From Gemmatimonadaceae bacterium (lineage in GTDB: Bacteria; Gemmatimonadota; Gemmatimonadetes; Gemmatimonadales; Gemmatimonadaceae), in the NCBI GenBank assembly GCA_019745365.1, contig JAIETI010000140.1:1-32431 (forward strand): DNA of 32,431 bases, given 5' to 3'. The position numbers and the translations under genes are program-made. Below are positions 1-32,431 of the stretch, piece after piece (positions within the stretch are counted from its first letter, which is position 1; every line of letters begins with the position of its first letter). The notes under the pieces are model-generated. The model did not search any database, was not told where the DNA came from, and worked only from the letters and a program-made list of their open reading frames with translations.

Positions 1-1034
1 GGGGCTCGCCCGACCGTCTTGCTGGCCGGCGCTGTCGCGCCCTCGGTCGTCAGCGCCCGCACGAACTCGGTCGCCGAAGCGAAACGATCCGCGGGGTCTT
101 TCGCCATCGCGCGACGGATCGCGTCACTCGCGTGCAAGGGAATCGCACCGCGCAGACTGCGCGCATCGGGTGGATCCTCGGCGAGATGCATGCGGAGCAG
201 CTCCTGCATCGACGCGTGCTGAAACGGGCGCACGCCGGTGAGGAGTTCGAACGCCATCACGCCGAGCGCGTACTGATCGGCGCGGCCGTCGACGCGCTCG
301 GCGCGCCACTGCTCGGGACTCATGTAGCCGGGCGAGCCGACCACTCCCGTCGCGTTCGCGCTCGTCGCGGCGCCATCGGCGGAGAAGGCGCGCGCGATCC
401 CGAAGTCCGCGACCATCGCGTGCCCCGACTCGGAGAGCAGGACGTTGGCGGGTTTCACGTCGCGGTGCACGACGCCGGCCGCGTGCGCGTAGTCCAGCGC
501 TTCCGCCACCTCCTCGAGGAGCGCGGCGGCGCGAGGGAGCTCCACGGCACCGGAGCGGAGCATCAACTCTTCCAACGAGCCCCCCTTCACCAGCCGCATG
601 GTGTAGAAGGCGACGCTCCCCCGTTGCCCTACGGCGAAGATCGGCACGATGTGCGGATGATCGAGGCGTGCGGCGAGCCGCGCTTCGCGCTCGAAGCGAT
701 CGTACGCGTCGGGGGCGAGCATCGGGTCGAAGGCGAGCACCTTGAGCGCGACGTCGCGATCGAGCGCCTTCTCGCGAGCGCGGAAGACGATCCCCATCCC
801 GCCACGTCCGAGGAGTTCACCGAGCACGTAGGCATCGCCGATACCATCCTGTAGCCTGAGCCGAACGCGCTCGGCGCGTTCGGCTTCCGCGCCGCCCCCG
901 GTGATGACCGCGCCGCAGACGCTGCACGAGGTGGTGACCGCATCGAGCGCGGCCCCACACTGCGGGCAGATCGTGCGCACGCCGACCGGCGTGGTCACGG
1001 CGTCGTCGCGGGGCGGGGGCGTCGGCTCAGCCAT
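1..1034 (-). CDS. Serine/threonine protein kinase with N-terminal zinc ribbon (3' end outside window)
   Basis: Hanks-type kinase, read from ATG at 1034 leftwards; 344 residues are visible and the frame is still open at base 1. A four-cysteine zinc ribbon comes first (C23, C26, C37, C40, two CxxC knuckles). Then come the glycine-rich loop GRGGMGIV (76-83), the ATP lysine K98 in VALKVL, the catalytic loop HRDVKPAN (D192, N197), DFG (210-212) and the SPGYMSPEQ activation/P+1 segment. All catalytic residues are present, so it should be active. It phosphorylates unknown proteins. Bacterial kinases of this type often continue with a transmembrane helix and a sensory domain, which would lie to the left. 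It starts 33 bp after an unknown 137-residue gene on the same strand, probably one transcript. Confidence 0.93.
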   Translation of the reverse strand, partial: MAEPTPPPRDDAVTTPVGVRTICPQCGAALDAVTTSCSVCGAVITGGGAEAERAERVRLRLQDGIGDAYVLGELLGRGGMGIVFRAREKALDRDVALKVLAFDPMLAPDAYDRFEREARLAARLDHPHIVPIFAVGQRGSVAFYTMRLVKGGSLEELMLRSGAVELPRAAALLEEVAEALDYAHAAGVVHRDVKPANVLLSESGHAMVADFGIARAFSADGAATSANATGVVGSPGYMSPEQWRAERVDGRADQYALGVMAFELLTGVRPFQHASMQELLRMHLAEDPPDARSLRGAIPLHASDAIRRAMAKDPADRFASATEFVRALTTEGATAPASKTVGRA

Positions 1035-1067
1035 GGGTAACGGATGGACGGCGCGGCATCGCGGTCG

Positions 1068-1481
1068 TTAGCGGGGGTCGAGCTTGCGAAGGGCCGCGCG
1101 CGCCAGCTCGCGTTCCCCCCAGGTCGGCGACAGCTCGCGACCGGCGGCCACGGCCTTCGCGGTCGGCGGAGTCGTGCTCGGCGTGCCGGTGGGGAGCCAC
1201 GCCATCACGCATTTCATCACGGCGGCGCTCTCATCCTTGTCCCAGCCGACCGAGGCCCCGGGGATCGCGGGCGAACCAACGTTGGGGCGCGGCGATGGGG
1301 AGCCCGCTGCCGCGGCCGACGCCGGCGCCAGTTTGGCGAGCGCGTCCGCAGCGGCACGCACGTATTGCCCCGTCCGCGCCCGTGCGGTGCTCTGCTTCAC
1401 GTCACCGCGGTACAGCGCATGGACTGCGCTCTCCACCTCCCTGGCCAGCTGCTGCAGGATCGCATCGTACTCGGCAGGCAT
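1068..1481 (-). CDS. Hypothetical protein, 137 aa, upstream of kinase
   Basis: I do not recognise a family. The first 50 residues look helical and charged (MPAEYDAILQQLAREVESAV at the start). The middle is a low-complexity Ala/Pro/Ser/Gly stretch and the tail is again helical and basic, ending ELARAALRKLDPR. There is no signal peptide and no membrane segment. The frame stays open further upstream to 1796, but that part runs antisense to the peroxiredoxin gene. ATG 1481 is the first start clear of that gene. It diverges from the peroxiredoxin across a short spacer and precedes the kinase by 33 bp, so it may be a kinase partner or substrate; that is inference only. Confidence 0.6.
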   Translation of the reverse strand: MPAEYDAILQQLAREVESAVHALYRGDVKQSTARARTGQYVRAAADALAKLAPASAAAAGSPSPRPNVGSPAIPGASVGWDKDESAAVMKCVMAWLPTGTPSTTPPTAKAVAAGRELSPTWGERELARAALRKLDPR

Positions 1482-1501
1482 TCGGTCGTTCCGGCTGGGG
1501 G

Positions 1502-1518
1502 ACGCAACCAAGTTGCGT
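1502..1518. repeat. Perfect 7-bp inverted repeat in divergent spacer
   Basis: ACGCAAC, 3-nt spacer CAA, GTTGCGT. It is the only symmetric element in the 58-bp gap between two divergent genes and ends 13 bp before the ribosome-binding site of the peroxiredoxin. It could be an operator for a dimeric regulator or a small 5'-leader hairpin. Confidence 0.5.
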
Positions 1519-1539
1519 TCTGGCGCGTTCGGAGAGAAG

Positions 1540-2151
1540 ATGCAGCTCCTCCTCTTGCTGGGACCCTGGATGAAACCTGTGCTTCTCGTCGCCGCCGCGC
1601 TCGCCGCGGTGGCCATCGGCAGCCGCCCCGTCGCGGCGCAGGACGCGGAGAAGATCGGACCGCAGGTCGGCGATGTCGCGCCCGATTTCGCGCTCCCCGC
1701 AGCCTCCAAGGATGGCGTCGCGGCCAAGCAGATCCGCCTCTCCGATCTGAAGGGCAAGCTCGTGGTCATCTCCTTCTTCCCGAAGGCGCGGACCAAAGGC
1801 TGAACCGTGCAACATGAGGCGTACCGGGATCAGTACGCCACGATCTTCAACAACGGCACCGGCGTCGTCGCGCTGAGCATCAGCCACGACGAGGCGGGTG
1901 AGTTGGCGAGTTGGGCCAAGGAGTCGGGATTCCCGATGCTCTTCGCGAGCGACACCACGCGGCAGGTGGCGGAGGCGTACGCGGCGGAAGGAAAGGGGAT
2001 CGGTCCGATGAAGAACTTCTACCAGCGTGTCGTGTTCGTGGTCGGCAAGGATGGACGGATCGCGCATGTGATCCGCCCCTTCCCCGCCCTCTCGCCGAAC
2101 GGGTACAAGGAGCTCGAGACGGTCATCGACTCCTTGAGCGCGAAGAAGTAG
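1540..2151 (+). CDS. Exported selenocysteine peroxiredoxin (in-frame TGA at 1801-1803)
   Basis: A PrxQ/BCP-like peroxiredoxin of 203 residues, expected to reduce H2O2 or organic peroxides outside the cytoplasm. A hydrophobic signal peptide ends near VAAQ (about residue 34), and the fold begins at GDVAPDFALP. The active-site motif PxxxTxxC reads P81-K-A-R-T85-K-G-TGA-T. The stop codon, codon 88, sits exactly at the peroxidatic cysteine, and the same frame continues for 115 residues of typical peroxiredoxin sequence, including conserved R163 in QRVVFVVGKDG. I therefore read TGA as selenocysteine. There is no cysteine anywhere in the protein. ATG 1540 was chosen because GGAGAG (1531-1536) lies 3 nt before it; ATG 1570 (MKPVLL) would give a more usual signal peptide. 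Alternatives are a base error for TGC or a broken gene. No selA, selB, selC or selD is in the window. Confidence 0.82.
1801..1839 (+). promoter_or_regulatory. Putative bacterial SECIS element: UGA plus downstream hairpin
   Basis: Fourteen nucleotides after the in-frame TGA there is a perfect 7-bp stem, GGCGTAC (1818-1824) with GTACGCC (1833-1839), closing the 8-nt loop CGGGATCA. The loop starts 21 nt after the TGA and has G at positions 2-4. Bacterial SECIS elements recognised by SelB lie inside the coding region just behind the UGA, with a small apical loop holding a G near its start roughly 16-37 nt away (rule recalled from the published bSECIS model). This hairpin fits. Folding energy and SelB binding were not tested. 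Confidence 0.68.
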
Positions 2152-2169
2152 CGACGAGCTTGAACAACG

Positions 2170-2208
2170 ACGGGGCGGCTTCCATCGCGGAGGCCGCCCC
2201 GTTGCGTT
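2170..2208 (+). terminator. Terminator-like hairpin after selenoperoxiredoxin
   Basis: Stem ACGGGGCGGC (2170-2179) pairs with GCCGCCCCGT (2193-2202). It extends inward by TTCC against GGAG (one wobble pair) to a 5-nt loop, ATCGC. The following GCGTT is only weakly T-rich. It lies 19 bp after the stop codon and before the leaderless promoter of aguB, so it probably ends the peroxiredoxin transcript. Confidence 0.7.
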
Positions 2209-2241
2209 CACTGAGGCGTCCCCCCGCGCCCCCGGCGGCCC

Positions 2242-2247
2242 TATCTT
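2242..2247 (+). promoter_or_regulatory. Leaderless -10 box of aguB
   Basis: TATCTT ends 6 nt before ATG 2254. No purine-rich ribosome-binding site lies in the C-rich sequence between, so transcription would begin at or next to the start codon. Confidence 0.55.
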
Positions 2248-2253
2248 TCTCCC

Positions 2254-3186
2254 ATGCCGCGCCCGCCCTTCACCGTCGCGATCGTCCAAGACGCTGCCTC
2301 CGACGATCCCACTGCTACACTCGCTGCGACCATCGCCCGCATCCGTGAGGCGAAAGCCCGCGGCGCGCAGATCGTCTGCCTCAAGGAACTCTTCAACGCG
2401 CCCTACTTCTGCAAATCGCTGAAGGCGGAGCGATTCAACCTCGCGGAACCGATCCCGGGACACACGACCGACGTCCTCCGCGCCTTGGCCGCAGAACTCG
2501 AGATCGTGATCGTCGTCCCGATGTACGAGCGCGAGGCACCCGGCGTCTATCGGAACTCGGCGGCCATCATCGACGCTGACGGCACGCTGCAGGGCGTGTA
2601 TCGCAAGATGCACATCCCGCACGACCCGCTCTTCGAGGAGAAGTACTACTTCGCGCCCGGCGACACCCAGCCCGTGCAGCCCGCGGGGCTCCGCGGCCCG
2701 GCACGCCAAGCGGGTGGCTTCATGGTCTGGAAGACGCGCTACGCCAACATCGGCGTCCTCATCTGCTGGGATCAGTGGTATCCCGAGGCCGCGCGCATCA
2801 CCGCGCTCCTTGGCGCCGACATCCTCTTCTACCCGACGGCGATCGCGTGGCATCCGGGGGAGAAGGCGGAGTGGGGCGCAGCGCAGGTGGACGCGTGGCG
2901 CACCGCCCAACGCGCGCATGCGATCGCCAACGGCGTCTTCGTCGCCGCGCCGAATCGCGTCGGCTTCGAGGCCGAACCGGGCACCGAGGGGCTCGAGTTC
3001 TTCGGACACTCCTTCATCGCCGATCCCTACGGGCGCTACATCGCACAGGCGGACCACAACGATGAGGCGATCCTGGTGGCGACCTGCGATCCGGAGCTGA
3101 TCGAGTACACCCGACGCAACTGGCCCTTCCTTCGCGACCGTCGCGTGGACGCCTACAAGCCGATCGTGAACCGTTGGATCGGATGA
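2254..3186 (+). CDS. aguB: N-carbamoylputrescine amidase
   Basis: Nitrilase-superfamily hydrolase, 310 aa, converting N-carbamoylputrescine to putrescine, CO2 and ammonia in the cytoplasm. The Glu-Lys-Cys triad is visible: E45 in CLKELF, K118 in YRKMHIP and C171 in LICWDQWYPE. The signature HDPLFEEKYYFAPGD and the C-terminal RRNWPFLRDRR are typical of AguB rather than of beta-ureidopropionase. Length is normal for the family. Its stop overlaps the start of aguA (ATGA at 3183), so the two enzymes of the agmatine route are translationally coupled. A -10-like box just before the ATG suggests a leaderless transcript. Confidence 0.96.
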   Translation: MPRPPFTVAIVQDAASDDPTATLAATIARIREAKARGAQIVCLKELFNAPYFCKSLKAERFNLAEPIPGHTTDVLRALAAELEIVIVVPMYEREAPGVYRNSAAIIDADGTLQGVYRKMHIPHDPLFEEKYYFAPGDTQPVQPAGLRGPARQAGGFMVWKTRYANIGVLICWDQWYPEAARITALLGADILFYPTAIAWHPGEKAEWGAAQVDAWRTAQRAHAIANGVFVAAPNRVGFEAEPGTEGLEFFGHSFIADPYGRYIAQADHNDEAILVATCDPELIEYTRRNWPFLRDRRVDAYKPIVNRWIG

Positions 3187-4226
3187 GCGGCGCCGTCCGT
3201 TGGCCCGCGGAGTGGGAACGCCACGCCGCGACCTGGATCGGGTGGCCGCATCACGAGCCGGATTGGCCGGGGAAGTTCGAGCCGATCCCGTGGGTGTACG
3301 CGGAGATCGCGCGCGTGCTCGCGCGCAGCGAGCAGGTGGAGATCCTCTGCCACGATGCCTCGGTGCTCGAGGACGCGGAGGCGTGTCTCACCGCGCACGC
3401 TGTCCCGATGGATCGGGTGCGCTTGCACACGCTCCCGACGGATCGCGTCTGGCTCCGCGACTCGGCGCCGACGATGGTCGAGCGCGACGGCGCGCTCTCG
3501 TGGACGAACTGGGATTTCAACGCGTGGGCCAAGTACGACGACTTCGCGCGCGACCAACGGATTGGGGCGCACATCGCGTCGATCACCGGGACGCCGCGCA
3601 CGGAACCGGTGCGCGCCGACGGGCGCGGGCGCGTGGTGCTTGAAGGCGGTGGGATCGAGACCGATGGGCGCGGCACGATGCTCGTCACCGAGGAGTGGCT
3701 CCTCTCCGACGTGCAGGTGCGGAACCCCGGCTTCACCCGCGCCGACTACGAGGCGCTCTTCGCCGCTGAGCTCGGCTGCACCAAGACGATCTGGCTCGGC
3801 GAAGGGTGCGTCGGCGACGACACGCATGGGCATGTGGATGACATCGCCCGTTTCGTCGCACCCGGCGTCGTCGTGCTCGCACATGAAGAGGACGCTGCCG
3901 ATGAGAACCATCGTCGCTCGGCCGACAATCTCCGCCGTCTGAAGGGGGCGACGGACGCGTGGGGCGAGCCGATCCGCGTGATCACCCTCCCCTACCCTCG
4001 TGCGGTGGTGATGGACGGCCAGCGGCTCCCCGCGAGCTACGCGAACTTCTACATCGCCAACGGGAGCGTGCTCGTCCCCACCTTCAACGACGCGAACGAT
4101 CGCGTCGCACTGAACACGCTCGCGGAGTGCTTCCCCGACCGCGAGATCGTCGGGATCCACGCCGTGGATCTCGTCTGGGGGCTCGGCACGGTCCATTGCC
4201 TCTCGCAACAACAGCCTGCGCTCTAG
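3183..4226 (+). CDS. aguA: Agmatine deiminase
   Basis: Peptidyl-arginine-deiminase-type (PPAD) enzyme, 347 aa, hydrolysing agmatine to N-carbamoylputrescine and ammonia. Family signatures are WIGWPHHEPDW near the N-terminus, the substrate-guiding VWLRDSAPTM, LEGGGIETDGRGT, the histidine motif GHVDD, and the nucleophile C339 in GTVHCLSQQQP. ATG 3183 was chosen because it overlaps the aguB stop; a TTG nine bases earlier is possible but less likely. With AguB it makes putrescine from agmatine. The arginine decarboxylase that would supply agmatine is not in the window. Confidence 0.96.
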   Translation: MSGAVRWPAEWERHAATWIGWPHHEPDWPGKFEPIPWVYAEIARVLARSEQVEILCHDASVLEDAEACLTAHAVPMDRVRLHTLPTDRVWLRDSAPTMVERDGALSWTNWDFNAWAKYDDFARDQRIGAHIASITGTPRTEPVRADGRGRVVLEGGGIETDGRGTMLVTEEWLLSDVQVRNPGFTRADYEALFAAELGCTKTIWLGEGCVGDDTHGHVDDIARFVAPGVVVLAHEEDAADENHRRSADNLRRLKGATDAWGEPIRVITLPYPRAVVMDGQRLPASYANFYIANGSVLVPTFNDANDRVALNTLAECFPDREIVGIHAVDLVWGLGTVHCLSQQQPAL

Positions 4227-4252
4227 CTCTGCCCTAGGGCGCGGACCCATCA

Positions 4253-4258
4253 TATAGT
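4253..4258 (+). promoter_or_regulatory. Possible -10 box upstream of binding-protein gene
   Basis: TATAGT stands in a locally AT-rich patch 43 nt before GTG 4302, next to the palindrome GCCCTAGGGC (4231-4240). No convincing -35 hexamer is seen. If used, this gene has a normal leader. Confidence 0.3.
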
Positions 4259-4301
4259 TGTAACGTCGGCCCTCCGCCGCCCCTCTCCCGCGCCCGCGCT
4301 C

Positions 4302-5396
4302 GTGAACCAGACTCTGCGTCGCCTCTTCGCAGTCATCCTCCTCGCGGCCTGCTCCGGCGGCGCGTCGGGGCCGGACATCCTCATCGGCTCCGCCGGCCCG
4401 TGGAAGGAGGGGTTCGGCGTCGCGAACCGGCGAGGGATCGAGCTCGCGGTCGAGGAGATCAACGCGCGCGGCGGGATCAAAGGAAAGCCACTCCGCGTGC
4501 TCTTCCGCGACGATCAGAGCGACGGCGCCGTCGCGGCGACGGTCGCGCAGGAGTTCGTGGACAGCACGCGACTCGTCGCGGTGGTCGGGCATGTGACGTC
4601 AGGTGCGATGGTCGCGGCGGCGAAGGTGTACGATGGGCAGCTTGCCGCGATCGCGACGACGGCGACGTCGCCGGCGCTGAGCGGGATTTCCTCGTGGGCG
4701 TTCCGCGTCATCTCCTCTGACAGCGCGAACGGCGCCGCCCTCGCTCGCCGCGCGGCCAAGCTCGGGCGCCAGCGCGCCGCGATCCTGTACGAGAACGATG
4801 ACTACGGACGCGGGCTGGCCGAGGCGTTCCGCGCGGACTGGAAGGGGACGATCGTCACGATCGACCCGATCCCCGCAGAGATCAAGGACGCCGGCCCGTA
4901 CATCGAGTATCTCAAGTCTCGCAGTGTCGACCTCGTGATGGTGGCCGGGACCGAGGTCTCCGGGATCGCGCTCCTCCAAGAGGCGCGCGCGCAGGACTTC
5001 CAAGCGGACTTCATCGGTGGCGACGGCTGGACCGGGATCGTGAGTGACACCGCGGCCGCGGAGGGCGCGCTCGTCGGCGCCCCCTTCACCGCCGCCGACA
5101 CGCGCCCCGAGGCGCGCGCATTCGTGAAGCGCTACACCGCGCGCTACAAGAGCGAACCCGATGGCAACGCCGCGCTCGGCTACGACGCGACGATGCTCCT
5201 GGCGCACATCATCGAACGCACTGGCGGCGATCGGAAGCGCGTGCGCGACGCGCTCGCCTCGCTCACGCTCGCCACGGCGGTTCCCGGCGTGACCGGGCCG
5301 CTCGCGTTCGACCGCCGCGGCGATCCGCTCGGGAAATCGATTGTGCTCACGCGCGTACGCGCCGGCGTGCTCATCCCGGCCACGGAGGCGAAGTGA
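4302..5396 (+). CDS. Periplasmic branched-chain-amino-acid-type binding lipoprotein
   Basis: Type I periplasmic binding protein (LivJ/receptor-ligand-binding family), 364 aa, GTG start. A lipobox LLAAC places the modified cysteine at C17, so the protein is membrane-anchored. Family marks are [23 protein letters not shown], the RDDQSD segment, the [12 protein letters not shown] hinge region and the YENDDYGRG motif. The ligand cannot be read from sequence; amino acids or amides are usual. No permease or ATPase genes of an ABC importer are adjacent. Instead the stop overlaps the start of a chemoreceptor (GTGA at 5393), which suggests the protein presents ligand to that receptor. Confidence 0.88.
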
Positions 5397-7105
5397 GCGA
5401 GAACGTCCTCCAACTGCGGAGCATCCGGAGCCGGCTCATCCTCGGCTTCGGGCTCGTGGTGGCGCTCCTCGCCGTCGCCGGACTCGTCGGGCGCTTCTCG
5501 ATCGCGAAGCTCGCCGGCGCCATCGAGACGTCGCTGGAGTCCACGCAGCGGCAGTCCGCGCTTGCCGGGCAGATCACGAACGGCGTCGCGCGCGAACTTG
5601 ATGCCGGTCAGGACTACATCGAACGCGGGGACTCGGCGTCGCAGGCTGCGTTTCGCGCACTCGGCCGTGCCGCGCACCAAGCGCAGCGGGAACTGAACGC
5701 TTCCGCGGGGCTCACCACCGACGAGATCGCGCTCGTCGCGCGCATCGACGCGTCGCTCTCCAAGATCGAGATCGGCTATGCACTCGCGCATCGCCTCCGC
5801 GACCTCGGTCGCCTGGAGGAAGCGCGCGCCGCGGCAGAGGCGGTACACCCGCTCGAGGGCGCCCTCCTCAACGAGGTCAAGCGCCTCACGGCGCAGCGCG
5901 AGGAGCAGATGACCATCACCTCGCGCGAGTTGCAGCGCGAAGCTGATCGCCGCGGCGGGGCGCTCCTCGCCGTCGTCATCGGCGCGTTCGCGATCGGCCT
6001 GATCGTGGTGACAAGCACCGTCCGCTCCATCACCACCCCGCTGCAGGCGCTCGTGCGCCACGCGCGCGCGCTGGCCGATGGCCGCCTCGCCCTTCGTACG
6101 CATGAGGAGATGCCCGGCGAGTTCCAAGAGCTCGCCGCGGCGATGAACACCACCGCCGATACGCTCCAACGCGTCGCGAGTGGTGCCGCGAGCACCGCTG
6201 AGGAGGTGTCATCCTCCGCGCATCAGCTCGCGAGTGCGGCCGAGCAGATCTCGCTCGCGAGCACGCAGACCGCGACGGCGATGAGCGAGGTCACTGAGGG
6301 GGCCGAGCTGCAGGTGTCGGCGCTGCGCGGCGTGGACGATCAGCTCGCGGGGATGCGCGAGCGCGCCGGCGCCGTCCGCGCGGGTGCCTCCGAGGTGCGA
6401 CAGCTCGCCAGCGAGATCGAACGCTCGGCCACGGAGAAGCGCGCGGAGATCACGCGCGCGATGACGATCCTCGAGGATGTGCGCGATGCGGTGCAGCACG
6501 CCTCGCGCGAGGTCGAAGGGCTCACCGAGACCGCCGAGCGGATCAATCGGTTCGTGGGGATCGTGAGCCGCATCGCTGAGCAGACGAACCTGCTCGCGCT
6601 CAATGCGGCGATCGAGGCCGCGCGAGCCGGTGAGGCGGGGCGTGGCTTTGCGGTGGTCGCGGACGAGGTGCGCAAGCTCGCCGAGCAAGCGCAACAAGCC
6701 GCGGACGACGTGGTGCAGCTCACCGCGGTTGTGACGACAAAGGTCGCGAACACAACGCAGGCGATGAGCACGAGCGCGGGGCGCGTGGGCGAGATCGAGC
6801 GCGTCTCGCGCGACATCGAGGATGCGCTCACCGCGATCACGGCGGCCGCGGCCAAGACGTCGAGTGCGGCCGACGGCGTACGGAGCGCGGCAGAGCAGAA
6901 CGCCGACGCGGTCAGCCAGGCCGCGACCGGGATCTCGCAAGCCGCGCGCACCGCCGAAGGGCATGCGGCCGCCGCGGAACAGGTCAGCGCGAGCACCCAG
7001 GAGCAGAGCGCGTCGTGCCAGGAGATGAACTCCGCCTCGGTCGCGCTCCTGCAGTCGTCCACGCGCCTGCAGGAGATCGTCGCGGGCCTGAGCAGCGAGC
7101 GGTAG
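5393..7105 (+). CDS. Methyl-accepting chemotaxis protein
   Basis: Chemoreceptor, 570 aa, GTG start overlapping the upstream stop. It has TM1 at about 14-34, a mainly helical periplasmic domain (35-188) of four-helix-bundle size, TM2 at about 189-208, a HAMP segment beginning ITTPLQAL, and a long cytoplasmic coiled coil. The hairpin tip carries the conserved signalling core, [20 protein letters not shown] then [17 protein letters not shown] (396-432), where CheA and CheW bind. There is no NWETF-like tether for CheR at the C-terminus. The small sensor domain and the coupled binding-protein gene suggest indirect ligand sensing. No other che genes are nearby. Confidence 0.95.
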
Positions 7106-7106
7106 C

Positions 7107-7790
7107 GTGTCCCGTCCCGCCGTGCTCCTGCTGAGCGGCGGACTCGATTCCGCGACCGTGCTCGCCCTCGCCGCACGCGATGGGTGGGCGGTGCACGCGC
7201 TCTCGTTCCGCTACGGACAGCGCCACGAGCATGAGCTCGCGCGCGCCCGCGCGCTGGCGAGCCGCGCGGGCGTCGCCCGCCACGTGACGCTCGATATCGA
7301 CCTGCGGCAGTTCGGCGGCTCCGCGCTCACCGCCGACCTCCCCGTGCCGAAGGATCGGGATGCCGACGCCATGGCACAGGGGATCCCGATCACCTACGTC
7401 CCCGCCCGCAACACGATCTTCCTCTCCTTCGCTCTCGCGTGGGCCGAGACGCTGGGCGCGCACGATCTCTTCATCGGAGTGAATGCGCTCGACTACTCGG
7501 GGTATCCCGACTGTCGGCCGGAATACATCCGCGCCTATGAGGCGATGGCGAACCTCGCCACGCGCGCGGGAGTCGAGGGGACGCGGTTCACGGTCCACAC
7601 ACCGCTCCTGACGCTCTCCAAGGCCGAGATCATCACACTGGGACACGGGCTCGCCGTGGACTACGGGATGACCTCGAGCTGCTACGATCCAGATGCGGCA
7701 GGCGCGCCCTGCCAGCACTGCGATGCCTGCGTCCTGCGCGCGCGCGGCTTCGCGCAGGCGGGGCTGGCCGACCCGCTCCTCGTGCGGTGA
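7107..7790 (+). CDS. queC: 7-cyano-7-deazaguanine synthase
   Basis: QueC, 227 aa, converts 7-carboxy-7-deazaguanine to preQ0 using ATP and ammonia, in queuosine/7-deazapurine synthesis. The PP-loop motif SGGLDS is at residues 10-15. The zinc site is C192, C202, C205 and C208 (CYDP...CQHCDAC). [18 protein letters not shown] is a QueC signature. GTG 7107 begins one base after the chemoreceptor stop. QueE and QueD follow. The reductase QueF is not in the window. Confidence 0.97.
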
Positions 7791-7807
7791 GCCGACCGTG
7801 CGCGTGT

Positions 7808-7813
7808 TAGCGT
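7808..7813 (+). promoter_or_regulatory. Leaderless -10 box of queE
   Basis: TAGCGT lies 7 nt before ATG 7821. No Shine-Dalgarno sequence is present between them. Confidence 0.4.
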
Positions 7814-7820
7814 TGTAGCG

Positions 7821-8456
7821 ATGTACACCGTCAAGGAGATCTTCTACACCCTGCAGGGCGAGGGGATGCACGCCGGGCGTCCGGCGGTGTTCTGTCGCTT
7901 CAGTGGGTGCAATCTCTGGACGGGGCGCGAGGCTGATCGCGCGACCGCGGTCTGTCAGTTCTGCGACACCGATTTCGTCGGCGTCGGGCCCGACGGGGGG
8001 AAGTTCGCGACGGGCGCGGCACTCGCGGACGCGGTGCTCGCGGCGTGGCCCACCGCCGACGAGGGCGGTTCCTCTCGCTATGTGGTGTGCACCGGTGGCG
8101 AGCCGCTGTTGCAGCTCGACGCGGAGGCGATCAGCGCACTGAAGGCCCGTGGCTTCACGATCGCGATCGAGACGAACGGCACGCAGCCCGTGCCGCCGGG
8201 GGTCGACTGGGTGTGCGTGAGCCCGAAAGCGAACGCGCCGCTCGTCGTGCGTGGCGGCGACGAGTTGAAGCTCGTGTATCCACAGCCCGAGGCGATGCCC
8301 GAGCGATTCCACGCGCTCGACTTCCGACATTTCCTCCTGCAACCGATGGATGGCCCCGCCGCGCAGGAGAACACGCAGTCCGCGCTCGCCTATTGCCTCG
8401 CGCATCCGCGCTGGCGGCTCTCGTTGCAGACCCACAAGACGTTGGCGATCCGATGA
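7821..8456 (+). CDS. queE: 7-carboxy-7-deazaguanine synthase
   Basis: Radical SAM enzyme, 211 aa, that ring-contracts 6-carboxytetrahydropterin to 7-carboxy-7-deazaguanine. Its iron-sulfur site is the unusual CX14CX2C form found in QueE: C30, C45 and C48 (GCNLW...AVCQFCDTDF). VKEIFYTLQGEG at the N-terminus, CTGGEPLLQ and IETNGT are further family motifs. The length is right. The stop overlaps the queD start (ATGA at 8453), coupling the two proteins. Confidence 0.97.
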   Translation: MYTVKEIFYTLQGEGMHAGRPAVFCRFSGCNLWTGREADRATAVCQFCDTDFVGVGPDGGKFATGAALADAVLAAWPTADEGGSSRYVVCTGGEPLLQLDAEAISALKARGFTIAIETNGTQPVPPGVDWVCVSPKANAPLVVRGGDELKLVYPQPEAMPERFHALDFRHFLLQPMDGPAAQENTQSALAYCLAHPRWRLSLQTHKTLAIR

Positions 8457-8815
8457 CACTCAGCGTGCGGACGGAGTTCCAACTCGCCTGCGGGCGCCGT
8501 CTCACGGGCGTGCCGGCGGACCATCCGTGCGCACGCGATCATGGGCACACGTTCCGCGTGACGGTGGTGTGTGAGGGTCCGCTCGACCCGCGCACCGGGT
8601 TCGTGGTCGATTTCGCCGAGATCCAGCGCGCCTGGGCACCGATCGACGACGCGCTCGACCATCGGTTCCTGAACGACATCCCGGGGCTCGAGAATCCCAC
8701 GAGCGAGCGGCTGGCGTTCTGGATCTTCGAGCGGCTGCGCCCCGCCCTTCCCAGCCTCGCGGAACTCCAGATCGGTGAGACGGGGAACAGCAGCGTGCGG
8801 TACCGCCCCGACTGA
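8453..8815 (+). CDS. queD: 6-carboxy-5,6,7,8-tetrahydropterin synthase
   Basis: QueD, 120 aa, makes 6-carboxytetrahydropterin from dihydroneopterin triphosphate. The catalytic C26 and two zinc histidines, H30 and H32, stand in CARDHGH. D69-H70 in LDHRFLND complete the triad, IPGLENPTSE is near-identical to E. coli QueD, and E109 closes the pterin pocket. Odd point: the first zinc histidine (FxAAH in E. coli) is missing. The sequence here is F9-QLAC13-GRR, so Cys13 may replace it. Overlaps queE. Confidence 0.92.
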   Translation: MTLSVRTEFQLACGRRLTGVPADHPCARDHGHTFRVTVVCEGPLDPRTGFVVDFAEIQRAWAPIDDALDHRFLNDIPGLENPTSERLAFWIFERLRPALPSLAELQIGETGNSSVRYRPD

Positions 8816-8826
8816 GTCCGCGCGGG

Positions 8827-8855
8827 TTCCGAAGTCCCCCCGGATCGGATACTTT
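8827..8855 (+). promoter_or_regulatory. Promoter of the nlpC/cyanophycin operon
   Basis: TTCCGA (8827-8832), a 17-nt spacer, then TACTTT (8850-8855), which ends 7 nt before ATG 8863. The -35 is weak but correctly spaced. The -10 position implies a leaderless mRNA. Confidence 0.5.
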
Positions 8856-8862
8856 TCCCTCT

Positions 8863-9459
8863 ATGCTGATCCGTGCCCGTGCCGCGGCGGCCCTCGTGGT
8901 CGCCGTCGTCGTTTCGCCCGCCATCGTCGCTGCGCAGGAGCCCTCCTCGGGCCCGCTCGCTGCGGTCGCGGCGCGCGGGAGCAATCCGAGCGGTCCGTTC
9001 AGCGCTGCCACCCGCACGCGCCGCGATTCTGTGGTCGCCCGCGCGCGCGAGACGCTGGGCACGCGCTACCGCTGGGCTGGCACGAGTGAGAAGAGTGGCT
9101 TCGATTGCAGCGGCCTGGTGCGATATGTGCTCGCGGCCGTCGGCGTGGAGCTTCCGCACAACGCGGCGAGGATCGCCGCGAGCGGGGAGTCGGTGCCCAC
9201 CGATACCGGGAAGCTCGTCCCCGGCGATCTGCTGCTGTTCGGACGCGGGCGCTCGGCGCGACTCTCGCACGTCGGCATCTACGTGGGGGACGGCAAGATG
9301 ATCCACGCCAGCACCGGCCAGCGACGCGTGATCGAGGTGCCGGTGCCGACCACGCGGTCGTCGCTCAAGCTGCGCGCGGTGCGCCGCGTGCTTCGCCCCG
9401 ATAGCACCGCCGACAGCACCCGCGCGCCGACTGCGACCACGTCGCTGCGCGACAGCTGA
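8863..9459 (+). CDS. Exported NlpC/P60 cysteine peptidase
   Basis: 198 aa with a clear signal peptide (hydrophobic residues 7-24, cleavage near VAAQ). The catalytic domain spans about 55-165, with nucleophile C82 in GFDCSGLVRYV, H136 in LSHVGIYVG and third polar residue H148 in MIHAS. Enzymes of this family cut gamma-D-Glu-diaminopimelate or related bonds in peptidoglycan stem peptides, in the periplasm. The C-terminal 30 residues are Thr/Ser/Ala-rich and probably disordered. It heads the cyanophycin gene run, 11 bp before iadA. A role in that pathway is not evident. Confidence 0.92.
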   Translation: MLIRARAAAALVVAVVVSPAIVAAQEPSSGPLAAVAARGSNPSGPFSAATRTRRDSVVARARETLGTRYRWAGTSEKSGFDCSGLVRYVLAAVGVELPHNAARIAASGESVPTDTGKLVPGDLLLFGRGRSARLSHVGIYVGDGKMIHASTGQRRVIEVPVPTTRSSLKLRAVRRVLRPDSTADSTRAPTATTSLRDS

Positions 9460-9470
9460 GCGCCCGCGCC

Positions 9471-10667
9471 ATGCGCACGGACGCCGCGCTCCCCGTGCTC
9501 CGCCTCCTCACCGACTGTGATCTCTACGCGCCCCACCACGTGGGACGGGTCGCGATCCTCGTCGCTGGCGGGCGGATCGCATGGATCGGTACGGAGCGCC
9601 CCGCGCTCCCTGCGGCCCTCGGCGTGGAGACGATCGACGCCGTCGGCCTGCGCGTCATCCCAGGACTGATCGACGGGCACGCACACCTCACCGGCGGCGG
9701 CGGCGAGGCAGGCCCGCACACCAAGGTGCCCCCACTCGCGCTCTCGCGCTTCACCCTCGGTGGCGTCACCACCGCGATCGGCGTGCTCGGCACCGACGAC
9801 GTCACGCGTACGACGGGCGAGCTGATCACCGCCGTGCACGCGCTCCGCGCCGAGGGGCTGAATGCTTGGGCGTACACTGGCGGCTATCACGTACCGTTGA
9901 CTACGCTCACCGGCTCGGTGCGCGGCGACATGGCCTTCGTCGAATGCCTCATCGGCGTCGGCGAGCTCGCGCTCAGCGACCACCGCTCCAGTCAACCCAC
10001 GCTCGACGAACTCCTCCGCATCGCCGCGGACGCGCACGTCGGTGGCTTGATGACCGGGAAGGCCGGGATCGTCCACCTCCACATGGGCGACGGGGTGCGG
10101 GGGCTGCAGCTGGTGCGCGACGCGCTCGCGCAGAGCGAGCTCCCGCCGCGCGTCTTCAACCCGACGCACGTGAACCGGCGGCGCGCGCTCTTCGACGAGG
10201 CGATCGCGCTCGCGCGCGGCGGCTGTTCGATCGACGTGACGGCGTTCCCGGTGGACGAAGGGGAGGACGCGTACGACGCGGCCGAGGCACTGGAACGGTA
10301 CCGCGCGAGCGGGGCACCGCCAGAGCGGATCACGGTGAGTTCGGATGGTGGCGGCTGTTTGCCCGTGTTCGACGGGGACGGGCGCGTCGCGTCCTTCGAC
10401 GTCGGTCGACCGGCCGCGTTGATCGCGACGATCGTCGACGCCGTGGCACGCGGGCTCGCGCTCGAGGCGGTGCTCCCGGCGTTCACCACGAACGTCGCGC
10501 GTTTGCTGCGATTGCCGCACAAGGGACACATTTCGGTGGGGTCCGACGCGGACCTCGTCATACTGGATGCTCGGGGAGGAGTACGCGACGTGATGATCGG
10601 TGGCGAGTGGATGGTGCGTGCAGCGACGGCGGTGCGGCGCGGTGCGTTCGACGGAGGCGTGGCGTGA
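9471..10667 (+). CDS. iadA: Isoaspartyl (beta-aspartyl) dipeptidase
   Basis: Amidohydrolase-superfamily dipeptidase, 398 aa, here expected to split the beta-Asp-Arg units released by cyanophycinase into aspartate and arginine. Metal-site motifs are GLIDGHAHL (H70, H72), HLHMGD, PTHVNR and SSDGGG. The substrate loop GGGGEAGP and SDHRSSQPT are IadA signatures. At the position I align with the carboxylated bridging lysine of E. coli IadA (K162) this protein has E165. Its stop overlaps the GTG start of cyanophycinase at 10664, which supports the pathway assignment. Confidence 0.95.
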   Translation: MRTDAALPVLRLLTDCDLYAPHHVGRVAILVAGGRIAWIGTERPALPAALGVETIDAVGLRVIPGLIDGHAHLTGGGGEAGPHTKVPPLALSRFTLGGVTTAIGVLGTDDVTRTTGELITAVHALRAEGLNAWAYTGGYHVPLTTLTGSVRGDMAFVECLIGVGELALSDHRSSQPTLDELLRIAADAHVGGLMTGKAGIVHLHMGDGVRGLQLVRDALAQSELPPRVFNPTHVNRRRALFDEAIALARGGCSIDVTAFPVDEGEDAYDAAEALERYRASGAPPERITVSSDGGGCLPVFDGDGRVASFDVGRPAALIATIVDAVARGLALEAVLPAFTTNVARLLRLPHKGHISVGSDADLVILDARGGVRDVMIGGEWMVRAATAVRRGAFDGGVA

Positions 10668-11506
10668 GCCCGAGTCCGGTGCCCGAGGGATCGACGCGCG
10701 GCTGGATCATCCCGATCGGCGGTGCAGAGGAGAAGGAAGACTCACCGGCGATCCTGCAGCGCTTCGTCGATCTGTGCGGCGGCGCGCGCGCGGACATCGT
10801 GGTGATCCCGACCGCCTCGCAACTCGCGGCGACCGGCCCGCGCTACACCGCGCTCTTCAAGGCGCTCGGCGCCGGCCGCTCCGATGTGATCGACTTCGAC
10901 ACGCGGCGCGATGCTGAGGAGCAGAACCGCCTCGATCGTCTGGAGCAGGCCACAGGGATCTTCCTCACCGGCGGGAACCAGCTGCGCCTCTCCACGCTCC
11001 TCGGGGGCACGCCGATCGCCAAGATGATCCGTCAGCGCAACGCCGACGGCGTCCACATCGCCGGCACGAGCGCGGGCGCGAGCTTCATCTCCGAGCATAT
11101 GATCGCGTTCGGCGAGGAGGGACACGCCCCGAAGGCCGGGCGTGTGACGCTCGCGCCAGGACTCGGCCTCACGAACCGCTTCATCATCGACCAGCACTTC
11201 CGCCAACGCGATCGCCTGGGGCGGCTCCTCACGGGGCTCGCCTACAACCCATACGCGATCGGGATCGGCCTCGACGAGGACACCGCGGCCTTCATCTCGC
11301 CGGAGAACATCGTCGAGGTGGAAGGGAGCGGCGCGCTCACGATCGTCGATGCGAGCGGGCTCGAGTTCTCGTCCATGGACATCGTCGACGAAGGGGAGGC
11401 GGTGTGCCTCTTGGGGCTCACGCTCCACATCCTCGTCGCCGGCGCGACCTTCAACCTTCACACTCGCGAGGCCTTCGCGGGCGCACTCGTGCGCGCGCGG
11501 GGATAG
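10664..11506 (+). CDS. cphB: Cyanophycinase
   Basis: Serine exopeptidase of the S51 family, 280 aa, that degrades cyanophycin to beta-Asp-Arg dipeptides. The nucleophile S136 sits in AGTSAGAS. Other family segments are WIIPIGGAEEK, FLTGGNQLRL, the QHFRQRDRLGRL loop and GIGLDEDTA. It is cytosolic, with no signal peptide. GTG 10664 was chosen because it overlaps the iadA stop; the open frame upstream is only a shadow of iadA. It is followed after 6 bp by the synthetase that makes its substrate. Confidence 0.97.
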   Translation: MSPSPVPEGSTRGWIIPIGGAEEKEDSPAILQRFVDLCGGARADIVVIPTASQLAATGPRYTALFKALGAGRSDVIDFDTRRDAEEQNRLDRLEQATGIFLTGGNQLRLSTLLGGTPIAKMIRQRNADGVHIAGTSAGASFISEHMIAFGEEGHAPKAGRVTLAPGLGLTNRFIIDQHFRQRDRLGRLLTGLAYNPYAIGIGLDEDTAAFISPENIVEVEGSGALTIVDASGLEFSSMDIVDEGEAVCLLGLTLHILVAGATFNLHTREAFAGALVRARG

Positions 11507-11512
11507 ACATCG

Positions 11513-14302
11513 ATGCGGATCTTCGAGCGCGCCGTCTATGTGGGGCCGTCCCTCTACGCCCACTTCCCGGTCATCCGACTGGAACTCGACCTCGGCGCGC
11601 TCGAAGCGTGGCCGACGGCGCGCTTGGGGGATCGCTTCGTCGAAGGACTGCTCGAAGCACTCCCAGGACTCCGCGAGCACGGCTGCTCCTACGGTGAGCC
11701 CGGCGGCTTCATCCGCCGCATGCGCGAGGACGAGGGGACCTGGCTCGGCCACGTGCTCGAGCACGTGGCGATCGAGATCCAGAACGTCGCCGGCGAGGAT
11801 GTGACGTTCGGCAAGACGCGCGGTGCTGGCCCCAAGGGGGTCTACACCGTCGTGTACGAGTACGCGGTGCGTGAAGAGGGCGTCGAGGCGGGTGAGCTCG
11901 CGATCCGCCTCCTCGCCTCGCTCCTCCCGCCGGAGCTGCGCCCTAGCGATCTCCTCCCTGAGGACTGGGAGTGGCCGCGCGCCCGCGACCGCTTCATCAA
12001 GTGGGCGCAGCGTCGCGCCCTCGGACCGTCCACCGCCTCGCTCGTGAAGGCCGCCGAGTCGCGCGGGATCCCCTGGATCCGCCTCAATGATCAGTCGCTG
12101 ATCCAGCTCGGGCACGGCAAGTATCAGCAGCGCATCCAGGCGACCGTCACGGGACGCACGCCGCACATCTCGGTGGAACTCGCGAGCGACAAGGAGGAGA
12201 CGAACAAACTCCTCGCGATGCTCGGGCTCCCCGTCCCGAAGCAGGAACTCGTACAGAGTGCCGACGATGCGGCGCGCGCGGCGCGGCGCATCGGGTTCCC
12301 CGTGGTGGTGAAGCCGTACAACGGCAACCACGGCCGAGGGATCAGCATCCATCTGACCACCGAAGACGAGGTGCGCGCCGCTTTTCCGCGCGCGCAGGAA
12401 CACTCGCGTTCGGTGATCGTCGAGACCTTCCTCCACGGCGATGATCACCGGCTCCTCGTGGTGAACGGCGAGCTCGTCGCCGCGACCAAGCGCACGCCCG
12501 GGCACATCGTCGGCGATGGCACCCATACGGTCGCCGAGCTCGTCGAGGAAGTGAATCGCGATCCGCGGCGCGGCGTGGGGCACGAGAAGGTGCTCACCCG
12601 CCTCGAGCTCGACGCACAGGCGGAGACGATGCTCGCCAAGCGCGGCTACACTGCCACCTCGGTGCCCCCTACCGGCGAGACGGTCTATCTCCGCTCGACC
12701 GCGAATCTCAGCACCGGCGGCACCGCGACCGACGTCACCGACATCATCCACCCCGATAACCGCGAGATGGCGGTGCGCGCGGTGAAGGCGATCGGGCTCG
12801 ATGTCGGCGGGGTCGACTTCCTCTCGACGAACATCGCCGAGAGCTACAAGAAGCACGGCGGCGGGATCTGCGAGGTGAATGCCGCGCCCGGGTTCCGGAT
12901 GCACGTCGCCCCGAGTGAGGGGACGCCGCGCGATGTCGCCACGCCAGTGATCGACATGCTCTTCCCGATGGGCTCCCCCTCGCGCGTGCCGATCGCCGCG
13001 ATCACCGGGACCAACGGCAAGACCACCACGTCGCGCATGCTCGCGCACATCTGCAAGATGGCCGGCTACACGCCGGGGCTCACCACGACCGATGGCGTGT
13101 ACATCGACGGTCAGCGCACGGTCGAAGGCGACATGACCGGCCCGATCGCCGCGCGCATGGTGCTCTCCGACCCGCAGATCGACATCGCGGTGCTCGAGAC
13201 CGCGCGCGGCGGACTGTTGCGCGCCGGCATGGGGGTGAAGGAGGTCGATGTCGGCGCGGTGCTCAACGTGCGCGCCGACCACCTCGGCCAGAAGGGGATC
13301 GAGACCCTCGAGCAGCTCGCCGAGGTGAAGCGGATCGTCGTGGAGGTCGCGAAGGACGCGGCGGTGCTGAACGCCGACGACGCCCTCGTGCTCAAGATGG
13401 CCGCCTACACCGACGCGCGCGTGATCTGCTACGTGACGCTGCACCCGCACCACACGCTCGTGCGCGAGCACATTCGTGCCGGCGGCCGCGCGATCGCCCT
13501 CGAAGAGGGGGTGAACGGGCAGATGATCACGCTCTATGACAAGGGCGCGCACATCCCGCTGCTCTGGACGCACCTCATCCCCGCCACGCTGGAGGGGCGC
13601 GCACTCCACAACGTGCAGAACGCGATGTTCGCCGCCGCGCTCGCGCACGCCATGGGGATCAAGATCGACGCGATCCGCCAAGGGCTCCGCACCTTCGATA
13701 CCACGTTCTTCCAAGCGCCGGGACGGATGAACGTGTACGACGAGCACCCCTTCAAGGTGATCTTCGACTACGCCCACAACGCGCACGCGGTCGGCGTGAT
13801 GGCCGATCTCGCCGGGCGGCTCGATGTGAAGGGACGTCGCCTTGTGGTCGTCGCGGGGCCGGGCGACCGCCGCGATGAGGACATCCAAGCGATCGCGCAC
13901 GCGGTCGCGGGACGATTCGATCACTACCTCTGCCGCCGCGACGACGGCCTGCGTGGGCGCGCGTCGGACGAGGTCCCGAACATGATCGCGGCCGCGCTCC
14001 GCGCGCAGGGCGTTGCCGACTCAGCCATCTCGATTATCCCGGAGGAGACGGAAGCGATCGATGCCGCGCTCCGCATGGGACGCGAAGGCGATCTCCTCCT
14101 CATCTTCGCCGACGAACTCGCCCGCTCGTGGAAGCAGGTGATCCACTTCACGCCCGACGGCGCCCCGGCGCCGCGCGCAAGTCGGCCGGCGGCGGCACCG
14201 CTCGCCGAGCCACCCTCGCTCCCGCCGGTGGAGTCCAAGGCGTGGGAAGGTCTCGTGCGTGACGAGCGCGGCGTGCGCCTCGCGCGCGAGAACGAAGACT
14301 GA
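11513..14302 (+). CDS. cphA: Cyanophycin synthetase
   Basis: CphA1, 929 aa, builds the Asp backbone and attaches Arg side chains using ATP. The N-terminal domain (about 1-165) carries the LGHVLEHVAIEIQ motif. The ATP-grasp half (about 166-485) has ASDKEETNKLLAMLGLPVP, VVKPYNGNHGRG and STGGTATDVTD. The Mur-ligase half (about 490-890) has P-loop GTNGKTTT (499-506), LETARGGLLR, LNVRADH and FDYAHNAHA. All three domains look intact. The last 40 residues are Pro/Ala-rich. ATG 11513 follows GGGGA at a usable distance. It lies in the middle of the operon, directly after the degrading enzymes. Confidence 0.98.
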   Translation: MRIFERAVYVGPSLYAHFPVIRLELDLGALEAWPTARLGDRFVEGLLEALPGLREHGCSYGEPGGFIRRMREDEGTWLGHVLEHVAIEIQNVAGEDVTFGKTRGAGPKGVYTVVYEYAVREEGVEAGELAIRLLASLLPPELRPSDLLPEDWEWPRARDRFIKWAQRRALGPSTASLVKAAESRGIPWIRLNDQSLIQLGHGKYQQRIQATVTGRTPHISVELASDKEETNKLLAMLGLPVPKQELVQSADDAARAARRIGFPVVVKPYNGNHGRGISIHLTTEDEVRAAFPRAQEHSRSVIVETFLHGDDHRLLVVNGELVAATKRTPGHIVGDGTHTVAELVEEVNRDPRRGVGHEKVLTRLELDAQAETMLAKRGYTATSVPPTGETVYLRSTANLSTGGTATDVTDIIHPDNREMAVRAVKAIGLDVGGVDFLSTNIAESYKKHGGGICEVNAAPGFRMHVAPSEGTPRDVATPVIDMLFPMGSPSRVPIAAITGTNGKTTTSRMLAHICKMAGYTPGLTTTDGVYIDGQRTVEGDMTGPIAARMVLSDPQIDIAVLETARGGLLRAGMGVKEVDVGAVLNVRADHLGQKGIETLEQLAEVKRIVVEVAKDAAVLNADDALVLKMAAYTDARVICYVTLHPHHTLVREHIRAGGRAIALEEGVNGQMITLYDKGAHIPLLWTHLIPATLEGRALHNVQNAMFAAALAHAMGIKIDAIRQGLRTFDTTFFQAPGRMNVYDEHPFKVIFDYAHNAHAVGVMADLAGRLDVKGRRLVVVAGPGDRRDEDIQAIAHAVAGRFDHYLCRRDDGLRGRASDEVPNMIAAALRAQGVADSAISIIPEETEAIDAALRMGREGDLLLIFADELARSWKQVIHFTPDGAPAPRASRPAAAPLAEPPSLPPVESKAWEGLVRDERGVRLARENED

Positions 14303-16068
14303 TCACCCCCACCTTCCCCTTCGACGATTCCCGCCGACTGCATGGGCCGAGTCTCTGGCTCGACGGGCCCGGCGTCGTGCTGGAGATCGCGCCGCCGGCC
14401 ACCGCCCGTGACGCGCTGATCGCCGCGTGGCGCGCGCACGTGCTCGCGCTCTCGGCTGACCTCGGCTGGCCCCTCCCGGCGCTGAACGCGCGCGCGCATC
14501 GCACCGGCGTGACGCTCGCGATGACCGCGCCGCTCGATCAGCTCCTCACCGCGACGGAGGTGAACGAGTGGGCGGTGCTCCGGGCGTGGCAGCAGTGTGG
14601 CCTCCCGCTCGCGCTCGCGCCAGCGGCACCGGGTTACATCAGCTACGCGCGGCGCCGCACGGCGACGATGCTCCGGCTCCTCGCGTCGAGCGCGGCGCAG
14701 CCCGCGTCGCAGTCGCTCGCCGCTGCCGCAGCGGCCCGCTCGCTCCCGTGTTTGATCGATGATGAGCAGCTCACGATCGGCGCCGGGCGCGGTGGTCGGA
14801 GTTGGCCGATCGATGCGCTCCCCAGACCCGACGCCGTCCCGTGGGACGCGCTGCACGACATCCCCACGGCGCTGATCACCGGTTCGAACGGCAAGACCAC
14901 CACCGTGCGTCTCGTCGCCGCGCTGGGCGCCGCCACCGGCGTGACCACCGGCCACTGCTGCACGGATGGCATCGTGGTCGCCGGGGAGACGGTCGATGGC
15001 GGCGACTATAGCGGTCCGGCGGGCGCTCGGGGGGTGCTCCGCGACCCACGCGTCGGCTTCGCGGTCCTCGAGACCGCGCGCGGCGGGATGCTCCGGCGTG
15101 GGCTCGCCGCCCCGCGCGCGCGCGTGGCCGCGCTCCTCAATGTGAGCGCCGACCACTTCGGCGAGTGGGGGATCCACGACCTCGGCGGCATCGCGGATGC
15201 GAAGCTGACGGTCGCGAAGGCCGTGGGCCCTGACGGGATGGTCGTGCTCAACGCCGACGATCCCGTTGTCGCGGCACGGGCGCAGGCGCTCAGCGTGCCG
15301 CTCGGGTGGTTCGCACTCGACGACGGACACCCACGCCTCGTCGCGCACCGGAGTCAGGGCGGCGCCACCTGCGGCATCGACAAGGACGGCGAGGTCGTGC
15401 TCACCACCGCACGCGGTGAACGGCACCGCCTCGGCCCTGTCGACGAGATGCCGCTCACGGTGAGCGGGAGCGCGCGCTACAACTGCGCGAACATCGTGGC
15501 GGCCGTGCTCATCGCGTCCGGACTTGGCGTGCCACCCGATGGCATGGCGGCGGTGTTGACCCGCTTCGGTGCCGCGCGCACCGATAATCCGGGGCGACTT
15601 GAACGCTGGACACTCGGCGGCGTCACCGTCCTCATGGATTACGCGCACAACCCTGACGGCCTCGAGGGGCTGTTGGCGGTCGCGCAGCACGACCGCGTGG
15701 AGCGGCTCGCGCTCGCGCTGGGCCAAGCCGGGAATCGTGAGGACGACGCGATCCTCGCCCTCGGCGCGGTCGCCGCTCGCGCGAAGCCGGAGCTCGTCGT
15801 GCTGAAAGACCCCGCGAGTTTTCTGCGCGGCCGCACCCCCGGCGAGGTGCCCGCGCTCCTCGCGCGAGGACTGGTCGCGGGCGGTGTCGCACCCGAGCGG
15901 ATCCGCACGATCCTCGACGAGACGGACGCGGTACGAGCCGCGATCCAGTGGGCGCAGCCCGGCGATGTGGTCGTGCTTCCCGTCCACGCCATGGCGGCTC
16001 GGCGTCGCGTGGCCGAGTGGCTGGACGCCCTGCAGGCACGCGACTGGCGCCCCGGCGACCCCTGCTAG
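14299..16068 (+). CDS. CphA-like Mur ligase lacking ATP-grasp, probable CTG start
   Basis: 589 aa, related to the C-terminal half of cyanophycin synthetase. A unique N-terminal region (1-185) precedes the Mur-ligase core: P-loop GSNGKTTT (195-202), LETARGGMLRRG, LNVSADHFGEWG, MDYAHNPDGLEGL. It probably adds an amino acid or dipeptide with ATP; the substrate is unknown. The first ATG/GTG/TTG is GTG 14377, but the frame upstream reads as protein (FDDSRRLHGPSLWLDGPGVV), which I recall as conserved in relatives. It stays open to CTG 14299, whose CTGA overlaps the cphA stop just as ATGA or GTGA does at neighbouring genes. Similar second genes (cphA-prime) sit beside cphA in some proteobacteria. 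Confidence 0.88.
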   Translation: MITPTFPFDDSRRLHGPSLWLDGPGVVLEIAPPATARDALIAAWRAHVLALSADLGWPLPALNARAHRTGVTLAMTAPLDQLLTATEVNEWAVLRAWQQCGLPLALAPAAPGYISYARRRTATMLRLLASSAAQPASQSLAAAAAARSLPCLIDDEQLTIGAGRGGRSWPIDALPRPDAVPWDALHDIPTALITGSNGKTTTVRLVAALGAATGVTTGHCCTDGIVVAGETVDGGDYSGPAGARGVLRDPRVGFAVLETARGGMLRRGLAAPRARVAALLNVSADHFGEWGIHDLGGIADAKLTVAKAVGPDGMVVLNADDPVVAARAQALSVPLGWFALDDGHPRLVAHRSQGGATCGIDKDGEVVLTTARGERHRLGPVDEMPLTVSGSARYNCANIVAAVLIASGLGVPPDGMAAVLTRFGAARTDNPGRLERWTLGGVTVLMDYAHNPDGLEGLLAVAQHDRVERLALALGQAGNREDDAILALGAVAARAKPELVVLKDPASFLRGRTPGEVPALLARGLVAGGVAPERIRTILDETDAVRAAIQWAQPGDVVVLPVHAMAARRRVAEWLDALQARDWRPGDPC

Positions 16069-16093
16069 CCCGGCGTGCCCGGCACACGCTCTA

Positions 16094-16124
16094 TTGACCT
16101 AGGCCGTGCCGATACGGAAGTTTG
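16094..16124 (+). promoter_or_regulatory. Possible promoter of TonB-dependent receptor gene
   Basis: TTG (16094-16096), 20 nt, then GAAGTTTG (16117-16124) resembles the -33 TTG / -7 TAnnTTTG promoter of Bacteroidota. The overlapping TTGACC also resembles a sigma-70 -35. The 153-bp gap is otherwise T/C-rich and holds no gene. Confidence 0.25.
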
Positions 16125-16221
16125 AGCGTCTTTTTCAAGTGACCTTGCCCCATGGGGTCGCTTCCCCCTGCGCGCCGGCCCCCCCGGCCGTGACGGACAC
16201 TCGTACCGAGAGGTGCTCTAT

Positions 16222-19023
16222 ATGGTTGGACGACTCGTGAGGCTGCTGTCTCTCTGCCTCATCGCCGCTGGCACCGCCGCGGCGCAGAACGGCACGATCG
16301 CCGGAAAGGTCACGGCAGCCACTGGCGGCGCACCTCTCGCCAGCGCTCGTGTGCAGGTCACGCAGGGCATCACGGTTGTAGCGTCGGTCGCGACGAATGA
16401 GGACGGCAGCTATCGCGTCGCCAACGTGAAGCCCGGCACCTACGTGGTCGCCGCGAGCCGGATCGGCTACGCCGCAAAGCGCGCGGCGGGCGTCGTGGTG
16501 AGCTCGGGTGGAACCGCCACCGCGAACTTCGCCCTCGGCGAGGTTGCCACGCAGCTGAACCAGGTCGTCACGACGACCACGCGCGGCGCCGAGCCAGAGA
16601 AGATCCTCGACTCCCCGAACTCGATCTCGGTCGTGACGGCGGAGCGGATCGCGGAGCGTCCTGCGGTCACGGTCACGGACCACCTCCGTGCACAGCCGGG
16701 CTTGGCGATCAGCACCGGCGGCATGGCGCAGGCCAACATCGTCTCGCGCGGCTTCAACAACGCCTTCTCGACGCAGATGCTGATGCTGCAGGACTACCGC
16801 TTCGCCGGTGTCCCGTCGCTCCGCGTCAACGTCCCCTTCCTCTTCACGGGAACGGGCGACGACATCGATCGTATCGAAGTCCTGCAGGGCCCGGCCTCGG
16901 CGCTCTACGGTCCGAACTCGGCCAACGGTGTGCTCCACGTGATCACGAAGTCGCCCTTCACCTCGCAGGGGACGACGCTGACCGTCGATGGCGGCGAGCG
17001 TTCGCTCCTCCGCGCGGGCGTGCGCCACGCGGGGAAGATCAACGACAAGCTCGCGTTCAAGGTGGCCGGTGAGTATATGACGGCGAACGACTGGGAGTAC
17101 CGGGATCCCAATGAGCCGGCAACGTTCCCGGTCCGCTCCGATGTGCCCGTCGCGCGTCAGGGGAAGCCGGCGGGGCGTGACTTCTCGCTCCTCCGCTACT
17201 CGGGCGAAGGGCGCCTCGACTACCGTCCGGGTGAGAACACCGAACTCATCAGCTCGGTCGGCTACTCGAAGATCGGCAACGCGCTCGAGCTCACGACGAC
17301 CTTCGGCGCCGCGCAGGCGAAGAACTGGTCGTACCTGAACTTCCAGGAGCGCTTCCGTCACAAGAAGTTCTTCGCCCAGGTGTTCTACAACGCGTCGAAC
17401 GCCGGCAACGATGGCCCGCAGGACTTGAACGGCACCTACTATCTTCGCAGCGGCATTCCCGTGGTCGATCAGTCATCGGTGCTCGTGGGTCAGGTGCAGC
17501 AGGGCTTCAACTTCGCCGGAACCAAGTTCACGGGCGGCATCGACTACATCCACACCAACCCGGTCACGCAGGGCACGATCAACGGGCGCAATGAGGACGA
17601 CGACAAGATCACCGAGATCGGTGCCTACCTCCAGTCGACCACTCCGCTGACGAAGAAGCTCGACCTCATCCTCGCGGCGCGCGGCGACCAGAACAACCGG
17701 ATCGAGGGCGGTCAGTTCTCGCCCCGCGGTGCCTTCGTCTATAAGGCGAACGCGAACAACAATTTCCGTTTCACCTACAACCGCGCGTTCAACTCGCCCG
17801 CGGCGTTCTCGTTCTTCCTCGATCAGTACTCCGGCCGCACGCCGGCCCCGGGGATGGACGTGCAGATCATGGGTAACCAGCCCAAGAAGGGGTGGAACTT
17901 CGCCCGCAACTGCGATCCCGCGATCAATGCCGGCATCTGCATGCGCTCGCCGTATGCGCCAGGCGTCGGTGCCTCGACGGCCGCAAACGCCTTCCCGGCT
18001 TTCATGGCCGCGCTCCCGACCGTCGTGCAGGGGCTGACGACGATCTCGGACGCGCAGAAGGCCCAGCTCCTCGGGCTCCTGCAGCAGCTCAACCCGATCC
18101 TCTCGCAGCTCCGGCCGACGTCGGCGCAGGTCGGCACCACGCTCCGCGACCTTGCCATCTCGGGGAACCCGGTGATCGCCGCCTCGGCGGTGAACAACTA
18201 CGCCCCGCTCGGCGCCTCGTTCAACAACACGTATGAACTCGGCTGGAAGGGGATCTACAAGGAGAAGCTCCGCGTCTCGCTCGATCTCTGGTATCAGATC
18301 CGCGCCACCGATCCGCCGACGCAGCTCCTCAACCCGGGTGTGTTCTATGATCCGGCCACGCTGGGTGCGTACATCGGTGGCCAGGTCGGCGCCGGGCTGA
18401 TCGCCTCGGGCGTGCCGGCGCAGGTCGCCTCGGCGACGGCGACGGCGGCGGCCGGCGCGCTGGTGCCGCTCATGGCAGCGATCCCGCAGGGGGCGCTCGC
18501 CTTCGACAACCCGCTCTACACGAAGCCGTACCTTGTGTTCTCGTATCAGAACAACACGAGCCAGGTGGATGTGCGCGGCGCGGACTTCGCGTTCGACTAC
18601 CTCGTCGACGATCAGTGGACGCTCTCGGGGACGTACTCGCGCCTCGGCCAGAACGTCTGGAATCAGATCGGCGGCAAGGCCAACCCGCTCGCGGCGAACG
18701 CACCGAAGAACCGTGGATCGCTCGCGCTCCGCTATGCGAGCGAGGCCCGCGGCCTGACCCACGAGACCCGCTTCCGCTACACGGACGCGTTCCCGGTCAA
18801 CTCGGGCGTGCTGAACTCGTACAACGTCGGGACGCCGTTCAAGTACAACTCGGTCCCGGTCAACGCGCTGGTCGACGTGCTGGTGAACTGGAGGCTCCCG
18901 ATGACGCAGAACGTGCACTGGGGCGTCAACGTCCAGAACCTCTTCAACACGCCGCTCCCGACCTTCGCGGGCACGCCGAACATCGGCCGCCTGATCACGA
19001 GCCGGTTGCAGTACACGTTCTAG
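16222..19023 (+). CDS. TonB-dependent outer-membrane receptor
   Basis: 933 aa. Signal peptide LVRLLSLCLIAAGTAAAQ (cleavage near 22), then a carboxypeptidase-regulatory-like beta-sandwich (about 25-110, GTIAGKVTAATGGAPLASA). The plug follows (about 125-260: SPNSISVVTAERI, VSRGFNN, IDRIEVLQGPASALYGPNSA). The C-terminal barrel ends in the aromatic LQYTF. An alanine/glutamine-rich helical insert near 590-650 and a CDPAINAGIC pair probably form an outer loop. It imports an unidentified ligand (siderophore, vitamin or sugar types are usual) using TonB energy. ATG 16222 was chosen over GTG 16213 because GAGAGG lies 8 bp before it. Monocistronic, with its own terminator. Confidence 0.95.
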   Translation: MVGRLVRLLSLCLIAAGTAAAQNGTIAGKVTAATGGAPLASARVQVTQGITVVASVATNEDGSYRVANVKPGTYVVAASRIGYAAKRAAGVVVSSGGTATANFALGEVATQLNQVVTTTTRGAEPEKILDSPNSISVVTAERIAERPAVTVTDHLRAQPGLAISTGGMAQANIVSRGFNNAFSTQMLMLQDYRFAGVPSLRVNVPFLFTGTGDDIDRIEVLQGPASALYGPNSANGVLHVITKSPFTSQGTTLTVDGGERSLLRAGVRHAGKINDKLAFKVAGEYMTANDWEYRDPNEPATFPVRSDVPVARQGKPAGRDFSLLRYSGEGRLDYRPGENTELISSVGYSKIGNALELTTTFGAAQAKNWSYLNFQERFRHKKFFAQVFYNASNAGNDGPQDLNGTYYLRSGIPVVDQSSVLVGQVQQGFNFAGTKFTGGIDYIHTNPVTQGTINGRNEDDDKITEIGAYLQSTTPLTKKLDLILAARGDQNNRIEGGQFSPRGAFVYKANANNNFRFTYNRAFNSPAAFSFFLDQYSGRTPAPGMDVQIMGNQPKKGWNFARNCDPAINAGICMRSPYAPGVGASTAANAFPAFMAALPTVVQGLTTISDAQKAQLLGLLQQLNPILSQLRPTSAQVGTTLRDLAISGNPVIAASAVNNYAPLGASFNNTYELGWKGIYKEKLRVSLDLWYQIRATDPPTQLLNPGVFYDPATLGAYIGGQVGAGLIASGVPAQVASATATAAAGALVPLMAAIPQGALAFDNPLYTKPYLVFSYQNNTSQVDVRGADFAFDYLVDDQWTLSGTYSRLGQNVWNQIGGKANPLAANAPKNRGSLALRYASEARGLTHETRFRYTDAFPVNSGVLNSYNVGTPFKYNSVPVNALVDVLVNWRLPMTQNVHWGVNVQNLFNTPLPTFAGTPNIGRLITSRLQYTF

Positions 19024-19043
19024 TCTGATCTGATGGTGGTGGA

Positions 19044-19082
19044 GGGGCGGTGGACCACTCGGTCCACCGCCCCTTCGCTTTC
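19044..19082 (+). terminator. Strong terminator hairpin after TonB-dependent receptor
   Basis: Perfect 13-bp stem GGGGCGGTGGACC (19044-19056) and GGTCCACCGCCCC (19061-19073), loop ACTC, followed by TTCGCTTTC. It lies 20 bp after the receptor stop and 20 bp before the next gene's -10 box. That argues the next gene does not start at ATG 19033, which would put the hairpin inside it. Confidence 0.85.
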
Positions 19083-19090
19083 AGGGCGAC

Positions 19091-19096
19091 TAGCTT
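19091..19096 (+). promoter_or_regulatory. Leaderless -10 box of glycerophosphodiesterase gene
   Basis: TAGCTT ends 5 nt before GTG 19102, the same arrangement and the same hexamer as before the MFS gene at 25989. Confidence 0.5.
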
Positions 19097-19101
19097 TCGG
19101 A

Positions 19102-19890
19102 GTGCATCCACTCACCGACCTCGCGCGCCCGCTCGTGATCGCCCATCGCGGCGATCGGGCGCACGTACCGGAGAACACGGTGGCGGCGATCACCGCAGCG
19201 GTCGCGTTGGGCGTGGATGCGGTGGAGTTCGATGTTCGGCTCAGTGCCGACGGCGAGGTGTTCGTGCTCCACGATCCGACGCTTGAGCGCACGACCGACG
19301 GTGTGGGTCCCGCCGAAGCGCGCCACATGCGGGAGCTGCGCACCGTCGATGCCGGATATCGATGGACGCCGGATGGTGGCCGCACCTTCCCGTTCCGCGG
19401 TCGAGGGATCAGGATCCCGACCCTCGATGAGGTGCTCGACGCACTCCCCGCCGAGCTCCCCGTCATCGTCGAACTCAAGACTGAAGCGGTCGCGTCCGCC
19501 GCACTGGCGATCCTCTCACGGCGCGGCGTCGCGCCCCGCGCACTGATGGGCTCGTTCCGCTCGTCTGCGCTCGCTGATTTCGCCCCGCCCTTCGCGCGAG
19601 GCGCGACGCCGCCACAGGCGGCGGACGCCCTCGTCCGACTCTGCACGGCGCGCGCACCGGCGCCGGCGTACGACGCCATCTGCATCCCGCCGTGGCACGG
19701 GCTGATCCCCGTGCCGGTGAAGGCGCTCGCACGCGCGCACCGGCGCATCGGCGTCGCCACCCATGTCTGGACCGTGAATGACCCCGCGCGCGCCATCGCG
19801 TACTGGGCCGCGGGCGCGACCGGAATCGTCACCGACGATCCGGCAACGATCCTCGAGGCGCGCCGCACATGGCGTGCCCGCTCCTCATAG
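19102..19890 (+). CDS. Glycerophosphodiester phosphodiesterase
   Basis: GDPD-family TIM-barrel enzyme, 262 aa, hydrolysing glycerophosphodiesters to glycerol-3-phosphate and an alcohol. Active-site residues are visible: H15-R16 in AHRGD, PENT, metal ligands E42 and D44 in VEFDVRLSADG, and the second catalytic histidine H57 in LHDPTLERTT. The C-terminal VWTVNDP and GIVTDDP are also typical. No signal peptide, so it is cytosolic. GTG 19102 was chosen because an upstream ATG (19033) would place the receptor's terminator inside the gene. The ABC exporter begins shortly after. Confidence 0.93.
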   Translation: MHPLTDLARPLVIAHRGDRAHVPENTVAAITAAVALGVDAVEFDVRLSADGEVFVLHDPTLERTTDGVGPAEARHMRELRTVDAGYRWTPDGGRTFPFRGRGIRIPTLDEVLDALPAELPVIVELKTEAVASAALAILSRRGVAPRALMGSFRSSALADFAPPFARGATPPQAADALVRLCTARAPAPAYDAICIPPWHGLIPVPVKALARAHRRIGVATHVWTVNDPARAIAYWAAGATGIVTDDPATILEARRTWRARSS

Positions 19891-19915
19891 CTCTTCTCAC
19901 ACCGCACTCGACCTC

Positions 19916-21793
19916 GTGGCCGCTCCGACCCCTCCCAAGAAGCGCACCGACTACGCCAAGGCGTGGCCCGAAGCGCGCGCGCTGATGTGGACGCACCGGT
20001 GGCAACTCGCCCTCGGGCTCGGCATCATGCTGATCAATCGAGCGGCAGGGTTCGTCCTCCCCGCGAGCTCGAAGACGCTGATCGACGAAGTGATCGGCAA
20101 CAAGAACTACGACCTGATCATCCCGCTCGCGCTCGCGCAGGGTGGCGCGACGCTGATCCAAGCGATGAGCTCGTTCGCGCTCTCGCAGATCATCTCGGTC
20201 GCGGGGCAGCGTGCGATCACCGACCTCCGGCGGCGCGTGCAGGCACGGGTGCTCCGACTCCCCGTGAGCTTCTTCGACGCCACGCAGAGTGGCGTGCTCA
20301 TCAATCGCGTGCTGAACGATGCCGAAGGGATCCGCAACCTGATCGGCACGGGGATCATCCAGCTCGTCGGCGGCGTGCTCACGGCGCTCGTCGCGCTCGG
20401 CGTGCTCTTCTGGATCAACTGGCAGATGACCACCGCGACGATCGCCTTCCTCGCCGCGTTCGGCGTGGCGATGGGGTACGCGTTCAAGACACTGCGCCCG
20501 GTCTTCCGCGAACGCTCCGTGATCAGCGCGGAGGTGAGCGGACGCCTCGGGCAGGCGATGGGCGGCGCGCGCGTGGTGAAGGTGTACACGGCAGAGAAGC
20601 GCGAGGAGATCGTCTTCACGAAGGGCGCGCATCGCCTCTTCCGGAACGTCGCGCGGACGATCACGGGCACGTCGGCGATCGGCGCGCTCAGCAACGTCAT
20701 CATCGGCTCGGTCAGCGTCGTCCTCTCGGTGATCGGTGCCAAAGCGATCCTCGCCGGCACGATGACGCTCGGCGATTTCGTGATGTACCTCTTCTTCGTC
20801 GCGCTCGTGACGATCCCGGTGGTGCAGATCGCGAGCATCGGCACCCAGATCTCCGAGGCCTTCGCCGGGCTCGACCGCATCCGCGAGATCATGGAGACGC
20901 CCACGGAGGACGAGCACGACGCGGCGAAGCCCGCGGATACCCCGATCGGTGGCGACATCGCCTTCGAGGGTGTGGGCTTCGAGTACCGCGAAGGGACCCC
21001 GGTGCTCTCCGACGTCAGCTTCGTCGCTCCTGAGGGCACAACCACTGCGCTTGTCGGTTCGAGCGGATCGGGGAAGAGCACGCTCATCTCGCTCATCATG
21101 GCGTTCAATCGGCCGAAGACCGGGCGCGTGACGATCGGAGGCCACGATCTCAACGACCTCCGCGTCCGCGAGTACCGCAGCCATCTCGGCGTGGTGCTCC
21201 AAGACAACTTCCTCTTCGACGGCACCGTCGCCGACAACATCGCCTTCTCCAAGCCCGGCGCCTCGATGGAGGAGGTCCGCGCCGCCGCGCGTGTCGCGCA
21301 CTGCGACGACTTCGTCTCGCAGTTCCCCGATGGCTACGACACCGTCGTGGGCGAACGCGGCGTGAAGCTCTCCGGCGGCCAGCGGCAGCGGGTGGCGATC
21401 GCGCGCGCGATCCTTGCTGATCCGACGATCCTCATCCTCGACGAAGCGACCTCGAGCCTCGATTCGGAGAGCGAGCAGCAGATCAAGGCCGGGCTCGCCG
21501 CGCTACGCTCCGGGCGCACCTCATTCGTCATCGCGCACCGACTCTCCACGATCCAGAGCGCGGACCAGATCCTCGTCCTCGAAGGGGGGCAGATCGTCGA
21601 GCGCGGAACGCACACCGAACTCCTCGCCAAGAACGGGCGCTATCGCCAGCTCTACGACACGCAGTATCAGCTCGAACACGACCAGTTCATCAACCCTGGC
21701 GAGGACTTTACGCCCGAGCCGCCGAAGGTGCAGGGCGGGATCAGAACGACTCCGGCCACGCAGCTCTCGGACTTTCAACTGACGGACCGCTGA
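19916..21793 (+). CDS. ABC exporter, fused membrane and ATPase domains
   Basis: Half-transporter of the MsbA/lipid-or-drug exporter type, 625 aa. Six transmembrane helices lie between about 28 and 315. The ATPase domain has Walker A GSSGSGKST (381-389), Q-loop Q429, signature LSGGQ (485-489), Walker B ILILDEATSSLDS (from 505) and the H-loop VIAHRLS. All are intact. It should work as a homodimer in the inner membrane. The substrate is not readable; lipids are plausible beside a glycerophosphodiesterase. The start is uncertain: GTG 19916 gives a short cytoplasmic lead-in, and GTG 19874 would overlap the upstream gene. The C-terminus has a 35-residue polar tail. Confidence 0.95.
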   Translation: MAAPTPPKKRTDYAKAWPEARALMWTHRWQLALGLGIMLINRAAGFVLPASSKTLIDEVIGNKNYDLIIPLALAQGGATLIQAMSSFALSQIISVAGQRAITDLRRRVQARVLRLPVSFFDATQSGVLINRVLNDAEGIRNLIGTGIIQLVGGVLTALVALGVLFWINWQMTTATIAFLAAFGVAMGYAFKTLRPVFRERSVISAEVSGRLGQAMGGARVVKVYTAEKREEIVFTKGAHRLFRNVARTITGTSAIGALSNVIIGSVSVVLSVIGAKAILAGTMTLGDFVMYLFFVALVTIPVVQIASIGTQISEAFAGLDRIREIMETPTEDEHDAAKPADTPIGGDIAFEGVGFEYREGTPVLSDVSFVAPEGTTTALVGSSGSGKSTLISLIMAFNRPKTGRVTIGGHDLNDLRVREYRSHLGVVLQDNFLFDGTVADNIAFSKPGASMEEVRAAARVAHCDDFVSQFPDGYDTVVGERGVKLSGGQRQRVAIARAILADPTILILDEATSSLDSESEQQIKAGLAALRSGRTSFVIAHRLSTIQSADQILVLEGGQIVERGTHTELLAKNGRYRQLYDTQYQLEHDQFINPGEDFTPEPPKVQGGIRTTPATQLSDFQLTDR

Positions 21794-21892
21794 GTCTGGC
21801 ACCTCCGAAGGCAGCCCTATCCAGCGCGCGGCCGGTCGGGGTCGTCGCGTCGGAGCCGTCGCTCGCGCTCGCTGGGGTCCGTACCGCCGCCG

Positions 21893-21898
21893 TAGAAT
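21893..21898 (+). promoter_or_regulatory. Leaderless -10 box of quinoprotein gene
   Basis: TAGAAT ends 5 nt before ATG 21904. AGGGA lies between them but is too close to the ATG to act as a ribosome-binding site. The rest of the 110-bp gap (21794-21903) shows no gene. Confidence 0.45.
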
Positions 21899-21903
21899 AG
21901 GGA

Positions 21904-23958
21904 ATGCCCCAACCTCGCATCCGTACGCTGCTCGCGTGCGCCGCGCTCCTCAGCGCCTGTGCGCGCGACACCGTCGACTGGCCCGTCTACCAAGGGAGCG
22001 ACGACAAGACGCACTACACCACCCTCGCGCAGATCTCGCCCGCCAACGTGGCGACGCTGCGTGAGGCGTGGCGCTACGACACCAAGGACGCGTTTCCAGG
22101 ATCGGAGATGCAGTCGAATGCCGTCGTCATCGACGGCGTGCTCTACGCGATGTCGCCGAAGCAACGCGCCTTCGCCCTCGACGCGGCCACCGGGAAGGAA
22201 CGCTGGAGCTTCGATCCAACCAATGGGAAGTTCACCGGCCCGCGCATCCGCTATCGCGGCGGCGTCGTGCACGACGGGCGCGTGTACTTCAACTACCGCT
22301 ATCGCCTCTTCTCCCTCGACGCGGCCACGGGAAAGCCCGCTGCCGGGTGGGGAAGCGACAGCGGCTGGGTCGATCTCCGCGCGGGGCTCGATCGGCCCGT
22401 CGCTGGGCTCTCGGTCAGTGCGAGCACGCCGGGAACGGTGTACCGTGACATGCTCATCATCGGCACCTCGGTCCCCGAAGCACTTCCTTCAGCACCGGGT
22501 GACATCCGCGCCTACGATGTGAAGACGGGCGCCATCCGCTGGACCTTTCACACCATCCCGCGTCCCGGCGAAGCCGGCTACGAGACGTGGCCACCAGAGG
22601 CGTGGAAGGTCGCCGGCGGCGCGAATGCGTGGTCGGGCGTCACGGTCGATCAGCAGCGCGGGATGGTCTTCTTCGCCACCGGCTCGGCCTCATTCGACTT
22701 CTACGGCGCCAACCGCGTCGGCGACAACCTGTTCGCGAACTCGATCGTCGCGCTCGACGCCGCGACGGGGCGCCTCCGTTGGTACTTCCAAGGCCTCAAA
22801 CACGACCTCTGGGATCGCGACTTCCCGGCCGCGCCGACGCTCGTGACGGTACAGCGCAACGGCAAGCCAGTCGATGCGGTCGCGCAGATCACCAAGACCG
22901 GACACGTCTGGCTCCTCGATCGCGAGACCGGCGCCGAGCTCTTCCCCAGCGAGTGGAAGCCGATGCCGCGCGCCGAACTCGCGGGCGACGTCACCGCCGA
23001 CTCACAGCGCTTCCCCACCCTCCCCAAGCCCTTCGCGCGGCAAGCGCTCACCGAAGAGCTGCTCACCGACCGCACCCCTGAGGCGCACGCGGCAGCGCTC
23101 AAGATCTTCAAGGAGAACCCGACCCCACATCCCTTCACGCCACCCAACGAGAAGGGGATCATCATTTTCCCCGGCGTCGATGGGGGCGGTGAGTACGGCG
23201 GCCCCGCCTTCGATCCGAAGACCGGCATGCTCTACGTCAACTCGAACGAGATGGGATGGATCCTGAAGATCGTCCCGCGCGAGGAGCGCTCGCTCTTCGG
23301 CGCGTACTGCGCCGAATGCCACGGGTCCAAGTCCTCACCAGTGGGCCCCACGTTAACTGGCGTCGCCAAGCGCCTGAGTCGCGAGCAGATCACCAACGCG
23401 ATCCGCAGCGGCACCGGACGCATGCCCGCCTTCGCCACCGCGCTCGGCGACAGCTCCATCGCGGAGCTGACCGAGTATCTCGTCAGCGGAAAGCCCCCGA
23501 CGCGCACGCCGAAGAGCGTGCCGACCTTTCTCAAGTACCGCAACACGACGTTCGACATCTTCCTCGACCACGAGGGCTACCCGGCCATCAAGCCACCATG
23601 GGGGACGCTCAATGCGATCGACCTCAACAGCGGCGAGACCCGCTGGGCGATCCCGTTCGGGGAGTACCCCGCGCTCGCAGCGAAGGGGATGACGCAGACC
23701 GGGAGCGACAACTACGGCGGCGCGATCGTGACGGAGAACGGGTTGTTGATCATCGCCGCGACCACCTACGACAACAAGATCCGCGCCTTCGACAAGTCGA
23801 ATGGCCGTCTGCTCTGGGAGGCCCTGCTCCCCGCCGCCGGGAACACCACACCATCGACCTACATGGTCGACGGCAAGCAGTACATCGTCATCGCGTGCGG
23901 CGGTGGAAAGAACGGCGCGCCGAGCGGTGGCAGCTACGTGGCGTTCGCGCTCCCCTAG
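21904..23958 (+). CDS. PQQ-type quinoprotein dehydrogenase with inserted cytochrome c domain
   Basis: 684 aa lipoprotein (lipobox LLSAC, C19). Propeller repeats show the PQQ-enzyme tryptophan-docking pattern, such as ALDAATGKERW, AYDVKTGAIRW, ALDAATGRLRW and AIDLNSGETRW. GLKHDLWDRDFPAAPTL is typical of membrane-type sugar/alcohol dehydrogenases. Between blades lies a small cytochrome c: CAECH (C469, C472, H473) and axial M507 in GRMPAF. It would oxidise an alcohol, sugar or polyol in the periplasm and pass electrons through its own heme to the respiratory chain. No PQQ synthesis genes are nearby. The next gene is an FMN hydroxyacid oxidase, so related substrates are possible. Confidence 0.92.
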   Translation: MPQPRIRTLLACAALLSACARDTVDWPVYQGSDDKTHYTTLAQISPANVATLREAWRYDTKDAFPGSEMQSNAVVIDGVLYAMSPKQRAFALDAATGKERWSFDPTNGKFTGPRIRYRGGVVHDGRVYFNYRYRLFSLDAATGKPAAGWGSDSGWVDLRAGLDRPVAGLSVSASTPGTVYRDMLIIGTSVPEALPSAPGDIRAYDVKTGAIRWTFHTIPRPGEAGYETWPPEAWKVAGGANAWSGVTVDQQRGMVFFATGSASFDFYGANRVGDNLFANSIVALDAATGRLRWYFQGLKHDLWDRDFPAAPTLVTVQRNGKPVDAVAQITKTGHVWLLDRETGAELFPSEWKPMPRAELAGDVTADSQRFPTLPKPFARQALTEELLTDRTPEAHAAALKIFKENPTPHPFTPPNEKGIIIFPGVDGGGEYGGPAFDPKTGMLYVNSNEMGWILKIVPREERSLFGAYCAECHGSKSSPVGPTLTGVAKRLSREQITNAIRSGTGRMPAFATALGDSSIAELTEYLVSGKPPTRTPKSVPTFLKYRNTTFDIFLDHEGYPAIKPPWGTLNAIDLNSGETRWAIPFGEYPALAAKGMTQTGSDNYGGAIVTENGLLIIAATTYDNKIRAFDKSNGRLLWEALLPAAGNTTPSTYMVDGKQYIVIACGGGKNGAPSGGSYVAFALP

Positions 23959-24023
23959 CTCCGGTCGCGGGAGCTGCGGGTGCCCCAGTTGCGGCCAAGG
24001 GTGCGAAGCGAGAGCGTTCACCG

Positions 24024-25097
24024 ATGGACTCGCCCCTGCTCTCCCCCGCCGAATGGCAGGAGGCCGCGCGCACGCGGCTCCCCCTCCCCACGTATGACTA
24101 TTTCGCTGGCGGCGCGCGTGACGAGATCACGCTGCGCCAGGCGAGCGCGGCGTGGGACGCGATCGGCATCCGTTACCATGTGCTCCGCGGCGTCGGCGAC
24201 CGGACCACCGCGACGACCATCCTCGGACACGACGTCGCCTTTCCCGCGGTGATCGCGCCGATGGCGTTCCAACGGCTCGCCCACCCCGATGGCGAGCTCG
24301 CGACCGCGCGTGCCGCGGCGCGCGCCGGGATCGGGATGACGCTGTCGACGCTCGCGACCACACCGATGGAGGAAGTCCGGGCCGCCGCGCCCGACGCGCC
24401 CCTCTGGTTCCAGCTCTACGTGTACCAGGATCGCGGCGCCACGCGCGCCCTCGTCCAACGCGCCGAGGCCGCAGGGTACTCCGCGATCGTCCTCACCGTC
24501 GATCTCCCCGTGCACGGCACGCGCGAGCGCGATGTGCGCAACGGCTTCACCCTCCCCGACGATGTCCGCATCGGCAACGCGGTCGCGAATGTCGATACGC
24601 TCCCCGACGTGCACGGCTCCTCGCTCGCGAAGTTCATCACCGACCAGTTCGAGCACTCCCTCACCTTCGACGACCTCGCCGAGCTCTGCGACGCTACCGA
24701 ACTCCCGGTGTTCGTGAAGGGCGTCGTCCGTGGCGATGATGCGTCCGAGGCGATCGAGCATGGCGCGGCCGGCATCGTCGTCTCCAACCACGGCGGGCGG
24801 CAGCTCGACGGTGCGATCAGCACCGCGCGTGCGTTGGGCGAGGTCGCGCAAGCGGTGGATCGACGCGTGCCGGTCCTCGTCGACGGTGGGATCCGCCGCG
24901 GATCGCATCTGCTCCGCGCCATCGCGCTCGGCGCGGACGCCGCGATGATCGGACGCCCCGTCCTCTGGGGGCTCACCGTCGGCGGGGAGGAGGGTGCCGT
25001 GCGCGTCCTCCATCAGCTCCGCACGGAGTTCGATGAAGCGCTCGCGCTCGCCGGCTGTCACGCGCCGGACGAGCTCTCGCTCGATCTTCTCGACTGA
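24024..25097 (+). CDS. FMN-dependent alpha-hydroxy-acid oxidase/dehydrogenase
   Basis: Glycolate-oxidase/lactate-oxidase family TIM barrel, 357 aa, oxidising an L-2-hydroxy acid to the 2-oxo acid. Seen motifs are YDYFAGGA (Y24), IAPMAFQRL, QLYVYQDR (Y132), FMN-binding K232 in VKGV, catalytic H256 and R259 in SNHGGRQLDG, and the phosphate site VDGGIRRGSH. No membrane anchor is visible, which favours a soluble oxidase over respiratory LldD. The substrate (lactate, glycolate, mandelate) cannot be set from sequence. It lies 65 bp after the quinoprotein gene, probably the same transcript. Confidence 0.94.
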   Translation: MDSPLLSPAEWQEAARTRLPLPTYDYFAGGARDEITLRQASAAWDAIGIRYHVLRGVGDRTTATTILGHDVAFPAVIAPMAFQRLAHPDGELATARAAARAGIGMTLSTLATTPMEEVRAAAPDAPLWFQLYVYQDRGATRALVQRAEAAGYSAIVLTVDLPVHGTRERDVRNGFTLPDDVRIGNAVANVDTLPDVHGSSLAKFITDQFEHSLTFDDLAELCDATELPVFVKGVVRGDDASEAIEHGAAGIVVSNHGGRQLDGAISTARALGEVAQAVDRRVPVLVDGGIRRGSHLLRAIALGADAAMIGRPVLWGLTVGGEEGAVRVLHQLRTEFDEALALAGCHAPDELSLDLLD

Positions 25098-25111
25098 CCC
25101 CGCGCGACTCC

Positions 25112-25960
25112 GTGGGTCGGCGCACGCGCTCCCTCTTCCGCCAGTCACTCCCTGTCGCGCTCGCCGCGATGGACGATTCGCGGCACCGCGCCGAGTTCTA
25201 TCGGATGTGGGAGGTGGCGCATGGCGCGGGGTTCATCCATCCGATCGCGCTGGAACAGATGGGGCCGCGGGAGCGACCGGAGATCGAGGGGCTGCGGAGC
25301 TACCTGCTCGACGGGGTGCGACACGGCCTCTCGATCGGTGGGATGGTGCGCATCAAGCCCGACCGTTTCGAACCGTTCGAGGGCGCGCTCCTCTCGCTCG
25401 CCGACGCGAGCGGCACCTTCGACCAGAGTCTGCGACTCCTCGGCGACTACTACCACGCCAAGTACTCGGCGATGCTGACGGTGAAGAAAGAGATGACCTA
25501 CCCGCTCTTTCTCGCGCTCGTGGTGATCTTCATCGGCCCGCTCCCGCTGGTGTTCTACGGGAGCCCCAGTCGCTATCTCGCAGCGGTGACGGCGGGACTG
25601 GTGACCTGGTTCGCGTTCGGCGGAGCCTGGCTCGATTGGATGACGCGGCGCTTCCACGCACGGCCGGCGTTCGTGCGGGCGCGACTCGCACGCACGCTCG
25701 CGACCGCGCTCGAGGCCGGCCTCGGTGTCGGCGAGAGCGTGCGGTTCGCGGTGGCCGCCGCAGCCGATCGCGCGCTGACCGCGCACATGGCGCGCTTCGC
25801 TCCGGCTCAGCTCGACAGCTATCCGCTGGCCAAGCTCTTCGCGGGCGCGCCGTCGGTGCCCCCCGACTTCCTCGGGGCGATGCATGTGGCCGACGTCACG
25901 AGCGACTACTCGACCACCCTACGCAAGGTCGCCGACCTCTATGAGGACGGCTTCAAGTGA
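25112..25960 (+). CDS. GspF/PilC-like inner-membrane protein (orphan, short)
   Basis: 282 aa, GTG start. It resembles the platform protein of type II secretion and type IV pilus machines. The first four-helix T2SSF-like domain ends FEGALLSLADASGTFDQSL then RLLGDYY. Two transmembrane segments follow (about 130-149 and 155-173), then a second, more divergent domain starting RARLARTLATALEAGLGVGESV. GspF usually has about 400 residues and a last helix after the second domain; here the protein ends at LYEDGFK, where that helix would begin. No gspE, gspG or pil genes are nearby. Function unknown. Confidence 0.72.
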   Translation: MGRRTRSLFRQSLPVALAAMDDSRHRAEFYRMWEVAHGAGFIHPIALEQMGPRERPEIEGLRSYLLDGVRHGLSIGGMVRIKPDRFEPFEGALLSLADASGTFDQSLRLLGDYYHAKYSAMLTVKKEMTYPLFLALVVIFIGPLPLVFYGSPSRYLAAVTAGLVTWFAFGGAWLDWMTRRFHARPAFVRARLARTLATALEAGLGVGESVRFAVAAAADRALTAHMARFAPAQLDSYPLAKLFAGAPSVPPDFLGAMHVADVTSDYSTTLRKVADLYEDGFK

Positions 25961-25976
25961 CCGCGTGGCGTACCGT

Positions 25977-25982
25977 TAGCTT
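25977..25982 (+). promoter_or_regulatory. Leaderless -10 box of MFS gene
   Basis: TAGCTT ends 6 nt before ATG 25989 with no ribosome-binding site between. The hexamer is identical to the one before GTG 19102. Confidence 0.5.
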
Positions 25983-25988
25983 TCTGCG

Positions 25989-27188
25989 ATGACCGCTGCG
26001 GACTCCTCTCGCACGCGCGCCCTCGCGCTGATCGCAGCCGCGACGTTCCTGACGCTCGCACCCCTCACGCTGCTGGTGCCGGGACTGCAGGAGCTGGTGC
26101 GCGATGCGCACGGTGGCACGCGAAGCGACGCGCATGCGTTCATGGCCATCAACATGGCCACCGGGATCCTGGCGGTCCCGCTCGCGATGAAGATGCTCCG
26201 GCGCTTTCCCGATCCGCGTCCCTGGATCGTCGGTGGCCTGCTGCTCGACGCGGTGAGCTTCCTTGGGATGGCGCATGCGGGATCGCTCGGGGCGTTGATG
26301 ACCTGGCGGGCGATCGACGGGATGGCGCACCTCCCCGCCGTGACGATGCTGATGCTCGCGGCGAACCGCATCGGCGGGGCGCGACGCGGGGGGCCACTCG
26401 GTGTGGTCGCGGCCGCGCTGATGTTCGGCGTCGGCGTCGGTGCGCCGGTCGGCGGCATTCTGATCGACCGCGGTGGGCCAGCGCTCGTGTATCAGGTCGG
26501 CGCGGCGCTCCTCGGTATCGCCGCACTCCTCGGCGCGCTCCTCCCCCGCTCGGTCGCGACGAGCAACGTGCCGAGTCGCGGGTACGCATGGGTGCGCGAA
26601 CGCGCCGCGGGTGGGATGCCCGTCCTCTTCGGCTTTCTCGACCGCTTCACCATCGGCGTCTTCACCTCCACCTTCACCCTGTTCCTCGCCGAGCTGCATC
26701 AGGTCGGCGCGACAGAACGGGGGCGCATCATGGCGCTCTTCCTCGCGCCCTTCGCGATCCTCTCCTGGCCCGCGGGCCGGCTCGCGGACCGTATCGGGTG
26801 GCGATGGCCGCTGGTGATCGGGAACCTCGCCTTCGGCGCTCTCTTCGCGAGTTACGGACTCGTCTCGATGTCGCTGCTCCCGCTCGTGATGGTCGCCTCG
26901 GGTGTTGCGAGCGCACTCGTCTTCAGTCCGGCGCTCGTCCTCGTGAGTGAGTGTGCACGACGCGGGGCGGGCGAAGGGATCTTCGGCGCCTTTCAGGTCG
27001 CCGGTTCAATCGGCTTCCTTCTCGGCCCGGTGGCGGGTGGCGTGCTGGTACGATTCCTCAGCAGCGGCGATGGAGTGCGCTGGGAGACGATCTTCGCCCT
27101 TGTCGGCGCCACGCTCGCAGCGGTGGGGCTGCTCAGCTACCGCGTGCTCACCCCGCTCGAGGCGCGCTGGGCGCGCGAGGACGCATGA
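25989..27188 (+). CDS. Major facilitator superfamily transporter
   Basis: 399 aa, about twelve hydrophobic helices in two halves joined near residue 195-215. The cytoplasmic-loop motif appears as RLADRIGWRWPL in the second half, and GAFQVAGSIGFLLGPVAGG near helix 10-11 is characteristic. It is a secondary transporter in the inner membrane, probably an exporter; the substrate is unknown. Its stop overlaps the acyltransferase start (ATGA at 27185). Confidence 0.9.
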   Translation: MTAADSSRTRALALIAAATFLTLAPLTLLVPGLQELVRDAHGGTRSDAHAFMAINMATGILAVPLAMKMLRRFPDPRPWIVGGLLLDAVSFLGMAHAGSLGALMTWRAIDGMAHLPAVTMLMLAANRIGGARRGGPLGVVAAALMFGVGVGAPVGGILIDRGGPALVYQVGAALLGIAALLGALLPRSVATSNVPSRGYAWVRERAAGGMPVLFGFLDRFTIGVFTSTFTLFLAELHQVGATERGRIMALFLAPFAILSWPAGRLADRIGWRWPLVIGNLAFGALFASYGLVSMSLLPLVMVASGVASALVFSPALVLVSECARRGAGEGIFGAFQVAGSIGFLLGPVAGGVLVRFLSSGDGVRWETIFALVGATLAAVGLLSYRVLTPLEARWAREDA

Positions 27189-27784
27189 GCGATCCGAACG
27201 TCCCACGGCTCGGTAGTGAGCCGCCGCGGCGCGGCAACGCCTTCACCTACTGGCTCGCGGTGACGGCGATGCGCCTCTCCGGATGGCGCTTTGAGGGCGC
27301 GCTCCCGAACGTCAAGAAGTTCGTGCTGATCGTCGCGCCGCACACGTCGAACTGGGACTTCCCGATCGGGATCATGGCGATGTTCGCGCTGCAGGTGCGC
27401 GGCACCTTCCTCGGCAAGGACACGCTCTTCAAGTGGCCGCTCGGCATCCTCATGCGCTGGCTCGGCGGCGCGCCGGTGGATCGGTCGCACGCGCACAATG
27501 TCGTCGACCAGACGGTACAGCTCTTCCACGATCGCGAGGGGATCGTCCTCGCGCTCTCGCCGGAGGGCACGAGGAAGCGCACCGAGAAGTGGCGCACAGG
27601 GTTCTACTGGGTCGCCCGTGGCGCGGGTGTGCCGATCGTCCCCGTGGCGTTCGATTTCCCGCAGAAGTGCATCCGGATCCACCCGCCGGAGTATCCCACT
27701 GGGGACGCCGAGGCCGACATCATCAAGCTCCGCGCCCACTTCCGCAGCGAGATGGCCCGCTACCCGGCCCAGTACGGCCCCTGA
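27185..27784 (+). CDS. 1-acylglycerol-3-phosphate acyltransferase-like protein
   Basis: PlsC-fold acyltransferase, 199 aa. The catalytic HX4D box is H53-TSNW-D58, the glycine/glutamate motif is SPEGTRKR (127-130 core), and a final VPIVPVAFD strand is typical. Short soluble forms like this one, with a preceding FVLIVAPHTSNWDFPIG, form a subfamily often called glycerol acyltransferase, whose acceptor is not certain (lysophosphatidate, ornithine lipid or other). ATG 27185 overlaps the transporter stop. Confidence 0.9.
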   Translation: MSDPNVPRLGSEPPRRGNAFTYWLAVTAMRLSGWRFEGALPNVKKFVLIVAPHTSNWDFPIGIMAMFALQVRGTFLGKDTLFKWPLGILMRWLGGAPVDRSHAHNVVDQTVQLFHDREGIVLALSPEGTRKRTEKWRTGFYWVARGAGVPIVPVAFDFPQKCIRIHPPEYPTGDAEADIIKLRAHFRSEMARYPAQYGP

Positions 27785-27817
27785 GCCGCCGACTGTAGCT
27801 CCACCGCGCCCGGCCGA

Positions 27818-27823
27818 TACTCT
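27818..27823 (+). promoter_or_regulatory. Leaderless -10 box of lipoprotein gene
   Basis: TACTCT ends 6 nt before ATG 27830. GGGAG lies between but only 1 nt from the ATG, so it is poorly placed for ribosome binding. Confidence 0.4.
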
Positions 27824-27829
27824 CGGGAG

Positions 27830-28498
27830 ATGCTCCGTGCCTCCCGCCTCCTCCTGATCGCGCTCCTCGCGTCCTGCGCCAAGCCATCGGCACCCGTGGC
27901 TGTGGCGGCGCTCGCCGTGGTCCAGGGGGACTTCCAGTCCGGCCAGGCGGCCCGCGAACTCGCCGCCCCCGTCGTGCTGCGTGTGACCGATGCCGACGGG
28001 AACGGCATCGCGAACCGGACGATCTCGCTCGTTGTCTTCACCGGCGGCGGATCGGTCGACTCGGTGACGATCAAGAGCGACGCTCGCGGGGAAGCGCGGA
28101 TCCGCTGGACGCTCGGCACGACCGGGCCCGTGCAGGAACTGCGCGCCTCCTTGCCGGGGACGACACTCGAAGCCACGAAGATCACCGCGACCGCGCTCTT
28201 CCCCAGCACCATCGTGATCGCCCAAGGGATGGGGCAGACGGCCAAGGTCAACGCCTCGCTCACGAGCTCGGTTGTCGTGCGCGTCATCGGCCCGGGCAAC
28301 GTCCCGATGGTCGGGATCAACGTCGCCTTCCAGGTGCTCGTGGGCGGCGGCTCGCTCTCGCCGCAGTCGATCATCACCGGCGCCAACGGCGAGGCGACCA
28401 CGAAGTGGACGCTGGGGCCGAGCCCCGGCGTCCAGAGCGCATCCATCCTTGCCGGCACGCTCGCGCCGGTCCTTCTCACCGCGACGGCCACCCCATGA
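27830..28498 (+). CDS. Lipoprotein with two Ig-like (Big-1 type) domains
   Basis: 222 aa. Lipobox LLASC puts the lipid on C16. Two tandem beta-sandwich repeats follow (about 25-118 and 125-222). Each has a VVLRVTDADGNGIANRTISL-like strand pair, a GGGS turn and the G-A-R/W-T-L-G closing strand (GEARIRWTLG, GEATTKWTLG). Such domains are spacers or adhesive modules on the cell surface or in the periplasm. There is no catalytic domain. Its stop overlaps the PilZ-like gene (ATGA at 28495). Confidence 0.8.
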   Translation: MLRASRLLLIALLASCAKPSAPVAVAALAVVQGDFQSGQAARELAAPVVLRVTDADGNGIANRTISLVVFTGGGSVDSVTIKSDARGEARIRWTLGTTGPVQELRASLPGTTLEATKITATALFPSTIVIAQGMGQTAKVNASLTSSVVVRVIGPGNVPMVGINVAFQVLVGGGSLSPQSIITGANGEATTKWTLGPSPGVQSASILAGTLAPVLLTATATP

Positions 28499-28833
28499 CG
28501 ACCGCAGTGCAGCTCATCACGCGCGAGCCGCGCATCCCGCGGTCGCTCTGGCTCTCGCTCCGTGAACACGGCCCCGACGGTCGCGACATCGTCTCCCGCG
28601 TCCTCACCCTCAACCTGAGCCGCAGCGGGATGCTCGTGGAGATCCCACCGGCGCTCGAGGTCGTACAGGGCGAAGAGATCGACGTCACGATCTTCGCCGC
28701 GGACCTCACCGTGGAGACGCGCGCGACCATCATGCGCTTCGAGTCGCCGATCGAGGGTGACCCGTTCCGGCAGGCGATGGGGCTGCGACTCGACGCGCCG
28801 CTCCCAGACGACCTGGTCGAGGGAACGCCCTAG
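28495..28833 (+). CDS. PilZ-like domain protein
   Basis: 112 aa, single small beta-barrel domain. It has REPRIPRS at the N-terminus and LNLSRSGMLVE, matching the (D/N)xSxxG half of the c-di-GMP-binding PilZ motif. The arginine half is not the exact RxxxR spacing, so nucleotide binding is uncertain. No signal peptide, so it is cytosolic. It is coupled to the lipoprotein gene by ATGA overlap. Confidence 0.65.
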   Translation: MTTAVQLITREPRIPRSLWLSLREHGPDGRDIVSRVLTLNLSRSGMLVEIPPALEVVQGEEIDVTIFAADLTVETRATIMRFESPIEGDPFRQAMGLRLDAPLPDDLVEGTP

Positions 28834-28882
28834 GGCTCGCGCCTGTGACGCCTTGCTGATTCGGACCGTCCATCCCCATGGT

Positions 28883-29335
28883 ATGGCGACCCCCCGAATC
28901 CCGATGTCCAACATCCCCATCGTGCAGTTCGTCGAACGGCAACGCCACGCGCTCCGGCCTCCGTTCGAACAACTCGATCGTGATCAGCGGCTCGCCGAAC
29001 TCGAGCGCCTGCGCGCCGAGCTCGCGCGCACGCGACGGCATATCGCCAAGAGCAAGGTGCGCGACGTCATCTACTACGTGCTCGTCGCGCTCGCCCTCGT
29101 CGCCCTCTCGCAGGTGACACCGCAGTTCGTCGGCGAGGTCGCGGCCGCCGGGAATGCGGGCGAGGTGCCGCTCTCGATCATCGTCGTGAGCTGGGGAACG
29201 AGCGTCGCGATCGCGGCCCTCGCGTTGGCGCTCACCTGGCGCGCCTCCCGTCGTCGCGCGTCACACCGCTACCAGTGGGAACGCCGCGCCACCGACGTGG
29301 AACGGGTCATCGCCGAGGGCGAAGCGCTGGTCTGA
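28883..29335 (+). CDS. Small two-helix membrane protein, unknown
   Basis: 150 aa, no family recognised. A charged helix at about 20-55 (FEQLDRDQRLAELERLRAEL) looks like a coiled coil. Two transmembrane segments (about 64-82 and 100-121) and a basic tail RASRRRASHRYQWERR follow. Both ends would be cytoplasmic. ATG 28904 is an alternative start. There is no clear ribosome-binding site for either. Confidence 0.6.
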   Translation: MATPRIPMSNIPIVQFVERQRHALRPPFEQLDRDQRLAELERLRAELARTRRHIAKSKVRDVIYYVLVALALVALSQVTPQFVGEVAAAGNAGEVPLSIIVVSWGTSVAIAALALALTWRASRRRASHRYQWERRATDVERVIAEGEALV

Positions 29336-29368
29336 CCGTCGCGCGTTGCTGCCGCTGCGCCGAACGGC

Positions 29369-29374
29369 TATATC
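29369..29374 (+). promoter_or_regulatory. Possible -10 box of acyl-CoA ligase gene
   Basis: TATATC, 15 nt before GTG 29390. The sequence between is C-rich with no ribosome-binding site. Initiation about 7 nt downstream would leave a leader shorter than 10 nt. Confidence 0.35.
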
Positions 29375-29389
29375 CGTCGCGTCCCCCCC

Positions 29390-30985
29390 GTGAGGCGCAA
29401 CGTGATCTTCCGCAGCCGACTCCCTGACGTCCGCATCCCCGGCGTCTCGCTCACCGAGTACGTCTTCGAGCACGCAGCCCGCTGGCTCGACTCGCCGGCG
29501 CTCATCGACGGACCCACGGCGCGCGCGCTCACCTTCCGGCAGCTGCTCGACCTGACGGGTCGCGTCAGCGCCGCGCTGAGCGCCGCCGGCGTCGGCCCCG
29601 GGAGCACGGTCTGCTCGTACGCGCCGAACACCCCCGAGTACGCGGCGATCTTCTTCGGCGTCGCGCGGATCGGCGCCACCAACACCACCGCGAACCCGCT
29701 CTACACCGCTGAGGAACTGGCCAAGCAGCTCAAGGATTCTGGCGCACGGCTGATCTTCACCGTGCCGCCGCTCGCCGAACGCGCGCTGGCCGCTGCCGCG
29801 ATGGTGCAGGCGCGCGTCATCTGCCTTGGCGACGCACCCGGATGTGAGTCGTTCACCACCTTCCTCGCCACCGGGCGCGACGCACCCGAAGGCCTCGATG
29901 TGATCCGACCGAGCGTCGCGATCGAGAGCGCGCGGCACCTCGTGGCCCTTCCCTATTCGAGCGGCACGACCGGGCTCCCGAAGGGGGTGATGCTCACGCA
30001 TCGCAACCTCGTGGCCAATATGGCGCAGTGCGAGCATATCGAAGCGGCCGGCCCGGGCGATCACATCATCGGCACCCTTCCTTTCTTCCACATCTACGGG
30101 ATGGTCGTCATCCTGTGCATGGTGTTGCGCAAAGGCGCGGCCGTCGTCACGCTGCCGCAGTTCGATCTCGAGAAGTACCTCGCGCTCAGCGCGCAGTATG
30201 AGTGCAAGGTGGCCTACGTGGTGCCACCCATCGCGCTCGCGCTCGCCAAGCACTCCCTCGTCGCGCAGTTCCCGCTCACGCTCGAGTACATCACGTCGGG
30301 TGCAGCGCCGCTCGGGGCCGAGCTCGAAGCCGCCGTGGCGCAGCGCCTCGGTGCGGTGGTCAAGCAAGGCTACGGCATGACCGAGGCGAGTCCCGTCACG
30401 CACTTCACGCCGGCCGATGCCGCGCAGGTGCGCCACGGCTCGTGCGGACTCATCATCCCGAACACCGAAGTGCGCGTGGTCGACATCGAGTCGCACCGCG
30501 ATGTCGGCGTCGGTGAACGCGGCGAGCTCCTCATCCGCGGCCCGCAGATCATGCAGGGCTACCTGAACAATCCTGAAGCGACCGCAGCCACCGTCGATGC
30601 GGACGGCTGGCTGCACACCGGCGACGTGGGCTACGCCGACGCCGACGGCTACTTCTTCATCGTCGACCGCCTCAAGGAGTTCATCAAGTACAAGGCGTAT
30701 CAGGTCGCGCCGGCGGAGCTCGAAGCGCTCCTGATCACCCATCCCGCCGTCGCCGACGTCGCCGTCATCCCCAAGGCCGACGAGGAGGGGGGCGAGATCC
30801 CCAAGGCGTGTGTCGTCCGCCGCAGCGAGGTCACCGGCGAGGAGCTGATGGCGTTCGTCGCCGAGCACGTCGCGGCGTACAAGAAGGTGCGGGCCGTCGA
30901 GTTCGTGGAGAAGATCCCGAAGTCAGCATCGGGGAAGATCCTGCGGCGCGAACTGATCGCGGCGGAGCGCGCGAAGAACGCGTAG
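29390..30985 (+). CDS. AMP-forming acyl/aryl-CoA ligase, 4-coumarate-CoA-ligase-like
   Basis: ANL-superfamily adenylating enzyme, 531 aa, GTG start. The opening VIFRSRLPDVRIPGVSLTEY closely resembles plant 4-coumarate:CoA ligases. P-loop YSSGTTGLPKG (189-199), the aromatic-pocket strand LPFFHIYGM, QGYGMTEASPV, GWLHTGDVGY, the hinge DRLKEFIKYK and the C-terminal lysine K516 in SASGKILRREL are all intact. It forms an acyl-AMP, then a CoA thioester, from a carboxylic acid, aryl or medium/long chain. Neighbours do not identify the substrate. Confidence 0.94.
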   Translation: MRRNVIFRSRLPDVRIPGVSLTEYVFEHAARWLDSPALIDGPTARALTFRQLLDLTGRVSAALSAAGVGPGSTVCSYAPNTPEYAAIFFGVARIGATNTTANPLYTAEELAKQLKDSGARLIFTVPPLAERALAAAAMVQARVICLGDAPGCESFTTFLATGRDAPEGLDVIRPSVAIESARHLVALPYSSGTTGLPKGVMLTHRNLVANMAQCEHIEAAGPGDHIIGTLPFFHIYGMVVILCMVLRKGAAVVTLPQFDLEKYLALSAQYECKVAYVVPPIALALAKHSLVAQFPLTLEYITSGAAPLGAELEAAVAQRLGAVVKQGYGMTEASPVTHFTPADAAQVRHGSCGLIIPNTEVRVVDIESHRDVGVGERGELLIRGPQIMQGYLNNPEATAATVDADGWLHTGDVGYADADGYFFIVDRLKEFIKYKAYQVAPAELEALLITHPAVADVAVIPKADEEGGEIPKACVVRRSEVTGEELMAFVAEHVAAYKKVRAVEFVEKIPKSASGKILRRELIAAERAKNA

Positions 30986-30999
30986 CGGCGAAACTCGGC

Positions 31000-31033
31000 A
31001 CGAGCGCGTGCGTACGGATTCGCACACGCTCGT
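31000..31033 (+). terminator. Terminator-like hairpin after acyl-CoA ligase
   Basis: Arms ACGAGCGCGTGCG (31000-31012) and CGCACACGCTCGT (31021-31033) pair in 12 of 13 positions around the 8-nt loop TACGGATT. No T-run follows, so factor-independent termination is uncertain. It lies 15 bp after the stop. Confidence 0.5.
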
Positions 31034-31060
31034 TCCCTCACGCCCGGAGTCGCGGTCACG

Positions 31061-31612
31061 ATGCATCCTGCCCAGCGTCATCGCCTTCCCATCCGCTTCG
31101 CCGCCATCGTCGCGATCGCGCTCGGTGCGCTCCTCTCGTGGCAGCACCTCCACGGTGGCGTCCCCAGCCACAGTTTCCTCGCGCGCAAAGACTACCCGAG
31201 CATCTCGAACTGGTGGGGGCTGCTCCTCCTCCCCGCCCTGACGTGGGGCACGAGCGTCGTGGTCCTGCGACGAGGCTCGAGCACAGAGGCAGGCGCGGAG
31301 CGTCGCGCGCTCACCCTCGGCGCGGGTGCGCTCATCTACGGGGCGGCGATGGCGTTCAGCTTCGCGATCGGCGCGGAACAGGTCACCGGCGTGCTCTTCC
31401 CCGCGATGCCCCTCCTCGCACTCATCTGGCCCACCTACCGCGCCGAAGCGCTCCTCGGCTTCGTGCTCGGGATGTCGTACACCTTCGGCGCGGTCCTCCC
31501 GACCTTCATCGGCACCGTGGTCGTGTTGATCTCGGCGGTCGTCCACCTCGGCATTCGTCCCTGGCTACTCCGCCTCGGCCTCGCGCTCCTCAGCGCCACG
31601 CGATCGCCGTAG
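31061..31612 (+). CDS. Conserved-looking integral membrane protein, unknown
   Basis: 183 aa with about five hydrophobic helices (12-28, 51-68, 84-104, 108-125 and 130-160, the last possibly split). A first loop has HLHGGVPSHSFLARKDYPSI then SNWWG, whose histidines and acidic residue look conserved in kind, though I cannot name the family. No signal peptide apart from the first helix. Monocistronic between a hairpin and a convergent gene. Confidence 0.65.
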   Translation: MHPAQRHRLPIRFAAIVAIALGALLSWQHLHGGVPSHSFLARKDYPSISNWWGLLLLPALTWGTSVVVLRRGSSTEAGAERRALTLGAGALIYGAAMAFSFAIGAEQVTGVLFPAMPLLALIWPTYRAEALLGFVLGMSYTFGAVLPTFIGTVVVLISAVVHLGIRPWLLRLGLALLSATRSP

Positions 31613-31624
31613 CGCCGCCGCTAC
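31609..31624. terminator. Hairpin holding both stop codons of convergent genes
   Basis: GTAGCG, loop CCGC, CGCTAC. The left arm contains the TAG of the membrane protein and the right arm contains the reversed TAG of the hydrolase. It could act as a small bidirectional terminator, but the stem is only 6 bp with no T-tract. Confidence 0.3.
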
Positions 31625-32431
31625 CGCACGCGGATCCCGTCGAGGAACTCGCGCAAGAGTCGCGATACCTCCGCCGGTTGTTCGATTGATGACGAATGCC
31701 CGCACCGCGGCAGCCGGACGAGCACACTTCCGTGGATCGACGCATGGATACGACGCGATTTCGTGGGCACCGTCGCGACATCCTCCTCGCCGACCACGAC
31801 GAGCGTCGGCGTGGAGATCTCGCGCAGCTCGTCGAGCACGCTCTCCCGCTCCAGCACGCCCCATACCGCGCGCACCACCATCCGCGAGTTCGCCGCGATC
31901 TCCTCGCGCCAGCGCGCCACCTCGGCGGCGCGAGTGGGATCGGTGAGGAACGACTTGCCGAAGAGCACCGGCATGATCCGGTTCACGAGCCGCTTGGGTC
32001 CGAGCGCGAGCGCGGCCCACGTTAAGCGCTGGTACTGTGCACGCGCGGCGTGCGTCTCAGCCTCGGCCGAGGTGTCGAGCAGGGTGAGCGAACTCACGAG
32101 ATCAGGGCGGCGCGCTGCCAACCGCATCCCCACGAAGCCCCCCGTCGAGAAGCCGACCCAGTGCACCGGGCGAAGGTCGGTGGTCTCCAGAAAGTTGATC
32201 GCGTCGCGATACAGGTTCTCGATGTCGTGCGGCCGCCAGCCGGGGTCACTACTGCTTCGCCCCTGCCCCCGGTGGTCGTAGCGGATACAGCGATAGCGGT
32301 CCTTGAGCGCCTCGACCTGCGGCTCGAACATCCGACCATTGAGGAGCAACCCGTGGCTGAACACCCCCGGGACCTTGTCGTCCCCGCCGCTGTCCTCGTA
32401 CCAGATCGAGACACCGTTGACGATCGCGTTG
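31621..32431 (-). CDS. Alpha/beta hydrolase (5' end outside window)
   Basis: Read leftwards from the window edge; the frame is open at 32430 and ends at 31621, so about 270 residues are visible. The segment NAIVNGVSIWYEDSGG lies before a GTG at 32364, which is therefore not the true start. Fold marks are the oxyanion region FSHGLLLNG, YDHRGQGRS, the nucleophile elbow GFSTGG (serine), the acid region VVGEEDVATVP and the histidine in RCGHSSSIEQP. It is a soluble esterase, haloperoxidase-like or carboxyl-ester hydrolase; the substrate is unknown. Convergent with the membrane protein, 8 bp between stops. Confidence 0.9.
   Translation of the reverse strand, partial: NAIVNGVSIWYEDSGGDDKVPGVFSHGLLLNGRMFEPQVEALKDRYRCIRYDHRGQGRSSSDPGWRPHDIENLYRDAINFLETTDLRPVHWVGFSTGGFVGMRLAARRPDLVSSLTLLDTSAEAETHAARAQYQRLTWAALALGPKRLVNRIMPVLFGKSFLTDPTRAAEVARWREEIAANSRMVVRAVWGVLERESVLDELREISTPTLVVVGEEDVATVPTKSRRIHASIHGSVLVRLPRCGHSSSIEQPAEVSRLLREFLDGIRVR

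Follow-up and report, generated by a model that had tools for sequence, protein, structure and literature searches.

Does a TGA codon at the catalytic position of a peroxiredoxin gene end the protein, mark a damaged gene or encode selenocysteine (Sec)? The question is raised by a reading frame in a Gemmatimonadaceae genome, a 2.83-Mb MAG in 193 contigs that is 90.6% complete. The frame lies on contig C16, called the window here (32,431 nucleotides).

An in-frame TGA in a peroxiredoxin gene

The region from 1540 to 2151 is one open frame if the TGA is taken as a residue, and reads ...SFFPKARTKG-U-TVQHEAYRDQYA... across that codon. The features assigned to the locus are:

1570..2151, + strand: putative gene for a Sec-containing peroxiredoxin of about 193 residues, stop codon not counted, with the TGA taken as Sec
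1540, + strand: ATG, alternative and less likely start of the gene
1570..1641, + strand: predicted signal peptide MKPVLLVAAALAAVAIGSRPVAAQ, read by eye, ending in VAAQ
1801..1803, + strand: in-frame TGA forming the peroxidatic codon, taken as selenocysteine
1818..1839, + strand: putative bSECIS hairpin, 7-bp stem (1818-1824/1833-1839), MFE -11.8 kcal/mol
1825-1832, + strand: putative bSECIS loop CGGGATCA, 8 nt, with 21 nt between the TGA and the loop
2026..2028, + strand: conserved catalytic Arg codon (R131 in the numbering of alignment A1), placed by alignment
2149..2151, + strand: TAG, the true stop codon

The first-pass annotation had delimited the locus as 1540-2151. The single frame across the TGA stands, but the gene probably begins at ATG 1570, which is a more likely start than ATG 1540 because close relatives begin within a few residues of that methionine. 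Other disruptions, which would be a sign of a pseudogene, were looked for, and the frame contains neither a frameshift nor a second stop. In an alignment with 28 orthologues (A1, 29 rows), the TGA fell in the peroxidatic Cys/Sec column, exactly where it had been proposed to lie. Cys or TGA had been expected in homologues at this column, and both, and only these, occur there. The PxxxTxx(C/U) motif is present in the window protein as P-K-A-R-T-K-G-U. Residues T53, U/C56 and R131, the last being the catalytic arginine, are invariant in the 29 rows (numbering of the first row of A1).

A scan for consensus promoters and terminators around the gene found none. Elsewhere in the window, an N-carbamoylputrescine amidase-like gene (2254-3186) and an agmatine deiminase-like gene (3183-4226), both under the NCBIfam cut-offs, are adjacent and form a putative putrescine pathway pair.

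The predicted protein

The read-through protein matches PF00578 (AhpC/TSA, 1.5e-25) and PF08534 (Redoxin, 4.4e-18) across the TGA, in agreement with the earlier proposal of a peroxiredoxin domain that continues past this codon and includes the conserved arginine. An AlphaFold2 model (pLDDT 92, pTM 0.88) has Bcp/PrxQ proteins as its best PDB fold matches, with TM of about 0.8. The Bcp/PrxQ thiol peroxidases (among them PDB 2ywn/4g2e, 3hjp, 5enu) are also the nearest solved structures by sequence; they differ from the window protein in having Cys for Sec, at 23-28% identity. Both domain and fold are thus those of an AhpC/TSA, Bcp/PrxQ-like peroxiredoxin.

The relatives' peroxiredoxins have a hydrophobic leader similar to the predicted signal peptide of the window protein and likewise ending in -AQ. 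The window protein has no second (resolving) cysteine, and none occurs in the mature region of the 55 Sec and 24 Cys copies compared. The two-Cys PrxQ class was considered and rejected, since an intramolecular resolving Cys is lacking. The protein also differs from PrxU, scoring 40.6 bits against the NCBIfam model (NF040737), under the curated cut-off of 270.

Distribution of the TGA form

The family search gave some peroxiredoxin match in 59 of 59 genomes, and the phylum search gave an orthologue match at E <= 1e-20 in 167 of 200. Most of the best matches, in the family and in the phylum, carry exactly one TGA, which bears out the view that a chance nonsense mutation was unlikely. Base-level inspection of individual TGA copies placed the TGA at the peroxidatic codon each time. 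TGA at this column is shared by 55 distinct Sec sequences, which represent several families within the phylum. Two pattern matches judged to be due to chance, L106 on the + strand and L043 on the - strand, do not enter the statistics. Several genomes carry a Sec and a Cys copy in tandem (loci L045, L032, L096, L100, L102, L108 and L112).

A hairpin downstream of the TGA

Published criteria for a bSECIS element are a loop of 3-9 nt, a stem of 4-16 bp, a G among the first two loop nucleotides, a UGA-to-loop distance of 16-37 nt, and an MFE <= -7.5 (PMC13188914). The window hairpin lies within all of these limits, with G at loop position 2. Taken singly it is weak, as 276 of 5000 synonymous shuffles of the window gene fold equally well, and this counts against it; in Rfam, no family fits the hairpin.

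The comparison of relatives is far more telling. Among Sec copies, synonymous codon identity (same-residue pairs) is 0.91 in the hairpin codons, +6 to +12 from the TGA, against 0.60 elsewhere; in Cys copies it is 0.58 in the hairpin codons and 0.58 elsewhere. The codons GCG (+6), TAC (+7), CAG (+10) and TAC (+11) are found in 46/46 Sec copies of the codon-identity set. Mean hairpin MFE is -11.5 for Sec copies and -4.8 for Cys copies, and all of the inner 6 bp can form in 54/55 Sec but only 3/24 Cys copies (Fisher 6e-15, kinship ignored). The outer pair of the hairpin is formed in 46/55 Sec copies, as G-C in 40, U-A in 3, C-G in 2 and A-U in 1. The loop is CGTGATCA in 43 of the 55, CGGGATCA in 11, the window included, and CGTGACCA in 1. 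We regard the putative SECIS hairpin as the strongest single evidence for Sec that these sequences offer, and the comparison across relatives as decisive.

Sec machinery of the host and its relatives

A search of the genome for selA, selB, selC and selD had been proposed in the first-pass annotation. The host has selB (377 bits), selA (547 bits) and selD (379.5 bits), all above the curated cut-offs. The tRNA-Sec gene (selC), on the other hand, was not found in the assembly with the Rfam model (150 of 490 candidates scored, a filter miss being possible), with ARAGORN on parts of the genome, with a DNA pattern or with a relative's tRNA-Sec. The host selD (L020; contig C93, 10264-11304) has an in-frame TGA of its own, in CAGUASKMG, followed by a hairpin. 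In relatives, selC lies directly 3' of selD or within ~0-150 nt downstream, and the gap is ~100-150 nt in two genomes from a related genus. Contig C93 stops 58 nt past the selD stop. The absence of selC from the assembly is therefore uninformative, because the contig breaks where relatives carry this gene, and we infer that selC lies in the unassembled gap after the host selD. The matched part of the host FdhA has no in-frame TGA, so the known selenoproteins of this host are the peroxiredoxin and SelD.

Across genomes, tRNA-Sec was found in 21/25 with a Sec form and in 1/17 with only the stop-free form (Fisher 5e-7, kinship ignored; host genome entered as negative, and G095, G106 and G211 left out). 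An above-threshold match in G047 proved to be a tRNA-Ser and was excluded from the count. G182 (L115), a single contig with a Sec peroxiredoxin and a Sec-SelD, has no recognizable tRNA-Sec near selD, which counts against the Sec reading; its selC is perhaps divergent or relocated. Also counting against that reading are G012 and G197, assemblies of a related genus that keep the Sec peroxiredoxin although neither selD nor tRNA-Sec was found in them. These have either assembly gaps at the selD/selC locus or a recent loss of Sec decoding.

Such a loss might be supposed for the host species as well, with selC gone and an ancestral selenoprotein gene now decaying, and both G012/G197 and the host's own assembly would agree with it. 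We consider this very improbable: the host selA, selB and Sec-SelD are intact, as are the hairpin and the peroxiredoxin protein, and the contig break falls at the site of selC in relatives. Still less credible is a pseudogene created by a nonsense mutation, or a TGA produced by sequencing or assembly error. The fragmented MAG and the missing selC would fit such an origin, but the identical codon is found in most relatives, in several families, and its presence in independent relatives excludes sequencing error. Moreover, the frame is intact apart from the TGA, and the downstream synonymous-site constraint is confined to TGA copies. Decoding of TGA as something other than Sec, whether through a suppressor tRNA or through reassignment of UGA in general, has an equally negligible probability. 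A sense TGA would indeed leave the frame open, but the catalytic-Cys codon alone is affected, the alternative residue is Cys, the host has selA, selB and selD, and tRNA-Sec (anticodon TCA) tracks the TGA form across genomes.

The selenocysteine peroxiredoxin first suggested for this locus is thus supported by the catalytic TGA, selA/selB/selD, the constrained hairpin and conservation across the phylum. Judged from sequence, the product of the locus is almost certainly a peroxiredoxin exported to the periplasm or the surface, with selenocysteine as the peroxidatic residue; the window protein would then incorporate selenium, be exported and have peroxidase activity. SelB, carrying Sec-tRNA-Sec, would bind the mRNA hairpin, whose loop is 21 nt past the UGA, and insert Sec at residue 78 (counted from ATG 1570). 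In the exported enzyme the selenolate would reduce peroxides and become a selenenic acid. Lacking a second cysteine, the oxidized enzyme would presumably need an outside thiol or reductase for its recycling (a 1-Sec mechanism).

Exchange of Sec and Cys and the active-site proline

A tree of 79 copies (midpoint root) needs 7 Sec/Cys label changes, at least 6 of which are forced by well-supported branches. Several Cys forms, among them L046/L049, L101/L103 and L126, are inside Sec clades and so, with the midpoint root, look like Sec-to-Cys replacements. The proline that peroxiredoxins conserve in the active site, 7 residues before U/C (loci L026-L137), is present in 24/24 Cys forms but in 24/55 Sec forms; the remaining Sec forms have F (17), Y (8), I (3), V (2) or S (1).

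Relation to known peroxiredoxins

Sec-containing Prx (COG1225 Bcp / PF00578, TxxU) form a recognized family of bacterial selenoproteins (PMC13188914, PMC9312934, PMC5029168), with 91 proteins counted in 78 organisms (PMC5029168). The bacterial Sec-Prx, including the Eubacterium acidaminophilum enzyme, resemble the window gene in domain, in TxxU, in UGA plus bSECIS and in Sel machinery. The window protein differs from them in its predicted signal peptide and its lack of a second cysteine, and its host phylum, Gemmatimonadota, is unnamed in the selenoproteome texts (PMC13188914, PMC9312934, PMC5029168). The Gemmatimonadaceae Cys orthologues (such as those of G022, G047, G111 and G016) are homologous at the equivalent position and also lack a second cysteine; they differ in having a Cys codon and a mostly eroded SECIS hairpin, and most lack tRNA-Sec. 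Subscription papers and supplementary tables aside, literature searches on selenoproteins or selenocysteine in Gemmatimonadota brought up no account of this case. Three features appear to be unreported: a phylum-wide exported Sec form without a second Cys, the repeated switches between Sec and Cys, and the absence of the active-site proline from more than half of the Sec forms but from none of the Cys forms.

The gene is probably annotated as truncated or as a pseudogene, though it is conserved across much of a soil and freshwater phylum. With its many naturally occurring Sec and Cys variants, tandem pairs within single genomes among them, this one enzyme provides a clean system for studying the benefit of selenium in an exported antioxidant enzyme, and the family is also suited to testing the constraint that a SECIS element places on coding sequence. 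Cultured Gemmatimonadota are mostly aerobic or microaerophilic. It is conceivable, though we would put it at a little under an even chance, that an ancestral exported 1-Sec peroxiredoxin is a main extracytoplasmic peroxide defence of Gemmatimonadota and that Sec has relaxed the requirement for the active-site proline. If so, the Sec/Cys switches would be a natural series for testing why Sec is retained.

Follow-up and report, generated by a model that had tools for sequence, protein, structure and literature searches.

The bacterial SECIS model on which bSECISearch relies, in the sections of PMC13188914 that describe it, is a hairpin lying within the coding region, directly 3' of the Sec UGA. 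The limits given there are a stem of 4 to 16 bp, a loop of 3 to 9 nucleotides, a UGA-to-loop distance of 16 to 37 nucleotides and an MFE of -7.5 kcal/mol or lower. The loop carries a G at its first or second position, with G or U often coming next, and an intraloop N1-N2 pair, found in most elements, is optional in the model (PMC13188914, same sections). The picture of Sec insertion at UGA as opposed to termination by release factor 2 comes from work on E. coli fdhF (relevant passages of PMC4513850). Among the listed selenoprotein families is a Sec-containing peroxiredoxin with a TxxU motif (PF00578/COG1225), the first of which was that of Eubacterium acidaminophilum, as cited in the pertinent parts of PMC13188914 and PMC1088965.

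The window analysed here (the whole stretch of DNA, 32,431 nucleotides) is one contig of a Gemmatimonadaceae assembly, G000 in our sample, which amounts to 2.83 Mb in 193 contigs and is 90.6% complete. Near one end it carries a gene with an in-frame UGA and a hairpin behind it, laid out as follows.

1570..2151, forward strand: peroxiredoxin gene (AhpC/TSA, BCP/PrxQ-like), 193 residues with TGA translated as U, the predicted Sec being position 78.
1801..1803, forward strand: in-frame UGA at the peroxidatic position, predicted Sec, in the motif PKARTKG-U (PxxxTxxU).
1804..1817, forward strand: spacer of 14 nucleotides, in which codon +3 (1810-1812) is CAA.
1818..1824, forward strand: 5' arm of the putative SECIS stem, GGCGTAC (from sequence, folding and repeat search, with conservation of the inner six pairs).
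1825..1832, forward strand: apical loop CGGGATCA, 8 nucleotides; its second base is G and so is the third, where most relatives have U.
1833..1839, forward strand: 3' arm of the putative SECIS stem, GTACGCC (same grounds as the 5' arm).

The initial annotation had described a perfect 7-bp stem beginning 14 nucleotides after the TGA, with an 8-nucleotide loop bearing an early G and a distance of 21 nucleotides from the UGA to the loop. Direct reading of 1818-1824 and 1833-1839 shows that description to be exact, and the RNA folding that it had proposed as a check, run on 1781-1860, recovers the stem in the MFE structure as well as in the centroid. A repeat search of 1560-2160 returned only one other exact 7-nucleotide hairpin besides these two arms, with a 17-nucleotide loop. 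Stem, loop and distance, together with a loop that starts CGG and an MFE of -12.8 kcal/mol for the 45 nucleotides 3' of the UGA, all fall within the bSECIS model as set out in those sections. In contrast to most elements described there, C1 and A5 of the loop are unable to pair in the N1...N2 pattern.

The TGA at 1801-1803 is the sole in-frame interruption of the 1570-2151 reading frame, the product of which matches PF00578 (1.3e-25, 90.2 bits for a cut-off of 26), and in alignments it falls on the catalytic Cys of BCP-type peroxiredoxins of known structure. The TxxU motif of the protein reads T75-KG-U78. Elsewhere TGA serves as an ordinary stop; the next gene, for example, terminates at a TGA at position 3186. 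An AF2 model, for which 22 sequences from the window and the loci were used, reached a pLDDT of 86.6, and its best structural matches were structures of the BCP/PrxQ type, with TM-scores of 0.84-0.88 by target length for 5enu, 3hjp and 3drn. The N-terminus, judged by eye, resembles a signal peptide, and the protein is probably exported. Downstream, at 2254-4226, lie a carbon-nitrogen hydrolase gene (PF00795) and a PF04371 deiminase gene, which look like an ordinary polyamine pair.

From the window sequence by itself, the hairpin carries little weight as evidence and lies within chance. The stability of the 80-nucleotide piece 1781-1860 is nothing out of the ordinary (z -1.35, with an equal or better fold in 17 of 200 shuffles), and an equal or longer Watson-Crick stem obeying the same loop and distance rules follows 14 of the 739 TGA trinucleotides on the two strands of the window (7/332 and 7/407). 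When the codons of the window gene were shuffled synonymously in 20,000 trials, 57% of them restored the inner six pairs and 16% the full seven; 10% gave the seven pairs together with the loop rule. Four of the seven pairs are dictated by the peptide AY..YA. The warning in the initial annotation that the residues AYRDQYA force some of the symmetry, and that chance might be at work, was thus well placed as far as the single sequence goes.

Gemmatimonadota are a phylum of soil and freshwater bacteria. Screening 395 Gemmatimonadota genomes turned up relatives of the peroxiredoxin in 310 at E<=1e-20; among the matches listed, most carry one internal TGA. The copies compared below come from 190 loci: 30 from the 395-genome search, 80 stretches picked by hand down its table with some listed rows skipped, and 80 of the 273 loci returned by a pattern scan. 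These loci gave 210 copies, reduced to 136 distinct ones once identical 120-nucleotide stretches were dropped, and the codon at the TGA position is TGA in 106, TGC in 27 and TGT in 3. In the pattern scan, the relatives belong to Gemmatimonadota in every case where the record title names a group. The scan pattern included the hairpin peptide, and the counts were repeated without its loci. Several genomes carry tandem copies of the gene (L023, L024, L031, L033, L035, L038), often one Sec and one Cys; both are Sec in G263 and both Cys in G087.

The comparison separates the two forms sharply. The inner six pairs are formed in 105/106 TGA copies versus 2/30 Cys copies (85/86 versus 2/23 when the pattern-scan loci are left out), and all seven in 87/106 versus 1/30. 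The loop rule, G followed by G or U, holds in all 106 TGA copies and in 6 of the 30 with Cys; inner stem and loop rule occur together in 105 of the former and in none of the latter. Synonymous shuffling of each gene would lead one to expect, among the 106 TGA copies, 41 with the inner six pairs, 17.5 with all seven, 54 with the loop rule and 21 with inner stem and loop. The hairpin stretch lies under the MFE limit of -7.5 kcal/mol in 105/106 TGA copies, and 104/106 share the loop octamer CG[U/G]GAUCA. The exceptions are one TGA copy in which pair 2 is broken (L075) and two Cys copies that retain the inner stem (L044 and L111). On these sequence comparisons, conservation of the hairpin is far beyond chance. 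The initial annotation had taken the hairpin for a SECIS-like element backing recoding of the UGA, and had named loss of the stem in Cys homologues as the observation to look for; the counts support the former and display the latter.

Compensatory changes, which the same annotation had proposed to seek among the TGA homologues, are found as well, repeatedly at the basal pair and once at pair 2. Across the 106 TGA copies the basal pair is G-C in 63, C-G in 13, U-A in 11 and A-U in 1; it is unformed in 18, 16 of which have A-A and belong mostly to one clade. The 3' partner occupies the third, silent position of the Ala codon +12, and it tracks the third base of codon +5. Where codon +5 encodes His, the combinations with codon +12 are CAC/GCG (2 copies), CAT/GCA (9) and one unpaired CAT/GCC; where it encodes Asn, they are AAC/GCG (10) and AAT/GCA (2). 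On a tree of the quick kind, from which the TGA codon and the hairpin codons were masked, the two bases of the basal pair need 10 and 11 changes when taken singly and their joint state needs 12, which means that they mostly change together. At pair 2, the copy L084 has exchanged G-C for A-U at the cost of two Ala replacements, one by Thr and one by Val.

The tree is less telling about the history of the Sec and Cys forms. The Sec/Cys label changes 9 times on the best tree and well-supported branches force at least 1 change, so that the count of independent Sec/Cys losses is uncertain. By eye, the Cys rows fall into nine groups on the best tree, with L044 and L111 in two of them. A sign test on the tree, stem against Sec, had only one pair on well-supported branches to work with and was uninformative.

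Constraints extend beyond the stem and loop. Codon +3 is CAA in 85/106 TGA copies versus 4/30 Cys copies; of the 499 Gln codons that the TGA copies contain apart from sites +3 and +10, 59 are CAA. At 1810-1812 of the window CAA represents an unexplained spacer constraint. The loop Arg codon is CGT or CGG in 106/106 TGA copies and CGC in 24/30 Cys copies. Tyr +11 is present in 106/106 TGA copies and replaced by Trp or Phe in 14/30 of those with Cys. Both CAA +3 and Tyr +11 fit selection at the RNA level. Since Tyr +11 is fixed with Sec and drifts with Cys, the RNA may constrain the protein and not the reverse; Sec chemistry acting on the protein may also account for the conservation of this residue. 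At the protein level, position U-3 is occupied by Thr in 104 of the 106 TGA copies and by Ser in the other 2. Cys is absent from the whole 193-residue translation of the window gene and from the aligned part of 95/106 TGA copies. With the resolving Cys absent, the peroxiredoxin likely works by a 1-Sec mechanism.

The machinery that such a reading calls for was looked for in the genomes. The own genome encodes SelA (462 bits) and a full-length SelB with its winged-helix domains (376.6 bits, cut-off 242). Its selD (L238:1501-2424, contig C93) itself has an in-frame TGA at the catalytic site, CAG-U-ASK, and probably encodes a second selenoprotein of G000. Behind the selD TGA, folding draws a small hairpin, AUGGGUCC-GGC-GGACCUGU, which is no stabler than shuffles (z 0.95). 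Repeated searches of this incomplete assembly did not find tRNA-Sec, the best matches being tRNA-Ser. The own-genome selD lies 154 nucleotides from a contig end, and tRNA-Sec lies about 90-150 nucleotides behind the selD match in G057, G124, G004, G010, G063, G081 and G374 (tRNA-Sec loci including L123, L134 and L142). The idea that the tRNA gene was lost just beyond selD at the contig end is unsupported, the final 154 nucleotides being without a tRNA start.

Fifty genomes were chosen by hand from the 395-genome search, 39 with a TGA copy and 11 with Cys copies only. SelA is present in 38/39 of the former, G183 being the exception, versus 3/11 of the latter, and tRNA-Sec (E<=1e-12) in 35/39 versus 3/11, the three Cys-only genomes being those with SelA. 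The four TGA-bearing genomes in which tRNA-Sec was not found are G000, G031, G175 and G158. The last of these is a single contig that has a TGA copy (L075), SelA and a SelD with TGA, and yet yielded no tRNA-Sec; missing sequence could explain the gap, as could a tRNA that has diverged. SelD was found in 14 of the 21 genomes searched for it, with a TGA inside it in 9 of the 14: it occurs in 11/11 TGA-bearing genomes, in 3/3 Cys-only genomes with SelA and in 0/7 of those without SelA.

It might be argued that the hairpin simply comes along with the conserved peptide AYRDQYA as a by-product, the palindromic TAC/GC codons of which would pair in a GC-rich genome, that it has no function at the RNA level, and that the UGA is recoded by another cue. 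Indeed, four of the seven pairs follow from the peptide, and the 7-bp stem of the window returns in 16% of synonymous shuffles. Against this, the inner stem stands in 105 TGA copies where shuffling predicts 41, CGT or CGG encodes the loop Arg in every TGA copy and CGC does so in 24 of the 30 Cys copies, and paired changes occur at a synonymous site. Peptide symmetry as the sole cause is rejected by the synonymous shuffles, and the by-product explanation is, in our judgement, very unlikely. The UGA could also be a true stop, leaving a pseudogene or two short genes and a hairpin that is regulatory or due to chance: under table 11 the TGA does close the frame, and another ORF could begin at 1807. 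However, 106 distinct copies have TGA at the same codon, with one protein family on both sides of it, in several families of the phylum; 30 copies have TGC or TGT at that codon; and 21 aligned relatives, Cys rows among them, are 43-66% identical to the window protein. A pseudogene or an assembly error is ruled out by the 106 distinct TGA copies and the frame conserved 3' of the UGA, and it is extremely improbable that the codon is a stop.

That tRNA-Sec was not found in the G000 assembly would suit a further proposal, in which readthrough puts an amino acid other than Sec (Trp or Cys) at the UGA, the stem doing no more than slow the ribosome. We give it hardly any credence: SelA, SelB and SelD are present in the own genome, every copy seen that lacks the TGA has Cys at that position, and SelA and tRNA-Sec accompany the TGA form across genomes. 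The hairpin is read as a bacterial SECIS element directing Sec into the peroxiredoxin, and this is very probably correct; the comparison of homologues (stem, loop and covariation) settles what a single sequence cannot.

In the proposed mechanism, the hairpin would act as a SECIS in the mRNA, 14 nucleotides behind the in-frame UGA. SelB, with GTP and Sec-tRNA-Sec, would bind the loop and upper stem and deliver Sec at the UGA, instead of release factor 2 terminating the chain. The product would be a BCP/PrxQ-type peroxiredoxin, probably exported, with Sec78 as its single redox residue, which would reduce peroxides by a 1-Sec mechanism with the help of an outside thiol. A bolder suggestion, possible and somewhat doubtful, is that the near-invariant loop octamer and the fixed spacer codon reflect a phylum-specific recognition by SelB, and that the SECIS froze Tyr +11 and Ala +6, which drifted after Sec was replaced by Cys. 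If so, an RNA signal would have shaped a protein sequence over the age of the phylum.

The UGA of this peroxiredoxin is predicted to be read as Sec in most of Gemmatimonadota, and ordinary gene calling would then split the enzyme in two. The many Sec and Cys copies, some of them in tandem, amount to a natural experiment on the requirements of a bacterial SECIS, and the set yields stem, loop and spacer constraints straight from sequence.

Within the open-licence literature, and in the parts of it consulted (PMC8318568 and PMC3281104 among them), we found no paper on such a selenoprotein gene in Gemmatimonadota, and the term 'gemmatimon' is absent from the main text of PMC13188914, PMC9312934, PMC5330540 and PMC12013277. 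Both the SECIS element and the Sec-peroxiredoxin are of kinds already known, and the Gemmatimonadota hairpin is a new and well-supported case. With the Sec-containing peroxiredoxin (TxxU), as the passages cited at the outset portray it, the window protein shares PF00578, the PxxxTxxU motif, a predicted Sec at the peroxidatic site and Cys in homologues; unlike it, the window protein is probably exported and is without a second redox residue, and it is not a member by score of the NCBIfam PrxU equivalog NF040737 (40.9 bits, cut-off 270). It has the fold and active site of the BCP/PrxQ peroxiredoxins (5enu, 3hjp, 3drn) but a predicted Sec in place of their peroxidatic Cys, and scores 76.6 bits on the BCP equivalog NF006960, short of its cut-off of 140. 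Finally, the Gemmatimonadota hairpin goes beyond the bSECIS model, in the form in which its source presents it, in the nearly fixed CG[U/G]GAUCA loop and the spacer CAA that recur across the phylum.
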